Shown one piece after another: positions 1 to 64,000 of a stretch of DNA of 64,000 bases. The notes under the pieces were generated by a model. That model was given only the letters and a program-made list of their open reading frames with translations. It had not been told where the DNA came from and searched no databases. Numbering within the stretch: the first letter of the stretch is position 1; each line of letters opens with the position of its first letter. This DNA is from a bacterium (GTDB lineage: Bacteria > Electryoneota > RPQS01): contig DASXUQ010000017.1 in the NCBI GenBank assembly GCA_036504735.1, forward strand, positions 97,349 through 161,348, in the 5' to 3' direction. Made by a program: the position numbers and the translations under genes.

Positions 1-882
1 GGTGGTGGAATCCCGGAGCAGCTCGATGTTCATAGTCGTCGTAAGACCCGACGTCCACGTGATCGTGTGGGATTCTCCCGCGTACCACTGCTCGCCGCCG
101 TTGGGAGCCGTCAGAGAAATCGTACCGGAACTGGAGCCGATGTGCTTCCATGTGGCTTGCAGAATTTCCCGCGTGGAGACATTCTGCACATAGGCAATCA
201 CGGTGCAGTTCCCCAGCGGCCAGAAGGAGTTGGCGTTGAGCGTTCCCGCCATGTGATAGGTCTGTCCGGCAGCAAGGGAAAATCCCTGGCCGGTGCTGGC
301 ATCGGGATACACATCCCGGAACGGCTCGGGAAAGGATAGCTCGCCATTGGGTCCGGGAGGCGTCGAATAGGTGATCACGTCATTGACCAACGCTACAAAC
401 AGGCGGTTGTCACTCCCGGTCATGGCTTCATCGGCAGTCACTGAGGCGACGAAGCGAAAGGTGTTGCCGGTGCCCATCGCTGCCGCCACGGAGAGGGTGC
501 AAGGCGACGACACGGCATAGCGGGCGCGAATGGCGGCGCTCAGTGAGTCGGCTTGAGACATGTCCGGTTGCAGCAGATAGTCCACAAACAGAGCCGGAAC
601 ATCCCAGACGCCGTAATAGTTGGTCCGGGCCTGTGCTTCCGCCGCATTCCATTGGTAGAATGGATCGTCGGTGCTGGGCCACCACGCATGGTAGTTGATG
701 CTTACACAGGTGTCACGCGTCATCGCGGTGATCACCGTGCGGATCCCCGGATTGTACAGCGAACAGGCGGAGCATCCCGAGTTGGTGAACTCCTCAACCA
801 GTACGCACTGGCGCGGTGCGGCTTCTACGGTCAAAACGCCAAACCACAGAATCAGAAATAGCAGCCCAAAATGCAGTTTCAT
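1..882 (-). CDS. Secreted Omp28-like thioredoxin-fold protein, 3' end outside window
   Basis: The frame is open from ATG at 882 to the window edge (294 codons), so the C-terminus is missing. The protein begins with a signal peptide (LLFLILWFGVLTVEAA). A thioredoxin-like segment follows with the redox motif C-S-A-C in EEFTNSGCSACSLYNP, about residues 30-45, as in the Omp28-related family of FCB bacteria. Near residue 260 there is a second module starting APNGGEQWYAGESHTITW, the pattern of the Kre9/Knh1-like Ig module common in exported proteins of these phyla. It probably acts in the periplasm or on the surface; the disulfide role is inferred from the CxxC only. The C25 peptidase gene lies 87 bases upstream on the same strand, so co-transcription is possible. 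Confidence 0.75.
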   Translation of the reverse strand, partial: MKLHFGLLFLILWFGVLTVEAAPRQCVLVEEFTNSGCSACSLYNPGIRTVITAMTRDTCVSINYHAWWPSTDDPFYQWNAAEAQARTNYYGVWDVPALFVDYLLQPDMSQADSLSAAIRARYAVSSPCTLSVAAAMGTGNTFRFVASVTADEAMTGSDNRLFVALVNDVITYSTPPGPNGELSFPEPFRDVYPDASTGQGFSLAAGQTYHMAGTLNANSFWPLGNCTVIAYVQNVSTREILQATWKHIGSSSGTISLTAPNGGEQWYAGESHTITWTSGLTTTMNIELLRDSTT

Positions 883-969
883 ATATCTTCCAGGGAAAGC
901 AGAAAACAAAGGGCCAAAGCGAAAAAGCGAGAACGAAAAGCGGGCATGAATCTTGAGCATCCATCCGGA

Positions 970-3900
970 TCAGGGGAGGGAGGATGCCACCACGAAGTAG
1001 AAGCGTTGCAGTTGGTGCGCGGGCATGGCGAAGCTTGCCGCGGAGGTGGTTCCTTCCAGGTCGGTGAAGGGTCCGCTTGCGTTCGCCGCGCTGTAGATCT
1101 TGTAGAATGGCGCGCCGGTGGGGGCCCAATACAAGGTGGTGTTGGCCTCGTCCGTAACGATGGTCAGATTGGTCACCGCGCCGGGGGTTTGCGGTTCAGG
1201 CGGCATCCAGAGCAGCGCAACGTCATCGATGTACCAACCTTCGCGAGCCGTGGCATTGTCACTGCCGAAGCGAAAACGCAGCCGCACCGAATGGCCGGTG
1301 AACGCCGCGAGGTTCATACTCACCTGTGTCCAGTCGAGGCTGTCCGAGTAGACAGGTGTGCGTCCGGCAAAGGGACCGGAATAGGAGGATGTGCCGCGCG
1401 TGTATTTGTTGTAGCCGGGGCTCAGAGCGGTTAATTGCTGCCAGGCCGCGCTGTCCACGGAAATATCCACCGCGCCGCCGTCGTAGGCGGAATCGGCGTA
1501 CGTTGCCGAGCGCTCGGCGCGGATCAGGTGCCAGAAAGTGAGTGTGGCATCTCCCGCAAGGAAGATGGCCGGGCTGACCAGGCCGCCGTAAGCGTGACTG
1601 GCATAGCCCCCCGTTCCGGTGTCACCGAACTTCCAGGCATGGCCCGCGCTGTGACTGCGCGCAGCCGAAACATGCCACTGGTCCATCCAGCCGGTCTGAA
1701 TCGCGCCGACAGTCCACTCACCCGCGCCCGATTCCATATTGTCGGAAAAGAGTACGCCGAGCACGGAGAACTGATAAACTGGGCTTGTCGCCGGATTGTG
1801 GTTTTCCGACGAGTCCGTGGCAGTGACATAGTAGAATAGACGGGTTCCCGCCGGATAGCCGCCGCAGCTTGCCGTCCAGGAAAAGCCTGTGTCACGCACC
1901 ATGGGCTGGGTGTTGAACGTCGTGCTGTCGAAACTGTAATGGAAGATGGCGCCGGCGATGCCTGAATAGTCACGAATGGTGGCGCGCAGCACGTAGGGAC
2001 CGGCCGCATCGCTGGTGGTCGGCAGTGGCACGAAGGAAATCGTCGGCGGATACACATCGGGACCGGAGGCGATGACCGGTATGTCGGCAAGGAACGTCAG
2101 CTTGTTGAAGGCGGTGACGGTCAGGACGACATTCTGGCCTGTCGGCAGGTCGCCGTTGATGGTGATGACCGCACTTCCTGTGGCATCGGTGTAAGCCGCG
2201 CCGTACAGCACTCCGGCCAGGGACAGGGCACAGAGCGCGCCCGGCACGCCATTCACGGATACGGCATAGGAGGGTTGCCCGAAGGGGATCTGTCCATCAT
2301 GGGAGACGGCCATAGCGACGGGAGTCGCCGTGCGGATCTGCAGTGACGGATCTCCGAAAATCTGCCACGTGTTGAACATGTCCGCGCCGTCGACGCCCGG
2401 GTTCAAATCCATCATGCGGCAGGAAGAATTGTAGCACAAACCGCCGACGGTGGTCTTGGCGCGGGCGAGGAGCAGATCGGTCTCTTCATCCTGCGCGTCC
2501 ATCGGGGGATTCCACGACTGGTTGATGGACGACATGTAGGTGGCAATTGCGCCGATCGGCTGACCGCCGCGGGTCGAGCGCATCCAGGCTTCTGCAAAAC
2601 AGGTTGCGCCCGCAAATTGTCCGTTCACACAGGCAACGCTGAAGATAAACGGCAGTAGGTTATCATTGGTCAGCGCGGCCACATTGCTGTTGGAGAAACC
2701 TGTGGTGCCCCAACTGGTCTGGCTGCCATGTCCGGTATAGTTGATGATGCTGCGGCCCGCATTCAGCGCGGCGCTGACCTGCGCCGCTGTGGCGCCCGGA
2801 TCGAAGATCTGGTCGATGGCGGTGTAGGTGAAATTCAGCAGATCGGCGCGCAGGTTGCCTTCATGCACGTAATCATATTCCCCGCCGTTGTGCCCAGGTC
2901 CCTGATCCGATCCGATGCAGGTTCCGGCGTGGTACCAGGCCGCGCCGGCCTGGGCGTCGCGTTCATATTCGACGCTGCGTTCCACCTGCGTCTGCACATC
3001 CGCCACACTGGCCGCAGAAAACCGCCCGACAAACACGTCGGGATAATCATCGCTTCCTGCCAGTTTGGAGTATGTCGGATCGGAGGAGCCGGTGGAGGCG
3101 GTGGGGGTCGCAATCTGCTCGGCGTCTCCCACCAGCAGCACGTAGCCGAGGTCGTGTGTGTTGTAGAAATTCTGAATGTACGCCCGGATCGCCGTGGCGG
3201 TGTTACCGATGGCGGACACGTTCACAATGGTTGTGGGGATGCCCTTCTGAATTTTCCAGTTGGCAAAGGGCACGATGGCCGTGCGGAAGGCGTCGTAGCA
3301 GATGATCAGCATCTCGCCGTTTTCCGGCACCGGAGTGTAGAGCAGCGCCGTGTGGTCGTAGTTCAGGAAGTGGCGCTGATAGATCCTTTCGAACTCGGGA
3401 TCCACCTTGCGGAAGGGGCGAACGCGAGCGAGCATGTTCTCGCCGCCATACCCTGCGGCGCTGATTTCCACCGTCACCGAGGTGTAGACGCGCAGCGTCT
3501 GCAGAGCGGGATTGTACTGGAAAGCATTGAGGTCGATTACAGCGCCGCGCAGGTCCCGCAGGACATAGGGTGTGCGCAGTGAGGCGAGATCCCGGGGATA
3601 CCATGCCGCCTGCTGATAGACCGGGCCGAAGACATACGCCACTGTGGCGGGATCCACCGTCCGCAGCAAATTGCCCTTGGAAGGCGCAACGGGCGTGCTG
3701 GTGTAGTCCACATAGTCGGAGGAGATCATGCGGATCTGCATGTCGGCATCATCGGGAATTACGATGCTGCGGGACAGGCGCGGCAGAGCAGGCGCTCCGG
3801 CCTCCAGTCGCACCGACTCATGCCCGCACGTCAGAGTCACGTAGTCCTGCCCGGCGATCTGGATGTCATCCCGCGTGAAGCCGTCCACATCAAAGCGCAC

Positions 3901-4041
3901 TACGGTGCGGGCGGCGCTGGATTCGAGCACCGTCACCGTAACGTCCTGTGGCCGGGTCTGACCGGTCAGCACGTGTTGGGCGGCCATCAGCAGCATCGGC
4001 AGGCACAAAGTGAGCACCACAGCGAGAGAAAAACGCTTCAT
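970..4041 (-). CDS. Secreted gingipain-like cysteine peptidase (family C25) with MAM-like and FN3 modules
   Basis: A 1023-residue exported protein. A signal peptide (residues 1-21) is followed by a propeptide-like region and the C25 catalytic domain, about 240-570. It carries the expected His in INYTGHGS (His438) and Cys in SVACVNGQF (Cys471), the dyad arrangement of gingipains, together with the family stretch GEMLIICYDAF. An Ig-like segment follows. Then comes a jelly-roll region from about 764 (FSDNMESGAGEW) like the MAM-type domain of immune inhibitor A peptidases, and a final FN3-like module (about 938-1023). No PNPFNP sorting tail is present, unlike three other secreted proteins here. 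Substrate is unknown; extracellular protein degradation or processing is likely. A promoter candidate lies at 4159-4187. Confidence 0.88.
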   Translation of the reverse strand: MKRFSLAVVLTLCLPMLLMAAQHVLTGQTRPQDVTVTVLESSAARTVVRFDVDGFTRDDIQIAGQDYVTLTCGHESVRLEAGAPALPRLSRSIVIPDDADMQIRMISSDYVDYTSTPVAPSKGNLLRTVDPATVAYVFGPVYQQAAWYPRDLASLRTPYVLRDLRGAVIDLNAFQYNPALQTLRVYTSVTVEISAAGYGGENMLARVRPFRKVDPEFERIYQRHFLNYDHTALLYTPVPENGEMLIICYDAFRTAIVPFANWKIQKGIPTTIVNVSAIGNTATAIRAYIQNFYNTHDLGYVLLVGDAEQIATPTASTGSSDPTYSKLAGSDDYPDVFVGRFSAASVADVQTQVERSVEYERDAQAGAAWYHAGTCIGSDQGPGHNGGEYDYVHEGNLRADLLNFTYTAIDQIFDPGATAAQVSAALNAGRSIINYTGHGSQTSWGTTGFSNSNVAALTNDNLLPFIFSVACVNGQFAGATCFAEAWMRSTRGGQPIGAIATYMSSINQSWNPPMDAQDEETDLLLARAKTTVGGLCYNSSCRMMDLNPGVDGADMFNTWQIFGDPSLQIRTATPVAMAVSHDGQIPFGQPSYAVSVNGVPGALCALSLAGVLYGAAYTDATGSAVITINGDLPTGQNVVLTVTAFNKLTFLADIPVIASGPDVYPPTISFVPLPTTSDAAGPYVLRATIRDYSGIAGAIFHYSFDSTTFNTQPMVRDTGFSWTASCGGYPAGTRLFYYVTATDSSENHNPATSPVYQFSVLGVLFSDNMESGAGEWTVGAIQTGWMDQWHVSAARSHSAGHAWKFGDTGTGGYASHAYGGLVSPAIFLAGDATLTFWHLIRAERSATYADSAYDGGAVDISVDSAAWQQLTALSPGYNKYTRGTSSYSGPFAGRTPVYSDSLDWTQVSMNLAAFTGHSVRLRFRFGSDNATAREGWYIDDVALLWMPPEPQTPGAVTNLTIVTDEANTTLYWAPTGAPFYKIYSAANASGPFTDLEGTTSAASFAMPAHQLQRFYFVVASSLP

Positions 4042-4158
4042 GGGCAGGTCCTCAGGCGGGTCGGGGTGTAGCGTATCGGTGGGCGAAAATGAGGTGAATT
4101 CCGGACAACGCGGTATACAGTCCTTGGCGGAACGAGCAGTTCCACCGCATGAAGAAGA

Positions 4159-4187
4159 ATTTAATTCAATTTCAATTGTTTAACAAG
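4159..4187 (-). promoter_or_regulatory. Candidate sigma70-type promoter for the C25 peptidase gene
   Basis: On the minus strand TTGTTA (4182-4187) and TAAATT (4159-4164) are separated by 17 bases in an AT-rich stretch, about 110 bases before the peptidase start codon. The match is moderate. Confidence 0.4.
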
Positions 4188-4204
4188 TGGAAAATCCGCA
4201 TCAC

Positions 4205-4247
4205 CAAAAAAGCCGGGCGAGCCTCCCCAAGGAAAACCCGCCCGGCT
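4205..4247 (-). terminator. Intrinsic terminator of the three-paralogue operon
   Basis: A perfect 9-bp stem (4211-4219 with 4239-4247, AGCCGGGCG) is followed on the minus strand by six T (complement of 4206-4211). It lies about 90 bases after the stop of the last paralogue. Confidence 0.8.
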
Positions 4248-4339
4248 ACAGGCTGCATAGAGCTATCTGTCAAGTGCTTAGAGTTAATGTGACTCGACGT
4301 GTACGATTACAATTTTCCTTTTTGCCGAGGCAAGGATCC

Positions 4340-5757
4340 TCATTGTGTGGAGTATTCGGCGGTGACATGGTAGAAGCGTTTGGCACCCTGTGGCGTCAGA
4401 TCGTAGCTGTGCTGCGGTGCGGGGATGGTGGCTTCAAGGGTCTCGATGGTGCCGGGCGTGGATGAGGAGTAGATGTAGTACTGGGTGGCGCCGAGGTCGG
4501 GCCAGGCCAGGTGGATAAGATTGCTTTCGGGGATGAAGCTGCAGGTCAGCGCCATCGGGTCCGGCTGGGCGGTGGTGTAAATATTTACCGTATGCTCGTC
4601 CGGCACCCATGTCATGAATTCCGCCGGATGCATCGGGCGTTTGATAATGGACTGCAGCACTCCCGTGATGCGGGACGTACTGTCTATGAATGAACCATCC
4701 GAGGCATCATAGACGCGGAAGCGGTTTGGAGATGCGCCGTAGACCAGCAGCCTTTCATTACCGCATCCCCCGATGGTTCCGGTGTAAAGGCCTCCGTGAA
4801 GGATGGAATCCTGCCACAGCAATGCATGGGTGGTGGCATCGAACGCCAGCGCTCCGTCGCCGCTTCGTCCAAGAATGCGACCGGTGCCGTCTCCGTCCTG
4901 CTGGGCAAGCGCCGTCAGGCACCCGACACTGTAGTCACGGCTGGTCAGACCTGAGGCGCGGTCATATCCATTCACCCAGCAGGAATCGTAACGTTCGTTG
5001 CCGCCGTCGCTGCTGGTCCACAGATAGTGATGCTGGCCGGTCACGACGAAGCGGTTCTGGCCGGGGCTGACGAAGGGGGAGATATCAATTCCTGAGCAGA
5101 TGGGTGATGGGCCGAAGCCTCCGCTTGACACGTTGGCTCGCAGGACTTGTCCGTACGATTCGTTGCTGCCGGATACTCCGCACCACCGTCCCAGCGATCG
5201 GCGTCTGTCTCACGGTAAATGACAAATATGTCTTGCGCGGTTTCGGGGGGCGGCGGCCACGGAAGAATCTTGTCGAGGGTGCGCATTTCGCTGTAGCTGT
5301 ACATGCCATAGTCCTCCCAGCGGCTTCCGGTGCAACTATACGCTCCGCGGACTTGGCCTGTGGTGAGATCAATCAAGAAGAGGTACAGTAATCGAATGAC
5401 CCCAAATTCGTCCTCCGCTTGGCTGTGCAATACGACATACAGATGGTCCGGTTGGACATTCAGGCGCAGCAGTTTGACTGCATTGTGCTGTGGATGCAAC
5501 GGAAGTCCGCTATAGGAGAACAGGCTGTCCGATATGAGCCATCTTCGGATGGAGTCGCCCACTGCCGGGCAGTACACTATCGTATCCGCATTGAGGGCTG
5601 CCCAGCCGAAGGTTGTGTCACTCACCCAGTGTTGGACGTCGAGACCCCACGCCGACGGAACATAGAAGGAAGCCTTCAGGTTCAGGGGGATCTCTGCGCG
5701 GGCGGTAAGGCAGAGTGTCACCTCGATGATCAGCAGCAGTGCTAAGGTTCGTCTCAT
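4340..5757 (-). pseudogene. Secreted repeat/FN3 protein, paralogue A, interrupted by a frameshift
   Basis: Read together, two overlapping frames reproduce the full layout of the two paralogues upstream. The first frame (ATG at 5757) has a signal peptide ending ARA-EIPL, then the shared segment DVQHWVSDTTFGW and the proline run PWPPPP. The second frame picks up at NESYGQVL and continues to the shared FN3-like tail ending RFYHVTAE. The switch is near 5150-5190, after D-R-W-D-G-G, and corresponds to one missing base (or two extra). Without the shift the first frame ends after 238 residues in unrelated sequence. Ribosome site AAGGA lies nine bases before the ATG. Either a real pseudogene or a sequencing/assembly error. 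Function unknown; the family looks exported with propeller-like repeats. Confidence 0.75.
4464..4570 (-). repeat. 107-bp direct repeat, copy 1 (3' end of paralogue A)
   Basis: Matches 5898-6004 with only two differences by eye, while the rest of the two genes has diverged strongly. It encodes the start of the FN3-like tail (PDPMALTCSFIPESNL). Confidence 0.85.
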
Positions 5758-5785
5758 ATCTGGCGGTCCTTGGTTAGTGGGCGGG

Positions 5786-7171
5786 TTACTCCGCCGTGAC
5801 GAAGTAGAAGCGCTTGTTGCCCTGTGGGGTCAGATCATAGCTATGCTGCGGTGCGGGCACAATGGCTTCGAGGGTTTCTGTGGAACCGGGCGTGGGCGAG
5901 GAGTAGATGTAGTACTGGGTGGCGCCGAGGTCGGGCCAGGACAGGTGGATGAGATTGCTTTCGGGGATGAAGCTGCAGGTCAGCGCCATCGGGTCCGGCT
6001 GGGCTGTCGTGTAGACGCGGACCGTCATGGTGGCCGAATCACAGGTCACGAACTCGGACAGGAAACCGGGGCGCTTGATGAGGTATTGCAGATTGCCGAG
6101 CATGTTGGCGGTGCTGTCCAGAAACAAGCCGTTGGCGGCGTCATAGACATGGAAGCGGTGCGTCTGTGCCTGATAGGCCAGCAGACGCTCGTTGCCGCTG
6201 TCGCCCAATCGCGCCGAATAGAGAGAAGTGGCAACCGTAGTGTCCTGCCATAGAATCGAGTAGTCATCCGGATCGAGCGTTTGCACGCGGTACGGGTAGC
6301 CCTTGCTGTAGACAATCACGCGCTCTGTGCCGTCCGCATCCTGTTGCGCAATCGTCCCATCACACCCTAAGGCGTAATTCGGCGCTCCCTGCGAATTGAC
6401 CGGAATGAGCGTATTCACGAGGCAACTGTCGAAGCTGTGTTCGTAGTCGTAATCCGTGCTAAGGTGGTGCGACCCATTGTAGACAAACCGGGTGGGGTCG
6501 GACTCCATGAATGCGCTTACCTCGTCGCCACAGCCGGCATTGAATTGGGGGACGTCAAACGAGGTCGGATTGTAGAAATAAAGCGAGCCGTAGGACTCAG
6601 TTCGCGAACGTGTCCAGTGCCCGCCATCGCTCTCGGAGTGTTCGCGGTGCATCACGGTTACGGCGACCGTTCCGGAAGGGGCGGGGGGCGGCGGCCAAGG
6701 GAGCAACGACGCAATGGATTCGCCGTAGCTTTCCCAGTACATGCCTTGCCCAAACGACCCGGAGTAGCCGAAGGAGAGCGCATCGAGCAACTGACCGGCG
6801 GTGAGATCGAAGGAGGCGAGGAGCGTCTCATCATCATCCTCATACGATTGGTAGTTTGCTCCGATGACGCATGCATGCGTCGAAAGGCCGGGCACCCGAA
6901 TCAGATGCAGGTAGTAATGAGGCCAATGTGTTTGTCCCGGAAGGATGCATGTTATGACCGTGTCCCCAAGTTGGGGGCAGTACAGTACTGTATCATGTCT
7001 GGAATGTACCCAACCGAAGGTGGAGTCGCTCATCCAGTGCTGAACATCCCAGCCATCAGCGTAGTCCATTTGGGGCAGTTGGATCGTGGCCTCCAGCATG
7101 AGGGATATTTCGGCGTGGGCCGCAAGGCAGAAGGAGAATAGGATGATCATCAGCAGTACGGTGCGTCTCAT
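5786..7171 (-). CDS. Secreted repeat/FN3 protein of unknown function, paralogue B
   Basis: A 461-residue exported protein. ATG at 7171 is preferred over the ATG six bases upstream because AAGGA then sits eight bases away, matching paralogue A. The signal peptide ends AHA-EISL. The family core starts with DVQHWMSDSTFGW, has a proline run (LLPWPPPP) near the middle, and then repeated segments like GNERLLAYQAQ and FHVYDAANGLFLDST that suggest a beta-propeller. It ends in an FN3-like module (TCSFIPESNLIHLSWPDLG through KRFYFVTAE). No catalytic motif is recognised. It sits between two paralogues, 16 bases after C and 28 bases before A, as one transcription unit. Function not known. Confidence 0.85.
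   Translation of the reverse strand: MRRTVLLMIILFSFCLAAHAEISLMLEATIQLPQMDYADGWDVQHWMSDSTFGWVHSRHDTVLYCPQLGDTVITCILPGQTHWPHYYLHLIRVPGLSTHACVIGANYQSYEDDDETLLASFDLTAGQLLDALSFGYSGSFGQGMYWESYGESIASLLPWPPPPAPSGTVAVTVMHREHSESDGGHWTRSRTESYGSLYFYNPTSFDVPQFNAGCGDEVSAFMESDPTRFVYNGSHHLSTDYDYEHSFDSCLVNTLIPVNSQGAPNYALGCDGTIAQQDADGTERVIVYSKGYPYRVQTLDPDDYSILWQDTTVATSLYSARLGDSGNERLLAYQAQTHRFHVYDAANGLFLDSTANMLGNLQYLIKRPGFLSEFVTCDSATMTVRVYTTAQPDPMALTCSFIPESNLIHLSWPDLGATQYYIYSSPTPGSTETLEAIVPAPQHSYDLTPQGNKRFYFVTAE
5898..6004 (-). repeat. 107-bp direct repeat, copy 2 (3' end of paralogue B)
   Basis: Counterpart of 4464-4570 with two mismatches. The near-identity is confined to the FN3-like tail, which suggests recent gene conversion rather than whole-gene duplication. 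Confidence 0.85.
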
Positions 7172-7187
7172 GCACATGGTCCTTGGG

Positions 7188-8627
7188 TTAGCGTGAGGGG
7201 TACTCGGCGGTGACGCGGAAGAAGCGCTGGGTATCCTGCGGTGGGAGATCATAAGACAGCACACCGGTGGCCACCTGTGCGATCTGCACATAGTCTCCGT
7301 CGGCGGACTCTGCCGCGTAAATCCCGTAGCCTTGAGCCATGGCTACGGCACGCCAGCGCAGGCGCAGCAGATTGCTTTCGGGCAGATAGTAACAGGTCAA
7401 AGCAGCGGGGAGAGCCAGACCCGAGGTGTAGACCCGCACCGTGTTGCCCTCACGGGTGACGATCTCTGCGAGATGATCGGGGCGCTTGATAAGATGGTCA
7501 AGGGTGCCGAGGACCGGAGCGGTTTCATCGAGAAAAGCGCCGCTGGCGGCGTCATACACGCGAAAACGGTGCGCTGTGCTGTCAAAAGACAGCAGGCGTT
7601 CATCGCCGCTGCCCGCAAGTTCTGCGGTGTAAATATCGCCTGCGATCGTATTGCTTTGCCAGAGTGGCGCATACGTTGTGGCATCCACAGCCCAGACCCG
7701 GTTGTCATCGCGCGCGATGATGCGCGAGGTGCCGTCGGCATCTTGCTGAGCGGCAATGCGCGCTGTGGCACATATGTCCGTCGTCAGGTAATGCCGTGGG
7801 CTGGCGCCCGGCACTGATCGATAGGTATTGACCCAACACGTGTCTGTTGCGGTGCCTTGACCTTCTTCATTCTGGAATGCATGCGCTGAACGGCCAAACA
7901 AAGCTAACCGGGAAGGGCTTGCCGGGACAAAGGGGACAGCGCGATCCGCCGGTGTTACGGATACTAGAGCCCGTGACGGGAGGCTGTTCACGTCCGCATA
8001 GACGAGTCCGCCGAAGTGGTCGCCCCAAGAATACCCTCCGGGCGATTCGCCATTGGTAGTCTGAATAGATGTGAAGGACAGGACAGAGGAGAACGTTGGC
8101 GGGGGCGGCCAAACGCTCAGATCTTGAATCGTGACAACGGTTTGGTGATACGCTCCTCCCATGCTGTATGTCTGGTTGCCCGGTGTCCAGAATGTGTCCA
8201 TGGCTTGCCGGGTCGTAAGATCAAAGAGTGAGAAGACACAGTACTCATTGTCGGGCATGACCACAAGATACCCGCGGCTTTCGAGAAGCACGTACGCGCG
8301 GTTGGAATCTGTGTCCATGCGGAGCAGGCGAAGTTCGCGAGGTGTAATGGGGTAGGGAGTGAGAATGTCTGGATAGGCGTTTGGATCCCACGCTTGCTGC
8401 GGGGCGGGAAATTGCTGCATCGAATCTCCCAACTGCCGAACGTAACAGATCGTAGTTCCGGCAATGCACGCCCAGCCAAACGTGGAGTCAGTCATCCAGT
8501 GCTGCACGTCCCAGCCGCCGGAGGCAGGAAGTTGGATGGTGGCTTCAAGGGTCAGCGGAATCTCGGCATGGGAAAGGGTCAGGCCAGTTAATAAAAATAT
8601 AATTAATAAAATAGAAGACTGCTTCAT
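7188..8627 (-). CDS. Secreted repeat/FN3 protein of unknown function, paralogue C
   Basis: A 479-residue exported protein, first gene of the three-paralogue unit. The start is ATG at 8627, preceded by GGAG at a normal distance; the frame is open further upstream but would place a charged stretch before the signal peptide. The signal peptide ends SHA-EIPL. The family segment DVQHWMTDSTFGW follows, then a proline-rich VWPPPP and propeller-like repeats (SGDERLLSFDST, FRVYDAASGAFLDET). It ends in an FN3-like tail (LPESNLLRLRWR to RFFRVTAE), which is more diverged than the A and B tails. No enzyme motif seen. A promoter candidate lies at 8669-8698. Confidence 0.85.
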   Translation of the reverse strand: MKQSSILLIIFLLTGLTLSHAEIPLTLEATIQLPASGGWDVQHWMTDSTFGWACIAGTTICYVRQLGDSMQQFPAPQQAWDPNAYPDILTPYPITPRELRLLRMDTDSNRAYVLLESRGYLVVMPDNEYCVFSLFDLTTRQAMDTFWTPGNQTYSMGGAYHQTVVTIQDLSVWPPPPTFSSVLSFTSIQTTNGESPGGYSWGDHFGGLVYADVNSLPSRALVSVTPADRAVPFVPASPSRLALFGRSAHAFQNEEGQGTATDTCWVNTYRSVPGASPRHYLTTDICATARIAAQQDADGTSRIIARDDNRVWAVDATTYAPLWQSNTIAGDIYTAELAGSGDERLLSFDSTAHRFRVYDAASGAFLDETAPVLGTLDHLIKRPDHLAEIVTREGNTVRVYTSGLALPAALTCYYLPESNLLRLRWRAVAMAQGYGIYAAESADGDYVQIAQVATGVLSYDLPPQDTQRFFRVTAEYPSR

Positions 8628-8668
8628 GGTGACTCCAAGGCGAACAGGCTCTTTTCCCAAGATCCTTT

Positions 8669-8698
8669 AAGATAGTAAGGCTCCGCACCGATTGTCAA
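8669..8698 (-). promoter_or_regulatory. Sigma70-type promoter of the three-paralogue operon
   Basis: Minus strand: TTGACA (8693-8698), 18-base spacer, TATCTT (8669-8674), about 40 bases before the start codon at 8627. Confidence 0.6.
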
Positions 8699-8879
8699 GA
8701 GTTTTCGATAGATTATGCACGGCACTTCATACTTCAATGGACATCAAGGTGTACATAGCGTGCCGCGCCGCGCCGCCTCGAAAGAGAGTCTGCGGAACCG
8801 GGAGCGGTGCGTCTGCGTAGAATTGACACATTTGGTGGTTGGTAGGAATCAGTCGGTACGAATTCATGAAAGGAATCTT

Positions 8880-9839
8880 ATGGCCCAGAAGAAGATTATT
8901 GCGGTTATCAGAGCCACCGGCGCACAGGGCGGCGGACTGGTGCAAGCGATTCTGAATGACAAGAGCGGAGAGTTTGTGGCGCGGGCAATCACGCGCAATG
9001 TGAACTCGGACAAGGCCAAGGCGCTGAAGGCGGCAGGAGTGGACGTGGTGGCGGCCGATCTGGATGATGTGAACAGTCTGACGGCGGCCTTCAAGGGCGC
9101 GTATGGCGCGTTTTGCGTGACCAATTTCTGGGAGCATTTCTCCGCCGAGAAGGAGATTGCTCAGGTGAAGAATATGGCCACGGCGGCGAAGGCCGCGAAT
9201 GTGAAGCACGTTATCTGGTCCACGCTCGAAGACACGCGCAACCTCGTGCCGCTGAGTGACAACCGTATGCCGACGCTGCATGAAAAATACAAGGTGCCGC
9301 ATTTCGACGGCAAGGGCGAGAGCAATCATTTCTTCACCGACCTCGGCGTGCCGACCACCTTTCTCAACACCTCATTTTACTGGGAGAATTTCATCTACTT
9401 CGGCATGGGGCCGGTTCGCGGACAAGACGGCGTGCTGGGCATCACCTTCCCCATGGGCAGCAAACCGCTCCCCGGAATCGGCGCGGAAGACATCGGCAAG
9501 AGTGCCTATGGAATTTTCAAGCGCGGCAGCGAGTTCATCGGCAAGACCGTGGGGATTATGGGTCAAGCCCTCACCGGCGCCCAGATGGCCGAAGCCATGA
9601 GCAAGGCTCTGGGACAACCCGTGCGCTATAACGATGTCCCGGCGGATGTATTTCGCAGCTTCGGTTTTCCGGGCGCGGACGATCTGGGTAACATGTTTCA
9701 GTACAAGCGCGATTTCAACGAGCAATTCGTGGGCGGACGCAGTCTGGCATTGACGCGGACGTTGAATCCCGAGGTGAAGACATTCGACGCGTGGCTGGCC
9801 GAGTACGGCCGCATGATTCCGGTACCGGAGATGGCGTGA
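8880..9839 (+). CDS. NmrA/HSCARG-family NAD(P)-binding protein
   Basis: A 319-residue protein of the atypical short-chain dehydrogenase (NmrA/HSCARG) group, thought to sense or bind NADP(H); many members lack enzyme activity. ATG at 8880 follows AAAGGA (8869-8874) at five bases. The N-terminal Rossmann motif is unusual: family members have G-A-T-G-A-Q-G-G, and here the first Gly is Arg (IRATGAQGGG), a single-base change from GGA to AGA. The remaining family features are present (VKHVIWSTLED, the TTFLNTSFYWENF stretch, C-terminal EYGRMIPV). It is transcribed divergently from the paralogue operon. A TTGACA hexamer at 8823-8828 may belong to its promoter, but the -10 is weak. A hairpin terminator follows. 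Confidence 0.85.
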   Translation: MAQKKIIAVIRATGAQGGGLVQAILNDKSGEFVARAITRNVNSDKAKALKAAGVDVVAADLDDVNSLTAAFKGAYGAFCVTNFWEHFSAEKEIAQVKNMATAAKAANVKHVIWSTLEDTRNLVPLSDNRMPTLHEKYKVPHFDGKGESNHFFTDLGVPTTFLNTSFYWENFIYFGMGPVRGQDGVLGITFPMGSKPLPGIGAEDIGKSAYGIFKRGSEFIGKTVGIMGQALTGAQMAEAMSKALGQPVRYNDVPADVFRSFGFPGADDLGNMFQYKRDFNEQFVGGRSLALTRTLNPEVKTFDAWLAEYGRMIPVPEMA

Positions 9840-9865
9840 TCGCCTGCTGGATGATTGAAATGCAG

Positions 9866-9896
9866 CGCGCGAGGCAAGAGCTTCGCGCGTTTGTTT
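9866..9896 (+). terminator. Intrinsic terminator after the NmrA-family gene
   Basis: A 7-bp perfect stem CGCGCGA (9866-9872) and TCGCGCG (9883-9889) with a TTTGTTTT tail, 26 bases after the stop codon. Confidence 0.7.
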
Positions 9897-9917
9897 TGTG
9901 GTTGAGTCCATCATAAG

Positions 9918-9946
9918 AAAGAGCGCGACTTGCGCCGCGCTCTTTT
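9918..9946. terminator. Bidirectional terminator between convergent genes
   Basis: A 10-bp perfect stem, AAAGAGCGCG (9918-9927) with CGCGCTCTTT (9936-9945). A/T flanks on both sides allow use in either direction, by the NmrA gene or by the protease gene ending at 9995. Confidence 0.7.
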
Positions 9947-9994
9947 GAATTCAGCCAAAGGGCTAAAGCCCCTTGCCCACATGCAGAGTGTACG

Positions 9995-11887
9995 TTACTT
10001 CGCAGCCATGCCGGCCAGAAGTTCGAAAGACTTCTTGGGGTTGATGAGCATGATCTTGCGCTCGCCGGCCTTCTTCTCGTCGCAGCCCTTGATGATCAGG
10101 TCTTTGGCTTGCGCGACGGTCAGATCGGACTTCTTGGCAAAGAGCTTCGCCGCGAGGTTCATGACGTTCGGGGAGGACATGGACGTGCCCGAAAGCTTCA
10201 TCTCATCGCCGCCGGGGACATAGCTCAACACTTCAAAACCGTTGGCGTACACGTCGGTGCGGCCAAAGCTGGTGAAGCTGGTTTCGTCGCCGGCCTGATC
10301 CACCGCGCCCACCGTCAGCATGTTGGGCAGCTCGAAGGAGCTGGGATAGAACTCGTCGAACTTGACGTCGTTGTTCTCGTTGCCGGCCGCGGTGACGAAC
10401 AGAATGTTCGGCGCGTTCTTGATAGCATCGAACAGCGCGACGCGGGTGATCTCGAAGATCTCGCGGGCTTTAGCCTTGCGCTCTTCGGGAGTCTTGCCCC
10501 AGTTGTTGGCTTCAAGGGCGCCTTCGACGCTGGCCAATGAATTGCCCCAGCTCATATTGACGACGCGCACGTTGTGCTTCTTGAAATACTCCACCGTAGC
10601 CTTCTCGGCCTTGGCTTCCTTCTGGGCCAGTTCCGCCGTCGGCAGTTCGGGCATCATGTGATAATCAAAGGTGATGCGGGCGGCAAGAATCTGCGCCAGC
10701 GCGTTGCCGCGGGAGGCGATACCCGCCACGTGGGTGCCGTGGCAGTAGTTGCCGTACTTGCCGATATTTTCGAACACGGGCTTCATCGAATCGGGCGGCA
10801 TGGACTTCATCAGTTCCTTGACTTCCTTCGCTTCCGGACTGTCAATGTTGGAGCCGATGTCTTCCAGACCCTTCATCCGGCGCTGCAGCGTGGGGCGTTC
10901 GGTCTTCACATCGCCCACGGGATAGAGCAGGGAGGTTTCCTTGTCCGAATGCAGACCCCAGGCGATACCGTGCACGTCATCCACGAAGCCGTTCTTGTCG
11001 TCGTCCTTTTTGTTGTTCGGGATTTCCTTGGTGTTGGTCCACATCTTGGTCTTGAAGATGTCGGCGTCCACACCGCTGTCCCACACGGCCATGACGACAG
11101 GTTTACCGTCTTTTTCGGTCAGCGTCACGTCGCGGTCAGCCCAAATGTCCGGCTTCGGCGCGGCGGCCTTGGCCTTCTCGTCGATGTAAGCGGTATAGAC
11201 GGCGGCGGCATCATCTTTGAGCGGCAGAATCTGGCGATAGGTAAACGCCGCGCCGATCAGACCGAGGGCCATATCCTTGCTCATCTCGCCCTTGCTCTTG
11301 TCGAGGACGGGCTGCACACCGGCTTCCATTCCGCCGATGGTCATGTTCTTGGACATCATCTCATAGCTGCCCTTGGCGGACTTGATATTGTCCTGCACGA
11401 GGTCATAGGGCAGGGGATCCAGCAGTTTGCGCAGTTCGGTGCGGAAAGCGGCGGGCATATCGGGATTGCCGCTCTGCTTGGCCTTGACCATCGCCACCGC
11501 GACCATGCCCATCGTCAGCTTGATGGGTTCTTTGATCTCCAGTTCCTTGCGCTTGGCGAGGTAATTAAGGTAGACATCATACTTGCCCTGCAGCAATGCC
11601 ACGGTGCCCAGCGAGGCATAATAGCCCTGGAGCGTGGACTTGTCCTGAATGTCGTACTTGGAAAGATCGTCTTCCAGATCCTTCTTGACTTCACTCGCCA
11701 GTTTCATGATGGCCGCGCTGTCATCCAGAAACTGCACGGCTTTCATGCTGATCTTGTACGTATGACGGGGCAGATCATCGGCCTTTTCGACCTTGATCTT
11801 ATCTCCCGCCAGAACCGGTTGACAAAATGCGGCCAACAGCAACGCGGCCATGGCCAGTGCCGTGCAGGCAAACGCAAAGCGTTTCAT
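9995..11887 (-). CDS. Exported subtilisin-like serine protease (family S8)
   Basis: A 630-residue protein. ATG at 11887 gives a clean signal peptide (residues 1-28, ending VLAG). A roughly 230-residue helical region rich in Lys/Asp precedes the catalytic domain and may be a propeptide or a specific N-domain. The S8 triad is complete: Asp270 in AVWDSGVD, His383 in CHGTHVAG and Ser569 in SGTSMSSP. The oxyanion Asn503 is in TAAGNENN. Between Asp and His there is a long insert with DDDKNGFVDDVHG, a likely calcium-binding loop. No sorting tail follows the catalytic domain. It probably acts in the periplasm or outside the cell. A strong promoter lies at 12030-12058, leaving a leader of about 135 bases. 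Confidence 0.92.
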   Translation of the reverse strand: MKRFAFACTALAMAALLLAAFCQPVLAGDKIKVEKADDLPRHTYKISMKAVQFLDDSAAIMKLASEVKKDLEDDLSKYDIQDKSTLQGYYASLGTVALLQGKYDVYLNYLAKRKELEIKEPIKLTMGMVAVAMVKAKQSGNPDMPAAFRTELRKLLDPLPYDLVQDNIKSAKGSYEMMSKNMTIGGMEAGVQPVLDKSKGEMSKDMALGLIGAAFTYRQILPLKDDAAAVYTAYIDEKAKAAAPKPDIWADRDVTLTEKDGKPVVMAVWDSGVDADIFKTKMWTNTKEIPNNKKDDDKNGFVDDVHGIAWGLHSDKETSLLYPVGDVKTERPTLQRRMKGLEDIGSNIDSPEAKEVKELMKSMPPDSMKPVFENIGKYGNYCHGTHVAGIASRGNALAQILAARITFDYHMMPELPTAELAQKEAKAEKATVEYFKKHNVRVVNMSWGNSLASVEGALEANNWGKTPEERKAKAREIFEITRVALFDAIKNAPNILFVTAAGNENNDVKFDEFYPSSFELPNMLTVGAVDQAGDETSFTSFGRTDVYANGFEVLSYVPGGDEMKLSGTSMSSPNVMNLAAKLFAKKSDLTVAQAKDLIIKGCDEKKAGERKIMLINPKKSFELLAGMAAK

Positions 11888-12241
11888 ACCAGAGACTCCG
11901 GAAAAGGGCTTGTTTGGAGAAAAAGGTGATACAATCGTCTCGTGTCGAAGCAAAAATCTTAGAGACTGAAAATAGTGCCGTTACGCTTCTCCGATACGTA
12001 AACGGCGAACAAATGCAAAGTATCTTTTCATCATAATGAAAATTATGGAGATTGTCAAGTCATCACGCGCAATGCGACGCACTTGGCGGGCACCGACTAA
12101 CTCGGAAACCAAAAGAGAAATCCTGCCGTACTAAATAGGGACCGTGGCCGTTCCGGGCATTGCGAACAGCCTGCGGTTCAATGTACTTTTTCAGAAAGAG
12201 GGGGATTTATGGACCACAGCTACGGATCAGGAGGACGCGTC
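11888..12241. other. Intergenic region, 354 bases
   Basis: Holds the promoter of the S8 protease (12030-12058, minus strand) and the ribosome site of the small basic protein gene (AGGAGGA, 12229-12235). In 12059-12208 I see no gene or recognisable RNA. Confidence 0.6.
12030..12058 (-). promoter_or_regulatory. Strong sigma70-type promoter of the S8 protease gene
   Basis: Minus strand: TTGACA (12053-12058), a 17-base spacer and TATGAT (12030-12035). This is one of the best consensus matches in the window. Confidence 0.75.
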
Positions 12242-12343
12242 ATGCCAAAACGTGCGAAGAAGAAGTCGAAAGGCCGTAACACGGGCGGTACCAGTAAGAA
12301 GATGCGCAATCGTAAGTTGATAGAGGAGTCGGACGAAACATAA
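12242..12343 (+). CDS. Very small, highly basic protein (33 residues)
   Basis: The ATG at 12242 follows an ideal ribosome site AGGAGGA (12229-12235) at six bases. The product is 33 residues with about one third Lys/Arg: it opens MPKRAKKKSKGR, continues through KKMRNRK and ends acidic (EESDET). An in-frame ATG at 12209, also preceded by a purine-rich run, would give 44 residues. The composition suggests binding to nucleic acid, but no family is recognised. The next coding gene downstream also begins MP-basic and is lysine-rich, so the two may be related in role. The strong Shine-Dalgarno match is the main evidence. Confidence 0.5.
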   Translation: MPKRAKKKSKGRNTGGTSKKMRNRKLIEESDET

Positions 12344-13011
12344 AGGGCTGCTGAGAGCGAGTTTTCAGAACATGGAGCCTGCAGAGTATAAGCAAGATCT
12401 TTGAAGCGGGAAGCGAGGGTAGTTCTATGGTTGCCATAAAACAGGGCACTCGAGAATGCCATACTGAGAATCAACCGCAGCGGACATTGCTTCTTTTTGG
12501 CCTGTCCCCCGCACATGGACCGTCCAGCGGCGGAGGCCGGGTTCCGTCAGGCGCATTTCTTCACTGTGACCCGGATAGACTTCTTCTGCCGGTCATGACA
12601 GAGCATATGATCACGTCGGATGACTTGGCCTCCTTCGAGGTCTCCTCCGCCGCGCGAGACAGTCTTCTGCAGTAACGCGGTCGGATCGGGAGATTGAGTA
12701 ACGCCTCTCTTATTTTCGAGTTGTGATTCACTTTCCCGTTCTGAACGGATCAACCCCTTCACACGCCCTTCCGATGAGGAGGGGCGTGGCTTTTTTATAA
12801 GTCATGCAGACTCGCATTCTTATGTGCCGCGTAGTACGTAAGAACAAAATTTTGCCGTTGGAAACCTGAGCAAAAGGCTATGCGTTTTATAATCGTATAC
12901 ATTAGGTCCTATTGCTTAGATGCAAGTGCGTTGATGTTGGAATAGGTGAGATCAAGCAATGGCTTGAGACTGGGCGCGCTTGTAGTAGAGAGAACGGAAG
13001 GAGATGCCATC
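12344..13011. other. Intergenic region, 668 bases, no clear gene
   Basis: Contains a strong plus-strand terminator (12761-12796) about 420 bases after the small basic gene, so either a long 3' leader or an unrecognised transcript ends there. An isolated TATAAT lies at 12888-12893 without a good -35, and AAGGAG (12998-13003) precedes the next gene. A possible 82-codon frame at 12427-12675 has no protein-like features and is not called. Confidence 0.5.
12761..12796 (+). terminator. Strong intrinsic terminator
   Basis: A 10-bp stem (ACGCCCTTCC 12763-12772 with GGAGGGGCGT 12778-12787, one G-T pair), five-base loop, then six T (12791-12796). Confidence 0.85.
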
Positions 13012-13518
13012 ATGCCGCTTAAACGAGGCAAGGGTAAAGAGACGCAGCAGGAAAACATCCGCGAGTTGGTGCACGACTGGGAGGATACCGGCACAATCGG
13101 CACATCCCGTCCGCCGAATAAGAAGAAAGCCGTCAAGCAGGCGGTCGCGATTTCCTACAGTGAAGCGCGGCGTTCCGGCGCGAAGATCCCCAAACGCGGT
13201 GCCAGTGCTCCCCGTCTGTCGAAGGGGTCGACCGGCAATGCCACCAGTTCTTCCCGCAATTCGGCGGGCAAGAGTTCTTCAACCAGAAAATCCTCCAGCA
13301 CAAAGGACAAGCCCGTGAGCCGTGCGGCAGGCCGTTCTGCCGGCAGCCCATCGACCACAACGTCGAGACCCAAATCCAAATCTTCAACCACGCGTGCTCC
13401 GCGTAAGACAACGTCTGCGGCGCGCAGTGGCGGCACGAAGAGATCTACCACATCCGGCGGGGCAAAGAAGGGCGGCCCCAAGAAAGGGACCAGCCGCAGC
13501 AGCCGGAGTGGGAGTTAA
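13012..13518 (+). CDS. DUF6496-like protein with a long Ser/Lys/Arg-rich histone H1-like tail
   Basis: A 168-residue protein. ATG at 13012 has AAGGAG eight bases upstream. Residues 1-65 resemble the small DUF6496 family, with the pattern G-T, a basic stretch, then KQAVAISYSEARRSG. Residues 65-168 are low complexity, made of Ser, Thr, Lys, Arg, Gly and Ala with many SSS, TRK and KKG groups, like the tails of bacterial histone H1-like proteins. This implies an unstructured, strongly positive DNA- or RNA-binding tail. Role in nucleoid structure or stress is inferred from composition. It is followed only by a weak hairpin (13523-13536). Confidence 0.75.
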   Translation: MPLKRGKGKETQQENIRELVHDWEDTGTIGTSRPPNKKKAVKQAVAISYSEARRSGAKIPKRGASAPRLSKGSTGNATSSSRNSAGKSSSTRKSSSTKDKPVSRAAGRSAGSPSTTTSRPKSKSSTTRAPRKTTSAARSGGTKRSTTSGGAKKGGPKKGTSRSSRSGS

Positions 13519-13947
13519 GCTCACACGCAGGCGTGTTTATTCAGGCACGCCCTGCTTTACATAAAACACCGCGCCGTGTCCCACGCTATCGTGGCCGCAC
13601 GGCACGCAGCGGCGAAGGCCGTTGCGAGGGTCCGGTTCGGGCGATATACACCCGGGCCGAACCCGCCGCACCTTATTATTTACTACTTTAGTTACTATAA
13701 AATGCCCGGTGCAGCGAAAGCCGAAATTCGTGAAGAAAACAACTCGATTATTGCCTGTCGTTTTCATCCTCTTTAACCGCCGGCTCAGGAGAAGTCAACA
13801 GGGGCGTCGATTTCCCAGATGAGTGTTGCGCACGGGGCCCGGCTCGGGACGCAGTGACGTTCGGACGGGCAGATGCGCCATGACATCGGCTGGCATTATT
13901 ATCCCTTTGGGGTCTGAATACTCGCGGCACTTGCAATTCTGGACAAA
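13519..13947. other. Intergenic region, 429 bases, hairpins but no gene
   Basis: There is a short hairpin (ACACG 13523-13527 with CGTGT 13532-13536) with a T-rich tail after the DUF6496-like gene. A second hairpin (GGTTCGG 13634-13640 with CCGAACC 13657-13663) precedes an AT-rich stretch. I recognise no RNA family and no coding frame. Confidence 0.5.
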
Positions 13948-13974
13948 ATGACATACCTTTTCAGCCTATGCTGA
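13948..13974 (+). promoter_or_regulatory. Possible eight-codon leader ORF overlapping the beta-helix gene start
   Basis: ATG at 13948 opens M-T-Y-L-F-S-L-C and stops at 13972-13974, overlapping the ATG at 13968 in another frame. It runs through the left arm of the hairpin at 13951-13984, so ribosomes reading it could open the stem. Its ribosome site is weak (GGA, 13941-13943). Confidence 0.3.
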
Positions 13975-13990
13975 AAAGGTATGTTTTTTT
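13951..13990 (+). terminator. Terminator-like hairpin containing the start codon of the beta-helix gene
   Basis: A perfect 15-bp stem (13951-13965 with 13970-13984), a four-base loop (CTAT) and a run of T (13984-13990). The ATG of the downstream gene (13968-13970) lies in the loop and the first base of the right arm. It may be an attenuator or a translational switch, or an ordinary terminator whose stem was recruited as the gene start. Confidence 0.65.
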
Positions 13991-15155
13991 ATCCCTGTTT
14001 GTAACAGGACTCGCTCTCAGTGCCCAGGCCGATATGTCTCTGGTCAGCGGCGATTTGCAGCAGGCGATCAACACGGCGGCGGATGGCGACACGCTGATTC
14101 TGACGCCGGGCCGCTATGTGGCCGAAGCCCATGCGTACACCGAGACATTGTGCGGCAATTGCCAGGAACAGCAGACCGAGGTGAAGGCCACATACGGTTT
14201 TGTGATTGACGCCAAGCGGCTCTATCTGCGCGCTCAGAAAAAATCCAGTCAGGTGATTCTGGACACACGCGCAGGCTACGGTATGCTGGTGCTGAACTCG
14301 CAGGGGACGGTGATCGAGAACATGACGATCACCGGCGGCGTGCGCGATGCGGACGGGCGGGCTACGGATGCAGCGGTGGTGGTGAAGGGATCCGCCGTTA
14401 CCTTGCGCCGCTGTCTGATCGGACCGAATAAAAATTTCAAGGATTCCACGATTATCGGTATCTGTGGCGTGGCGGTGCGGGAAGGCGGCGACGCGCGCAT
14501 CGAATATTGCATGATCAAAGGCAACTCGTGGGATGGCGTGGCGCTCTATCGCGGCGCAACGGCGCAGATCCACGATTGTGGCATTGATTCGGGGCGGGGA
14601 GTCGGCATTGGTGTGACGTGGGATGCCACGGCTATGGTGCTGCGCAACCGGATTTCCCACTACTGGAAGGGCATCGGTTCCTTCGGCACCGCGACCGTGA
14701 TTGCACGGAACAATACGGTGGTCGATAATCTCGGCTGGGGAATCATCGCCAGCGGAGCGAGCACGATGATTGCCGAGAACAACATCTCGGTCCACAACGG
14801 CAACTGCGGCATGGCGGTGTGGAACAAAGGCGCGCGCGGCCGCATGGTCAACAACATCTTAGCCTTCAACGGCTGGCGCAAAGAGTGGGTATGTCCTTGC
14901 GTCGGCTTCTGGAATCAGGAGAGCGATACCGCCGGCTGGGTGATCTCCCACAACATCGTCTGGGATAACGGCGCGGGCAATGTGCGCAGTGTGGACTCGG
15001 CCATGTTCATAGCGGCGGATCCGCAGTTCGCCGATTCCGTGAAGTACGTCCCCAGGGCGGCGGCAATCAAGGACGGCGATCCGGATCTTTCGAATCCGGA
15101 TGGCACGCGTTCGGTGATCGGTATTTATGGGGGACCGCAGGCGAAGAAGCCTTGA
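13968..15155 (+). CDS. Exported right-handed beta-helix (pectate-lyase fold) protein
   Basis: A 395-residue protein with a typical signal peptide (YVFLSLFVTGLALSAQA). The remainder consists of successive parallel beta-helix rungs with the patterns IENMTITGG, LRRCLIG, IEYCMIKGNSWDGVAL, NNTVVDNLGWGIIASG and NNISVHNGNCGM, like the NosD/DUF1565 group. Such proteins are often polysaccharide lyases or cell-surface proteins, but I see no catalytic residues that fix an activity. ATG at 13968 is the only start that gives the signal peptide. It lies in the loop of a perfect hairpin and has no clear Shine-Dalgarno, so translation is probably coupled or controlled. A terminator follows at 15190. Confidence 0.82.
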   Translation: MLKRYVFLSLFVTGLALSAQADMSLVSGDLQQAINTAADGDTLILTPGRYVAEAHAYTETLCGNCQEQQTEVKATYGFVIDAKRLYLRAQKKSSQVILDTRAGYGMLVLNSQGTVIENMTITGGVRDADGRATDAAVVVKGSAVTLRRCLIGPNKNFKDSTIIGICGVAVREGGDARIEYCMIKGNSWDGVALYRGATAQIHDCGIDSGRGVGIGVTWDATAMVLRNRISHYWKGIGSFGTATVIARNNTVVDNLGWGIIASGASTMIAENNISVHNGNCGMAVWNKGARGRMVNNILAFNGWRKEWVCPCVGFWNQESDTAGWVISHNIVWDNGAGNVRSVDSAMFIAADPQFADSVKYVPRAAAIKDGDPDLSNPDGTRSVIGIYGGPQAKKP

Positions 15156-15179
15156 AGGATGAAGGATGAAGGATGAAGG
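15154..15179 (+). repeat. Short tandem repeat of a 7-mer (GAAGGAT)
   Basis: Three full copies plus a partial one, beginning within the stop codon of the beta-helix gene. Confidence 0.7.
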
Positions 15180-15189
15180 CAGAGGTGTG

Positions 15190-15220
15190 CGGGCGAACCC
15201 AAGGTTCGCCCGTTTCTTGT
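15190..15220 (+). terminator. Intrinsic terminator after the beta-helix gene
   Basis: A 10-bp perfect stem (CGGGCGAACC 15190-15199 with GGTTCGCCCG 15203-15212), a three-base loop and a TTTCTTGT tail. Confidence 0.75.
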
Positions 15221-15226
15221 ATCGCT

Positions 15227-16720
15227 CTATTTGAGCAGCAGCATTTTTTGGATGGCGGTGAAGCGGACGGCGCGGAGGCGGCAGAGATAGATTCCGGAAG
15301 GGAGCTGGCTGCCGTCGAATGTCACCGCGTGATGTCCGGCGGCTTCGGCGCCATGCGCGAGGGTGGCGACGCGCTGCCCGAAGATGTTGTACACTCCGAG
15401 GTCTACCGGTCCTGTTGATGCGAGGTCAAAGGAAACTTGCGTAACGGGATTGAAGGGATTCGGATTATTGGCGTAGAGCCGGAAGCCTGTAGGCGGATCG
15501 TCCCGCGCCGATCCCGTCGATGTGGCGCGGGGAACAATCTTGAACACGCTCCCTTGATTCAGATCACAGATGTAGAGTTCGCCCTGCGCATCCTCGCCGA
15601 AAGAAGAGATCGCCTGAATGGTTTGTCCACCTCCCGGAGCAAGTTCCGCGGTGCGTTCCTGAAAGTCGGACTGCTGACCGTTTTGATAACGGAAGGACCA
15701 GATGCGGGCGGAGCAGTAGTCGGCAAAGAAGTAGGTGCCGGCAAGATCGGGGATAGCCGAGCCGCGATAGACATAGCCTCCGGTGATGGAGCAGCCGACA
15801 TTGTGGCCGTACTCATGGATCGGATGCACCAATCCACCGGGATCGCAGTTCTGCGGCGGATTGTAGCAATGATTGCCTTCCATCAGCCGCCAGCCATAAT
15901 TTTGCAGGCCGCGCACATTGGCCGGCTGAACATCCACTTCTTCCCAGCGGTCTTGTCCGACGTCGCCGATATACAGATCGTGTGTTTGCCGGTCGAAGCT
16001 GAAGCGCCACGGGTTGCGCAATCCCTTGGCCCAGATCTCGGGGCGACCTTCCTGCGAATTGGCGAAGGGGTTATCCGGCGGGATGGCATAGGGCGAGCCT
16101 TGATGCACATCTATCCGCAGCAGCTTACCCAGCAGCGTGGTATCGCTCTGTGCACGGTTGCCGGGATCGCCGCCGCTGCCGCCGTCTCCGGTGCCGAAGT
16201 AAAAGAAGCCATCGGGACCGAAGGTGATCATGCCACCGTTGTGGTTTTGATAGGGGTGGGGAATGGTCAGCAGAATTTGAGCGCTGGCGGGGTCGGCGTT
16301 GTCACTGTTGGTGGCATGATAGCGGGAAATCACAATCCAGCCATCGCCGCCGCGAGTGTAGTAGATGTAGAAAGTTCCGTTGGCGGAAAATTGTGGATCG
16401 AAAGCCAGACCCAGCAGTCCCTGCTCCACGTAGCCGGTTTCAACAAGCGAACGGACATCCAGAAAGGTCCCGCTGATCTGGCCGTTCTGCAGGACTTTGA
16501 TTCGGCCTCCGCGTTCCACGATATAGAGACGTCCCGCATCTCCGGGAGCATACGTGATAAACAGAGGCTGCTGCAGTCCGGTTGCCACGCGAACCGTCGT
16601 AATGGCACTGGCAGTGGGTGCCAGAAGCCAAGACGCCAGAATGCCCAGAAGCCAAAGTGAAGGCATAAGACTCATGGCGTGAAACTTGAAAGACCTAACA
16701 ATCGGGCTTCTCGGATTCAT
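15227..16720 (-). CDS. PQQ-type glucose/sorbosone dehydrogenase homologue with C-terminal sorting domain
   Basis: A 497-residue exported protein. ATG at 16720 has GAAGGAG at a normal distance; the frame is open further upstream without a ribosome site. After the signal peptide (ending PTASA) comes the six-bladed GSDH propeller, about residues 35-400. Typical signatures are EQGLLGLAFDPQF, the HNGG and GDGGSGGDPGNRAQ loops, KGLRNPWRFSFD and IGDVGQDRWEEVD. The last 80 residues form a Y-N-P-F-N-P type sorting domain (NNPNPFNPVTQVSF to QKMLLLK), used for secretion or surface anchoring in FCB bacteria. It lies ten bases downstream of a paralogue with the same core. The expected role is periplasmic sugar or aldose oxidation; substrate unknown. 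Confidence 0.88.
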   Translation of the reverse strand: MNPRSPIVRSFKFHAMSLMPSLWLLGILASWLLAPTASAITTVRVATGLQQPLFITYAPGDAGRLYIVERGGRIKVLQNGQISGTFLDVRSLVETGYVEQGLLGLAFDPQFSANGTFYIYYTRGGDGWIVISRYHATNSDNADPASAQILLTIPHPYQNHNGGMITFGPDGFFYFGTGDGGSGGDPGNRAQSDTTLLGKLLRIDVHQGSPYAIPPDNPFANSQEGRPEIWAKGLRNPWRFSFDRQTHDLYIGDVGQDRWEEVDVQPANVRGLQNYGWRLMEGNHCYNPPQNCDPGGLVHPIHEYGHNVGCSITGGYVYRGSAIPDLAGTYFFADYCSARIWSFRYQNGQQSDFQERTAELAPGGGQTIQAISSFGEDAQGELYICDLNQGSVFKIVPRATSTGSARDDPPTGFRLYANNPNPFNPVTQVSFDLASTGPVDLGVYNIFGQRVATLAHGAEAAGHHAVTFDGSQLPSGIYLCRLRAVRFTAIQKMLLLK

Positions 16721-16730
16721 GGCTTCTCCT

Positions 16731-18242
16731 TCACGGGCAGACGGCGGTAACGAGGTAAAAGTAACGGTCAGAGGCGGCAATGGCACCGGAATCGGCAAAG
16801 GATGCAGCAGTCAGACCGGCTGCGATCTGCGCCCAGCCCGGACCGGGGAAGGGTGCGTCGACGGAGGTGGCTCGATAAACCGTGTAGGTCTCGAGTCCGC
16901 CGCCGACTGTCCAATTCAGCAGCAGGTCATTTCCCGATGGCTGCGCCGTCAGGTCCTGCACGGTGGCAGCGACACATTCGCATTCATCGGGGATGCCGTT
17001 ATGATTGGCGTCACGGCTGAACCCTGCGGCAATATCGCAGGCGTCGGCGCGGCCATTGTGGTTGCAGTCGACAGGGTTGTCCGGCAGGATTTTGAAAACC
17101 TCACCGCCGTCTAAATCGCAGATGTAAAGTTCTCCGAGGGCGTCTTGCCCAAAAGAAGAGATGCTGGTGATGGACAGGCCGCCACTCGGGGCCAGTTCTG
17201 CCGTACGCTCCTGAAAATCGGTGACTGTGCCGTTCACATAGCGAAAACTCCAGATCTGGTTGCTGCAAAAATCCGCAAAGAAATAGGTGCCCTGCAACGC
17301 GGAATCGGCGCAGCCACGATACACATAGCCTCCGGTGATGGCGCATTTGCCGCCGCTGTGGTCATAGTTGTAGATAGGCAAGGTCAGCGCGGGATCATTG
17401 CAGGTGCAGCCGGAGAGTCCGGTGCAGTGCAACCCCTCCATGCATCTCCAGCCGTAATTTTCCCCGCCCGGGCTGCCGGCCGCCTGCACATCAATCTCTT
17501 CCCAGGCTCCCTGTCCGACATCTCCGATGTACAGATCATGGGTGGCCCGGTCGAAGCTCCACCGCCAGGGATTCCGCAACCCCTTGGCCCAGATCTCATG
17601 CCGCACGGCCCACGGATTTGTCGGCGGAATGGCATAAGGGAAGGCGCTGTCCACATCGATTCGCAGCAGCTTGCCTAAGAGCGTCGTATCACTTTGGGCA
17701 CGATTCCCCGGGTCATTGGCATCCCCGCCGTCTCCCATGCCGATGTACAGGTAGCCGTCATTCCCGAAGGCCAGATTCCCGCCATTGTGATTGGCGAATG
17801 GCTGAGGTATGGTCAGGATCGTCTGTCCGCTGGCCGCGTCGGCGCTGTCCGGGTCGCTGGACACATGAAACCGCGCAATGACCGTTGCGCCGTCGCTGCT
17901 TCGGGTATAGTTGACGAAGAAGTAGCCGTTTGTAGCATAATTCGGATGAAAGGCCAGCCCGAGGAGGCCCTGCTCGCTGCCTGTGGCAAGGTTGGGCACG
18001 CTAAGAAATGGCCGGGACAGGACCGAACTGTTGCGCTCGATCCGAATTGCGCCCGTGCTGCCACTCCTCTGTTCGACGATGAATATCCTCGCGGTATCGC
18101 CCAACGGGGCCGTTACCAGGACGGGCCGCGACAGCCCGGAGGCGACGCGAATGGTGTGAGAAGCTTGGGCGGGAGTGATCTTCAATAGACAAATGACTAA
18201 GTAAGCACAGGTTAAAAGTTGTCCCAAATAAGGTCGTTGCAT
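16731..18242 (-). CDS. PQQ-type glucose/sorbosone dehydrogenase homologue with calcium-binding and FN3 tail
   Basis: A 503-residue exported protein, first gene of a two-gene unit. The ATG at 18242 has AAAGGAG at six bases. The signal peptide ends QASH. The GSDH propeller carries the same signatures as the next gene: EQGLLGLAFHPNY, NHNGGNLAFG, GDGGDANDPGNRAQ, KGLRNPWRWSFD and IGDVGQGAWEEID. The tail differs: instead of a sorting domain there are two calcium-binding-like repeats (DCNHNGRADACDI and DANHNGIPDECE, dockerin or thrombospondin type 3 pattern), followed by an FN3-like module. The two paralogues therefore share a catalytic core but not an attachment module. Conserved cysteines in the blades are shared. 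Confidence 0.88.
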   Translation of the reverse strand: MQRPYLGQLLTCAYLVICLLKITPAQASHTIRVASGLSRPVLVTAPLGDTARIFIVEQRSGSTGAIRIERNSSVLSRPFLSVPNLATGSEQGLLGLAFHPNYATNGYFFVNYTRSSDGATVIARFHVSSDPDSADAASGQTILTIPQPFANHNGGNLAFGNDGYLYIGMGDGGDANDPGNRAQSDTTLLGKLLRIDVDSAFPYAIPPTNPWAVRHEIWAKGLRNPWRWSFDRATHDLYIGDVGQGAWEEIDVQAAGSPGGENYGWRCMEGLHCTGLSGCTCNDPALTLPIYNYDHSGGKCAITGGYVYRGCADSALQGTYFFADFCSNQIWSFRYVNGTVTDFQERTAELAPSGGLSITSISSFGQDALGELYICDLDGGEVFKILPDNPVDCNHNGRADACDIAAGFSRDANHNGIPDECECVAATVQDLTAQPSGNDLLLNWTVGGGLETYTVYRATSVDAPFPGPGWAQIAAGLTAASFADSGAIAASDRYFYLVTAVCP

Positions 18243-18378
18243 ACGGTGCTCCTTTCGCTTGTTTAACCATCGGGAGAATTACCGGCCCCAAGTGCGCACT
18301 TGATCCGCAAGCTATAGATTCTATATTGAAGGAACGTGAGTCGACGAGCGGATGTTTCTTGCTGGAGGTCCTGATCCT

Positions 18379-18909
18379 ATGAATGAGCGCATCGAAGTTA
18401 TTCAGGGAGACATTACCCGTCAGACGGTGGATGCCATTGTCAATGCCGCAAACAGTACCCTGCTGGGTGGGGGTGGAGTGGATGGGGCGATTCACCGCGC
18501 CGCCGGACCGGAACTGCTCGAAGAGTGCATCACCCTCGGCGGCTGCGACACCGGCGATGCCCGCATTACCAAGGGCTACAGGTTGCCGGCGCGGTTTGTG
18601 ATCCACACGGTGGGACCGGTCTGGAAGGGCGGCGAGTATGAGGAGGATGACCTGCTGGCCAAGTGTTACCGAAGCTCACTGAAGCTGGCCCTCGAGCACG
18701 GCGTAAAGAGCATCGCCTTTCCCGCCATCAGCACCGGAGCCTACCATTTCCCGCTGGAGCGGGCCACGCAGGTCGCCGTGCGTGAAGTCCATGAGTTCTT
18801 GAGCAAGAACTCGACTTTGGAGAAGGTGGTTTTTGTGTGCTTCGACTCCCAAGCCTTTGAAGCCTATCAGGAAGCCTTACGGGAGACCGGTATTGTCTCC
18901 CATTCGTAG
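18379..18909 (+). CDS. Macro-domain ADP-ribose hydrolase (YmdB/MacroD-type)
   Basis: A 176-residue single macro domain that is expected to bind ADP-ribose and remove it from proteins or from O-acetyl-ADP-ribose. ATG at 18379 has GGAGG (18364-18368) ten bases upstream; an earlier in-frame ATG at 18352 adds nine residues without a ribosome site. Family signatures are complete: IEVIQGDIT at the N-terminus, the ligand loop [19 protein letters not shown] with the AIHRAAG helix, and the second loop [13 protein letters not shown] near residue 120. Cytoplasmic. It is divergent from the dehydrogenase genes and its 3' end overlaps the DMT permease gene, so the two are probably co-expressed. Confidence 0.92.
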
Positions 18910-19933
18910 CGGAGTTCTGCTGGCACTTCTGGCCGCCGTCAGCTTTGGCGCGACAGCGCCGCTGATACAAAAGTTCGGACAGGGCACCGGTCCTTTCGCC
19001 ACAGCGGCGTTGCTGTATGCGGGTGCGGCTCTGGCGGCGCTGACCTTCCGCCGGGGCATCTCCGAGGAGGCCCCACTGAGCCGGCGGCATATTCCCCGTC
19101 TGCTGGCTGTGGCCTTTTGCGGTGCCTTTCTGGCGCCGGTGTTTCTGGCCTGGGGACTGCAACGCAGCAGTGGCACCGCAGCCTCGCTCATGCTCAATCT
19201 CGAAGCCGTGTTTACCTTCAGCCTTGGGTTGATTGTCTACCGGGAATATGTGGGGACCAAGGTCTGGCTCGCGGCTAGTCTTATCACCGCCGGTGCGGCT
19301 TTGCTGGCTTGGGGAACATCTGCGGCGGGACCTGCGTCCATGCTTGGTCTGGGAGCGGTGGCTCTGGCAACGGCTTTCTGGGCCTTGGACAATACACTTT
19401 CGCGGCCCCTTTCCGACTTGAATCCTGCGGCGGTCGTCAGTGGCAAGGGGCTAATCGGCGCGGCGCTCTCTGTGGTCCTGGTGCTGGTCTTCGGAGAAGT
19501 CCTCCCGCTGCCCGGTGCCGCTCTTGGCCTGCTGCTTTGTGGAGCCACGGGATACGGGCTAAGCCTGCGGTTCTATCTGCTGGCACAGAGACGGCTCGGC
19601 GCGGCCCGCACCGGGTCGGTGTTTGCCGCCGCTCCCTTTGTGGGGGCCTTAATTGCCTTGGGCCTTGGGCAGACGCTGGGTGGGATTGCTGTGCTGGCCG
19701 CCGCAGGGCTGATGCTCTGCGGATTGTACCTGCATTTGACCGAGCAGCATGAGCACCGGCACAGACATGCGGCCTTGGAGCATGTCCACGCGCACCATCA
19801 TGATGACTCTCATCACGAGCACCGTCACAACGCGCCGGTGGTGGGCACACACAGCCATGCCCATCGGCATGATCCAATGGAGCACAGTCACTCTCACGCA
19901 TCCGATAGCCATCACCGCCACAGTCACGGATAA
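18893..19933 (+). CDS. DMT-superfamily (EamA) permease with histidine-rich C-terminal tail
   Basis: About 346 residues. Two EamA repeats give roughly ten membrane helices (from [17 protein letters not shown] to [14 protein letters not shown]). The last ~60 residues form a cytoplasmic or periplasmic tail crowded with His ([51 protein letters not shown]), a likely metal-binding region. The start is uncertain because no ATG is suitable. TTG at 18893 with GGGAGA upstream places the first helix directly after the start and overlaps the macro gene by 17 bases; TTG at 18833 would add 20 residues. Solute unknown; the His tail suggests zinc, nickel or cobalt handling, but this is inference from composition. 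Confidence 0.82.
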
Positions 19934-20205
19934 AACACAGAGAGGCATGGGGCATAGAGATCTCAATTCGGTCAAAAATTATAAGCCGTTGACTATATTT
20001 GCTTTGGGAAAACGGTTCGATTTATCGTAAGTTTTTAACAAAAGTGAAATTAGTCGTTTTTGCCGTGTCGTTCTCTACCAAATCTGCCAATTCTTCATTA
20101 TTTTCTGGAGAATCGTCCCCACTTAGGCGTATTATGGTGTGAGGGGCCGTCCAAACAGCGGCTCCGATCGTGTATGTCATCAGGCTGTAATTACAAGGTA
20201 ACAAC

Positions 20206-21369
20206 ATGAGTCTTCCGACAGAGCAGGAGACGGGGCGGGCAACCGCAAACCGCAGAGTCCGCACACAGGAAGCCGAACCTTCGCTGTTCGAGGCCTTCGA
20301 TCCGCTCAAAGGTGAGCGGCTGGAGATTATGAACCCGAACGGTGAGATTGCCAATCCGCGCTGGATGCCCCGGCTCTCCGAGCAGAAGCTGGTGGAGATC
20401 TACCGGATGATGCTCCTCGCGCGCATCGCCGACACCAAGGCCGTCTCCTATCAGCGGCAGGGCCGGCTGTTTACACTGCCTCCCAGTATGGGACAGGAAG
20501 CGGCGGCGGTGGGCAGCGCTTCGGTGCTGGAAGTCAAGGACTGGATTGCCCCGGCTTACCGGGAACTGGGCGCGCTGCTTACGCACGGCGTTCCGTTGTG
20601 GAAAATATATCTGTATCACAGTGGCAGTGAATTCGGCGCGGTCTATCCCGAGAACGTGCGCGTGCTGCCGCAGTCCGTGCCCATCTCTTCGCAGTTGCTG
20701 CATGCGGCGGGCATCGGCCATGCGATCAACTACAAAGGTTTGAAGGAAGTTGTGATCACCTACTTCGGCGACGGCGGCACGTCCGAAGGCGATTTCCATG
20801 AAGCGCTGAACTGGGCGGCGGTCTTCAGTTGCCCGGTGATTTTCTTTTGCAACAATAATCAATACGCCATTTCCCATCCGCGCACGCATCAGACCAAATC
20901 GGCCACACTGGCGCAGAAGGCGATTGCTTACGGGATGCCGGGAATTCAGGTCGATGGCAATGATATCTTTGCCGTGTATCGCGCGACCAAAGATGCCGCG
21001 GATTATGCCCGGGCGGGAAACGGCCCGGTGATGATTGAAGCGGAAACCTACCGCCTCGGCGCGCACACCACGTCCGATGATCCGACGCGTTACCGCCAGC
21101 CCGACGAGGAAAAACTCTGGCATGAACGCGATCCGCTGCTCCGCATGCGCCGCTATCTGGAAGCCCAGAAGCTGTGGAGCGAGCCGCAGGAACAGCAGGC
21201 CGCGGAAGAAGCCACCAAGATTGCGGATGAAGCCTTTAAGCAGGCGTCGGCTGTCCCAATGAACACACCTGAGGAAGTGATGAGCCATCTGTTTGAGACG
21301 CCTCCCGAAGAGTTGAAGAAGCAGCTTGCTTCCCTGAAAAGCTTCCTGAGCTGGAAGGAGGGCCGCTGA
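20206..21369 (+). CDS. pdhA: 2-oxo acid dehydrogenase E1 component, alpha subunit
   Basis: A 387-residue thiamine-diphosphate enzyme subunit that decarboxylates a 2-oxo acid and passes the acyl group to E2 lipoate. The ThDP/magnesium motif GDGGTSEGDF is at 188-197 and ends with NNNQYAIS (216-223). The phosphorylation-loop region has YRLGAHTTSDDPTRYR. Overall it resembles Firmicutes PdhA (QGRLFTLPPSMGQEAA, DWIAPAYRELGALL), but branched-chain and aromatic 2-oxo acid enzymes share this form, so the substrate is open. A 20-50 residue N-terminal extension precedes the core. The ribosome site is a modest AAGG. It heads a cluster of closely spaced or overlapping genes. Confidence 0.92.
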   Translation: MSLPTEQETGRATANRRVRTQEAEPSLFEAFDPLKGERLEIMNPNGEIANPRWMPRLSEQKLVEIYRMMLLARIADTKAVSYQRQGRLFTLPPSMGQEAAAVGSASVLEVKDWIAPAYRELGALLTHGVPLWKIYLYHSGSEFGAVYPENVRVLPQSVPISSQLLHAAGIGHAINYKGLKEVVITYFGDGGTSEGDFHEALNWAAVFSCPVIFFCNNNQYAISHPRTHQTKSATLAQKAIAYGMPGIQVDGNDIFAVYRATKDAADYARAGNGPVMIEAETYRLGAHTTSDDPTRYRQPDEEKLWHERDPLLRMRRYLEAQKLWSEPQEQQAAEEATKIADEAFKQASAVPMNTPEEVMSHLFETPPEELKKQLASLKSFLSWKEGR

Positions 21370-21370
21370 C

Positions 21371-22348
21371 ATGGCCGTTATGACGATGGTGCAGGCGATT
21401 ACCTCCGCGCTGGATGCCAAGCTCGCCGATGACGAGAATGTGCTCTGCTTCGGGGAAGACGTTGGCGTAGAGGGCGGCGTCTTCCGTGCGACGGAAGGTT
21501 TGCAGAAAAAATACGGTGTGAAGCGTGTGTTTGATACGCCGCTGGCGGAATCTTCGATTGTCGGCGCGGCGATTGGTATGGCCATCGCGGGATTAAGGCC
21601 GGTAGCGGAAATTCAGTTCGACGGCTTTGTGCATCCCGCGACCAACCAGATCGTGTCGCATCTGGCGCGCTACCGTTACCGGACACGCGGCAAGCGACCC
21701 ATGCCGGTCGTTGTGCGCTTTCCCAACGGCGGCGGTGTGCGCGCGCTGGAACTGCACAGTGATAGCAACGAAGCCATCTATGCCCATTTCCCCGGACTGA
21801 AAGTGGTGATGCCGTCCACGCCGTACGACGCTAAGGGGCTGCTGATCAGTGCGATTGAGGACAATGATCCGGTGATCTTCATGGAGCCCAAGCGGGTGTA
21901 TCGCGCCATCAAGCAGGAGGTGCCGGAAGGCATTTACCGCATTCCCATCGGCAAGGCGCGTGTACTGGCTGAAGGCAGCGACCTCACCGTGGTGGCGTAC
22001 GGCGCGATGGTGCGCGTGGTGCAGCAGGCGATGATCGAGGCCAAAAAGGAAGGCATCTCGGTTGAACTGATTGACTTGCGCACGATCTATCCGATGGACA
22101 CGGCAACGATTGTCGAGTCCGTGAAGAAGACCGGGCGCATTCTGGTGGTGCATGAGGCTCCCGAGAGCTTCGGTGTGGCGGCGGAAATTATCGCTCGCGT
22201 CAACGAGCAGGCCTTCTATTATCTGGAAGCGCCGCCTGCCCGTTTGACCGGCACCGATACGATTCCTCCGCTGCCGAAGAGCGAGGATCTCTATTTCTTC
22301 CCGCCCGAGCGCGTCCTTTACGAGATCAAGAAAACCCTCGAAAGCTGA
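21371..22348 (+). CDS. pdhB: 2-oxo acid dehydrogenase E1 component, beta subunit
   Basis: A 325-residue partner of the alpha subunit; together they form the alpha2-beta2 E1. Typical features are FGEDVGVEGGVFRATEGL near residue 28 with the ThDP-binding Glu, FDTPLAESSIVGAAIG, AEIQFDGFVHPA and HSDSNEAIYAHFPGLKVV, and the C-terminal transketolase domain with SVELIDLRTIYPMD and LVVHEAPESFG. Only one base separates it from the alpha stop codon, which supports translational coupling. Substrate specificity cannot be read by eye. The normal His usually seen in PHGGGVRA-type loops appears here as N-G-G-G-V-R-A followed by LELHSD, an ordinary family form. Confidence 0.92.
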   Translation: MAVMTMVQAITSALDAKLADDENVLCFGEDVGVEGGVFRATEGLQKKYGVKRVFDTPLAESSIVGAAIGMAIAGLRPVAEIQFDGFVHPATNQIVSHLARYRYRTRGKRPMPVVVRFPNGGGVRALELHSDSNEAIYAHFPGLKVVMPSTPYDAKGLLISAIEDNDPVIFMEPKRVYRAIKQEVPEGIYRIPIGKARVLAEGSDLTVVAYGAMVRVVQQAMIEAKKEGISVELIDLRTIYPMDTATIVESVKKTGRILVVHEAPESFGVAAEIIARVNEQAFYYLEAPPARLTGTDTIPPLPKSEDLYFFPPERVLYEIKKTLES

Positions 22349-22360
22349 AGGTGCAAGCAC

Positions 22361-23677
22361 ATGGCATTTGTCTTTAAGTTTCCGGATATCGGCGAGGGCA
22401 TCCACGAGGGCAAAATTCTCGAGTGGCGCGTCGCGCGCGGCCAGATGATTAATGAAGGCGATCCGCTCGTTAAGGTGGAAACGGATAAAGTGGTGGCGGA
22501 TATTCCTTCTCCTCGCACTGGGATGATCAAGACCCTGTTCGGCAAAGTCGGACAGGTGATCAACGTCGGCGACGTGCTGGCGGAACTGGATGCGCAGGGC
22601 GAAGAAGCCAGCGCCGAAGAAGTTGCCGCGGCTCCCACCAAGAAAGAAGAATTGAAGGAAGCCGGCTACGGTGTGGTGGGCGAAATCGAAGTCGCCAAGA
22701 CCGACGCCTTTTTGCCTGCAACCGGTGAGGGCTTCGAAGAAAACGGCGGTGGCACCACGACGGTAGAACGCAGGCATGTGCTGGCGTCACCTGTCGCCCG
22801 GCGCATGGCGAAGGATCTGGGCGTGGACCTGCGCGCGGTGCAGGGTTCGGGTCCCGCTGGCCGCGTAATGAAAGAAGATATTGAACGCGCGTCACAGCGG
22901 CGAACGCCAGCATCTGCGCCGTCCGCACCCGCACCGCGACCGGCGGCACCCGCACCGGCGCCGCGTCCCGAGTATGCCGAGCGTGAAGAGTTCGAAGATC
23001 TCACGCAGATCCGCAAGACCATAGCCGCGCGGATGGCGCAATCCAAGTATACGGCACCGCATTTCACGGCCTTCGATGATGTAGAAGTATCGAGACTGGT
23101 CGAGATCCGCCGAGAACAGAAGGACGTGCTGGCCCAGCAGGGGATTACGCTATCGTATCTGCCGTTTATTGTACGCGCCGCCGCCGTGGCGCTGCGGGAA
23201 CACCGCAAGTTGAATTGCCGACTCGATCTGGACAACAACCGTGTGGTCTACCACAACTATGTCAACATCGGCATGGCGGTAGATACTCCCGACGGGCTGA
23301 TTGTGCCTGTCATCAAGGATGCGGACAAGAAGAGCATTCTCGAACTGGCGATGATCATTCAGGATCTGGGCACTCGCGCACGCGAGCGCAAGTTGGCGCT
23401 GAGCGAGATCCGGGAAGGCACGTTTTCGATTACCAACTTCGGTTCACTGGCCGGGCGCTATGGAACGCCGATCATCAACTATCCGGAAGTGGCGATTCTC
23501 GGCATTGGCCGCATTCAGGAACAGCCGGTGGTCCGAAACGGTCAGATCGTTCCCGGCCAGATGCTGCCGCTATCGCTGAGCGCCGATCATCGCATTGTGG
23601 ATGGCGGCGACGTCGCCCGTTTCCTCAAGGATCTGATGGCCTTTCTGTCCGATCCGGTCAACCTGCTGCTGAGATAA
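22361..23677 (+). CDS. pdhC: 2-oxo acid dehydrogenase E2 component (dihydrolipoamide acyltransferase)
   Basis: A 438-residue core enzyme that transfers the acyl group from lipoate to CoA. There is one N-terminal lipoyl domain with the lipoylated Lys43 in VETDKVVAD, then a peripheral subunit-binding domain (LASPVARRMAKDLGVDL to GRVMKEDIERA, about 145-178). An Ala/Pro-rich hinge (about 182-207) follows, then the catalytic domain ending in the active-site motif DHRIVDGGD near residue 413. The stretch FSITNFGSLAGRYGTPIIN is typical. A single lipoyl domain is usual for branched-chain type E2 and for Firmicutes PDH. The neighbouring ligase-like gene could lipoylate Lys43. Confidence 0.93.
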   Translation: MAFVFKFPDIGEGIHEGKILEWRVARGQMINEGDPLVKVETDKVVADIPSPRTGMIKTLFGKVGQVINVGDVLAELDAQGEEASAEEVAAAPTKKEELKEAGYGVVGEIEVAKTDAFLPATGEGFEENGGGTTTVERRHVLASPVARRMAKDLGVDLRAVQGSGPAGRVMKEDIERASQRRTPASAPSAPAPRPAAPAPAPRPEYAEREEFEDLTQIRKTIAARMAQSKYTAPHFTAFDDVEVSRLVEIRREQKDVLAQQGITLSYLPFIVRAAAVALREHRKLNCRLDLDNNRVVYHNYVNIGMAVDTPDGLIVPVIKDADKKSILELAMIIQDLGTRARERKLALSEIREGTFSITNFGSLAGRYGTPIINYPEVAILGIGRIQEQPVVRNGQIVPGQMLPLSLSADHRIVDGGDVARFLKDLMAFLSDPVNLLLR

Positions 23678-23686
23678 GGAGCATCT

Positions 23687-25036
23687 ATGAAAACCTTCGA
23701 TGTGGTGATCATCGGCGGCGGCCCCGCGGGATACGTGGCGGCCATTCGCTCCGCGCAGCTTGAAATGACCACGGCGATTATCGAAAAGTCGCGCCTCGGC
23801 GGCATGTGTTTGAACTGGGGCTGCGTCCCTTCGCGCCGCTTGATGGAGAGTGCGCGGCTGTACCGGCGCTTCCTGAGCGCCGGTTCCTTCGGAATCGAAG
23901 GCGCGGATCCCGATCACATCCATTTCAACTGGCAGAAGTCCCTTCAGGAGAAAGACAAGATCGTCACGCGCCTCGTCAAAGGCGTCGAGTTTCTGATGAA
24001 GAAGAATCGCGTGGAGGTCATCAGTGGCGAAGGGCGGCTCCTGAGCAATGCGCGCGTGGAAGTGAACGGCGAAGCCATTGGCGCGGGCAAGATCATCATT
24101 GCCACCGGTTCGCGGCCTAATCGCGCGCCGCTGGCACAGTTGCCCGACGCTCTGGTGATGGAAATTGACCAGCTTTACTCCAGTCCGACTCTGCCGGATA
24201 ACATTGTGGTCGTCGGTGGCGACGTGGTGGCCTGCGAAACCGCGTCCCTGCTCAGTCTGCTCGGCAAGAAGGTAACGATGGTGGCCTCGCAGGAGCGGCT
24301 GGTGCCGTGGATGGACGACGCGATCATCAAGTTTGTCACCGACCGTTTCAAAAAAGACGGCATTCGGGTGCTGATGGGCTCTCCCGTGCCCGTGGCGGCC
24401 AAGGGCGGGATCAAAGTCGGAAGCGAAACGATTGCCTGCGACCTGGTGCTGAACGCGTCGCGGCGCACGGCAATTCTGCCGGATTTCGGCGACGTGCCGG
24501 TGGATCTGGAAAACGGCTTCATCCGCGTGAATGAATTCATGCAAACCAGTGTGCCGTCCGTCTATGCTGCGGGTGACGTGACGGGGCAGATTTTCGCTCA
24601 CATCGCGTCGGCACAGGGCGCGTGCGCGATCAATCACATGGCCGGATTGCGCGAGCCTGTGGACTACCGCACCATGCCGACAACCATTTATATGGAGCCG
24701 GAAGTGGGGTCGGTGGGCCTGTCCGAAGTGCAGATCACCGATGCAGGCACCGAGTATGTCAAGGGCGAGTTTCCCATGTCGGTGAACAGCCGTGCGATGG
24801 TGGAAGGCACCCCGGAAGGCTTTGTGAAAATGCTGGCCGATCAGAAGTACGGTGAACTGCTGGGCGTGCATATTGTGGCCGAACATGCGGGCGACCTGAT
24901 TGCCGAGGCGGCCATGTGTATTAAGACAGAAGGCACGCTGGATGATCTGTCGCGCGTGGTGCATGCTCATCCGACGGTGAGCGAGACGTTGCTGGAAGCA
25001 AGTTTCAAAGCGATGGGCAAGCCCCTGCATGTGTGA
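23687..25036 (+). CDS. lpdA: Dihydrolipoamide dehydrogenase (E3)
   Basis: A 449-residue flavoprotein that reoxidises dihydrolipoamide with NAD+. The FAD motif VVIIGGGPAGYVAA is at the N-terminus and the redox-active pair Cys41/Cys46 sits in GGMCLNWGCVPSR. The usual Lys after C-V-P-S is Arg here. The NAD-binding fold has NIVVVGGDVVACETASLLSLLG, in which the common G-G-G-x-x-G is partly altered to G-G-D-V-V-A. The second FAD motif is SVYAAGDVTG and the C-terminal active-site pair is in HAHPTVSE. The changes at the NAD motif and after the Cys pair are worth noting, but the enzyme looks functional. The stop codon overlaps the next start (TGATG). Confidence 0.9.
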   Translation: MKTFDVVIIGGGPAGYVAAIRSAQLEMTTAIIEKSRLGGMCLNWGCVPSRRLMESARLYRRFLSAGSFGIEGADPDHIHFNWQKSLQEKDKIVTRLVKGVEFLMKKNRVEVISGEGRLLSNARVEVNGEAIGAGKIIIATGSRPNRAPLAQLPDALVMEIDQLYSSPTLPDNIVVVGGDVVACETASLLSLLGKKVTMVASQERLVPWMDDAIIKFVTDRFKKDGIRVLMGSPVPVAAKGGIKVGSETIACDLVLNASRRTAILPDFGDVPVDLENGFIRVNEFMQTSVPSVYAAGDVTGQIFAHIASAQGACAINHMAGLREPVDYRTMPTTIYMEPEVGSVGLSEVQITDAGTEYVKGEFPMSVNSRAMVEGTPEGFVKMLADQKYGELLGVHIVAEHAGDLIAEAAMCIKTEGTLDDLSRVVHAHPTVSETLLEASFKAMGKPLHV

Positions 25037-25686
25037 TGCGCGAGAGTGATGCTGTGAATCTGCTGCCTTACGATTTGCCCGATGCCGGTTTGCTCTACCC
25101 ATCCAACGGGGATGCAGGCCGCGCCTGTGTGTTTGTCCCCGAGCGGGTGCTGGTGGTAATCGGCAAGGGTTCCGACCCCGAACTCGAAGTGCACGCCGAC
25201 ACCGTTCTGCGGGACGAGGTGCCTGTGCTGCGGCGTGGCACCGGGGGCTGTGCGGTGGTACTGGCGCCGACGATGCTGGTGGTGGCCTTTGCGCTTTATG
25301 AAACGGAGCAGGGCAAGTCCTCCGACTACTTCCGCGCTTTCAATGATATGATTATCCGCAGTCTGGAGGAATTGGGAATCTCCGACATCGTGCAGGCGGG
25401 CATTTCCGATATCGCTCGCCACGGACGCAAGATCGCGGGCAGCGCCCTCTACCGCAATAAGACGACGATCTTCTATCATGCGGTGATCAATCTCTCCAGC
25501 GGAACAAGTCTGATGGAACGCTACCTGAAGCATCCGCCGCGCACTCCCGACTACCGCGAGAACCGTTCGCATGAAGATTTTGTGACCTCGCTGGCGGCGG
25601 AAGGATTCGTGATCGACACCGAACTGTTCAGGGAGAAGGTGGAAGTGGAATTCCGCACCTATCTTCAGAAAGCACACGCCGCGTGA
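25036..25686 (+). CDS. Short lipoate-protein ligase A-like protein (BPL/LplA fold)
   Basis: A 216-residue protein of the biotin/lipoate ligase fold. The family motif appears as LRRGTGGCAVVL (residues 65-76; usual form R-R-x-S-G-G-G-A-V, third Gly replaced by Cys). The catalytic Lys is Lys132 in GRKIAGSAL. It lacks the C-terminal accessory domain of classical LplA (about 337 residues), so it resembles the short ligases that work with a separate domain, or octanoyl/lipoyl transferases. ATG at 25036 overlaps the E3 stop (TGATG). Position next to E2 and E3 indicates that it lipoylates this complex. The following gene starts inside its stop codon, so expression is coupled. Confidence 0.75.
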   Translation: MRESDAVNLLPYDLPDAGLLYPSNGDAGRACVFVPERVLVVIGKGSDPELEVHADTVLRDEVPVLRRGTGGCAVVLAPTMLVVAFALYETEQGKSSDYFRAFNDMIIRSLEELGISDIVQAGISDIARHGRKIAGSALYRNKTTIFYHAVINLSSGTSLMERYLKHPPRTPDYRENRSHEDFVTSLAAEGFVIDTELFREKVEVEFRTYLQKAHAA

Positions 25687-26114
25687 AACCCGGACTGACC
25701 AAAGGCCTGAAGCACACGTACGACGTCACGGTCACGCCGGAGATGGTGGTGAATTTCGCCGGGCACGCGCTGCATCCCTTTTATCCGACGTATTGGGCGT
25801 GCCATCATGCCGAGTATACCTGCCGGCTGCTGTTGGAGCCGTTTCTGGAAAGCGATGAGGACGGCATCGGCTCGGGTCTGTTCATCCGCCATCACTCGCC
25901 GACGCTGGTGGGGCAGACGATCCACATTGTCGCCACCGTGACTCATGTGCGCGGAGGCAATCATCTGGTCTGTCATTTCGAAATGACCGAGCGTGGCCGC
26001 CGCGTGGCGCACGGACATGTGCATCAGGTGATTCTGCCCCGGGAGCGTATCGAGCAGATGCGTGCGGACCTCGAGCGGGAGCAGCGCCTGCAAACCGCCG
26101 ACACCAACTTGTGA
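25683..26114 (+). CDS. Hotdog-fold thioesterase-like protein
   Basis: A 143-residue protein with a GTG start that overlaps the preceding stop (GTGA). The pattern IGSGLFIRHHSPTLVGQTIHIVATV, ending in HGHVHQVILPRERI, matches the hotdog thioesterases of the fluoroacetyl-CoA/PaaI-like group. The N-terminal half has HPFYPTYWACHHAEYTCR, which replaces the usual P-x-M-x-x-x-E helix, so the catalytic residue is not obvious. It probably hydrolyses an acyl-CoA, possibly a dead-end intermediate of the cluster. A hydratase (MaoC-type) role is a less likely alternative, as the MaoC motif is absent. Cytoplasmic. Confidence 0.7.
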   Translation: MKPGLTKGLKHTYDVTVTPEMVVNFAGHALHPFYPTYWACHHAEYTCRLLLEPFLESDEDGIGSGLFIRHHSPTLVGQTIHIVATVTHVRGGNHLVCHFEMTERGRRVAHGHVHQVILPRERIEQMRADLEREQRLQTADTNL

Positions 26115-26120
26115 GGGTTT

Positions 26121-26432
26121 ATGTACCAATTGATTGCGCTGTTTAAGCAGCCGGCGGATCCCGACGCCTTCGAACGCGCGTATCAGCGGGAGCATCTGCC
26201 GCTGGCGCGGAAAATCCCCGGCGTGATCTCCATCGAACTCTCCAAATTCACGCCCGGCAAAGACGGCCCCGCGCGCTACTATCAGATGTCCGTGCTGACC
26301 TTTGCCGACAAAGACGCCTTTAAGACGGCGATGAAGTCTCCCGAGAACGCCACGGCGGGCGCGAACCTCCAGGCCTTTGCGGCGGATCTTGTGGAGTTCT
26401 TCACGGCGGAGAAGGTTGCGGCGCATGAGTGA
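26121..26432 (+). CDS. EthD-domain protein
   Basis: A 103-residue dimeric alpha/beta-barrel type protein. The N-terminal strand MYQLIALFKQPADPDAFERAY and helix, the following EHLPLARKIPGV, and the C-terminal ANLQAFAADLVEFFTAE fit the EthD family (MMLJ-like, ferredoxin fold). Members accompany cytochrome P450 ether degradation and some aromatic catabolic operons; the biochemical role is mostly undefined. Six bases separate it from the thioesterase gene, and its last codons overlap the next crotonase start by eight bases. Its place here supports an oxidative aromatic or ether-like substrate, but does not prove it. Confidence 0.8.
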   Translation: MYQLIALFKQPADPDAFERAYQREHLPLARKIPGVISIELSKFTPGKDGPARYYQMSVLTFADKDAFKTAMKSPENATAGANLQAFAADLVEFFTAEKVAAHE

Positions 26433-27201
26433 CCCGCAATTCCTGCGTATCGAGCGCGCCGAATCCGTCGTAACAATCTTTCTCAACCGTCCCAAGCAGC
26501 TCAATGCGCTGAGTCTGGCGCTGATGGATGAGCTGGTGGCCGTGCTTAATGAGCTTGAAGCGGACGATGCGGTGCGCGCGGTGGTGCTGACAGGCAACGA
26601 GCGGGCCTTTGCCGCGGGTGCGGACATCGGCGACATGGCCGAAGCGACGCCTGTCACTATGCTGCAGCGCGACCAGTTTGCCAAATGGGACCGCATCCGC
26701 CGTTTCAAAAAGCCGCTGATTGCCGCCGTGTCGGGATTCGCGCTGGGGGGCGGCTGTGAGCTGGCCATGCTCTGTGACATGATTATCGCCTCCGAGAGCG
26801 CACAGTTCGCCCAACCGGAAATCAAGATTGGCGTGATGCCCGGCGCCGGAGGAACCCAGCGGCTGACGCGTGCCGTCGGCAAAGTCCGCGCAATGGAAAT
26901 GGTGCTGACGGGTCGCCCGATTTCGGCAAAGGAGGCGCTGGCCGCCGGACTGGTCAATCGTGTGGTACCCATCGAGGTCTACCTTTCCGAAGCGCAGAAG
27001 CTGGCGCGGGAGATTGCGGCCATGCCACCTGTAGCGGTAAGGCTCGCCAAGGAATCGGTGCTCAAATGTTTTGATTCCTTCCTGCAGGACGGCCTCGAGT
27101 TCGAGCGCAAGAATTTCTATCTGCTCTTTTCCACCGAGGACCAGAAGGAAGGCATGGCGGCATTCTTGGAGAAGCGCGCGGCAGAGTACAAGGGACGGTA
27201 G
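26425..27201 (+). CDS. Enoyl-CoA hydratase (crotonase family, PaaF-like)
   Basis: A 258-residue crotonase. Both catalytic glutamates are present: Glu112 in LGGGCELAML and Glu132 in FAQPEIKIGVMPGAGGTQRL, so it should hydrate 2,3-enoyl-CoA. The oxyanion-hole loop is FAAGADIGDMAE. ATG at 26425 overlaps the EthD stop; upstream in-frame sequence is arginine-rich and out of character. It resembles PaaF and general short-chain hydratases, and substrate length cannot be judged. It is one of two crotonases with different active sites in this cluster, followed by a PaaG-type isomerase, an order also seen in phenylacetate pathways. Confidence 0.88.
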   Translation: MSDPQFLRIERAESVVTIFLNRPKQLNALSLALMDELVAVLNELEADDAVRAVVLTGNERAFAAGADIGDMAEATPVTMLQRDQFAKWDRIRRFKKPLIAAVSGFALGGGCELAMLCDMIIASESAQFAQPEIKIGVMPGAGGTQRLTRAVGKVRAMEMVLTGRPISAKEALAAGLVNRVVPIEVYLSEAQKLAREIAAMPPVAVRLAKESVLKCFDSFLQDGLEFERKNFYLLFSTEDQKEGMAAFLEKRAAEYKGR

Positions 27202-27222
27202 AACCTGACAGGGGAGGCGAGC

Positions 27223-28008
27223 GTGGCGGACTTCGAGACAATCCTGTACGACAAAGGCGGCGCGGTGCTGACGATCACACTGAACCGCCCCGACCGCTAC
27301 AACGCGCTCACGGAGCAGATGCATAAGGAACTGAGCGCGGCCTTAAAAGAAGCGGCGGCGGATCAGGGCGTGCGTGCAGTAATTCTCACCGGAGCGGGCA
27401 AGGCCTTTTGCAGCGGACAGGACCTGAAGGAGATCAAGGATCAGCCGGGCCGCAATCTGGGCGATTCGCTGCGCAAAAACTACAATCCGAATATTCTGCG
27501 CATCCGGCAGCTTGAAAAACCGGTGATTTGTGCGTTGAACGGCGTGGCGGCGGGCGCAGGGATGAGCGTTGCACTGGCCTGCGACGTGATTATCGCCGCC
27601 GAATCGGCAAGCATGATACAGTCCTTTGTCAATATCGGCCTGGTGCCGGATTCAGGTTCGACATGGTTCCTTGCGCAACAGGTCGGTTACTATCGCGCCT
27701 TCGAAATCACCTCCAGCGGTCGCAAATTGAACGCGGCGGAACTGAAGGAATTGGGATTAGTACACGAGGTGGTGTCCGAAACCAATCTGCTGCCCCGTGC
27801 GCGCGAACTTGCCGCGCATTACGCCGCCGCACCGACGAAGGCGATTGGTCTGATCAAGCGCGGCCTTCATCGCATGTTCACCTCCGACTTGCCCGCCGCG
27901 CTGGAGTATGAAGCTTACTTGCAGGAGATCGCGTCGCAATCGGAAGATTACCGCGAGGGCGTCGTGGCCTTCAACGAAAAGCGCAAGGCGGTGTTCAAGG
28001 GCGCGTGA
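27223..28008 (+). CDS. Crotonase-family isomerase resembling PaaG
   Basis: A 261-residue crotonase with a GTG start, preceded by GGGGAGG at six bases. Unlike the upstream hydratase, the first glutamate position is Gly/Ala (NGVAAGAGMS). The second site carries Asp143 in FVNIGLVPDSGSTW, the arrangement of 1,2-epoxyphenylacetyl-CoA isomerase PaaG, whose catalytic Asp lies in the same motif. The oxyanion loop is FCSGQDLKE. If PaaG-like, it converts ring-1,2-epoxyphenylacetyl-CoA into oxepin-CoA and also isomerises double bonds later in the pathway. Its position just before a PaaA-type diiron gene supports that reading. Confidence 0.82.
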   Translation: MADFETILYDKGGAVLTITLNRPDRYNALTEQMHKELSAALKEAAADQGVRAVILTGAGKAFCSGQDLKEIKDQPGRNLGDSLRKNYNPNILRIRQLEKPVICALNGVAAGAGMSVALACDVIIAAESASMIQSFVNIGLVPDSGSTWFLAQQVGYYRAFEITSSGRKLNAAELKELGLVHEVVSETNLLPRARELAAHYAAAPTKAIGLIKRGLHRMFTSDLPAALEYEAYLQEIASQSEDYREGVVAFNEKRKAVFKGA

Positions 28009-28050
28009 GGCATAGTCGAACGATTAATCATAAGATTACAGGAGCACATC

Positions 28051-28878
28051 ATGACGGACCAGGAAAAGGATCAGCGAATAGTCGAAAAGGTCTCGCGCGG
28101 GGACACGGTCAACAGCCCCGACGAGATGAGTGAAGGCTATAAGCAGAGTCTATCGCATTTGATGCTCATGCAGGCGGATTCGGAATTGGCGGGGGCGTTC
28201 GGTTACGTGCCGTGGATCATGAAAGCGATCTCCACCAAGGAGATGCTGACCGTCTCGGCCATCACCCACGATGAAGTGCGGCACGCGCGGGTCATGTATC
28301 AACTGCTCGAAGAACTGGGCGTGGACGTCGAATCACGCGTCAAGCAGTTCGATTACACGCTGCGGGTCGGCGACGAGATCGAACTGGGCACGACCCGTCC
28401 GGCCACCGATCAGCGCGTGAATATCTTCTATTATCCGATTCCCACGTGGTACGATTTCATCATGTTCAACGTGCTGCAGGATCGTGGCGCGGGACACCAG
28501 TTGCAGGATGCGACGGAGAGTTCCTACGGGCCGTGGCGCGCAGTGATGGAAGGCATCATGAAGGAAGAAGAGATGCACATCGCGCACGGCGACTACTGGC
28601 TGAAGCGGCTGGGACGCGACCCTAAACACAAGGAAGCGACGCAGGAAGCGCTCGACCGCTGGTTCCCCCGCGTGATGAACGTCTTCGGCAGACCTAACAG
28701 TCCGCGCAATGCGACCTATCGCAAGTATGGCCTGAAGAAACGCGACAATCATGAAGTGCGCATGACGTTTGCCAAGGAAGTATTCGGCGTGGTCGACGAA
28801 GCCGGACTGAAGCATCCGGTGTGGGACGCTCCCGCGGATTGGGAAAAATTGCCGGCCGATGGCGTGGTGGCGGGGTAA
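28051..28878 (+). CDS. PaaA-type diiron acyl-CoA oxygenase subunit
   Basis: A 275-residue ferritin-like protein that aligns by eye along its length with PaaA of the 1,2-phenylacetyl-CoA epoxidase. Metal ligands of the family are retained: Glu45 (ADSELAG), Glu75 and His78 (HDEVRH), Asp144 (LQDRGAG), and Glu173 and His176 (KEEEMH). The stretch FYYPIPTWYDF followed by SSYGPW matches the PaaA core. The start follows AGGAG. No PaaB, PaaC, PaaD or PaaE homologue is nearby; instead a cysteine-free DUF1858-like gene starts two bases after its stop and a Rieske gene follows. It may therefore be a one-subunit oxygenase with a different electron supply. Substrate not known. Confidence 0.85.
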   Translation: MTDQEKDQRIVEKVSRGDTVNSPDEMSEGYKQSLSHLMLMQADSELAGAFGYVPWIMKAISTKEMLTVSAITHDEVRHARVMYQLLEELGVDVESRVKQFDYTLRVGDEIELGTTRPATDQRVNIFYYPIPTWYDFIMFNVLQDRGAGHQLQDATESSYGPWRAVMEGIMKEEEMHIAHGDYWLKRLGRDPKHKEATQEALDRWFPRVMNVFGRPNSPRNATYRKYGLKKRDNHEVRMTFAKEVFGVVDEAGLKHPVWDAPADWEKLPADGVVAG

Positions 28879-28880
28879 AC

Positions 28881-29141
28881 ATGTCCAAGAAGAAGATCAC
28901 CCGCGAAACCACCGTCGCCGAAATCCTCGCCGTCAATCCGGCGCTGATCGAAGTGTTCGACGACTGGGGTTTGCACCTCGTGCCGTCCACCGCCGTGGCG
29001 ATGAATGCTCCGCTTTACAAGGCGGCCTCGTGGCATGCGATCCGCGACGCGGACAGGCTGGTGGCCGAACTCAATTCCAAACTGCACCAGGACCCGCACC
29101 AGACCGTTTTGAACACCAACGGGCATAACGGCCACACATGA
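28881..29141 (+). CDS. Small DUF1858-like protein lacking the family cysteines
   Basis: An 86-residue protein. Residues 1-65 show the DUF1858 pattern (ITRETTVAEILAVNPALIEVF, then DWGLHLVPSTAV and a leucine-rich helix ending LVAELNSKL). Usual members carry a C-x-x-C after the G-I-x-C region; here the segment reads G-L-H-L-V-P-S-T with no cysteine at all. A polar tail (NTNGHNGHT) follows. It begins two bases after the PaaA-type stop and its last codons overlap the Rieske gene (ATGA). The tight setting suggests a binding or regulatory partner of the diiron protein, perhaps in place of PaaB or PaaD; this is inference. Confidence 0.7.
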   Translation: MSKKKITRETTVAEILAVNPALIEVFDDWGLHLVPSTAVAMNAPLYKAASWHAIRDADRLVAELNSKLHQDPHQTVLNTNGHNGHT

Positions 29142-29476
29142 GCGATGTGCCGTTCCGCAAAGTCTGCCGTGTCGAGGATGTCCCCGATGGCCGGGGAATC
29201 ACCGTGCAGCTCGATAATAGTGAGCTGGCAATCTTCCGCGACAAGGAGAAACTCTGGTGCACCGAAGGCCGCTGCCCGCACGCCTTCGAACTGATGAGCA
29301 AGGCGGTGCTCGAAAACGGCACGGTGGAATGCCTTGCGCACCACTATTGCTATGAACTGACGTCAGGCAAGGCCATCAAACCTATACCCGGCGCGGCATT
29401 TCTGAAGCTCTACCCGCTGAAAGTGGAAGACGGCGACGTGCTGGTTGCCTTCGAAGGAGGCGACGATGAGTGGTGA
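29138..29476 (+). CDS. Rieske-type [2Fe-2S] ferredoxin
   Basis: A 112-residue soluble Rieske protein. The cluster ligands are Cys46 and His48 in RCPHAF, and Cys65 and His68 in ECLAHHYC, 16 residues apart as expected. Two further cysteines (41 and 71) are not part of the standard ligand set. It has no membrane anchor or signal peptide, so it resembles dioxygenase ferredoxins that deliver electrons to an oxygenase. It overlaps the DUF1858-like gene upstream and the acetyltransferase gene downstream. I infer that it supplies electrons to the PaaA-type diiron protein. No matching ferredoxin reductase is encoded in the window. Confidence 0.88.
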   Translation: MSDVPFRKVCRVEDVPDGRGITVQLDNSELAIFRDKEKLWCTEGRCPHAFELMSKAVLENGTVECLAHHYCYELTSGKAIKPIPGAAFLKLYPLKVEDGDVLVAFEGGDDEW

Positions 29477-30065
29477 TCGCATCGAAGGCAAACGGTTGCG
29501 CCTGCGTCCGGCGAGACGCGAGGATATTCCCGTCCTTTATGAATGGTACCGCGATCCCAAACTGATGTCGCTCTATGACGGCATCGCTTTCTCCGCCGAA
29601 AGCCTCGACACGTTCCGCGATCAATACGGCTTCTGGCTGGACAACGACGTGGACTTCGGTCTCGCCGGATCTTTCATCATGGAATTGCTCGAGACGGGCC
29701 GCGCTATCGGCGAATGCTCGTGGATGATGGTGGACCGCACCGGACCGGACAGCCCCGGCATCTATCAAATCGGTGGTTTGATTGGTCCGCCCGAACTGCG
29801 CGGCAAGGGCCTCGGCACCGAAGCGCTGCGGCTGCTGCGCGATTTTCTGTTTGCCGAACAGGACGCGCACCGCCTTGAAGCGCTGACCGTGGCCTTCAAC
29901 ACCGGCGCGATGAAGACGCTGCATCACAACGGCTTTGTGCGCGAAGGCGTGCTGCGGGAGGCCGTGATGGTGGACGGTCAGTGGCGCGACCGCGTCATCT
30001 TTTCCCTGCTCCGGCGGGAATGGGAGAGCGGCGCGGCTCCTCAGACCGATTTCCCGGCCGATTAA
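29466..30065 (+). CDS. GNAT-family N-acetyltransferase (RimJ/RimL-like)
   Basis: A 199-residue protein. ATG at 29466 has GGAGG at five bases and overlaps the Rieske stop by eleven bases. The GNAT fold is clear: KRLRLRPARREDIPVLYEWY at the start, the acetyl-CoA loop PPELRGKGLGTEAL with the R-x-x-G-x-G form, and the C-terminal FNTGAMKTLHHNGFVREGVLRE typical of RimJ/RimL. Such enzymes acetylate protein N-termini, aminoglycosides or small amines; the substrate is unknown. Its presence in a catabolic cluster is not explained by the pathway proposed here. It lies 34 bases upstream of the aldehyde dehydrogenase. Confidence 0.88.
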   Translation: MSGDRIEGKRLRLRPARREDIPVLYEWYRDPKLMSLYDGIAFSAESLDTFRDQYGFWLDNDVDFGLAGSFIMELLETGRAIGECSWMMVDRTGPDSPGIYQIGGLIGPPELRGKGLGTEALRLLRDFLFAEQDAHRLEALTVAFNTGAMKTLHHNGFVREGVLREAVMVDGQWRDRVIFSLLRREWESGAAPQTDFPAD

Positions 30066-30099
30066 GCGATTCATATTCCCTAAACCTATTCGAGATTTT

Positions 30100-31614
30100 A
30101 TGACCACCTTAACACCGATTCAAGAAAAAAAAGCTACCGATACCGTCTATTCCAATCTGATCGGCGGCAAGCGCGTTCCGGCCAAATCAGGGCGAACGCT
30201 TCCCATTACCAACCCCGCCACGGGAGAATCCCTCGGCACGTGTCCGGCCTCGGATGCGGCGGATGTGGATGCCGCGGTGAAGGTCGCGCGCAATGCGCTC
30301 GATGGCAAGTGGGGACGCATGGCGCCCGGCCAGCGCACCAAACTGCTGTTTCGCGCCGCGCAGCTCCTCGATGAGCGCGCCGCCGAACTGGCCGAGATCG
30401 AAAGCCGCAACAACGGCAAAGTCGTAGCCCATGTGATGGGCGAAATCAAGCAGGCGGTGGAGGATCTGGAGTTCTTTGCCGGCGCGGTGACCAAGGTCAG
30501 CGGCTCGGTTCCTCCCCTGCACGGCGCGTTCTTCGGCTATACGGTCAAAGAGCCGGTCGGCGTGGTTGGCGCCATCACGCCGTGGAACTACCCGCTGATG
30601 CTCGAAGTGTGGAAGCTTGCCCCCGCCCTCGCTGCCGGTTGCACGGTGGTGCTCAAGCCTTCCGAACTCACACCCATCACGGCCAATCTGCTGGCGGAGA
30701 TTCTGCTTGAAGCGGGAATCCCCGAGGGCGTGGTAAATGTGGTGCACGGTCTCGGCGCGGAAGCCGGCGCGGCGCTGGTATCCCACCCGGATGTGGACAA
30801 GATCACCTTCACCGGCGGCACCGTGACGGGCCGGGCGATCATGCGCGAGGCCGCGGCCACCATGAAACGGCTCACGCTGGAACTGGGCGGCAAATCTCCC
30901 GCCATCGTGTGTGAAGACGCCGTGTTCGAAGATGCGCTCTACGGCTCGCTCTTTTCCATCTTCTATTCGGCGGGGCAATCCTGCGAAGCCCGCAGCCGCA
31001 TTTACGTCCACGAATCCATCTACGACAAGTTCGTGGACCGCTTCGTGTCCGCGGCGCAGGCGCTGAAGGTCGGCGATCCGATGGACAAGGCCACGCACAT
31101 CGGCGCGCTGGTGTCTCCCGAACGCATGGCCTTGATGGATTCCTTTGTGGAAGCGGCCAGGCGCGACGGCGGCAGGATTCTGACCGGCGGACACCGCCTT
31201 ACCGAAGGCCCGCTGGCTCGTGGCAACTTTTATGCGCCGACCGTCATCGACAATTTGCCGGAGAGCAGCCGCTGCGTGCAGGAGGAGATCTTCGGCCCTA
31301 TCGCCGTCATTTCCAAATGGACAAATGACGAGGAAGTCATCGGTATGGCCAACGGCGTTATCTACGGCCTCGCTGCCGCGGTGTGGACGCAAAACCTGAA
31401 CCGCGCCCAGAAATTCGTTCGCGCCATCCGGTCGGGAATCGTGGCGGTAAACACCTTTGCCACGGCGTTGCCCGGTCTGCCTTTCGGCGGCTACAAGCAA
31501 TCCGGTTTCGGCAGAGAACTGTCTCTGGAAACCATGGAAGCCTATCTGGAAACCAAGACCGTGTTGATCGGAGCCAGCGGCAAGCCGGTGAATCCGTTCG
31601 GTCTAAAAGCGTAA
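30100..31614 (+). CDS. NAD(P)-dependent aldehyde dehydrogenase
   Basis: A 504-residue enzyme of the ALDH superfamily, close in form to betaine/aminobutyraldehyde dehydrogenases. The cofactor site has VVGAITPWNYPL and TFTGGTVTGRAIM. The general-base Glu is in LELGGKSPAIV and the catalytic Cys in SAGQSCEARSRIYV. The C-terminal PFGGYKQSGFGREL is typical. It oxidises an aldehyde to the acid. In phenylacetate degradation the N-terminal half of PaaZ is such an enzyme, acting on the ring-opened semialdehyde, so this protein could do the same as a separate unit. An unrelated aldehyde is equally possible. It follows the acetyltransferase gene by 34 bases. Confidence 0.92.
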   Translation: MTTLTPIQEKKATDTVYSNLIGGKRVPAKSGRTLPITNPATGESLGTCPASDAADVDAAVKVARNALDGKWGRMAPGQRTKLLFRAAQLLDERAAELAEIESRNNGKVVAHVMGEIKQAVEDLEFFAGAVTKVSGSVPPLHGAFFGYTVKEPVGVVGAITPWNYPLMLEVWKLAPALAAGCTVVLKPSELTPITANLLAEILLEAGIPEGVVNVVHGLGAEAGAALVSHPDVDKITFTGGTVTGRAIMREAAATMKRLTLELGGKSPAIVCEDAVFEDALYGSLFSIFYSAGQSCEARSRIYVHESIYDKFVDRFVSAAQALKVGDPMDKATHIGALVSPERMALMDSFVEAARRDGGRILTGGHRLTEGPLARGNFYAPTVIDNLPESSRCVQEEIFGPIAVISKWTNDEEVIGMANGVIYGLAAAVWTQNLNRAQKFVRAIRSGIVAVNTFATALPGLPFGGYKQSGFGRELSLETMEAYLETKTVLIGASGKPVNPFGLKA

Positions 31615-31637
31615 TCCAAAATCATACTGGAGTTCTT

Positions 31638-32531
31638 ATGTATGCCATTATTGGGGCCACCGGCAATACCGGACGCGTCATTGTGGAGGAGTTGCTTTCT
31701 CATGGGCAGAAGGTGCGAGCCATTGCCCGCAATGCTGATCATCTCAAAGCACTGTCCGCCAAAGGGGCGGAGGCATTTGTCGGGTCGGTAGATGACGATG
31801 AGGCCATGACTCGCGCCTTCACCGGCGCGACGGCGGTGTATGCGATGATTCCGCCAAACTACGCCGCGCCGGGCGGATTTCGCGCCTACCAGAATGAAGC
31901 CGCCAATGTGATCGCCACGGCCATCGAGCGCACGGGGGTGAAGTATGTGGTGGTCCTGTCCAGCATCGGCGCGGAACACGCGGAGCACACCGGCCCGGTC
32001 AAGGGCCTGCACGATTTCGAGCAGCGCCTGAGTAAACTGTCCGGCGTGAACGTGCTCTTTTTGCGGCCGACGTTCTTCATGGAAAATACTCTGGCCAATA
32101 TCGGTCTCATCAAGCAGATGGGCATCAACGGCGGGGCGGTCAAGGCGGACCTGCCGATTGCCATGATTGCCGCGCGCGACGTCGGCATGTACGCCGCCAA
32201 GCGTCTGCTGGCCCTCGACTTCTCCGGCAAGACCGTACAGGACCTGCTGGGTCCGCGCGAGATTACCTGGACCGAAGCGACGCGGATCATCGGCGACGCC
32301 ATTGGCAAGCCGGAACTGCGTTACGTGCAGTTTCCTTATGACGACGCGGTGAATGGCATGGTCTCGATGGGACTGCCCCGGCAGATCGCTGAACTGTTCA
32401 TCGAACTCAGCCGCGCGGCCAATGATGGACTGATTGTGCCTTCGAAGCCGCGCTCTCCCGAGAGCACGACGCCCACGCCGTTCGAACAGTTTGTTGAAGA
32501 AGAATTCGCGCCGGCAATCATGCGGCCCTAA
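31638..32531 (+). CDS. NmrA-family NAD(P)-binding protein
   Basis: A 297-residue atypical short-chain dehydrogenase. ATG at 31638 has GGAG at five bases. The Rossmann motif is intact (IIGATGNTGRVIVEEL), in contrast to the related gene at 8880. Further features are KYVVVLSSIGAE and LFLRPTFFMENTL. The group includes quinone reductase-like QorB/YtfG and regulatory NmrA proteins; the role cannot be chosen from sequence. It is the last gene before the cbb3 operon, with only 69 bases and no obvious terminator between, so read-through into the oxidase genes is possible. Confidence 0.88.
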   Translation: MYAIIGATGNTGRVIVEELLSHGQKVRAIARNADHLKALSAKGAEAFVGSVDDDEAMTRAFTGATAVYAMIPPNYAAPGGFRAYQNEAANVIATAIERTGVKYVVVLSSIGAEHAEHTGPVKGLHDFEQRLSKLSGVNVLFLRPTFFMENTLANIGLIKQMGINGGAVKADLPIAMIAARDVGMYAAKRLLALDFSGKTVQDLLGPREITWTEATRIIGDAIGKPELRYVQFPYDDAVNGMVSMGLPRQIAELFIELSRAANDGLIVPSKPRSPESTTPTPFEQFVEEEFAPAIMRP

Positions 32532-32600
32532 GCACTTTTCTCACCGCGCGCCTCCGCGTCGGGATCTCCGGTTTTATCTTCGCTCACGTCGTTCCTTTCC

Positions 32601-35048
32601 ATGTCTGTTATCGCTTCATCAGTGTCCGACGGCTTCACCGCGGTGCGCGTTTCCTGCGCGCACTGCGGCTTGCCCGTGCCCGCCGCTCGGCGGTCTGTCA
32701 GCCGTGACGAGCAGTTTTGCTGCACGGGCTGCGAAGCCGTGTGGCAAATTTTGCATGAGTGCGACCTGACCGAGTATTACCGGCTGCGTGACGCTTATGG
32801 CGAAGACTCTCCCCGCGCCGCACACATCAGCGGCAAATCCTTTGACTATCTGGACGATCCGCACTTCCTCGCCCGCTTCGCCTCGCCGCGCGACAAGGGC
32901 GGTGTCCGCGTGGAATTTTATCTTGAAGGCGTGCATTGCATCGCCTGCAGTTGGCTGGTGGAGAAAATTCTGCTGGAACGCGAAGGCGCGCGTTTTGCAC
33001 GGCTGGATCAGGGCAAGGCCACGCTTGAAGTGATCTTCGACCCGCTGACGGTCAAACTCAGCCGTCTGGCCACGGCGCTGGACCGCATAGGCTATACGCC
33101 GCACGCCATTGCCGAGGATGATCTCTCCTCCGCGCGCAAAAAAGAAACGCGCCGTCTGCTGGCCCGCATGGGTATTGCCGGAGCCTCGGCGATGAACATC
33201 ATGCTGCTGGCCATTTCCCAGTACGGCGGCGACTACACGGGTATGGACGCCGGAATCTCCGCGCTCTTCCGCTGGGTAAGTTTCGGCCTGGCGCTCCCTG
33301 CCGTGCTCTATTCAGCCTTCCCCTACTATCGCGGGGCGTGGAGCGGACTGCGGCGGCGAATGCTGCACATGGACCTGCCCATCAGTCTCGGCATTGTTTC
33401 CGCGTTTCTGGTCAGTGCTGTGGCAACATTTCAAAATCGCGGTGAAGTTTATTATGACAGCGTCTGCATGCTCATCTTCCTGCTGCTGGCAGGGCGGTTG
33501 CTTTTGCAGCGCGCAGGCCGCTGGGCCTCCGATGCCGGGGAGCGGTTGCTGGCGTTGACGCCACGCACGGTGCACGTGCTGACAGAAAATGGACTGCAAG
33601 ACACGCTGCTGGCCGAGGTCGGCCCCGGTGCATCGCTCCGCATTCTTCCCGGCGAAATCGTGCCGGTGGACGGCACGGTGCAGAGCGCAAGCGGCTGGAC
33701 GCGGGAGTCTCACCTGACGGGAGAAGCCGCGCCGGTAAAACATGTTCAGGGTGAGCTGGTGTATGCCGGTTCAGTGGTTGAGCAGTCGCCGCTGGATATC
33801 TGCGCAACTGCCGTAGGCGAGACCACGCGGCTTTCACGGCTGGCCGCCATGATGCAGGATGCCGCACAGCGCCGCGCACCGATCCTCTCCCTGATGGATC
33901 GTATCGCCGGCTATTTCGTTGCGGGCGTGCTCATCCTCGCGGGCTTGACGGCGCTGGTATGGGCGTTCAAAGACCCATCCAAAATTCTTTGGAACACCGC
34001 CGCGATGCTGGTGGTGGCCTGCCCCTGCGCGCTCGGGTTGGCGACGCCTGTCGCGCTGGCCGTAGCTATGGGCCGCGCGGCGCGTCGGGGAATCTTCATT
34101 AAAGGCCATGACGGCGTGGAGCGTCTCGCTTCGGTCGATCATGTGATTCTTGACAAGACCGGGACACTGACCGAAGGCAGACTTTCCGTTGTTGACGCGC
34201 GTTTTGCCGGCGGCAGCACGGAAGCCGGGATTCTGAAAGCGGTCGCTGCGCTGGAAAAGCTCTCGGGCCATGCTATCGCCACGGCCTTTCAGGAAATCGA
34301 AACCTCCGACAGCCGCGTGGAGGCCTGCCATGTGCATCCCGGCGCGGGGGTAGAGGGGGATGTGGATGGCGTCCGTTACGCCGTCGGCTCCGAAACCTTT
34401 GTGCGCCGTCATGTGCCGGCAATTCCCGCCGCGCTGTCCGCCTTTGCCGCCGAATGTGCTGCCCGTGCCTTAAGCGTGGTCTGGGTCGCCCGGGGAAGCG
34501 AAGTTGTTGCCGTGCTCGGTTTGGGAGACCGCATCCACAGCGACGCCCGCGCTGCCGTCGAACGTGCCCGTTCTCTGAACCTTGAGCTGGAAATTCTCTC
34601 CGGAGATCAACCGCAATCGGTGGCACATGTCGCCGCGGAGTTGCATATTAGCCAGTGTGCCGGGCACGTTTCACCGGAACAGAAGCTGGAGCATGTGGAG
34701 AACCTGCTGCGACAGGGGCACCGCGTGGCGATGGTGGGGGATGGGGTCAATGACGCCGCCGCCCTCAGCCGCGCCACGGTGGGCATTTCCGCTGCGGGCT
34801 CTGCCGAAGTCGCGCGCGATGCGGCTGATGTGTTTATCTCCGCACACCGTGGACCGGCGGCCATTGCCGACGCCTTGAGCCTCTCACGCCGCGCCATGAG
34901 CGTCATCCGCCTCAATCTGGCGATTGCCGTCGCCTACAATCTTTTCGGCGCTGCGCTGGCGATCACCGGCCATGTCGGCCCGCTGGTTGCCGCGATCCTG
35001 ATGCCGATTTCCTCGCTGACCGTCCTCTTAATTGCGAGCCGGGCCTGA
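32601..35048 (+). CDS. ccoI: Copper-exporting P1B-type ATPase of cbb3 oxidase assembly (CcoI/FixI)
   Basis: An 815-residue membrane pump that delivers copper for cbb3 oxidase maturation. A cysteine-rich N-terminal region (CAHC at 19-22, FCCTGC near 40) precedes a heavy-metal-associated domain with CIAC (113-116). Eight helices follow, with the ion-binding CPC (474-476) in ACPCALGLATP, the phosphorylated Asp518 in DKTGTLTEG, the TGEA actuator loop, and the hinge GDGVNDAA. The FCCTGCEAVW module is specific to the CcoI/FixI group. The gene leads the ccoI-S-NO-Q-P-G-H order. It starts 69 bases after the NmrA gene. Confidence 0.95.
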   Translation: MSVIASSVSDGFTAVRVSCAHCGLPVPAARRSVSRDEQFCCTGCEAVWQILHECDLTEYYRLRDAYGEDSPRAAHISGKSFDYLDDPHFLARFASPRDKGGVRVEFYLEGVHCIACSWLVEKILLEREGARFARLDQGKATLEVIFDPLTVKLSRLATALDRIGYTPHAIAEDDLSSARKKETRRLLARMGIAGASAMNIMLLAISQYGGDYTGMDAGISALFRWVSFGLALPAVLYSAFPYYRGAWSGLRRRMLHMDLPISLGIVSAFLVSAVATFQNRGEVYYDSVCMLIFLLLAGRLLLQRAGRWASDAGERLLALTPRTVHVLTENGLQDTLLAEVGPGASLRILPGEIVPVDGTVQSASGWTRESHLTGEAAPVKHVQGELVYAGSVVEQSPLDICATAVGETTRLSRLAAMMQDAAQRRAPILSLMDRIAGYFVAGVLILAGLTALVWAFKDPSKILWNTAAMLVVACPCALGLATPVALAVAMGRAARRGIFIKGHDGVERLASVDHVILDKTGTLTEGRLSVVDARFAGGSTEAGILKAVAALEKLSGHAIATAFQEIETSDSRVEACHVHPGAGVEGDVDGVRYAVGSETFVRRHVPAIPAALSAFAAECAARALSVVWVARGSEVVAVLGLGDRIHSDARAAVERARSLNLELEILSGDQPQSVAHVAAELHISQCAGHVSPEQKLEHVENLLRQGHRVAMVGDGVNDAAALSRATVGISAAGSAEVARDAADVFISAHRGPAAIADALSLSRRAMSVIRLNLAIAVAYNLFGAALAITGHVGPLVAAILMPISSLTVLLIASRA

Positions 35049-35051
35049 CCC

Positions 35052-35219
35052 ATGAATATCATCTACCTGCTTCTGCCTCTCGCCCTCGGACTCGCCCTCG
35101 TCTTTGTTCTCTTTTACCTCTGGGCAGCCCGCCACGACCAATTCGACGACCTCGAATCGCCGGCCCGCCGTATCCTGTTCGACGATACTCCTCCACCGCA
35201 AAAATCTACAAAAAAATAA
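35052..35219 (+). CDS. ccoS: Small cbb3 oxidase maturation protein CcoS
   Basis: A 55-residue protein with one N-terminal membrane helix (IIYLLLPLALGLALVFVLFY) followed by W-A-A-R-H-D-Q-F-D-D-L-E-S-P, the conserved CcoS signature. It is needed with CcoI to load cofactors into the oxidase. The ATG lies three bases after the ccoI stop, the standard order. The C-terminus is Lys-rich. Confidence 0.93.
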   Translation: MNIIYLLLPLALGLALVFVLFYLWAARHDQFDDLESPARRILFDDTPPPQKSTKK

Positions 35220-35278
35220 TTCAGTGATCATCGCGCTATGACAAACATCTGTCCCCTTTCGGATGGGGAGGCTCGGGA

Positions 35279-37435
35279 ATGACATCACAAGGCTCCCCCT
35301 CTCTCGAAACCTTTGCTTATGATGACGCCATCACCCGCAAGTTCACCCTTGCCGCCCTCGTGTGGGGCGTGGTGGGCATGGCAGCGGGCATCATTGTCGC
35401 CGCCGAACTGGCTTTCTATCAACTGAACGGCGGCATTCCGTGGCTCACCTTTGGCCGCATGCGCCCGATTCACACCAATGCGATCATCTTCGCGTTCGCC
35501 ATGAATGCGATCTTCGCCGCGGTGTACTATTCGACGCAGCGGCTCCTGAAGACGCGCATGGCGTCAGATCTTCTTTCCCGCATCCATTTCTGGGGATGGC
35601 AGGTCATCATCGTGCTCGCGGCGGTATCGCTCTCGTTGGGACTCACCAGTTCCAAGGAATACGCCGAACTCGAGTGGCCGATTGATATCCTGATTGCCGG
35701 CGTGTGGGTCATTTTCGGCATCAATTTCTTTATGACCATAGCGAGGCGGCGGGAACGGCATCTGTACGTCGCACTCTGGTTCTACATCGCCACCATTGTC
35801 ACCATTGCCCTGCTGCACATCGTCAATAATTTGGAAATTCCGGTCAACTGGATCAAAAGTTATTCGTTGTACGCGGGAGTGCAGGATGCGGTTACACAGT
35901 GGTGGTATGGCCACAATGCGGTGGGATTCGTGCTTACCACGCCGTTCATCGGTATGATGTATTACTTCCTGCCCAAAGCGGCGGGGCGTCCGGTGTACAG
36001 CTACCGTTTGTCCGTCGTGCACTTCTGGGCGCTGGTATTTGTTTACATCTGGGCCGGCCCGCACCACCTGCATTACACGTCGCTGCCCGACTGGGCGCAG
36101 ACGCTGGGCATGGTCTTCAGCCTTGTGCTCTGGATTCCTTCCTGGGGCGGCATGCTGAACGGTCTTCTGACTCTGCGCGGCGCATGGGATAAGGTGCGCG
36201 AAGATCCGATTTTGAAGTTCATGGCCGTGGCGGTCACCTTTTACGGCATGTCGACCTTCGAAGGTCCGATGATGGCCATCAAGTCGGTGAACTCCCTGAC
36301 CCACTACACCGACTACACCATCGCTCATGTGCATGCCGGCACGCTCGGCTGGGTGGGCTTCATGGTCTTCGGCGTCTTCTATTACATGATTCCCCGCCTC
36401 TGGCGCCGGCCGCTGTTCTCGCAGAAAATGGCCAACACTCATTTCTGGATCGCCACCATCGGCATCCTGCTCTACATTATTCCCATCTGGACGGCGGGTA
36501 TTATGCAGGGGCTTATGTGGCGCGGTTTCGACGCCGATGGCATGCTGCTCTATCCCAACTTTATCGAGACCACGCAGAAAATTCTGCCCTTTTATCATCT
36601 GCGGTTGCTGGGCGGTCTGCTTTATCTTTCCGGCTTCTTTGTGATGCTCTACAACCTGCGCAAGACCTGCGCCGGAGCCACAGACCTCTCGGATGAGCGC
36701 GCGCAGGCGCCGTCGCTGGCCGTGCAGGCCGCGCCGCAACTGGGTCCGCGCACGAGCTGGCATCATTTGCTGACCGGACAGCCCCTTGCCTTTACCATGT
36801 TTGCGCTGATTGTCGCGACCATCGGCGGTGTGGTGGAAATCGCGCCCATGCTCATGCCCAAGAGCTATGTGCCCTTGTATGCGTCCGCTGCGGTGCCGTA
36901 TACCCCGCTGGAACTGGAAGGCCGCGACATCTATATCCGCGACGGCTGCAATAATTGCCATTCGCAACAGATTCGTCCCATGCGCGACGAAGTGCTGCGC
37001 TACGGTGACTATTCCAAGCCGGGAGAGTCGGAATTCGACCATCCCTTCCTGTGGGGTTCGCGCCGCATCGGACCGGACCTTGCGCGCGTCGGCGGCAAAT
37101 ATCCCGACAACTGGCACTACCTGCACTTCCAGAATCCCCGCGCCACAACGCCCGGTTCCATTATGCCGGCCTACCCGTGGTTCTTCAAGAACAAGCTGAA
37201 CACGGAAAGCACCGTCGACAAGCTGAATGTCATGCGCCGCCTCGGCGTACCCTATACGGATGACGACGTGAAGAACGCCTTGCCGGACCTGCACAATCAG
37301 GCCGCACAGATCGGCGCGAGACTTGCTGCCGAAGGCTACACCGGCATGGAAGACAAGGAGCTGGTGGCGCTGATTGCGTACCTGCAACGGCTGGGCAAGG
37401 TGCCGCCGCCGCATTTCGTCGCGGAGCGCCCATGA
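35279..37435 (+). CDS. ccoNO: cbb3-type cytochrome c oxidase, fused subunits I and II (CcoNO)
   Basis: A 718-residue fusion. Residues 1-460 are the heme-copper subunit CcoN: low-spin heme ligand His65 (RPIHTN), CuB ligands His212 (YGHNAV), His262 and His263 (GPHHLHY), and His350 and His352 (AHVHAG). Residues 495-718 are CcoO: one membrane helix and a c-heme site CNNCH (557-561, followed by SQQIRP), with a later methionine in MPAYPWF as likely axial ligand. Separate genes are usual in Proteobacteria; fusion is known in Bacteroidetes and relatives. It reduces oxygen to water at high affinity. The subunits are joined by an Ala/Pro/Gln-rich linker near 470-490. Confidence 0.95.
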   Translation: MTSQGSPSLETFAYDDAITRKFTLAALVWGVVGMAAGIIVAAELAFYQLNGGIPWLTFGRMRPIHTNAIIFAFAMNAIFAAVYYSTQRLLKTRMASDLLSRIHFWGWQVIIVLAAVSLSLGLTSSKEYAELEWPIDILIAGVWVIFGINFFMTIARRRERHLYVALWFYIATIVTIALLHIVNNLEIPVNWIKSYSLYAGVQDAVTQWWYGHNAVGFVLTTPFIGMMYYFLPKAAGRPVYSYRLSVVHFWALVFVYIWAGPHHLHYTSLPDWAQTLGMVFSLVLWIPSWGGMLNGLLTLRGAWDKVREDPILKFMAVAVTFYGMSTFEGPMMAIKSVNSLTHYTDYTIAHVHAGTLGWVGFMVFGVFYYMIPRLWRRPLFSQKMANTHFWIATIGILLYIIPIWTAGIMQGLMWRGFDADGMLLYPNFIETTQKILPFYHLRLLGGLLYLSGFFVMLYNLRKTCAGATDLSDERAQAPSLAVQAAPQLGPRTSWHHLLTGQPLAFTMFALIVATIGGVVEIAPMLMPKSYVPLYASAAVPYTPLELEGRDIYIRDGCNNCHSQQIRPMRDEVLRYGDYSKPGESEFDHPFLWGSRRIGPDLARVGGKYPDNWHYLHFQNPRATTPGSIMPAYPWFFKNKLNTESTVDKLNVMRRLGVPYTDDDVKNALPDLHNQAAQIGARLAAEGYTGMEDKELVALIAYLQRLGKVPPPHFVAERP

Positions 37436-37641
37436 TTCACGATGTCTTCAGCCACCTTGGATCGGTCTGGCCGCGCGTCGGCCTGCTGATCTTCCTGCTC
37501 TTTTTCGCAGTCGTACTGGCGTGGACGCTGCGCGGCGGACGCCACCGCTTCGACTATGAACGCAGTCTGCCGCTGGATGACGGACTGCAACCCCAGAACG
37601 CTGATTCCGACTCGCAGAGGATTTCCCATGAGCAAGGATAA
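37432..37641 (+). CDS. ccoQ: cbb3 oxidase small subunit CcoQ/FixQ-like
   Basis: A 69-residue protein with one membrane helix (RVGLLIFLLFFAVVLAWTLRGG) and a polar tail starting HRFDYERSLPLDD, the CcoQ pattern. It overlaps the ccoNO stop (ATGA) and the ccoP start, so all are translationally coupled. It stabilises the oxidase complex. Confidence 0.85.
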   Translation: MIHDVFSHLGSVWPRVGLLIFLLFFAVVLAWTLRGGRHRFDYERSLPLDDGLQPQNADSDSQRISHEQG

Positions 37642-38266
37642 ACACACACCCGCCGATCACGCGCAGGACGACCGCGTGCTGCCGGATCATGATTACGATG
37701 GCATCCGCGAAGAGGACAACTCGCTGCCCAAATGGTGGGTGGGCCTGTTCTTTCTCCTCATTCTCTTTTCGCTGGTCTACATTCCCGTTGTGCATGTGCT
37801 CGATATTCTGCCGCGCGGCGAGTTGCAGAGGTCCGTAGCCCTCGCCGCGCGCGTGCAGGAACAGCGGCAACTTGCGCTCGAAGCCTCCGGTGCGCTGGAT
37901 AAAGACCCGGTCGCGGCTGGACAGAAATATTTCAAGACCTTCTGCATCAACTGCCACGGTGCCTACGGTGAAGGTGGTCTCTGTCCGAACCTCACCGATG
38001 CCTATTGGATTCATACGCCCTATGCCGACAGCATTCGCATGGTCATTACCAATGGTGTGGCGGCCAAAGGCATGCCGACGTGGGGACCGGTGCTCGGTGA
38101 CCGCAAGATCAAGTGCCTCGCCGCCTATGTGGGCACGCTCTATCTCAAGCCGCCGCCGGTTCCCGGCAAGAAGGCCGAGGGCATCGAGTATGATCTGGCC
38201 GCCATTCGCGCATCCGAAGGAACGAAACTTGCCGTAGCCGCCGATACGACTGCAAAGAAGAACTGA
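37628..38266 (+). CDS. ccoP: cbb3 oxidase subunit III (CcoP), monoheme form
   Basis: A 212-residue membrane-anchored cytochrome c. ATG at 37628 follows AGAGGA and overlaps ccoQ by 14 bases. An acidic/basic N-terminus with DHDYDGIREEDNSLPKWW matches the FixP N-terminal domain. One helix follows (VGLFFLLILFSLVYIPVV) and then a single c-heme site CINCH, with the axial Met in KGMPTW. Classical proteobacterial CcoP has two hemes and about 300 residues, so this is a short monoheme form. It passes electrons toward CcoO. Confidence 0.92.
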   Translation: MSKDKHTPADHAQDDRVLPDHDYDGIREEDNSLPKWWVGLFFLLILFSLVYIPVVHVLDILPRGELQRSVALAARVQEQRQLALEASGALDKDPVAAGQKYFKTFCINCHGAYGEGGLCPNLTDAYWIHTPYADSIRMVITNGVAAKGMPTWGPVLGDRKIKCLAAYVGTLYLKPPPVPGKKAEGIEYDLAAIRASEGTKLAVAADTTAKKN

Positions 38267-39669
38267 TGGACTCTCATGCACTGCATCCACCGGACCTGTC
38301 GGTGACCATCGGTGAACATGGCCGCCGCAAATGGGTCTATTCCGACGTCGCTCATGGCCGCTTCACCCGCGCGCGTACCATTCTCTACAGCGTGCTCGTG
38401 CTGTTCTATGTTGCGGCGCCGTGGCTTTCGATTGCCGGTCAGCCCTTTCTACGGTTTGACATCCCTGCTCGCCGCTACAGCATTATCGGTATGACGTTTG
38501 TCCCCACCGACCTGTATCTGCTCGCGCTCTTTCTGCTTCTGGCCGCACTGGGAATGTTCTTTTTTTCCGCGCTGCTGGGGCGGCTGTGGTGCGGTTGGAC
38601 CTGTCCGCAAACGGTTTACCTTGACGGCGTATTCCGCCGCATCGAACGCTGGATCGAAGGCACGCCGCTACAGCGCCGCAAACTGGATAATGGCCCGCAT
38701 GATGATACCTACTGGGCAAAGAAGCTTGCCAAGCACACGCTGTTCGGTGCGTTCTCGCTGTTTCTCTCGCTCAGTTTCACCGCCTATTTTGTTGGGCCGC
38801 AGGCCAGTTTCGGCATGGTGCTGGGATCCGTGGCGGGACATTCTGCGGCGCTTATCACGGCGCTGATTATTGCCGCGGCATCCTACGCCAACTTCGCCTG
38901 GTTTCGCGAGCAGTTCTGCACCTTCCTCTGTCCCTATGCCCGCTTCCAATCGGTCATGCTGGATGACCACTCGCTGATTGTCGGGTATGATCCCCAGCGC
39001 GGCGAGCCGCGCGGCATGCTGCGCCCCACCGATCTGGCCAGTCGCGGCGATTGCATCGACTGCAAGCGTTGTGTGCAGGTCTGCCCCACGGGAATTGACA
39101 TTCGCGACGGCCTGCAGTTGGAATGCATCAGTTGCACCGCCTGCATTGATGCCTGCGATACCGTGATGGACCGCATCGGCAAACCGCGCGGTCTGGTACG
39201 TTATGATTCCCTCGCGGGAATTGCCCGCAAGCCCCGCCGCGTCATCCGTGCCCGGGTACTGCTCTACGCGGTGGTGATGGCGGTACTGCTCGTGGGCTTC
39301 ATCACCCGCCTTTCCAGTCGCGAAGCAGTGGCGCTGACGGTAGCGCGCGCGCCGGGATTGCCCTACCTTGCGCAAAATGACGGCAAGGTGCGCAACACCT
39401 TTAACCTTTACATCACCAACACCGAAGCCCATTCGGAAACCGTCACGGTCTCTGTCATCGGCCCTGCGGGGGTGGACCTGCTTGTTCCCGGCCAGCCCTT
39501 TGAAGTGGGTGGGGGAGAGCGCATCAACGCCGAAGCCTTTGTAATGCTTCCGGCGGCGCAAATCCGTTCATCGGAAACTCCCCTCACCTTCCGCCTGACG
39601 CAGGGGGACAACTTGTTAAGCACGCAGCCCGCCGTATTTCTTGGCCCCATTCACTCGACGGCAAAATAG
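38266..39669 (+). CDS. ccoG: Membrane ferredoxin-like protein CcoG (RdxA/FixG)
   Basis: A 467-residue protein linked to copper reduction for cbb3 assembly. There are several membrane helices, the signature LWCGWTCPQTVY, and two [4Fe-4S] motifs (CIDCKRCVQVCPTG and CISCTACIDAC, followed by DTVMDRIGKPRGL). A C-terminal Ig-like periplasmic domain (about 365-467) follows the last helix. The start overlaps the ccoP stop (TGATG). Length and layout are standard for the family. Confidence 0.94.
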   Translation: MDSHALHPPDLSVTIGEHGRRKWVYSDVAHGRFTRARTILYSVLVLFYVAAPWLSIAGQPFLRFDIPARRYSIIGMTFVPTDLYLLALFLLLAALGMFFFSALLGRLWCGWTCPQTVYLDGVFRRIERWIEGTPLQRRKLDNGPHDDTYWAKKLAKHTLFGAFSLFLSLSFTAYFVGPQASFGMVLGSVAGHSAALITALIIAAASYANFAWFREQFCTFLCPYARFQSVMLDDHSLIVGYDPQRGEPRGMLRPTDLASRGDCIDCKRCVQVCPTGIDIRDGLQLECISCTACIDACDTVMDRIGKPRGLVRYDSLAGIARKPRRVIRARVLLYAVVMAVLLVGFITRLSSREAVALTVARAPGLPYLAQNDGKVRNTFNLYITNTEAHSETVTVSVIGPAGVDLLVPGQPFEVGGGERINAEAFVMLPAAQIRSSETPLTFRLTQGDNLLSTQPAVFLGPIHSTAK

Positions 39670-39673
39670 ACTT

Positions 39674-40168
39674 ATGACTCCACGCTCTTTTCGTATTCGC
39701 TTTTGGCCGACCGGCCTGCTGATGTCCTTTACCGCCTTCATCGCCGTGGATGTCGCTTTCGTCACTACGGCCTTCCGCCATCAGCCGCAGATGGTCAGTG
39801 AGCATTACTATGCGGACGGCTTCAATTTACGGCAGATCGCCGAACGCAAAGCCGCCACGGATGCCACCGGCTGGGCCGTGCACGCACGCTGCCTTCCCGC
39901 AACGGAGTCGGAGAGTCCGCTGGTGGAACTGAACGTCACCGGGCGTGACGGTCTGCCCTGCGATTCTCTTGCAGGCACAGCCAGCTTCTACCGTCCCAGT
40001 GACAAATCGCTGGACATCCAGCCGCTCCCCTTGCGCTTCATGGGCACAGGCCGTTACTTCGTTGTGCTTCCGCACCCGCTTGCCCACGGTGGATGGCAGG
40101 TGGTGGCGCACCTGGCGCGCGGCTCTCAGCAATCGGACATGCGGCTCAATCTGTTTGCGGAGAACTAA
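39674..40168 (+). CDS. ccoH: FixH/CcoH-family protein
   Basis: A 164-residue protein. ATG at 39674 lies five bases after the ccoG stop. One N-terminal membrane helix (PTGLLMSFTAFIAVDVAFVTTAF) is followed by a periplasmic beta domain, with SEHYYADGFNLRQIAERKAA directly after the helix as in FixH. It supports cbb3 oxidase assembly. The family is loosely conserved, so the call relies on the helix, length and position between ccoG and the SafE-like gene. Confidence 0.82.
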   Translation: MTPRSFRIRFWPTGLLMSFTAFIAVDVAFVTTAFRHQPQMVSEHYYADGFNLRQIAERKAATDATGWAVHARCLPATESESPLVELNVTGRDGLPCDSLAGTASFYRPSDKSLDIQPLPLRFMGTGRYFVVLPHPLAHGGWQVVAHLARGSQQSDMRLNLFAEN

Positions 40169-40849
40169 GTGGACGCTGCGCTTGCTCCTGATCTGGCCGC
40201 TGCCTTTGCCACGGGGTTGCTGAGTTCTTTGCATTGCATCGGCATGTGCGGGCCGCTGGCCTCTCTCGGCTGCCGTGCAGGCCTCTCGCGTTCTTCCATA
40301 ATCGCGCCGCTGCTTTTTGTTTCCGGCAAAATTGTCAGTTATTCCGTGCTTGGCTTGCTGGCAGGCTTCGCCGGTGCGGTGCTTATTGGTACGAACCTGC
40401 TTGGGAAGGCTACAGCGATTGCCTCTCTGGCTGGCGGTGCGCTGATGCTGATCATTCTGGCGCTGAACCATTTCCAGGTCAGCTCTCGCCATCTTACCCG
40501 GCTCTCGGCGGGGATTGCCAAAAGTTCGTTGAAAACGGGCCGCCGCGCCCCTCTGTATCTGGGGATCGCGGCGGCGCTCTTGCCGTGCGGTCTGCTCTAT
40601 GCCATGGTCGCGCGCAGTGCCGCCGCCGGAGCGCCGCTGGCCGGAATGACCCTCATGCAGGCTTTCGGACTGGGTACCTCTCCGGCTCTGATAGGCGTGG
40701 GCACTCTGCTACGCCTGATTCCGCCGCGCTGGAGCAGGTTCGGAAGCATCGCCGCGGAAATCGTCATGGCCCTCACCGCTCTCATTCTCCTCTGGCGCGG
40801 CATCGCCGGCTTTACCATGACTCCCGTGCATCACTCCTGCTGCCCCTAA
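40169..40849 (+). CDS. Sulfite exporter TauE/SafE-like membrane protein (CcoA/DsbD-related fold)
   Basis: A 226-residue protein with about six helices and a GTG start directly after the preceding stop. N-terminal LLSSLHCIGMCGPLA and internal LLPCGLLYAMVARSA are the paired cysteine signatures of the UreH/DsbD-like family commonly encoded at the end of cbb3 operons. These Cys suggest copper or thiol handling during oxidase maturation; sulfite transport is not implied. It ends with HHSCCP. A strong terminator at 40878 closes the operon. Confidence 0.85.
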   Translation: MDAALAPDLAAAFATGLLSSLHCIGMCGPLASLGCRAGLSRSSIIAPLLFVSGKIVSYSVLGLLAGFAGAVLIGTNLLGKATAIASLAGGALMLIILALNHFQVSSRHLTRLSAGIAKSSLKTGRRAPLYLGIAAALLPCGLLYAMVARSAAAGAPLAGMTLMQAFGLGTSPALIGVGTLLRLIPPRWSRFGSIAAEIVMALTALILLWRGIAGFTMTPVHHSCCP

Positions 40850-40877
40850 GTTGACTTCGGCAGTCGAACGCATGAAC

Positions 40878-40909
40878 AGGCCTCGCAATCTTGCGAGGCC
40901 TTTGCCTTT
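40878..40909 (+). terminator. Terminator of the cbb3 operon
   Basis: A 10-bp perfect stem (AGGCCTCGCA 40878-40887 with TGCGAGGCCT 40892-40901), a four-base loop and a TTTGCCTTTA tail. Confidence 0.82.
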
Positions 40910-41106
40910 AGTCTGCCCGGCTGTTTCTGCGCATTATCCTCTCGCGCTCTATCCGTGCCTTGTAACTCCCGGGCACACCCGGAATCTCGGAACCGCGCTT
41001 CTCTGCCCAGCGAATAAGAAGAGTATCTTCCCGACGCGCAGCCGCGCGCGGCAGGCTATGGTTCTGATAGAATGTGATTCATGTATTAAGAAGAGAGGAT
41101 GTTACG

Positions 41107-42417
41107 ATGCGTATCAGGAACCTGCTTTTGCTCGCCATTTTGACGTGCGCACTTTCGCTCCCGGCACTGGCCTCGCGGTTCTTCACCGCCCATCTAACCG
41201 GCTCGCAGGAAACACCGCCCAACGCCTCACCGGCCGCGGGCAACGCAACATTCTTTCTGGATGACACGGGCGACAGCCTCCATTTCAATTTGGCTTGGAG
41301 CGGGCTTACGGGTACGTTCACGGCGACACACATTCACCATGCCCCTCCGGGTGTGCCCGGGGCAATCGTCTTCAGCTTGGTTCCATTTGTTCAGGGCAAC
41401 ACTGCCATCGGTGCATGGGCTATTCCCGAGTCCAGCAAAACGGACCTCCGCGCGGGTAATCTCTATGTCAATGTGCATTCTTCCGTGTTCCCCGCCGGAG
41501 AGATTCGTGGCCAAATTCTGTCCGGCGCCGACACGGCTCAGTTCGAGAACGATGAAGTTGGACGGGGATACTGCATCCACCTGCAATCTGATACCTCGGC
41601 CCCGTCGGTCATTCGCCTGATCGGTGTGAGAAGTGGACAGCGTCCGGTGGTTACGATCCGTCTTGGCTGTCTGTTCAACGGCACGCCCTGTGATACGGTC
41701 AACGATGAAGGCGGCGGCATCGATACCAGTTGCACCCCTGCCACCCAGTTTGTGCTCTCGCCCGATTGGGTCTTCGCCGACAGCGTCTTTACGCGGACCA
41801 TAACCGGTGACGGCTGTGTCTGTGTCACCCTTGACCAGATCCTGCCCGTGGAGTTCGGGCGTCTGACTGCGGAGGTAGAGGGCAACTCGGTGGCCCTGAA
41901 CTGGAATACCGCATCGGAAAGCAACCTGAACTACTTCGAGGTCTCGCGGAATGTCGTCGGCCACGATCAGGCTATTCTGCTCGGCCGGGTCAACGCCAGC
42001 AACACGCCGACAGGAAGCACTTACCGTTACCTCGATGAACATGCCATTGCCGGTGTCACCTATCGCTACACCTTAAGCGTCGTGGATATGTCCGGGGCAA
42101 GCACCACACTGGCGAGTGTGAATGCCACTCCCGGCGGAAGCGCCACAGAGGTCACCAGCTATGCCCTCTATCCGAACTACCCCAATCCCTTCAACCCGTC
42201 GACCCAGATCAACTTCGATCTGAAGGAAAACGGCACGGTGATGCTCACCGTGTACGATTTGCTGGGCCGCCACGTGGCCGATCTGGTCAACGCTGCCATG
42301 GCGGCGGGGCATCATTCGGTGGCTTTCGCCGGCGCCAGCCTGCCCAGCGGCGTCTATGTCTATCGTCTCGAGGTTAACGGCTTCACAGACCAGAAGAAGA
42401 TGGTGCTTCTGAAGTAA
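41107..42417 (+). CDS. Secreted CHRD-domain protein with FN3-like module and sorting tail
   Basis: A 436-residue exported protein. The signal peptide ends LPALA. The CHRD domain spans about 25-145 (FFTAHLTGSQETPPNASPAAG, GTFTATHIHHAPPGVPG, AGEIRGQIL). A cysteine-containing middle region (residues 160-255) follows with the form F-N-G-T-P-C-D-T-V. An FN3-like module comes next (LNWNTASESNLNYFEVSR), then the C-terminal sorting domain NYPNPFNPSTQINFDL to QKKMVLLK. CHRD domains bind proteins in chordin; their bacterial role is unknown. The start ATG at 41107 has GAGG upstream. The gene is convergent with the VCBS-repeat gene. Confidence 0.88.
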   Translation: MRIRNLLLLAILTCALSLPALASRFFTAHLTGSQETPPNASPAAGNATFFLDDTGDSLHFNLAWSGLTGTFTATHIHHAPPGVPGAIVFSLVPFVQGNTAIGAWAIPESSKTDLRAGNLYVNVHSSVFPAGEIRGQILSGADTAQFENDEVGRGYCIHLQSDTSAPSVIRLIGVRSGQRPVVTIRLGCLFNGTPCDTVNDEGGGIDTSCTPATQFVLSPDWVFADSVFTRTITGDGCVCVTLDQILPVEFGRLTAEVEGNSVALNWNTASESNLNYFEVSRNVVGHDQAILLGRVNASNTPTGSTYRYLDEHAIAGVTYRYTLSVVDMSGASTTLASVNATPGGSATEVTSYALYPNYPNPFNPSTQINFDLKENGTVMLTVYDLLGRHVADLVNAAMAAGHHSVAFAGASLPSGVYVYRLEVNGFTDQKKMVLLK

Positions 42418-42441
42418 TATCACCGGCGCTGCGTTGTCATA

Positions 42442-42473
42442 AGAAGAGCGGACCTTTCGGGGTCCGCTCTTCT
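42442..42473. terminator. Shared hairpin between convergent genes
   Basis: A 13-bp perfect stem (42442-42454 with 42461-42473) and a six-base loop. T-tracts are weak on both sides, but the position between two stop codons supports bidirectional termination. Confidence 0.6.
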
Positions 42474-42501
42474 GTCATCCTGCTGTTTCAACCGCCAAAA
42501 C

Positions 42502-44283
42502 CTATTTCAGCAACAGCACCTTCTGTTGGGCGATCTGGTCTGCCGCCTGCAGCCTCACCACATACACCCCGCTGGCCACGTTGACCGGATTCCACATCGC
42601 GCGGTGCTCTCCGGCGCTGACGCTGGAGTTTACCAAATCCGCAATATGCCGCCCCAGCACATCATAGACTGCAAGCCGCACGTAGCCTGCCGCCGGCAGA
42701 CTGTACCGGATGTTTGTCGATGCGTTGAAGGGATTCGGATACGCTGCGTCCAGCATAAAGTTCTGCGCGGGTTTGGCCGCTGGCTCGGCACTGAGTTGCC
42801 CTTGGTACACGGTCAGCAGGTGGTTGATCTGAGAGGGTACCACATCGGAGAGCTGCGGATACTCTTCGGGAGTCATTACGGCGCCGCTTGCGAAGTAAAT
42901 CCGCAAATCGTAGTGCCCATCCTCATTCAGCACGAAATAGTTGTTGAACCCGTCCCGAGCCACGTTGGAGTAATTGAGTTCAGACACCTTCAAAAGGGTA
43001 GACCCGCTGTGCGGATAGACTTCGACACGCGTGTGCCAGCGGTCCTTCTCCCCGTTTGGGCCAAGAACATTCACTTCCAGCCGATTGGAATGATGGATCA
43101 GGTCGTTGCGGAACAACCGGTCAGGCAGGTCCTGCTGAGCGAGATAGAGATCAAGGTCCCCGTCCCTATCGTAATCCGCCCACAGAGGAAAGCCATCTGC
43201 GGCAAAATCCATCCCGAGTTCCGGCGCAATATCCGTGAAGTAAATATCCATACCATTCAGGCTGTCCATCCGGAAAAATTGATTTGCCGCCTGACCATCT
43301 CCACAGCCGCCCGGACGCGCGGCATAGAAGTCCATGTCTCCGTCCATGTCATAGTCCGCCACGGCATACCGTGCTCCGTACGGGAAGCCTCCCCAACTGC
43401 CGGTCGTCGTGCCGTGCACCGTCATTTCGGTAAAGGTTCCGTCGTGGTTGTTGTGCCAGATGCTGTGATAATTGGTGCCGGGAGTCAAGAGATCAGGATA
43501 CTTGTCATCGTCAAAGTCTACCCAAGCGCAGCCGAAGTCCGAAGGTATCCCGGCCAACCCGGCGGCTGCGGTTGAATCCCGAAAGACTCCGTCGCCCACG
43601 TTTATGTACAGGTGATTGGCCCCACCAATCGTCGTGGTATACAGGTCAATATTGTGGTCCAGGTTGATGTCGCTCTCGATGAAGAATGCGCCCCAATCAA
43701 GATTCGGCAACTGCGACCTTGCTGTGACATCCGTAAAGTGATTATTCCCGTTATTCAGATACAAAGCCCAGGAATCACTGAACTCCAGCATCAGATCCAT
43801 CCATCCATCATGGTTGATATCCAGCCAGGTGGGACGGGTTCCGCCGTAACGGGGTGTGATCCCCAGTTCTTCTGTGCGATTCACATAAGTGCCGTTTTCA
43901 TTGACCAGCAGACGGATGTGCGAACTGTAGCAGTCAATATACACATCGTAGTCGCCGTCGTGATCGAAGTCCATCGGCACGCAAGTTCCGGCATCCGCGT
44001 CTGAAGGCAGACCAATATCCGTCAGTCCGGTAAAATGATCGCCGTCGTTACGAAATAACATGCTGGGTTCAAAAAAACGATGGGTTCGCAGGAGGTCCAA
44101 GTCTCCATCGCCGTCATAATCATACCAGAATACTCCTCCGCACGACCCGGTCTGATTCAACCCCAGTTCCGGAGCCACGTCCACAAAGGCCGGCTGGGCC
44201 AGTGCGGTTGTCGCCCACAAACACACGACCAATGCGCCGATCCAGAGCCCTGCCGCAGTGCATAGCTTAGTAGTGCTTTTCAT
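42502..44283 (-). CDS. Secreted FG-GAP/VCBS repeat protein with sorting tail
   Basis: A 593-residue exported protein. ATG at 44283 has GGGAGG at five bases. The signal peptide ends ALAQ. It contains about seven repeats with calcium-binding cores such as DYDGDGDLDLL, DFDHDGDYDVY, DINHDGWMDL, DFDDDKYPDL, DYDMDGDMDFY and DYDRDGDLDLY, the pattern of an integrin-like beta-propeller (FG-GAP/VCBS). An Ig-like region follows, then the C-terminal sorting domain AAYPNPFNASTNIRYSL ending QQKVLLLK. It likely sits on the cell surface and binds polymer or protein; an enzyme role is not indicated. The promoter is at 44384-44412. Confidence 0.9.
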   Translation of the reverse strand: MKSTTKLCTAAGLWIGALVVCLWATTALAQPAFVDVAPELGLNQTGSCGGVFWYDYDGDGDLDLLRTHRFFEPSMLFRNDGDHFTGLTDIGLPSDADAGTCVPMDFDHDGDYDVYIDCYSSHIRLLVNENGTYVNRTEELGITPRYGGTRPTWLDINHDGWMDLMLEFSDSWALYLNNGNNHFTDVTARSQLPNLDWGAFFIESDINLDHNIDLYTTTIGGANHLYINVGDGVFRDSTAAAGLAGIPSDFGCAWVDFDDDKYPDLLTPGTNYHSIWHNNHDGTFTEMTVHGTTTGSWGGFPYGARYAVADYDMDGDMDFYAARPGGCGDGQAANQFFRMDSLNGMDIYFTDIAPELGMDFAADGFPLWADYDRDGDLDLYLAQQDLPDRLFRNDLIHHSNRLEVNVLGPNGEKDRWHTRVEVYPHSGSTLLKVSELNYSNVARDGFNNYFVLNEDGHYDLRIYFASGAVMTPEEYPQLSDVVPSQINHLLTVYQGQLSAEPAAKPAQNFMLDAAYPNPFNASTNIRYSLPAAGYVRLAVYDVLGRHIADLVNSSVSAGEHRAMWNPVNVASGVYVVRLQAADQIAQQKVLLLK

Positions 44284-44383
44284 GTTCGCCTCCCGTGATG
44301 GTATTCAGGCCCGATGTCTTTTCGGATACTGCGGTCTTGCCGCACATTCACCGTCTACTGCCTTCCGCCAACTACCATCTGCA

Positions 44384-44412
44384 ATTTTACTACCAAATTC
44401 CTCGAAAGTCAA
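44384..44412 (-). promoter_or_regulatory. Sigma70-type promoter of the VCBS-repeat gene
   Basis: Minus strand: TTGACT (44407-44412), 17-base spacer, TAAAAT (44384-44389), about 95 bases before the start codon. Confidence 0.65.
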
Positions 44413-44556
44413 TAATCGGGATGTTCCTGTCCGGATTCTTCATTTCAACATAACATGCTGATAATATGAGGCTGGCGTACCACTGCCGGCAATCATGCAG
44501 GAAAGGTGCTGTATCCTATCGTCCAAAGGCCCTGGTGTGCCTCCCCGCAACATCCA

Positions 44557-44591
44557 CAAAAAAACCGGTGGTTGATCGCTCAACCACCGGT
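44557..44591 (-). terminator. Terminator of the ACIII/cytochrome oxidase operon
   Basis: A 12-bp perfect stem (44564-44575 with 44580-44591), a four-base loop, and seven or more T on the minus strand, 26 bases after the coxIII stop. Confidence 0.88.
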
Positions 44592-44616
44592 CTCCCGCCT
44601 TGCCCGCCTGGACAAC

Positions 44617-45417
44617 TCAAAATAGATAGATCGTAAAGAAGAGAAAGATCCAAATCAGATCGACGAAATGCCAGTACCACGTCGCGGCGATGAAGCTGAA
44701 ATGCCGCTTCGGATCAAAATGCCCCAGCCGCAGCCGGATCCATACTAGCATGAGAAAAATCAGCCCCACGGTCACATGCAGCCCGTGGAACCCGGTCATC
44801 GAGTAGAAGGATGTTCCATACGTGCCGCTGGTCTGGGTAAACTTGTCGTAGACTTTCAAAAAGCCCCAATCATATCCCTGAAAGCCTAAGAAGACGACGC
44901 CCAGCACAATGGTGAGCAGCACCAGCCAGCTCGCCGCGCGGCGCTTGTCGCGCAACAAGGCCGTATGTGCCCACTGCATCGTGGCGGAGCTGAACATCAG
45001 GATCAGCGTAGCTATCGCCGGCAGATGCGTCGCCAACTTGGGCGCGCCCTGGGGCGGCCACTGCGCCGCGTGAAACCGCGCGTAGTAATGGTGCGCAAAC
45101 AGCGCTCCAAAGATCGCCGATTCCGATGCCAGAAAGAGCAGCACCCCCATGCGCAGGCCGCGATCCTCCTGCATTACATTGGGAATATGCTCCATCTCGC
45201 CGATCATGTGATTCGCCCAGCCCATCAGGCAGATCACCGTCGCCAGTCCCGAGAAGACGAGCAGTCCCGTGCCCCAGGACCCGGCCCACAATTCCATCAG
45301 CAGCCCAAGCGCCAGAAATCCTAAGGCGATTGCCAGTGCGAACGGCCAGAGACTCGGCGGAGTCACATGGGCGCTCCCCTGATCGCCCTTATCGGCTGAA
45401 ACCGAAGACATCGCCAT
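44617..45417 (-). CDS. ctaE: Cytochrome c oxidase subunit III
   Basis: A 266-residue membrane protein with seven helices. ATG at 45417 is preferred because it overlaps the stop of the small upstream gene (TGATG); an upstream in-frame extension would be polar and unlike the family. Signatures: LLFLASESAIFGALFAHHYY, MTGFHGLHVTVGLIFLM, and the end HFVDLIWIFLFFTIYLF, the classic COX3 C-terminus. The conserved family Glu is present in A-S-E-S-A. It stabilises the oxygen-reducing subunit and the proton path. It is the last gene of the operon. Confidence 0.93.
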   Translation of the reverse strand: MAMSSVSADKGDQGSAHVTPPSLWPFALAIALGFLALGLLMELWAGSWGTGLLVFSGLATVICLMGWANHMIGEMEHIPNVMQEDRGLRMGVLLFLASESAIFGALFAHHYYARFHAAQWPPQGAPKLATHLPAIATLILMFSSATMQWAHTALLRDKRRAASWLVLLTIVLGVVFLGFQGYDWGFLKVYDKFTQTSGTYGTSFYSMTGFHGLHVTVGLIFLMLVWIRLRLGHFDPKRHFSFIAATWYWHFVDLIWIFLFFTIYLF

Positions 45418-45581
45418 CAGTGGTATCTTTCCGTCGAAGGTGATGTATTGAATCCGTAATGTCTGAGGTACAGACTGCCCCAAGTGGCCATGCCCAGCAT
45501 GATCGCCACCAGTATCCACACCAGCGTGCGGTTCTTCTTTCTCGTCTGAGAGTCGGGCAGGTTTAGAGTCTGACTATGCAT
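45417..45581 (-). CDS. Small single-helix protein of the oxidase operon
   Basis: A 54-residue protein. ATG at 45581 has GAGGA six bases upstream. A basic N-terminus (DSQTRKKNR) precedes one membrane helix (TLVWILVAIMLGMATWGSLYL) and a short polar tail. The stop overlaps the coxIII ATG (TGATG), and the gene lies between ctaG and coxIII, the same place where many Proteobacteria encode the tiny DUF2970 protein. It is therefore probably a minor subunit or assembly factor of the oxidase. No family can be named from sequence. Topology by the positive-inside rule puts the N-terminus in the cytoplasm. Confidence 0.75.
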   Translation of the reverse strand: MHSQTLNLPDSQTRKKNRTLVWILVAIMLGMATWGSLYLRHYGFNTSPSTERYH

Positions 45582-45603
45582 CGCGCTTCCTCATTGCCAT
45601 CCT

Positions 45604-46179
45604 TCACTTCGTAGCCTCGGCCACATTGGGAACTTTCCGCCCTGTCTGCATGTCTTCGCGTTTCTTTTCGAACAGCGTGTAGTTGATGGTCACCTGTTGC
45701 ACCGAAGAATCCAAATCGGCGGAGATCACCGAAATCACCGGAAAGACCTTTTCTTCGCGCGGTCCGAGAGCCTGATCGTCGAAGCAGAAGCATTTCATCA
45801 TCGTGAACTTCTTGGCCGCGTCCTCCGGCAGCACCGAATGCACGGGACGGAAGTACACGCTGTCGTCCGACATATTGACAAAGTGATATTCGTTGTTGAA
45901 CCGCTGCCCGGCCTTCACCGTCTGAATGGCGTACTTCGGACGGAAATAGACCGGCAGCTTGCCCGCCACCACACCCGTAAACAGGACTTCAATCTCGCGC
46001 CCGTTACTGCTTTCCTTCACGTTGGACAGCGGCGAGATGGCAAACCCCAGCTTCTGGCACACCATGCGGAACAAAGGCACCTGCGCAAAGGCAAAGCCGA
46101 ACATCGCCAATAGAAACGGCACAATTACCAGCAAGGCCAGCTTCCTGTTCCGCCTTTTCAGAGTATGGATATCGTTCAT
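45604..46179 (-). CDS. ctaG: Cytochrome c oxidase copper chaperone Cox11/CtaG
   Basis: A 191-residue membrane-anchored protein that inserts CuB into subunit I. One N-terminal helix (LALLVIVPFLLAMFGFAF) is followed by a periplasmic Ig-like domain with the copper motif KCFCFDDQ (two Cys, one residue apart) and the family stretch VYFRPVHSVLPEDA. The first residues after the helix (VPLFRMVCQKLG) are also typical. It lies between ctaB and the small single-helix gene, the standard order. Expression is probably from the common operon. Confidence 0.94.
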   Translation of the reverse strand: MNDIHTLKRRNRKLALLVIVPFLLAMFGFAFAQVPLFRMVCQKLGFAISPLSNVKESSNGREIEVLFTGVVAGKLPVYFRPKYAIQTVKAGQRFNNEYHFVNMSDDSVYFRPVHSVLPEDAAKKFTMMKCFCFDDQALGPREEKVFPVISVISADLDSSVQQVTINYTLFEKKREDMQTGRKVPNVAEATK

Positions 46180-46196
46180 AAGATCATCACTAAAAC

Positions 46197-47129
46197 CTAT
46201 CCTATAGCCTTGTCCACCATCAGCGCCACAAACAGCGACATCAGGTAGACAATCGAATACTTGAACAGACCCCAGGCCTCAGCCGCCTCGCCCTGCCGCC
46301 AGATGCGGAAGGCTTTCCAGGCAAAGGTGCCGCCGAGTCCCAGTGCCGATACAAGGTAGAATCCTCCCGCGCCCAGCCACATCAGCCCAAGGCTCAGGGC
46401 CAGCAGCCACAGCGTGTAGATGAAAATTTGTTTGCGGGTTTCGTCATCGCCCTTCACCACCGGCAGCATCGGCATCCGCACCGTCTCATAATCGCGTTTC
46501 AAACACAGTGCCAGCGACCAGAAATGTGGTGGAGTCCACAAGAAGATGATTCCGAACAGCAGCCAAGCCGTCACGCTCACCTCTCCCGTCGCCGCTGCCC
46601 ATGCAATAATCGGCGCCATGGCTCCCGCCGCTCCGCCGATCACGATATTCAAATGGGTGCGCGGCTTCAGCCAGAGTGTGTAATAGAGGCTGTAGAAGAG
46701 AATGGTCGCCGCCGCCAGTCCCGCCGCGAGCCAGTTGAACATCAGCCCGAAGATCGCCACGGAAGAAATGCCGATCGTCAACGCAAAGGCTAACGCTTCA
46801 TTCGGCGTCACCTTGCCCAGCGGCAGCGGTCGCTTGCGCCGCGTACGGCTCATCCGGGCGTCGATCTCCCGTTCGAAGTACTGGTTCAGAGCGTTGGCCG
46901 AACCGCCTGCAAGCTCCAGCCCCAAAATGATCGCCGCGAACTTCAACGGTTCGTGCAACAGACTTCCTTCCATCACCACCGCCGTTGCCCCGGTCAGCAC
47001 CACCAGCAGCATGATTTCCGGCTTGGTGAGCTGCGCCAGATCCAGCAGTTTCGTCAGCAGGGCCCGCAGCGAGAAGGCCATGCCGGGATTCGATTCAATC
47101 AGTTGCTGAGGGAGAATATGCTGCTTCAT
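46197..47129 (-). CDS. ctaB: Protoheme IX farnesyltransferase (heme O synthase)
   Basis: A 310-residue UbiA-family prenyltransferase with nine helices that adds a farnesyl group to heme B. The active-site loop is NALNQYFEREIDARMSRTRR, with the N-x-x-x-D-x-x-x-D type metal residues, followed by KRPLPLGKV. A second loop has LKRDYETVRMPMLPVVKGD. The start at 47129 overlaps ctaA by 35 bases without a good ribosome site; ATG at 47081, just after the ctaA stop, would remove 16 residues before the first helix and is an alternative. It works with CtaA to produce heme A. Confidence 0.93.
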   Translation of the reverse strand: MKQHILPQQLIESNPGMAFSLRALLTKLLDLAQLTKPEIMLLVVLTGATAVVMEGSLLHEPLKFAAIILGLELAGGSANALNQYFEREIDARMSRTRRKRPLPLGKVTPNEALAFALTIGISSVAIFGLMFNWLAAGLAAATILFYSLYYTLWLKPRTHLNIVIGGAAGAMAPIIAWAAATGEVSVTAWLLFGIIFLWTPPHFWSLALCLKRDYETVRMPMLPVVKGDDETRKQIFIYTLWLLALSLGLMWLGAGGFYLVSALGLGGTFAWKAFRIWRQGEAAEAWGLFKYSIVYLMSLFVALMVDKAIG

Positions 47130-48192
47130 GTGTGATCATCAGTAGTATTACAAATAGAGTTAGTCCCGTAGCCAGATGCGCCAGTGACATCCAGAAGGGC
47201 GCCTTCATCATCAGAGTGCCAATGCCGAGCAGCATCTGCAACGCCAGGATCGTCGCCGCGCCGCGCAAAGCAATCCGCCCGCGCGCGCTCAAAGGCACCT
47301 TCGCGCCGCGAATAATCAGCGCCACCACATGCGCCGCCACGACCCACGCCAGCCAGCGATGCACAAACTGGATAAATACCTGGTTCTGCACCACGTTCAA
47401 AATTCCCGGCTGAAACCAGTCCGCCCACAGCAGATGTCCCGGCGGAATCAAAAACCCGCCCATGCTCGGCCACGTGTTCAGAATCAAACCCGCCCCCGTC
47501 CCCGCCATCAATCCACCGAACAAAATCTGCAAATACGCCGTGCCCGTGGTGATCCACGAAAGACGCCGCAGCCGCTTGCGCTCCACCGGCGCCGTCAGCG
47601 GATCTATCGACAACCGCAGCGTCGCCCACAGCAAAACTCCCAAGAACACAAAGGCCGTTCCGAGGTGCGCGGCCACCATCGCCGCCTGCAAATCGCTCTT
47701 GACCACAATCCCGCCGAGCCCCGCCTGCACAAACAAAATCACCGCCGCCGGAACCAGGAGTCCCCGCACTCCGGGCCAAACGCCCTTTTGCCGAATGGCC
47801 TTTACTAAGACAATCAGAAAGCCAATGACCACCAGTGCCGCCAGCAGGCGATGCATATACTCGATGGCAAACATCGTCTTGAACGTGCTCAGTCCCAGAT
47901 CTTGCACGTTGTACTGCCCGCTGGACCGCGCCACTTCCTGAGCATAGGTCTGATACACGGCCTGCCAGCCGCTCTCCGTCATGGGCGGCAAGAGACTGCC
48001 GTTGATAATCGGCCAATCCGGAATCGACAGTCCCGATCCCGATAGCCGGACCACTCCGCCCCACAGAATCAGCACGGAGGAAAGAATACACAGAAACAGC
48101 AGCCACGACGCTAATTTCCGCGCCGCACTCCTGGTCACCCCTGCCTCCCTAACTGCTTCCACGTGCCGATCATACGGTAAACTGTGCTCCAT
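47095..48192 (-). CDS. ctaA: Heme A synthase CtaA (Cox15 family)
   Basis: A 365-residue protein with eight helices in two halves. Signatures: LILWGGVVRLSGSGLSIPDWP, the heme-ligand EYMHRLLA, and in the second half FVHRWLAWVVAAH. The conserved HLGTAF-type region is HLGTAFVFLG. It oxidises the methyl group of heme O to give heme A. The start at 48192 lies at a normal distance from the candidate 49-residue ORF upstream. It overlaps ctaB. Confidence 0.92.
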   Translation of the reverse strand: MEHSLPYDRHVEAVREAGVTRSAARKLASWLLFLCILSSVLILWGGVVRLSGSGLSIPDWPIINGSLLPPMTESGWQAVYQTYAQEVARSSGQYNVQDLGLSTFKTMFAIEYMHRLLAALVVIGFLIVLVKAIRQKGVWPGVRGLLVPAAVILFVQAGLGGIVVKSDLQAAMVAAHLGTAFVFLGVLLWATLRLSIDPLTAPVERKRLRRLSWITTGTAYLQILFGGLMAGTGAGLILNTWPSMGGFLIPPGHLLWADWFQPGILNVVQNQVFIQFVHRWLAWVVAAHVVALIIRGAKVPLSARGRIALRGAATILALQMLLGIGTLMMKAPFWMSLAHLATGLTLFVILLMITHEAAYSPSATD

Positions 48193-48274
48193 GTGCGTGC
48201 CTCACTATAAGGTTCATGAATATTCGAACTCTGCCGCGGTGTCGGCTGCTCGCAGCCGGCCCTTGTTGCGTCGC

Positions 48275-48300
48275 CGCGTGGGGTGTCTTTACCCCGCGCG
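48275..48300. other. Intercistronic hairpin between the 49-residue ORF and ctaA
   Basis: A 10-bp stem (48275-48284 with 48291-48300, one G-T pair) and a six-base loop, without a T-tract. It may protect or process the operon mRNA. Confidence 0.45.
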
Positions 48301-48331
48301 TACTCATCCCGCTCTCATCTGCCGGGTATCT

Positions 48332-48481
48332 TTACCATACAAACACCAGCGCAAACTCTCCCAGTTGCTTCGTGCCTTCGGTAAACTTTCCATGCACAGC
48401 CACCACGGTGTGCGCTTCCCGCACGATGCGTTTATCTATCTGAACATCCACCTTTGGCTTCTGGCGTTTGCCTTTCAGCAT
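48332..48481 (-). CDS. Candidate small charged protein directly after coxI
   Basis: A 49-residue frame whose ATG (48481) comes one base after the coxI stop, with GAGG six bases upstream inside the coxI end. It opens MLKGKRQKPKVDVQIDK and ends GEFALVFVW, with no signal peptide or membrane helix. Codon use looks similar to its neighbours. I know no family for it. It may be a minor oxidase-associated protein, or a chance frame created in the 290-base gap before ctaA. The tight position and ribosome site are the only support. Confidence 0.42.
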   Translation of the reverse strand: MLKGKRQKPKVDVQIDKRIVREAHTVVAVHGKFTEGTKQLGEFALVFVW

Positions 48482-48482
48482 T

Positions 48483-50102
48483 TCAGCCTCGTGCCGTTTC
48501 AATCCGTTGTCCTTCCACTTCCGGCAACTCTTCGAAATTTTCCTTGGGCGGCGGGCTGGAGGTGCGCCATTCGAAGGTTCCTTGCACCGCTTCCGCGCCC
48601 CACGGGTCATTGCCCGCCCGAGCGCCCTTGCGCAGCGAGCGGATCAGATTAATCACAAACAGCACCCCCGCCGCCAGAATCAGCAGATAGCCATAAGACT
48701 CCAGCCTGTTCAGTGGCTCGAATTCGGGACGGTAGGTGTATACACGCCGCGGCATACCCATAATCCCCAGCCAGTGCATCGGCAGAAACGTGACATTCAT
48801 CCCGATGTAGGTCAGCCAGAAGGTCCACTTCCCGAGCTTTTCCGACATCATTTTGCCGGTCATCTTGGGAAACCAGAAAAAGGTCGCCGCGATCAGTGCC
48901 ATCAGCGAGCCGCCGAAAAGGACATAGTGAATATGCCCCACCACAAAATAGGTGTCTTCCATCTGCACGTCCACCGGCACGTTGGCCAGGAAAATGCCGC
49001 TGATCCCGCCCATCACAAACAGCGACACGAAGCCCATCGCAAACAGCATCGCCGTGGTGAAGCGGAGCTTACCGCCCCACATCGTCGCCAGCCACGAGAA
49101 GACTTTGATTCCCGTCGGCACGGCAATCAACATACTCATAAAGGCGAAAAACATCCTCAGCCCGGGGGCCATACCGGTCACGAACATATGATGGCCCCAC
49201 ACCAGGAAGCCAATGAACCCGATGCCCACCGTGGCGAAGACCATTCCCTTGTAGCCGAACAGCTTCTTGCCCGAAAATGCCGCCACCACCTGACTGATGG
49301 CGCCGAATCCCGGCAGAATCATAATGTACACCGCCGGATGGGAATAGAACCAGAACAGATGCTGATACAGCAACGGGTCGCCGCCCAGTGCCGGTTGGAA
49401 AAATCCGGTACCGAAGTGCCGGTCTAAGAGCGACATCAGCAGCACGCCCGCCAGCACCGGCGAGGCGATCAAAATCATCGCCGCGTTGACTTCCCACGTC
49501 CACACGAACAGCGGCATCTGCATCATCTTCATGCCCGGTGCCCGCATGTTGTGGATCGTCACAATGAAGTTGATGGAGCCGAGAATGGACGCTAAGCTGC
49601 CGAGCTGTACCGCCAGAATCCACATATCCACGCCCGGAGTTCCGCTGAACTGATGAGAGGATAGCGGCTGATAGGCCGTCCAGCCCGCCGCCATCGCGCC
49701 CCCCTGCACGAAAAACGCGGCAAAAGCCAGCACGCCCGCGGGAATCAGCAGCCAGAAACTGAACGCGTTGAGTCTCGGAAACGCCATATCGCGTGCGCCG
49801 ATCAGCAGCGGCACAAAGTAATTGCCGAAGCCCGTCATCGCCGGAATCATCACAAAAAAGATCATCAGCGTCCCGTGCATCGACATGATCTGATTGTACA
49901 TCTCCGGATGCAGAAACTTCGCGTTCGCCGAGGACAATTGCAGCCGCAAAAGCCCCGCAAACAGGCCGGCCACAATCACCATCAGCACCACATACCACAG
50001 GTACATGATGCCGATGTCCTTGTGATCGGTCGAGGCCAGCCAGTCCAGGAGCCCCCGGCGAGAACGTGGAACCGGCAAAGGTTCGGATACAACGGCACTC
50101 AT
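48483..50102 (-). CDS. ctaD: Cytochrome c oxidase subunit I, A2-type heme-copper oxidase
   Basis: A 539-residue subunit with 12 core helices plus a C-terminal segment. Heme and copper ligands are all present: His76 (SMHGTL), His255 and Tyr259 (YSHPAVYI), His304 and His305 (WGHHMF), and His390 and His392 (VGHIHY). The usual Glu of A1 enzymes in H-P-E-V-Y is absent; instead Tyr253-Ser254 precedes His255, the hallmark of A2 oxidases such as Rhodothermus caa3. The K-channel Lys is in TGIKVFSW. Four-electron reduction of oxygen with proton pumping is expected. The ATG follows the coxII stop directly. Confidence 0.95.
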   Translation of the reverse strand: MSAVVSEPLPVPRSRRGLLDWLASTDHKDIGIMYLWYVVLMVIVAGLFAGLLRLQLSSANAKFLHPEMYNQIMSMHGTLMIFFVMIPAMTGFGNYFVPLLIGARDMAFPRLNAFSFWLLIPAGVLAFAAFFVQGGAMAAGWTAYQPLSSHQFSGTPGVDMWILAVQLGSLASILGSINFIVTIHNMRAPGMKMMQMPLFVWTWEVNAAMILIASPVLAGVLLMSLLDRHFGTGFFQPALGGDPLLYQHLFWFYSHPAVYIMILPGFGAISQVVAAFSGKKLFGYKGMVFATVGIGFIGFLVWGHHMFVTGMAPGLRMFFAFMSMLIAVPTGIKVFSWLATMWGGKLRFTTAMLFAMGFVSLFVMGGISGIFLANVPVDVQMEDTYFVVGHIHYVLFGGSLMALIAATFFWFPKMTGKMMSEKLGKWTFWLTYIGMNVTFLPMHWLGIMGMPRRVYTYRPEFEPLNRLESYGYLLILAAGVLFVINLIRSLRKGARAGNDPWGAEAVQGTFEWRTSSPPPKENFEELPEVEGQRIETARG

Positions 50103-50849
50103 CTATGGTTCCCTCGAGGTTGAGGTTGCGGACGCTCCGGTCGTATCGGCGGGCATCCGCGCTTTGATCCAGTTGTCGAAATCTGCTTGCGGAAGGACGT
50201 TCACATCAATCAGCATCTCGCCGTGCAGCGTGCCGCACAGTTCGGCGCACTGCCCCTTGTAGCGGCCTTCCCGCGCACTAAACCAGGCGTGGGAAATCCG
50301 CCCCGGATTGGCATCCTGCTTGACGCCGAATGCGGGCACCCACCACGCGTGAATCACGTCTACGCTGGTCGCGTTGATCGTCACCACTTTATTCGCCGGA
50401 ACCACCAGCGGCTCATTTGAGATGATCACCCCATAGCGCGGATAACGGTATTCCCAGAAGAACTGGTGGCCGATCACCTCCACGACGAGGTCGCTTTTCG
50501 GCGGCACTTCCATCTTCACCAGCACAGAGTAAGCCGGGATCGCCACCAGAATCAAGGTCAACACCGGAATCGCGGTCCACACGAACTCCAGTTTCGGATT
50601 CTCGTGCCATGTGGCCGCCGCATGCCCGAGCGAGGCCCGGAACTTGAAGATCACCAGTACCAGCACTATCTGCGGAATTAGCAAAAAAGGCAGAGTGAGC
50701 CAGAAGTTGTTCCAAAAGTCCGCCCGCACTGCCTCTGCCAACGGCGTCACCGGATTCTGCAGCCAGTTGGTGATCGGCGCATCGGCCAGTGCCGCGCCGC
50801 AGGCCGCCAGCATCGCCAGAGACGTAAGTGGGAAAAGGTACTTTCTCAT
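50103..50849 (-). CDS. ctaC: Cytochrome c oxidase subunit II with CuA centre
   Basis: A 248-residue protein. ATG at 50849 gives an export signal with a lipobox-like L-A-A-C (Cys17), so it may be a lipoprotein. Two membrane helices follow, then the CuA domain with ligands His167 (DVIHAWW), Cys201, Cys205, His209 and Met212 (QCAELCGTLHGEM). The aromatic patch is QFFWEYRYP. No cytochrome c domain is fused to the C-terminus, unlike caa3 enzymes; a separate diheme cytochrome is encoded just upstream. It receives electrons and passes them to subunit I. The upstream gap holds a terminator-like hairpin. Confidence 0.94.
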   Translation of the reverse strand: MRKYLFPLTSLAMLAACGAALADAPITNWLQNPVTPLAEAVRADFWNNFWLTLPFLLIPQIVLVLVIFKFRASLGHAAATWHENPKLEFVWTAIPVLTLILVAIPAYSVLVKMEVPPKSDLVVEVIGHQFFWEYRYPRYGVIISNEPLVVPANKVVTINATSVDVIHAWWVPAFGVKQDANPGRISHAWFSAREGRYKGQCAELCGTLHGEMLIDVNVLPQADFDNWIKARMPADTTGASATSTSREP

Positions 50850-50931
50850 GAGTTTTGCCTGACAAGACCCATTCACAGGTGACCTATTCAGATAACTATA
50901 AGACAATTAGACCAAGTAAGTCGTATTTTTA

Positions 50932-50985
50932 AAGAAAAAAAATCGGTTCGCAGCCCGCCAAAAAACAACAGGCAACCACCGATTT
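50932..50985 (-). terminator. Possible internal terminator between the diheme cytochrome and coxII
   Basis: On the minus strand the stem AAATCGGT (50978-50985) pairs with ACCGATTT (50940-50947), with shorter inner pairing across a 30-base loop. About eight T follow (complement of 50933-50942). It begins at the last base of the cytochrome stop codon. Confidence 0.55.
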
Positions 50986-51989
50986 CAGCGAGTCTTGACC
51001 AAGCTGCGGACGAAGGAAAATAGGTCGTCAATCTGGGCTGACGTCAATGTGGCCTGTCCGGGCATAATCCTGCCCGGCAATCCTTGAACGACAAGCTGCG
51101 CGAATTTGTTTCTGTCATGTGTCCACGGAGCGGTTGAAATCGTCAAATCCCCCGTCACCTCATAACGATACGGAGCCACACTGATCACCCGTGCCCGCTT
51201 GCCTTCGCCATTGTCTCCGTGGCATCCCGCACACCGCGCCCCATAAATCGCCGCACCCGCCGAGGCCGATGGGGCGGAGGCTTGCGTTCCCGCAACAGGG
51301 ACTGCGTTCACCGTCATCTGTCGCATCGCCACCTCAATCGGAATCCTCACCGTGTCCGCAGGGGCGGGAGTTTTGGTCTGATTCTTATTCTGTGCCGGAG
51401 GCGGAGTGCCCGGCGCGCCTGCCTGTGGAGGAGTTGTGCCCGCTGACGAAGCAGAAGGCGTCGCTGCTCCTCCCGTAGCCCCGCCCGGAACCTGCGCCAA
51501 TTGCTGATCCGTGATCGGCGGCGGATTCGGAATCAGGGTGTAAACATAATGTGCAATCGCCCACGTGTCTTCCAAGGGCAGCAGCGCAAAGGATGGCATC
51601 GACGTGCCCGGCGAGCCCTTCATAATCGTGTTGTGAATGGACACGATGTCGTTGCCGAACTTGAACTTCTCCGAATGATAGTTGCGCGGCTTGGGGCTGA
51701 GACTGGCCGCACGCGGTCCGTCACCATTTCCATTCGGCCCGTGACAGCTTGCGCAGTTGGTCTCAAACAGCGCCTTGCCCGGCCCGGCCAGCTTGGTGTT
51801 CTGTGCCAGCGCCCGCTCGTCCACCGTTTTTGCCGCTCCCGTGGTCCCTTCCGCCGGAGGCGGCGCCAGGCTGCCAGCCTCTTCCCCCGCATGGAAATTG
51901 CGCAGAAAGACCACCACCGCAATCACCGCCGCGGCAATCAGCACGATCACATAATAGAAGAGACTGGTCTTCGTCGGCGGGCGGCTCAT
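50985..51989 (-). CDS. Membrane-anchored diheme cytochrome c of the ACIII/oxidase operon
   Basis: A 334-residue protein with one N-terminal membrane helix (YYVIVLIAAAVIAVVVFL) and two cytochrome c domains. Heme sites are NCASCHG (about residues 79-83) and RCAGCHG in the C-terminal half. The axial Met candidates are in TSMPSF and RIMPGQ. The domains are joined by a linker rich in Gly, Pro, Ala and Thr (about 165-215). It overlaps the actF stop (ATGA) and precedes coxII. It may carry electrons from ACIII to CuA, since CoxII here lacks a fused cytochrome. A hairpin follows directly. Confidence 0.9.
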   Translation of the reverse strand: MSRPPTKTSLFYYVIVLIAAAVIAVVVFLRNFHAGEEAGSLAPPPAEGTTGAAKTVDERALAQNTKLAGPGKALFETNCASCHGPNGNGDGPRAASLSPKPRNYHSEKFKFGNDIVSIHNTIMKGSPGTSMPSFALLPLEDTWAIAHYVYTLIPNPPPITDQQLAQVPGGATGGAATPSASSAGTTPPQAGAPGTPPPAQNKNQTKTPAPADTVRIPIEVAMRQMTVNAVPVAGTQASAPSASAGAAIYGARCAGCHGDNGEGKRARVISVAPYRYEVTGDLTISTAPWTHDRNKFAQLVVQGLPGRIMPGQATLTSAQIDDLFSFVRSLVKTR

Positions 51990-53188
51990 TCCCAGAACCT
52001 CCAGTTCACGCTCTCCAGAATGTACGGGTCACGGTAGGCCAGCACCGGGTAGCGCGAATAAAAGCGCGATACCGACAGCCCGAACAGGCCGGCAAAGCCA
52101 AGGAACGTTCCGATCTCCATCCAACTGATGCCCACAATAATCCGGTTCAGCGCGGGTACCACCATCCAATAAATGTCGAGGAACTGTCCCACCAGCACCA
52201 GCGCGCACACCGTCATCAGCCACTTCTCGTTCTTCTTTGCCGACTGCGACAGCAGCCCGAAAAACGGAATCGCGAACTTGAAAATCGGCAGCATCGCAAA
52301 CATCCACACCCAGCCGCCGTCCTGCCGCTTCATAAAATAGAAGGTCTCTTCGGGCAGATTCGCGTACCAGATCAGCATATACTGCGAGAAGCCGATGTAT
52401 GTCATGAAAATCGTAAAGGCAAACAGCAGCGTGCCGATATCCTTCACATGGGATGCCGTCGCCACCCGCGCAAGCGGCCCGTCATCCCGCTTCATCCACA
52501 GAAAGATGATCATGATCAGCGCCACGGTGCTCTGGAACAGCCCGGCAAAGGTGTACACCGCAAACATCGTCGAGAACCAGTGCGGCTCGATACTCATGAT
52601 CAGATCATAGGAGATCAACGTAAAACTGAAGGCAAACACCGGCATAAACACGATAGACCAGTTGATGGCTTTCCGCGTCAGCATCACCTCGCCCGTGCTG
52701 TCCTGCCGGATGGAAAAATCAAAAATAATTTTCCAGGCAAAGAATATCCAGATCACCAGCACCAGCAGATCACGCGGCAGCATCCACGACGCCGACAGCC
52801 AGTGCGCTTTGCCCGGATCCGTCGTCACCGCGCCTTGCGCCCACGGATAGATGTGTCCCGCGCCGATGAAAACGCCCAGCAGCAGCACCAGCGCCACGGG
52901 CAGATAGGCCGCCAGTCCCGAAGACACCCGCCGCGCCACAACCACCCAGGACGCATTAACCGCATAGTGCAACGCCGTAAAAAACAGCCCACCCACGGCA
53001 AAGCACAAAAACATGAAATAGTCGATCAGGTAATTGTTCCATGCCCGCGCGGGATCCACAGCCAGACCCAGCGCAAACGCCAGCGCGCCCACGCCCGTCA
53101 TGGCCACAAAGATCGTGCGCCACCGCGCCGCCAATACCAGCGGCCCCGGATTCTCCACAACTGTTACAGGTGCATCATGCATGGGCAT
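51986..53188 (-). CDS. actF: Alternative Complex III subunit ActF
   Basis: A 400-residue membrane protein with about ten helices, related to the NrfD-like ActC but shorter in loops. Typical segments: LSASWMLPRDLLVLVIWIFFAWKI, SMEPHW-like MSIEPHWFSTMFAVY, FSQYMLIWYANLPEE, and DIYWMVVPALNR. ATG at 53188 is chosen near the first helix; another ATG is six bases downstream. It binds quinol with ActC in ACIII. It lies 145 bases after actE, with two hairpins in the gap, and overlaps the diheme cytochrome gene by four bases. Confidence 0.92.
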   Translation of the reverse strand: MPMHDAPVTVVENPGPLVLAARWRTIFVAMTGVGALAFALGLAVDPARAWNNYLIDYFMFLCFAVGGLFFTALHYAVNASWVVVARRVSSGLAAYLPVALVLLLGVFIGAGHIYPWAQGAVTTDPGKAHWLSASWMLPRDLLVLVIWIFFAWKIIFDFSIRQDSTGEVMLTRKAINWSIVFMPVFAFSFTLISYDLIMSIEPHWFSTMFAVYTFAGLFQSTVALIMIIFLWMKRDDGPLARVATASHVKDIGTLLFAFTIFMTYIGFSQYMLIWYANLPEETFYFMKRQDGGWVWMFAMLPIFKFAIPFFGLLSQSAKKNEKWLMTVCALVLVGQFLDIYWMVVPALNRIIVGISWMEIGTFLGFAGLFGLSVSRFYSRYPVLAYRDPYILESVNWRFWE

Positions 53189-53266
53189 AAAGGGAAAATG
53201 GGAAATTCGAAACGTGAAAGTTGAAACGAAAGCGATCTTGCCGCCTCGGCGACCGAAGGTCAACCA

Positions 53267-53310
53267 CGCGTCGCAAGACGCGGTCGGAGGGGCCGATCTA
53301 AGATCGGCCC
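53267..53310. other. Two adjacent hairpins in the actE-actF gap
   Basis: First: CGCGTC (53267-53272) and GACGCG (53277-53282) with the tetraloop GCAA. Second: GGGCCGATC (53290-53298) and GATCGGCCC (53302-53310) with a three-base loop. No T-tract. They may set mRNA stability or processing. Confidence 0.55.
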
Positions 53311-53333
53311 GCCGTCACCTCGATGCCTGCTGT

Positions 53334-53963
53334 TTATTTCTTCGGCCACGGCTCCGCTTTGCCCGTATCCGGCAGATCGCTGTCCAGTGTAATCGTGCTC
53401 TGCCGCGCGGCCTGCAAATCCTGAGCCGTCGGATGGGCCGCCTTCTGCAATGCGCGCACATAGTAGACAATGGCCCAGCGCTGCTCCGCCGGAATCTGTG
53501 TCGCATAACTCGGCATTAAACCTTGGCCCATCGTGATCGTGTGATAGATCCGCCCGTCCGGCCACGCCATCACCTTGTCGCTGTACAGAATCGGCGGCAT
53601 GGTGAACTTGGGAACGATATATCCCCGCCCGTCGCCCCGCGCACCGTGGCAGACAATGCAATACGTGTTGAAATACTTCTTTCCCGCCGCCATCACATCC
53701 GCCGTCGGCATTAAAGGATTGGACAGCGCGTTGGCCGCCACAGTATCCATGATCGCAATGGTATACGGATCATAGCCGCGCGGCACAGTGCCCGCCACCG
53801 GCGGCCGCATCCCCTCGCCGTTCGGCGTCGCCGGATCGTACTCCTGCGCCTGCACCGACATCTGCCGGTACATGTCGGGCATATATTCGAGCTGCGTAAA
53901 CGACTTGGTCTTGCAGGAAACCGCCAGCATGGCCAGCAGAATGAGCAGGCTACACTTCCACAT
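53334..53963 (-). CDS. actE: Alternative Complex III subunit ActE (monoheme cytochrome c lipoprotein)
   Basis: A 209-residue protein. ATG at 53963 has AGAGG upstream and gives a lipoprotein signal (LLAMLAVSC). The N-terminal family segment MPDMYRQMSVQAQEYDP leads to NGEGMRPPVAGTVPRG, an ACIII hallmark. One c-heme site CIVCHG lies near residue 110, with the axial Met in GLMPSY. It overlaps actD by 14 bases. It passes electrons out of ACIII. Confidence 0.93.
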   Translation of the reverse strand: MWKCSLLILLAMLAVSCKTKSFTQLEYMPDMYRQMSVQAQEYDPATPNGEGMRPPVAGTVPRGYDPYTIAIMDTVAANALSNPLMPTADVMAAGKKYFNTYCIVCHGARGDGRGYIVPKFTMPPILYSDKVMAWPDGRIYHTITMGQGLMPSYATQIPAEQRWAIVYYVRALQKAAHPTAQDLQAARQSTITLDSDLPDTGKAEPWPKK

Positions 53964-54468
53964 GCCGCACCTCTTCCGCGCCTTGATCCGACAGAAACTG
54001 CGAAACCGATTCTTCATTCATGCCATTATCCAGCGGCACAATCAAGGCAAACTGGTCATTGGTCAGCCGCTCATCGAGAATTACCGCGCGCCGCTTCGGC
54101 AGCTTGGCCGCAATCAGCATCGCCACAAAGGTCGAAATACCGCCGATCAAAATCCCGCATTCGAACGTGATCGGCACATACGCCTGCCATGCCACCGGCG
54201 GCTTGCCGCCGATGTTCATTTTCCAGTCAATCGCCAATGTCCAATGCTGTAGGAAATACCCGCCTATCGCACCTAACAGGCCCATCACCACCGTGACATA
54301 CGGCACCCACGACATTTTCAACCCAAGGGCCTTCTCCGAGCCGTGCAGCGGGTACGGCGTAATCATATCCAGATCGCGCCAGCCTTCATCCCGCGCCTTC
54401 GCAGCCGCGTGCAGCACGTCGTCGGGATCGGAGAAAATCGCCACTAATTTCGGAAAGGGTTTAGCCAT
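53950..54468 (-). CDS. actD: Alternative Complex III subunit ActD
   Basis: A 172-residue protein of the DUF3341 family. Start ATG at 54468 overlaps the actC stop. A soluble N-terminal part with [24 protein letters not shown] and ITPYPLHG is followed by two helices ([20 protein letters not shown] and [19 protein letters not shown]). The central TYPL-type loop is typical. It is a structural subunit of ACIII without cofactors. Gene order actC-actD-actE is conserved. Confidence 0.92.
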
Positions 54469-55891
54469 GGCGCAGCGGCTCCCCATGTTCGGTGAACTTC
54501 TGCTTGCGGCCCGTGGGATTCGGCAGCGTGGCTTTCATTTCCGCCATCGAAATCACCGGCGCGATCCGCACAAACAGCAGAAACAGCGTAAAGAACAACC
54601 CGAAGGCGCCGACCGTCCAGCCGATATCGAAGATCGTCGGCTTGAACACGTGCCAGATCGACGGCAGATAGTCATTATACAGCGATGTCACGATAATGTT
54701 GAACCGCTCGAACCACATGCCGAGGTTCACCAGCAGCGAGACCACGAACATGATCCCCAGCGACATCCGCGCCTTCTTGAAAAAGAAGATCTGCGGAATA
54801 ATCGCATTGCAGGTAAACATGATCCAGAAGGCCCACCAGTAATGGCCGAACGCGCGGTTCAAAAAGACAAACCGCTCAAAGGGATTCACGCTGTACCACG
54901 CGTTGAACCACTCGGTCATGTAGGAAAAGCCCACCATCAGCCCCGTTACGGTAATGATCTTGCACATCAGTTCGAGGTGCCGCATGGTAATCAGATGCTC
55001 GAGCTTGAAGGCCTTGCGCATGATCACTAACAGCGTGAGCACCATCGCGAACCCCGAGAAGATCGCGCCCGCCACAAAATACGGCGGGAAAATCGTCGTA
55101 TGCCAGCCCGGCACCACCGACGTCGCAAAGTCATAGCTAACTACGGTGTGCACCGACAGCACCAGCGCCGTCGCCATGCCCGCAAACAGCAGATAGGCCT
55201 TCTCGTAATGGGCCCAGTCGCGCACCGATCCGGTCCAGCCGAAGGACAGCACATTGAAAATCCGCTTGCGCAGCGCCGACTTGGCGCGGTCGCGGATCGT
55301 CGCAAAATCCGGAATCAGTCCCGTATACCAGAACAACAGCGAAATTGTAAAGTACGTCGACACCGCGAACACGTCCCACACCAGCGGCGAGCGGAAGTTG
55401 ATCCACAACATCCGGTGATTGGGGTAGGGGAACAGCCAGAAATCCAGCCACTGCCGCCCCACGTGGAACGCCGGGAAAATGCCTGCCGTCATCACCGCAA
55501 AAATTGTCATCGCCTCCGCCGAGCGGTTGATCGCCGTTCTCCATTTCTGCCGCAGCAAAAAGAGAATCGCCGAAATCAGCGTGCCCGCGTGGCCGATACC
55601 GATCCAGAACACGAAATTGGTAATATCAAACGCCCAGCCGACCGGAATCTGCAAACCGAAAATCCCCTGTCCGCTCATCAGCAGCCACGTCAAGGTGCCC
55701 GCTCCCGCGAGGGCCATGGTCGCGGAAATCAGAAAGGCTACCCACCAGAGCCAGTTTGGGAACCGCTCCAGCGGACTGACAATGTCGTCAGTGACCTGCG
55801 CCAGCCGCAGATCATCACTCAGAATATTCTCCGTCGGCAGAACCTTCTCGATCTCAGCGGGAGTCGGCAATGCGTGCGCGGGATGGCTCAT
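54461..55891 (-). CDS. actC: Alternative Complex III subunit ActC (NrfD-like quinol-binding protein)
   Basis: A 476-residue protein with ten membrane helices. Signatures include [58 protein letters not shown]-like [18 protein letters not shown], and [14 protein letters not shown]. It binds menaquinol and contributes to energy conversion. It overlaps actB (ATGA) and actD. Length matches known ActC. The N-terminal region carries a conserved cytoplasmic stretch ([17 protein letters not shown]). Confidence 0.94.
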
Positions 55892-58800
55892 GCCTGCCCC
55901 CCCTCATGGCCGGCCTTCTTGCCGTGCCCGGGCCGGTTCCGCAGCTTCGTCCAATAGGCAATCGATGGCCGCGTATCCAACTCTTCCAGCACTCGATAGC
56001 TGCGTTCGTCCCGCATTTCCTGCGATACCTGACTGTCGGGATTATTGAAATTTCCGAAAACAATCGCGTCGGTCGGGCAGGTCTGCTGACAGGCGGTCTT
56101 CAGATCGCTGTCCTGTACCTCGCGCCCGAAATCCTTGGCCCGTTGCTTGGCCTGCCGGATGCGCTGGAAGCAGAACGTGCACTTTTCCATCACGCCCTTC
56201 TCGCGCACCGTCACATCCGGGTTCAGCGCCAGCTTCAGCGGCTGCTGCTCATAGGCCGCCTTGGAGAACTCATGCCAGTTGAACCGCCGCACCTTGTAAG
56301 GGCAGTTGTTCGAACAGTACCTCGTTCCCACACAGCGGTTATACACCTGCACATTCAAGCCTTCATTATCATGCAGTGTGGCAATCACCGGACAGACCGT
56401 TTCACACGGCGCATTTTCGCAGTGCTGACAGAGCATCGGCTGGAAAACCACGTCCGGATTGGCCGCATCGCCCGAGTAATAACGGTCCACACGGATCCAG
56501 TGCATCACCCGCCCGCGCTTTGTCTCTTCGGCTCCCACCACCGGAATATTGTTTTCCACCTGGCAGGCCAGCGTACACGCATGGCAGCCGATGCAGGAAC
56601 TCAAATCAATCCGCATTCCCCAGCGGTTGCCCGGGTAGTCCCACGGCTTCCACAACGAGCGCGGCGTCTCTTCGTCCGGATGCCCCGACCGCGGATTCGC
56701 CTGATAATCCCCCACCGTGGCTTCATAAATGATGGGCCGGTCTTCCGTGGCATTGTGCTGCTGCACATTGGCCATCTCCGACATCCGCCCCGTCTTTCCC
56801 AACGTGCACGCCAGTCCACTGGCCTTCAGACTCCAGCCCGCGGGCTGCCGCATGAAAAAGCCATTCGCGCCCAGACCGTTGCCGATCTTGCCCGCATGGG
56901 TTCGTCCCCAGCCGGACTGCACACTGATCACACCATCCACGTCTCCCGGCTGATGATGGGCCGGAAGTTCGATCATCATTCCCTGCGCTTCAATCCGGAC
57001 CATTTCACCTTCCAGCACGCCGAGCTTCTGCCCGGTCACCGGAGACATGCTGGCATAATTGGTCCACGTAATCTTCGAAACCGGATCGGGACACTCGCAC
57101 AGCCACGCGTTGTTGGCCTCGTGCCCGTCGGTGTGCACCGGAGAAGGGTAAACCACCAGTTCCAGTTCGGCAGGCTGCCTGCTGGTCACGGAGTAAGCGG
57201 TAGGCTGCAGGGCGCGTGGCCGCGCCGCTTCCGCAGACCGCGTATCCAGCACGCCATTCCGTAGCGCGCTGTTCCAGAAATTCTCAAAGGTTCCGTCATA
57301 GCGGCCCGCCGTATAGACCCATGTCTTCCACGTGTCCATCAAATACGCGTGCCAATCCCCGGCGAACGTCGCCAGCCCTGTCTTAGCGCCCGCCTTGGCA
57401 AAGTAAATCAGAGAATCTTCAGTCGAGCGATTATCATACAACGGATAAATCGCCGGTTGCGTCAGACCGTACAATCCAACCTGCGGCTCGCTGTCCGCCC
57501 AGCTTTCCAGATAGTGCAGGCCCGGCAGCACATAGCGCGCCGAAGCCGCCGTTTCATCAATCCGGTCGGACAGACTCACCACGGTCTTGACCTTCGACAC
57601 CGCCTGATCAAATCCCGCCACGGCCGGTAGCCAGTAACCCGGGTTCGTTCCCGAGATAATCAGCACATCCACTTTGCCCGCGCGCATGTCATTGATCAGC
57701 GTGAACAGGTCCTTGTGGCTGCCCTGCGATTGCTGGGACGGCGCACTCGCCCCGTCAATCGTCATGCCCTCGTTTCCGAGCTGCGAGTTCAACTGGTTTG
57801 CAATCAACTGCAAGGTATCATCGTCCGGCGCAATCACAATTCCCTTGCCCGCATTCGCCTTCAGATCCTGCACGACGCGCTCCAGCGTCCCCGCCGGCAA
57901 TCCAGCCTCGCCCTCGGCATCCGCCAAATGCCCGTTCCCCGAAGAGATTGCCTGAGCGATGGCCCTCGCCACCACCAGCATCTTCGCCGGATGGACCCGA
58001 TACCGCTCATCCGCATTCGCCCCCGTCATGCTCATGAACGGTTCGAAGGTTACCAGCTTGTTGATCTTGCCGTCATGCACCTTGCGGGCCTTGCCGAAAT
58101 CCACCTGCCATTGCAGCGCCGAATAACCCGACCCCATAAAATCACTGCCGAGGTCCAGCACATAGTCCGCTTTGTCGAAATGGTAGGAGGGCAGCACCGC
58201 CTTGCCGTAGCACATCTCCTGTGCGTTGCGCGTGGCTTCGTGCGTCCAGGCATCGGCCATCACATGCCGCGCTCCGGGGAACGTCGCCAGAAAATCCTGA
58301 ATCAGCTTCATCCGTGCCGGGCCATGCATGGTCCCCGTCAGCAGCACAATCCTGCCGTTGGCCTCCGCCAGCGCCTTGCCGATCTCCTGATCCGCCGTCT
58401 GCCACGGGATCTGTGCCGGAGCCACCCGCTGACCGGGCACCAGTGCCACTGGAGCCGTCAGCCGGTCCGGATCATACAAATTGAAAATTGAAGCCTGTCC
58501 CCGCGCCGTCAGTCTTCCCTGGGATAGCGGATGATCCGGATTGCCTTCAATCTTGATCGGCCGGCCTTCCCGCGTCTTCACCAGCACTCCGGTCCCCGCC
58601 GCATCCAGCAGGGTGGAAGCATAGTAGTTGGGCACACCCGGAGTCACTTCCTCCGGAGCCTTCACATAGGGAATCACCTTCTCGGTGGGCCTGAGCGCGC
58701 AGCCCGCCGTGGCAAAAGCCACCGCCGCCGAGGAAAGCTTCAAAAAGTCCCGCCGCGAGAGTTCCGCTTTGCCGCCGCCGTTCTCAATCAGGGCTTCTTC

Positions 58801-58971
58801 CATAAAGCCCGCCGCCTCCAGCGCTGCCCCGGGCCGCTTATTGCCCGCGTGCCGCGCCATTTCCACGGCGTCGAACAGCCGCTCCTGGTGGGACTCGCCA
58901 ACCGGATTCTCCAAATCGGAGAGCCGATTCCAGTACTTCGGAATGTCGGGCGTCTTATCTACTGATGACAT
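55888..58971 (-). CDS. actB: Alternative Complex III subunit ActB (molybdopterin-like plus iron-sulfur)
   Basis: A 1027-residue fusion. A twin-arginine signal [16 protein letters not shown] lies near residues 71-87, after a long N-terminal segment, as in other ActB proteins. The middle part resembles molybdopterin oxidoreductases but is known not to carry the cofactor in characterised ACIII. The C-terminal ferredoxin-like part has four cluster motifs: [40 protein letters not shown], and CTFCF with [10 protein letters not shown]. It transfers electrons from quinol to the heme subunits. It overlaps actA by 13 bases and actC by four. Confidence 0.95.
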
Positions 58972-59465
58972 GTGTTACACGTGGTCGGAGCGCCGTTCTG
59001 CTGATGGCACTTCACACACTCTCCCATATCCAAACGGCGATATTGATACACTCTATTCATCGTCGCCACCGGTCCATGGCACACCGCACAGTCGAACCCC
59101 TTAGCCAGATGCCGCGAGTGATCGAAATGCGTGAACTCCGGCAGCTTGTAAATCCGGATCCAGGGAATCGGCTTGTCGCTGTTGTACGCCTCCGTCAGCT
59201 TGGCAATGTTCGGCTTGTTCACCGCAACCACGCTGTGGCAGTTCATACAGACATTCAACGCGGGCACTGTCGCATGGCGCGACCGCTCCGCGTTCGTATG
59301 GCAATACAGGCACGGAATGTGGTTGTCCCCTGCATGCAGCTTATGGCTGAAGGCAATCGGCTGCTCGGGAGCATAGCCGGTATTGCTCCAGACATTCACC
59401 CAGGCCCAGGCACCCACAATCAGAGCCGCCAGAACAAGGAACGCAATACGCAGCTTAGTCCACAC
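58959..59465 (-). CDS. actA: Alternative Complex III subunit ActA (pentaheme cytochrome c)
   Basis: A 168-residue protein with a GTG start preceded by GAGGT. One membrane helix (FLVLAALIVGAWAWVNVW) anchors a domain with five c-heme sites: CLYCH (52), CMNCH (73), CAVCH (126), CVKCH (150) and CNTCH (163), the number known for ActA of Rhodothermus. The family segment IAFSHKLHAGDNHIPC is present. It is first in the operon and overlaps actB. Confidence 0.94.
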   Translation of the reverse strand: MWTKLRIAFLVLAALIVGAWAWVNVWSNTGYAPEQPIAFSHKLHAGDNHIPCLYCHTNAERSRHATVPALNVCMNCHSVVAVNKPNIAKLTEAYNSDKPIPWIRIYKLPEFTHFDHSRHLAKGFDCAVCHGPVATMNRVYQYRRLDMGECVKCHQQNGAPTTCNTCHQ

Positions 59466-59501
59466 TAAGCACCTCGCTTGCTTCGCGCCGGAAAAGGTGG
59501 A

Positions 59502-59532
59502 ATTTTAGTCGAGATACCATCTATCTCTGCAA
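59502..59532 (-). promoter_or_regulatory. Candidate promoter of the ACIII/oxidase operon
   Basis: Minus strand: TTGCAG (59527-59532), 19-base spacer, TAAAAT (59502-59507). The spacer is long, so the -10 is better supported than the -35. Confidence 0.35.
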
Positions 59533-59819
59533 CAAAATGGATCTAAGTTTATCAACTGCTCTATTCACCATCCCGCGTAATATAAGTGATTTGCCTTTTA
59601 AGCGCAATACCGGATATTGGTATTATCCCATGTTCTTCAAATGTTTCCGAATAATTGCTGGGGTGTGGTGTTACAGAATAGTAGTAAAGTTATCTATATT
59701 AATCCTCTAAAATATCCATAACGGTTATTCAGGTCCTTGTGAATCCATGCCCGGCACGGCGCAAAACCATGGCTCATCACGCGGCAAACCCTTATCATCA
59801 GAGGCATATTCAAATAACC

Positions 59820-59860
59820 AGAGCGCCCTGCCGAACAGCTCATCGTTCGCAGGGCGCTCT
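59820..59860 (-). terminator. Hairpin after the GH172-family gene
   Basis: A 12-bp perfect outer stem (59820-59831 with 59849-59860) and a 4-bp inner stem (GAAC/GTTC) with one unpaired base. The minus-strand tail is only moderately T-rich. Confidence 0.6.
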
Positions 59861-59886
59861 CAAATGCCTATGCAAAAGTCCTTCCC

Positions 59887-62736
59887 TTATCGCACAGGTC
59901 TCCTGCCTTTCATCTCTCGCGGCTGGGCGGGCAATTCCAGCGCGGACGTCCCCCCAACGCCGCCATTGGCTACCGCCTTTACATAGTAGAATAACCTGAA
60001 GACGGGAATGTTCGCCCGTGTCGTGTCCACAAACGTCGTATCCATCGCTCCAACTTGCCCGAACAGCGCAAAGGCCGTATCCAGCCCTGCGGTACGGTAG
60101 ATCCGGTACCCGCTTGGAGTCAGCGCCTCGCCGCTTGAATCCTGAGTCACCGGCGGCCAGCACAGCCGGACCCCGTTAATACTATCCAGGAATGCAACCA
60201 CATGGCTCACCGGCTGCGGCGGCGGGGCAGGAGAGGATTCAACCTGCGCCTGCAAAACTATCTGATCGAGGATCATGGTCCATCCTATTGAGGATGGGTT
60301 GCGCCCCGCCACCTCGAACCGAACGGTATGCGGTCCCGCTGCCAGCGGTTGCACCCGTCCCCGCACCGAATCCGACCGGTCCCACCTCCAGACAATCGGG
60401 CCGTTATAAGTATCCTGCCCCGCCACGTCCACACTGTCATCAATCTTCGTGCGGACTATCACACCACTGTTCGTGGTTCCGAAAAAATACACAGGTTGGA
60501 AGACCCCCCCGCTGGGCAAGGTAAACGCAAACTGCCCGTAATCCCCCACACCATTGGCCGAAATATCTCGCACGAGGTTTCGTCCCCAAGGCTCCGTGGA
60601 GGTCGGCAGAATCCAATCCGGCGCGTACCCAATGAACTGCGTGCTCCACCTCCAGCTTGTCAACGTCAGCGCCTCCAGTTCGTAGCGCACAAAGGGCCGC
60701 ACCTTGAGCGCCTGCCCGCACACCACATCGGCCATCGGCGGCGCGGTTGCCCTCAGCGCATGGTCCCCGTAGGACAGAGTTCCCGGTATCAATGCCAATC
60801 CGTGCAAATTCTCATTCCCGTCTGCCGTCGGCGTCGCTCCCATCCAGCTCAATGGCGTACTTTCCGCAAACAGGCTCACCGTGGTTCCGCTCGGCAATCC
60901 CGAAATATCGACCGCCAGCGTGTCCCCGCCAAAAACACAGGTGTCGAGATCCTGCCGGACCGGTGCAAAGCTGAACTCCGGCGCCGCAAAGTACGGCCAT
61001 GCCGCTGCCACCGTTTCCGTTCCCGTACTGAGCACAGCGCTGAGCGGATAGATGCCGCTGGCCAGTCCCGATGGCATCGTCACCGTGACATCCAGCACCG
61101 AGTCCACGCTCACCTGCCCGGCTCCCGATCTCACGCTAAGGCTGGTTGTTCCCAAGTGTACGTCCGTGAGTTCCGCCAACGGCGTGAGCCCAGTGCCCAC
61201 CAGCCGCAGGTTCTGTCCCGCAAAGCTCTGGCTGTCCGCATCCACCACCGTCCAGCGCGGCGGCGTCATGCAGAAGTAGGCCATGGTGCGGTAATGGCCC
61301 TGCAACTGGTTCCAGCCGCCGACCTCGATGTCCATCTGGAAACGGTTCGTAAACGGCACGGGATCGGTCACATGCCAGCGATACGCCGCGGCAATGTAGC
61401 CCGCAAACCGGATGCAGCCGTGAAATCCCAGAGCCTGATAGATCGCCCCATCATTCCAATAGTAGCCGCCATCAAAATAGTCTTCGGTGCCCGTTCCACG
61501 CCAGGAGGGAGTAGCCTCCCCGTCCAGCGCAATCGTCTCGTCGCCCTCCAGGATATGCCCGTCCGTGGTCTGCGCATCCAGCAGCATTCCCAGATAAGTG
61601 CCCGCGCCCTGCACATCCGCAATCTTGTGTCCGGCCCACGCCGGAGTCGGATTCTCTTCTCTATAAACTCCCCGCACCTTGAAGGGTGGAGTCTCCTGCG
61701 CCGATAAGGTCACGAGATCCGCATAGGTATTCACGGTCTGCGAACTCCCCGTGCGGTTCTCCAGTTCGACGCGAAATTCCGAGCGGAACACCAGCGGCAG
61801 ATTCAAATACAGGCTGTCGCCGGAAAAGCCTGTAAATACCGAGCGGTACGGCCACCAGCCCAGCGCCGCGCCGAACACCGTCGAGAGCGGTCCCTCGATA
61901 TCCGGCAGCGGATTATGGTCGCTGTACACCCGCAGCCACACATTCTCCAGTGCCGGCTGAGTATGCGTTCCAATCCGCACCATCAGTCGCCGGCAGCCAC
62001 CCCGTCCCGTATAGTGCAGCAACTCCTGAGATTGCCCCGCCGCGAGAGCGGCCGAGGCACTCTGCCGCACCGTGCTGCGGCTGGGCCATGCCGGCTGCAA
62101 CGGATTGGCAAACCGGCTGCGCAGAGAATCCAGCCGGGCCATGTACGCCGAACCGGGCGGCATGGTCAACGGTGTCATCGTGGTCCCTGCGGGATACGTC
62201 AGCGCGGTCACATGAAAATACAGCGGCGGTCCGTTGTAGGTGATCCGTGCCCGCGAGGAAAAGGGGATGGGCACATAACTGAAAAAACCGCCGGACGATG
62301 TATCAGCCAGCGGCGGAACAAAAGGCGCGGCGCGGCCGAAGAAGCTGATCAGCGGAGTATCGATCAGCGCGGTCGTAAGATTGTCCACATACAACCGCAG
62401 CCGGATGTCCGGCGCCAGCGGCAGCATCGTACTCCACACTTCGGCAATCACACCCGGTCCCGTCACATCGCACAGAACCTGCCAACCCGCGCTATCGGTT
62501 CCATAATAATTGCCTTGGTCGTTATTCCCGCTTCCGCGATCATAACTGGAGAAATGCACTACCTGTGCCTGCAGGGTGTCCAGCAATGCTTCTGTGTGTA
62601 GCGCATGACGCCAAAAGCTGTCACTCTGTGCTACACCTGATCCACAGGTCGCCAACAAGAGCCCCACCGCGATCCACAACCGCAACGCGCAGCCTTCGAA
62701 TCTGCCCTTCCTTCTTACACACTCCTGATTTTTCAT
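59887..62736 (-). CDS. Secreted GH172-family (DUF2961) glycoside hydrolase-like protein
   Basis: A 949-residue exported protein. The signal peptide ends GVAQ. The N-terminal 480 residues match DUF2961, now family GH172: GPGVIAEVWST, LRLYVDNLTT, and the active-site region SWRGTGTEDYFDGGYYW (about residues 410-430), with a second acidic site in VRGVYREENPTPAW. Known members cleave alpha-D-arabinofuranosyl or fructofuranosyl linkages. Ig-like modules, a carbohydrate-binding-like region (YELEALTLTSWRWSTQF, about 690-830) and an FN3 module complete the protein. It has no sorting tail. Substrate unknown. Confidence 0.85.
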   Translation of the reverse strand: MKNQECVRRKGRFEGCALRLWIAVGLLLATCGSGVAQSDSFWRHALHTEALLDTLQAQVVHFSSYDRGSGNNDQGNYYGTDSAGWQVLCDVTGPGVIAEVWSTMLPLAPDIRLRLYVDNLTTALIDTPLISFFGRAAPFVPPLADTSSGGFFSYVPIPFSSRARITYNGPPLYFHVTALTYPAGTTMTPLTMPPGSAYMARLDSLRSRFANPLQPAWPSRSTVRQSASAALAAGQSQELLHYTGRGGCRRLMVRIGTHTQPALENVWLRVYSDHNPLPDIEGPLSTVFGAALGWWPYRSVFTGFSGDSLYLNLPLVFRSEFRVELENRTGSSQTVNTYADLVTLSAQETPPFKVRGVYREENPTPAWAGHKIADVQGAGTYLGMLLDAQTTDGHILEGDETIALDGEATPSWRGTGTEDYFDGGYYWNDGAIYQALGFHGCIRFAGYIAAAYRWHVTDPVPFTNRFQMDIEVGGWNQLQGHYRTMAYFCMTPPRWTVVDADSQSFAGQNLRLVGTGLTPLAELTDVHLGTTSLSVRSGAGQVSVDSVLDVTVTMPSGLASGIYPLSAVLSTGTETVAAAWPYFAAPEFSFAPVRQDLDTCVFGGDTLAVDISGLPSGTTVSLFAESTPLSWMGATPTADGNENLHGLALIPGTLSYGDHALRATAPPMADVVCGQALKVRPFVRYELEALTLTSWRWSTQFIGYAPDWILPTSTEPWGRNLVRDISANGVGDYGQFAFTLPSGGVFQPVYFFGTTNSGVIVRTKIDDSVDVAGQDTYNGPIVWRWDRSDSVRGRVQPLAAGPHTVRFEVAGRNPSSIGWTMILDQIVLQAQVESSPAPPPQPVSHVVAFLDSINGVRLCWPPVTQDSSGEALTPSGYRIYRTAGLDTAFALFGQVGAMDTTFVDTTRANIPVFRLFYYVKAVANGGVGGTSALELPAQPREMKGRRPVR

Positions 62737-62843
62737 GCTCGTAATAAATTTAGCGTCGGATATTCAGTTAAGACTCCGTTATATGCAGTACTACTTCCGC
62801 ATCCCAGAAGTTTCTTTGCGTTTGAATGGGGTACCATCCCAGC

Positions 62844-62870
62844 AAAAAGGCGGATCCTTCGATCCGCCTT
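62844..62870 (-). terminator. Terminator after the small thioredoxin-fold gene
   Basis: A 10-bp perfect stem (62847-62856 with 62861-62870), a four-base loop and five T on the minus strand. Confidence 0.85.
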
Positions 62871-62893
62871 GCTCAAAAAAAGAGAAGTGTGAA

Positions 62894-63184
62894 CTACACG
62901 GGGTCGCCGTAATGCTCGTTGACCGGTCCCCATCTTTGTTCACGCGCCGCCGCAATCTGTATCCAGGATACGATCTCTTCGCTGCTCGGCACCTGTCCCA
63001 TGCACTTGACCTCCCCGTCAATGATCAGCGCCGGCGTCATCACCACACCGTACTTCACGATGTCGTCGATCCGTTCGATCTTGCAGAGGTTCGCCTCCAC
63101 CTCCGTCCGCTCAATCGCCCGCTCCGCCTCCGCATACAACCTCTTGCACGTCGCCGACCCATGCCCCAGAATCTTGATTTCCAT
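62894..63184 (-). CDS. Small thioredoxin-fold protein, redox-active disulfide protein 2-like, monothiol
   Basis: A 96-residue protein. ATG at 63184 has AAGGAG six bases upstream. It follows the MTH895-type pattern: strand MEIKILG, active-site loop, helix, then IVKYGVVMTPALIIDGEVKCMGQVPSSEEI. The family motif is G-C-x-x-C; here it reads G-S-A-T-C, so the first Cys is Ser and only the second remains. Two more cysteines occur elsewhere (L-C-K and K-C-M). A dithiol reductase activity is therefore doubtful; a glutathionylation or metal role is possible. It is 138 bases downstream of the membrane protein gene. Confidence 0.85.
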   Translation of the reverse strand: MEIKILGHGSATCKRLYAEAERAIERTEVEANLCKIERIDDIVKYGVVMTPALIIDGEVKCMGQVPSSEEIVSWIQIAAAREQRWGPVNEHYGDPV

Positions 63185-63322
63185 GATCCACTCCTTCACC
63201 ATCAGACAAAAGGCTGAAACGCTGAAAATCTGAACTGCTGAATTAAGGTGGTCGTAGGGGAGGGTTAAGCGCAGGAATTTGCTATGTGCACACGGCAACC
63301 CGCGCAACCCTCCCGCCTGACC

Positions 63323-64000
63323 TTAAGTCTCAAGTCTCCGGTCTCGGATCTTTCTTCCCGCTCCCCCCACCCAAACCCCCAGCGCCGCTATGGCAATCAC
63401 CACAAAGCCCCACGTGTTCGCAATCACAAAACCGTTGCCCGTCCCCAATCCCTGCGCTGCCAGAGAGTAGATCGTCAAGCCCGCCGCCAGAGCCAACAGC
63501 AGCACCGGTCTGCCTGCCACCAGGTACCGCAGCACCACAAAAGCTAGCGCCACCCGCACAATGTTCGTCAGCAGGGAGTAGAGCCATTCATTGGCATCCG
63601 GCGAGGAGGTTGGCATTACCATCACCACCGCCGCCAGCAGCAATACGGCTCGCAGCAAGGGCGTGCGCATCCGGCCTTCCCACAAATAGGCAAAGAAAGC
63701 CAGCAGCAAGGCCGAAACCAATGTTCTGCTGAGGCCGCTTCCCAACATGAGCAGTAACGGCATGGGAGCGGATAGCCACTCGGGAATCGTCCAGCCTTCA
63801 AAGGGAATCCATGCCGGATTCGCCGCCGCCAGCAGCATTGAAATATCCTTGGCCAGCAGCAGTGCGCCGATCCCGCCCAAAATCGTGAACCCCGCATCCA
63901 GCCCCGCCGCGCGCCGCTCGGGCCGCCGCAAGGCCGGCGCGGCCTCCGGGTATAGCGCACTCAATACGGCCAGCCCCACCGCAAAAAAGACATACAGCAC
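63323..64000 (-). CDS. Polytopic membrane protein, 5' end probably outside window
   Basis: At least 225 residues with seven or more hydrophobic segments (LYVFFAVGLAVLSALY, FTILGGIGALLLAKDISMLLAAA, PLLLMLGSGLSRTLVSALLLAFFAYLW and others), ending in a basic tail GGAGRKIRDRRLET. The frame is open to the window edge; a GTG occupies the last three bases, but the true start is likely further upstream. I recognise no transporter or enzyme signature. It may be co-transcribed with the small thioredoxin-fold gene. Confidence 0.65.
   Translation of the reverse strand: MLYVFFAVGLAVLSALYPEAAPALRRPERRAAGLDAGFTILGGIGALLLAKDISMLLAAANPAWIPFEGWTIPEWLSAPMPLLLMLGSGLSRTLVSALLLAFFAYLWEGRMRTPLLRAVLLLAAVVMVMPTSSPDANEWLYSLLTNIVRVALAFVVLRYLVAGRPVLLLALAAGLTIYSLAAQGLGTGNGFVIANTWGFVVIAIAALGVWVGGAGRKIRDRRLET

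Follow-up and report, generated by a model that had tools for sequence, protein, structure and literature searches.

The systems described so far that come closest to the locus reported here are (i) intrinsic (Rho-independent) terminators located near coding starts; (ii) ribosome-mediated attenuators of the pyrBI, trp and bmrCD type; and (iii) hairpins generated by template switching, a documented route to perfect stems (PMC8794818). In E. coli, the first 100 bp of a coding region can harbour terminators that work efficiently, while ribosomes that travel very close behind the polymerase repress terminators; full termination needs, in addition, a certain distance between stop codon and terminator (PMC4824070). 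Since both termination within a coding start and its repression by ribosomes have been seen in that species, both are physically possible.

The locus belongs to a 4.16-Mb draft, metagenome-assembled genome (G000) and lies on contig C17, in a stretch of 64,000 nucleotides that was analyzed as a whole (hereafter, the window). In this locus, the start codon of a gene for a secreted protein is enclosed by a hairpin with the form of an intrinsic terminator. The following features can be differentiated around it:

13968-15155, plus strand: gene for a secreted right-handed beta-helix protein of 395 amino acids (Pfam PF13229, 1e-18) with the signal peptide MLKRYVFLSLFVTGLALSAQA
13950-13985, plus strand: perfect hairpin of 15 Watson-Crick pairs and one G:U pair, from sequence and folding
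13984-13990, plus strand: tract of seven T's which forms codons 6-8 of the beta-helix gene and is placed as in a canonical intrinsic terminator
13941-13994, no strand assigned: extended inverted repeat with imperfect arms of 25 nt each, 88% complementary
15189-15213, plus strand: terminator-like hairpin 3' of the beta-helix gene, at the position usual for this genome

The arms of the stem, ACATACCTTTTCAGC (13951-13965) and GCTGAAAAGGTATGT (13970-13984), are separated by a loop of 4 nt (CTAT, 13966-13969), and the G:U pair 13950/13985 brings the stem to 16 bp, of which only 6 are G:C. With 16 pairs, a loop of 4 and a U run on the sense strand, the segment 13950-13990 has the intrinsic-terminator form. 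By RNA folding, the 81 nt from 13930 to 14010 reach -33.6 kcal/mol (z -7.8; no shuffled sequence folded as well) and the 16-bp hairpin by itself -23.0 kcal/mol. Sequence and fold thus agree with an earlier reading of the sequence alone (the sequence-only reading), which had described a perfect 15-bp stem with a T tract around the beta-helix ATG. The arms of the extended repeat (13941-13965 and 13970-13994) differ from full complementarity by three mismatches; at this length the repeat also takes in the T tract, part of which pairs with an A tract.

The beta-helix ATG occupies 13968-13970, with its A and T in the loop and its G paired. Position 13968 is very probably the true start of the gene, because the signal peptide, judged by eye to be a good one, needs it. 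Two other ways of placing the start were discarded: (i) a mis-annotated start further upstream, given that the frame contains no ATG, GTG or TTG from the upstream stop codon down to 13968; and (ii) a start at the next in-frame ATG (codon 22 or 23), which would lose the signal peptide that relatives keep here. In family orthologs, too, start region and signal peptide come at about this position. In fold stability, the 63-nt start region of the gene ranks 8th among 1076 genes. Beyond the 3' hairpin of the beta-helix gene, two neighbouring genes on the minus strand (15227-18242) encode secreted proteins that resemble each other in sequence. The first has a match to PF07995 (glucose/sorbosone dehydrogenase family) and a C-terminal sorting-type tail; the second, by eye, looks like its paralogue.

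No Shine-Dalgarno-like ribosome-binding site was seen 5' of 13968, as would suit a leaderless or nearly leaderless mRNA. Its promoter would be TTGCAA (13931), a spacer of 17 and TACCTT (13954-13959), with transcription starting at about 13966-13968; the left arm would then never be part of the gene's own mRNA, and the palindrome would serve solely as a DNA operator or in transcripts arriving from upstream. By eye, one ortholog (L008) shows a similar arrangement, TTGCGT-17-TAGATT-7-ATG. However, the hexamer matches are weak, a promoter scan found none here, and Shine-Dalgarno sites are used at a fraction of this genome's genes. There is, moreover, no genome-wide peak of -10 motifs near start codons, an absence that rules out leaderless initiation as a genome-wide habit. 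For this gene alone, we regard a leaderless start as distinctly unlikely.

The genome itself provides the background against which the hairpin has to be read. A census of long hairpins in 1.6 Mb of stretches from it, with gene models from our own open reading frame (ORF) heuristic, not a trained gene finder, yielded 116 perfect stems of at least 11 bp. In 2.4 Mb of first-order Markov sequence matched to the genome in dinucleotide content, not one perfect stem reached 12 bp and, in consequence, the 15-bp stem at 13951-13984 is not due to chance. The great majority of the long hairpins are found close to 3' ends: for 96 of the 116, the distance to the end of a gene is at most 120 nt, and the positions peak sharply at 20-29 nt past the stop codon (52 in that bin), a spacing that resembles the distance for full termination in E. 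coli (PMC4824070). Only 2 of the 116 were flagged over a gene start; as the second one lies 3' of a tRNA gene, the hairpin at 13950-13985 is the only sampled one over a convincing start codon. In the census, moreover, few stems are AT-rich as this one is, and its T tract is among the longer ones. Near first ATGs, two more strong folds were set aside, for they look like terminators of upstream genes beside over-extended ORFs. A repeat family or mobile element was likewise rejected as the source of the stem: the genome has a single copy of it, and 38 other genomes of the phylum, when searched, yielded none.

Other hairpins of this genome deserve mention in their own right. Its long perfect hairpins (11-18 bp), for instance those at C17:55278-55315, C17:364354-364394 and C5:368876-368910, in many cases have no T tract past the stem. 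A palindrome, ATTCCGTTCCG...CGGAACGGAAT, recurs at C17:173137-173161, C5:794990-795014 and C9:228367-228392, in places with TTTGTC/GACAAA flanks, and looks like a dispersed palindromic repeat.

Since 96 of the 116 hairpins lie near 3' ends and one more follows a tRNA gene, marking 3' ends is the usual role of such hairpins here. The hairpin might, by the same token, mark the end of a short, unannotated RNA or mini-gene transcribed from 13520-13949, with beta-helix transcription starting separately close by. The stretch that would have to encode it is the following:

13519-13949, plus strand: upstream intergenic stretch, not conserved and with no Rfam match

Inspected by eye, this stretch contains an AT-rich part with TATAAA at about 13697 and a 14-codon ORF ending at 13917. 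Nevertheless, its lack of conservation and of an Rfam match speaks against such an RNA, no noteworthy ORF has its end at 20-30 nt before the hairpin, and scanning the stretch for promoters gave nothing. An upstream RNA is, for these reasons, a possible but rather unlikely explanation. The 14-codon ORF (MRHDIGWHYYPFGV, 13873-13917) is aromatic-rich, ends 33 nt before the hairpin and is probably a product of chance. In the window, Rfam 15 gave no match above the gathering score, and a permissive search returned only chance microRNA-like hairpin matches; a riboswitch or other known structured RNA was rejected on this ground.

The head of the gene contains one more element:

13948-13974, plus strand: eight-codon ORF MTYLFSLC*, overlapping the beta-helix ATG; probably incidental

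This ORF reads ATG ACA TAC CTT TTC AGC CTA TGC TGA and ends across the beta-helix ATG, just as the sequence-only reading had described, and on it that reading had built a compact attenuator or translation switch. In such a switch, translation of MTYLFSLC would open the left arm, block termination and pass ribosomes on to the overlapping ATG. The geometry fits: the leader begins at the stem base and stops 4 nt past the ATG, and in E. coli ribosomes very near a terminator do repress it (PMC4824070). Leader translation, if it occurs, could physically disturb the stem. But an ATG-started ORF of at least 5 codons ends at the gene start in 183 of 1076 genes (17%), a figure that rises to 375 of 1076 (35%) when GTG and TTG starts are counted too, and the leader is within chance expectation. 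Upstream of its ATG there is only a GGA, 4 nt away, a weak match that makes no clear Shine-Dalgarno site, and none of its codons (M T Y L F S L C) is a regulatory one. Within 550 nt upstream, the longest complement to either arm is 6 nt, so that no antiterminator was found. A ribosome-controlled attenuator or switch is therefore unlikely. A variant that does without an antiterminator, in which one hairpin is both terminator and start-codon lid and is opened when translation of the eight codons hands the ribosome on, we consider improbable.

Orthologs of the beta-helix gene, 57-67% identical in protein sequence, were found in 4 of the 10 other family genomes; order and phylum contain further, more distant ones. 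At 13 ortholog starts (45 nt either side), the longest perfect stem is of 4-7 bp vs 15 bp here, the assigned starts of a few of the most distant ones being uncertain. At the readable ortholog starts of family and order, a set with no genome of the same genus, the hairpin is absent, the sequence is unrelated and, hence, no conserved or covarying stem is seen; the upstream DNA cannot be aligned to the locus, even for the nearest ortholog (65% identical in protein sequence). By eye, Shine-Dalgarno sites are mostly present at the distant orthologs and absent at several family members. Judging from these sequences, the hairpin appears to occur in one lineage only. Relatives without the stem were what the sequence-only reading itself had named as evidence against its switch, and at the family level this is what the readable starts show. 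In any case, its account of a terminator-like anatomy and a buried start codon stands; the switch found no support in the tests run.

A hairpin that occurs once, in a draft assembly, and that no second genome carries might also be a false inverted repeat, produced by assembly or amplification in a metagenome-assembled genome. However, the hairpin lies on a contig of 414 kb, with no damage to reading frame, signal peptide or T tract, and the outer arms contain mismatches, as in an aged repeat; an artefact is, accordingly, highly improbable.

The reading we favour, although tentatively and with somewhat less than even confidence, is that of a lineage-specific inverted repeat which acts as a constitutive terminator and start-codon occluder, and which perhaps arose by template switching. 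A constitutive dampener or insulator is preferred because the further requirements of an attenuator were not seen: (i) antiterminator; (ii) regulatory codons; (iii) a good ribosome-binding site for the leader; and (iv) conservation. In its favour, stem, loop and T tract follow one another in terminator order, 13968 has no ribosome-binding site and relatives lack the hairpin. We infer termination, reduced translation and a mutational origin, as follows. In any transcript begun upstream, the repeat over the beta-helix start would fold into an intrinsic-terminator-like hairpin, and an RNA polymerase without a closely trailing ribosome would tend to stop in codons 6-8 of the beta-helix gene. Where transcription continues past the hairpin, the AUG and the bases around it would be kept inside the stem. 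The net result would be a beta-helix gene constitutively dampened and insulated from upstream transcription, with no switch controlled by a ligand or a peptide. Against this reading, a strong terminator at a gene's own start is costly and should be lost unless expression is of low value or is rescued.

As regards origin, the repeat may be recent: through a brief template switch during replication, a reverse-complement copy of the first codons may have taken the place of the ancestral sequence upstream of the gene. The reverse-complement similarity runs 10 bp past the perfect stem (7 of 10 positions match), which fits template switching, although with marginal significance (permutation p about 0.03) in surroundings rich in A/T. 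The right-arm codons AGG and TTA are rare inside this genome's genes (4% and 2%); as they are commoner among early codons (11% and 9%), they give no verdict on which arm came first.

If the hairpin does terminate transcription, the locus would be a clear-cut example from nature of a start codon lying inside a terminator, as well as a candidate for a single mutation event that silences or tunes a gene. If it is a mere accident, it would serve as a caution: striking hairpins seen in a single genome need relatives before a switch is claimed.

Compared with known systems, the locus resembles intrinsic terminators near coding starts in its perfect stem, 4-nt loop and sense-strand T tract; it differs in that the start codon lies within the stem, which is AT-rich (6 of 16 pairs G:C), and termination here is a prediction. 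With the attenuators of the pyrBI, trp and bmrCD type it shares a gene head where a short ORF and a terminator-like hairpin overlap, whereas antiterminator, regulatory codons and clear ribosome-binding site are lacking and the ORF is at chance level. Like template-switch hairpins (PMC8794818), it presents a perfect reverse-complement copy of adjacent sequence in one lineage only, but the relatives compared are too distant to show the ancestral state. Finally, the 3'-end hairpins of the same genome also have long perfect stems and short loops; while these typically lie 20-29 nt after a stop codon, the hairpin described here lies over a start codon, is AT-rich and has a T tract longer than that of nearly all the others.
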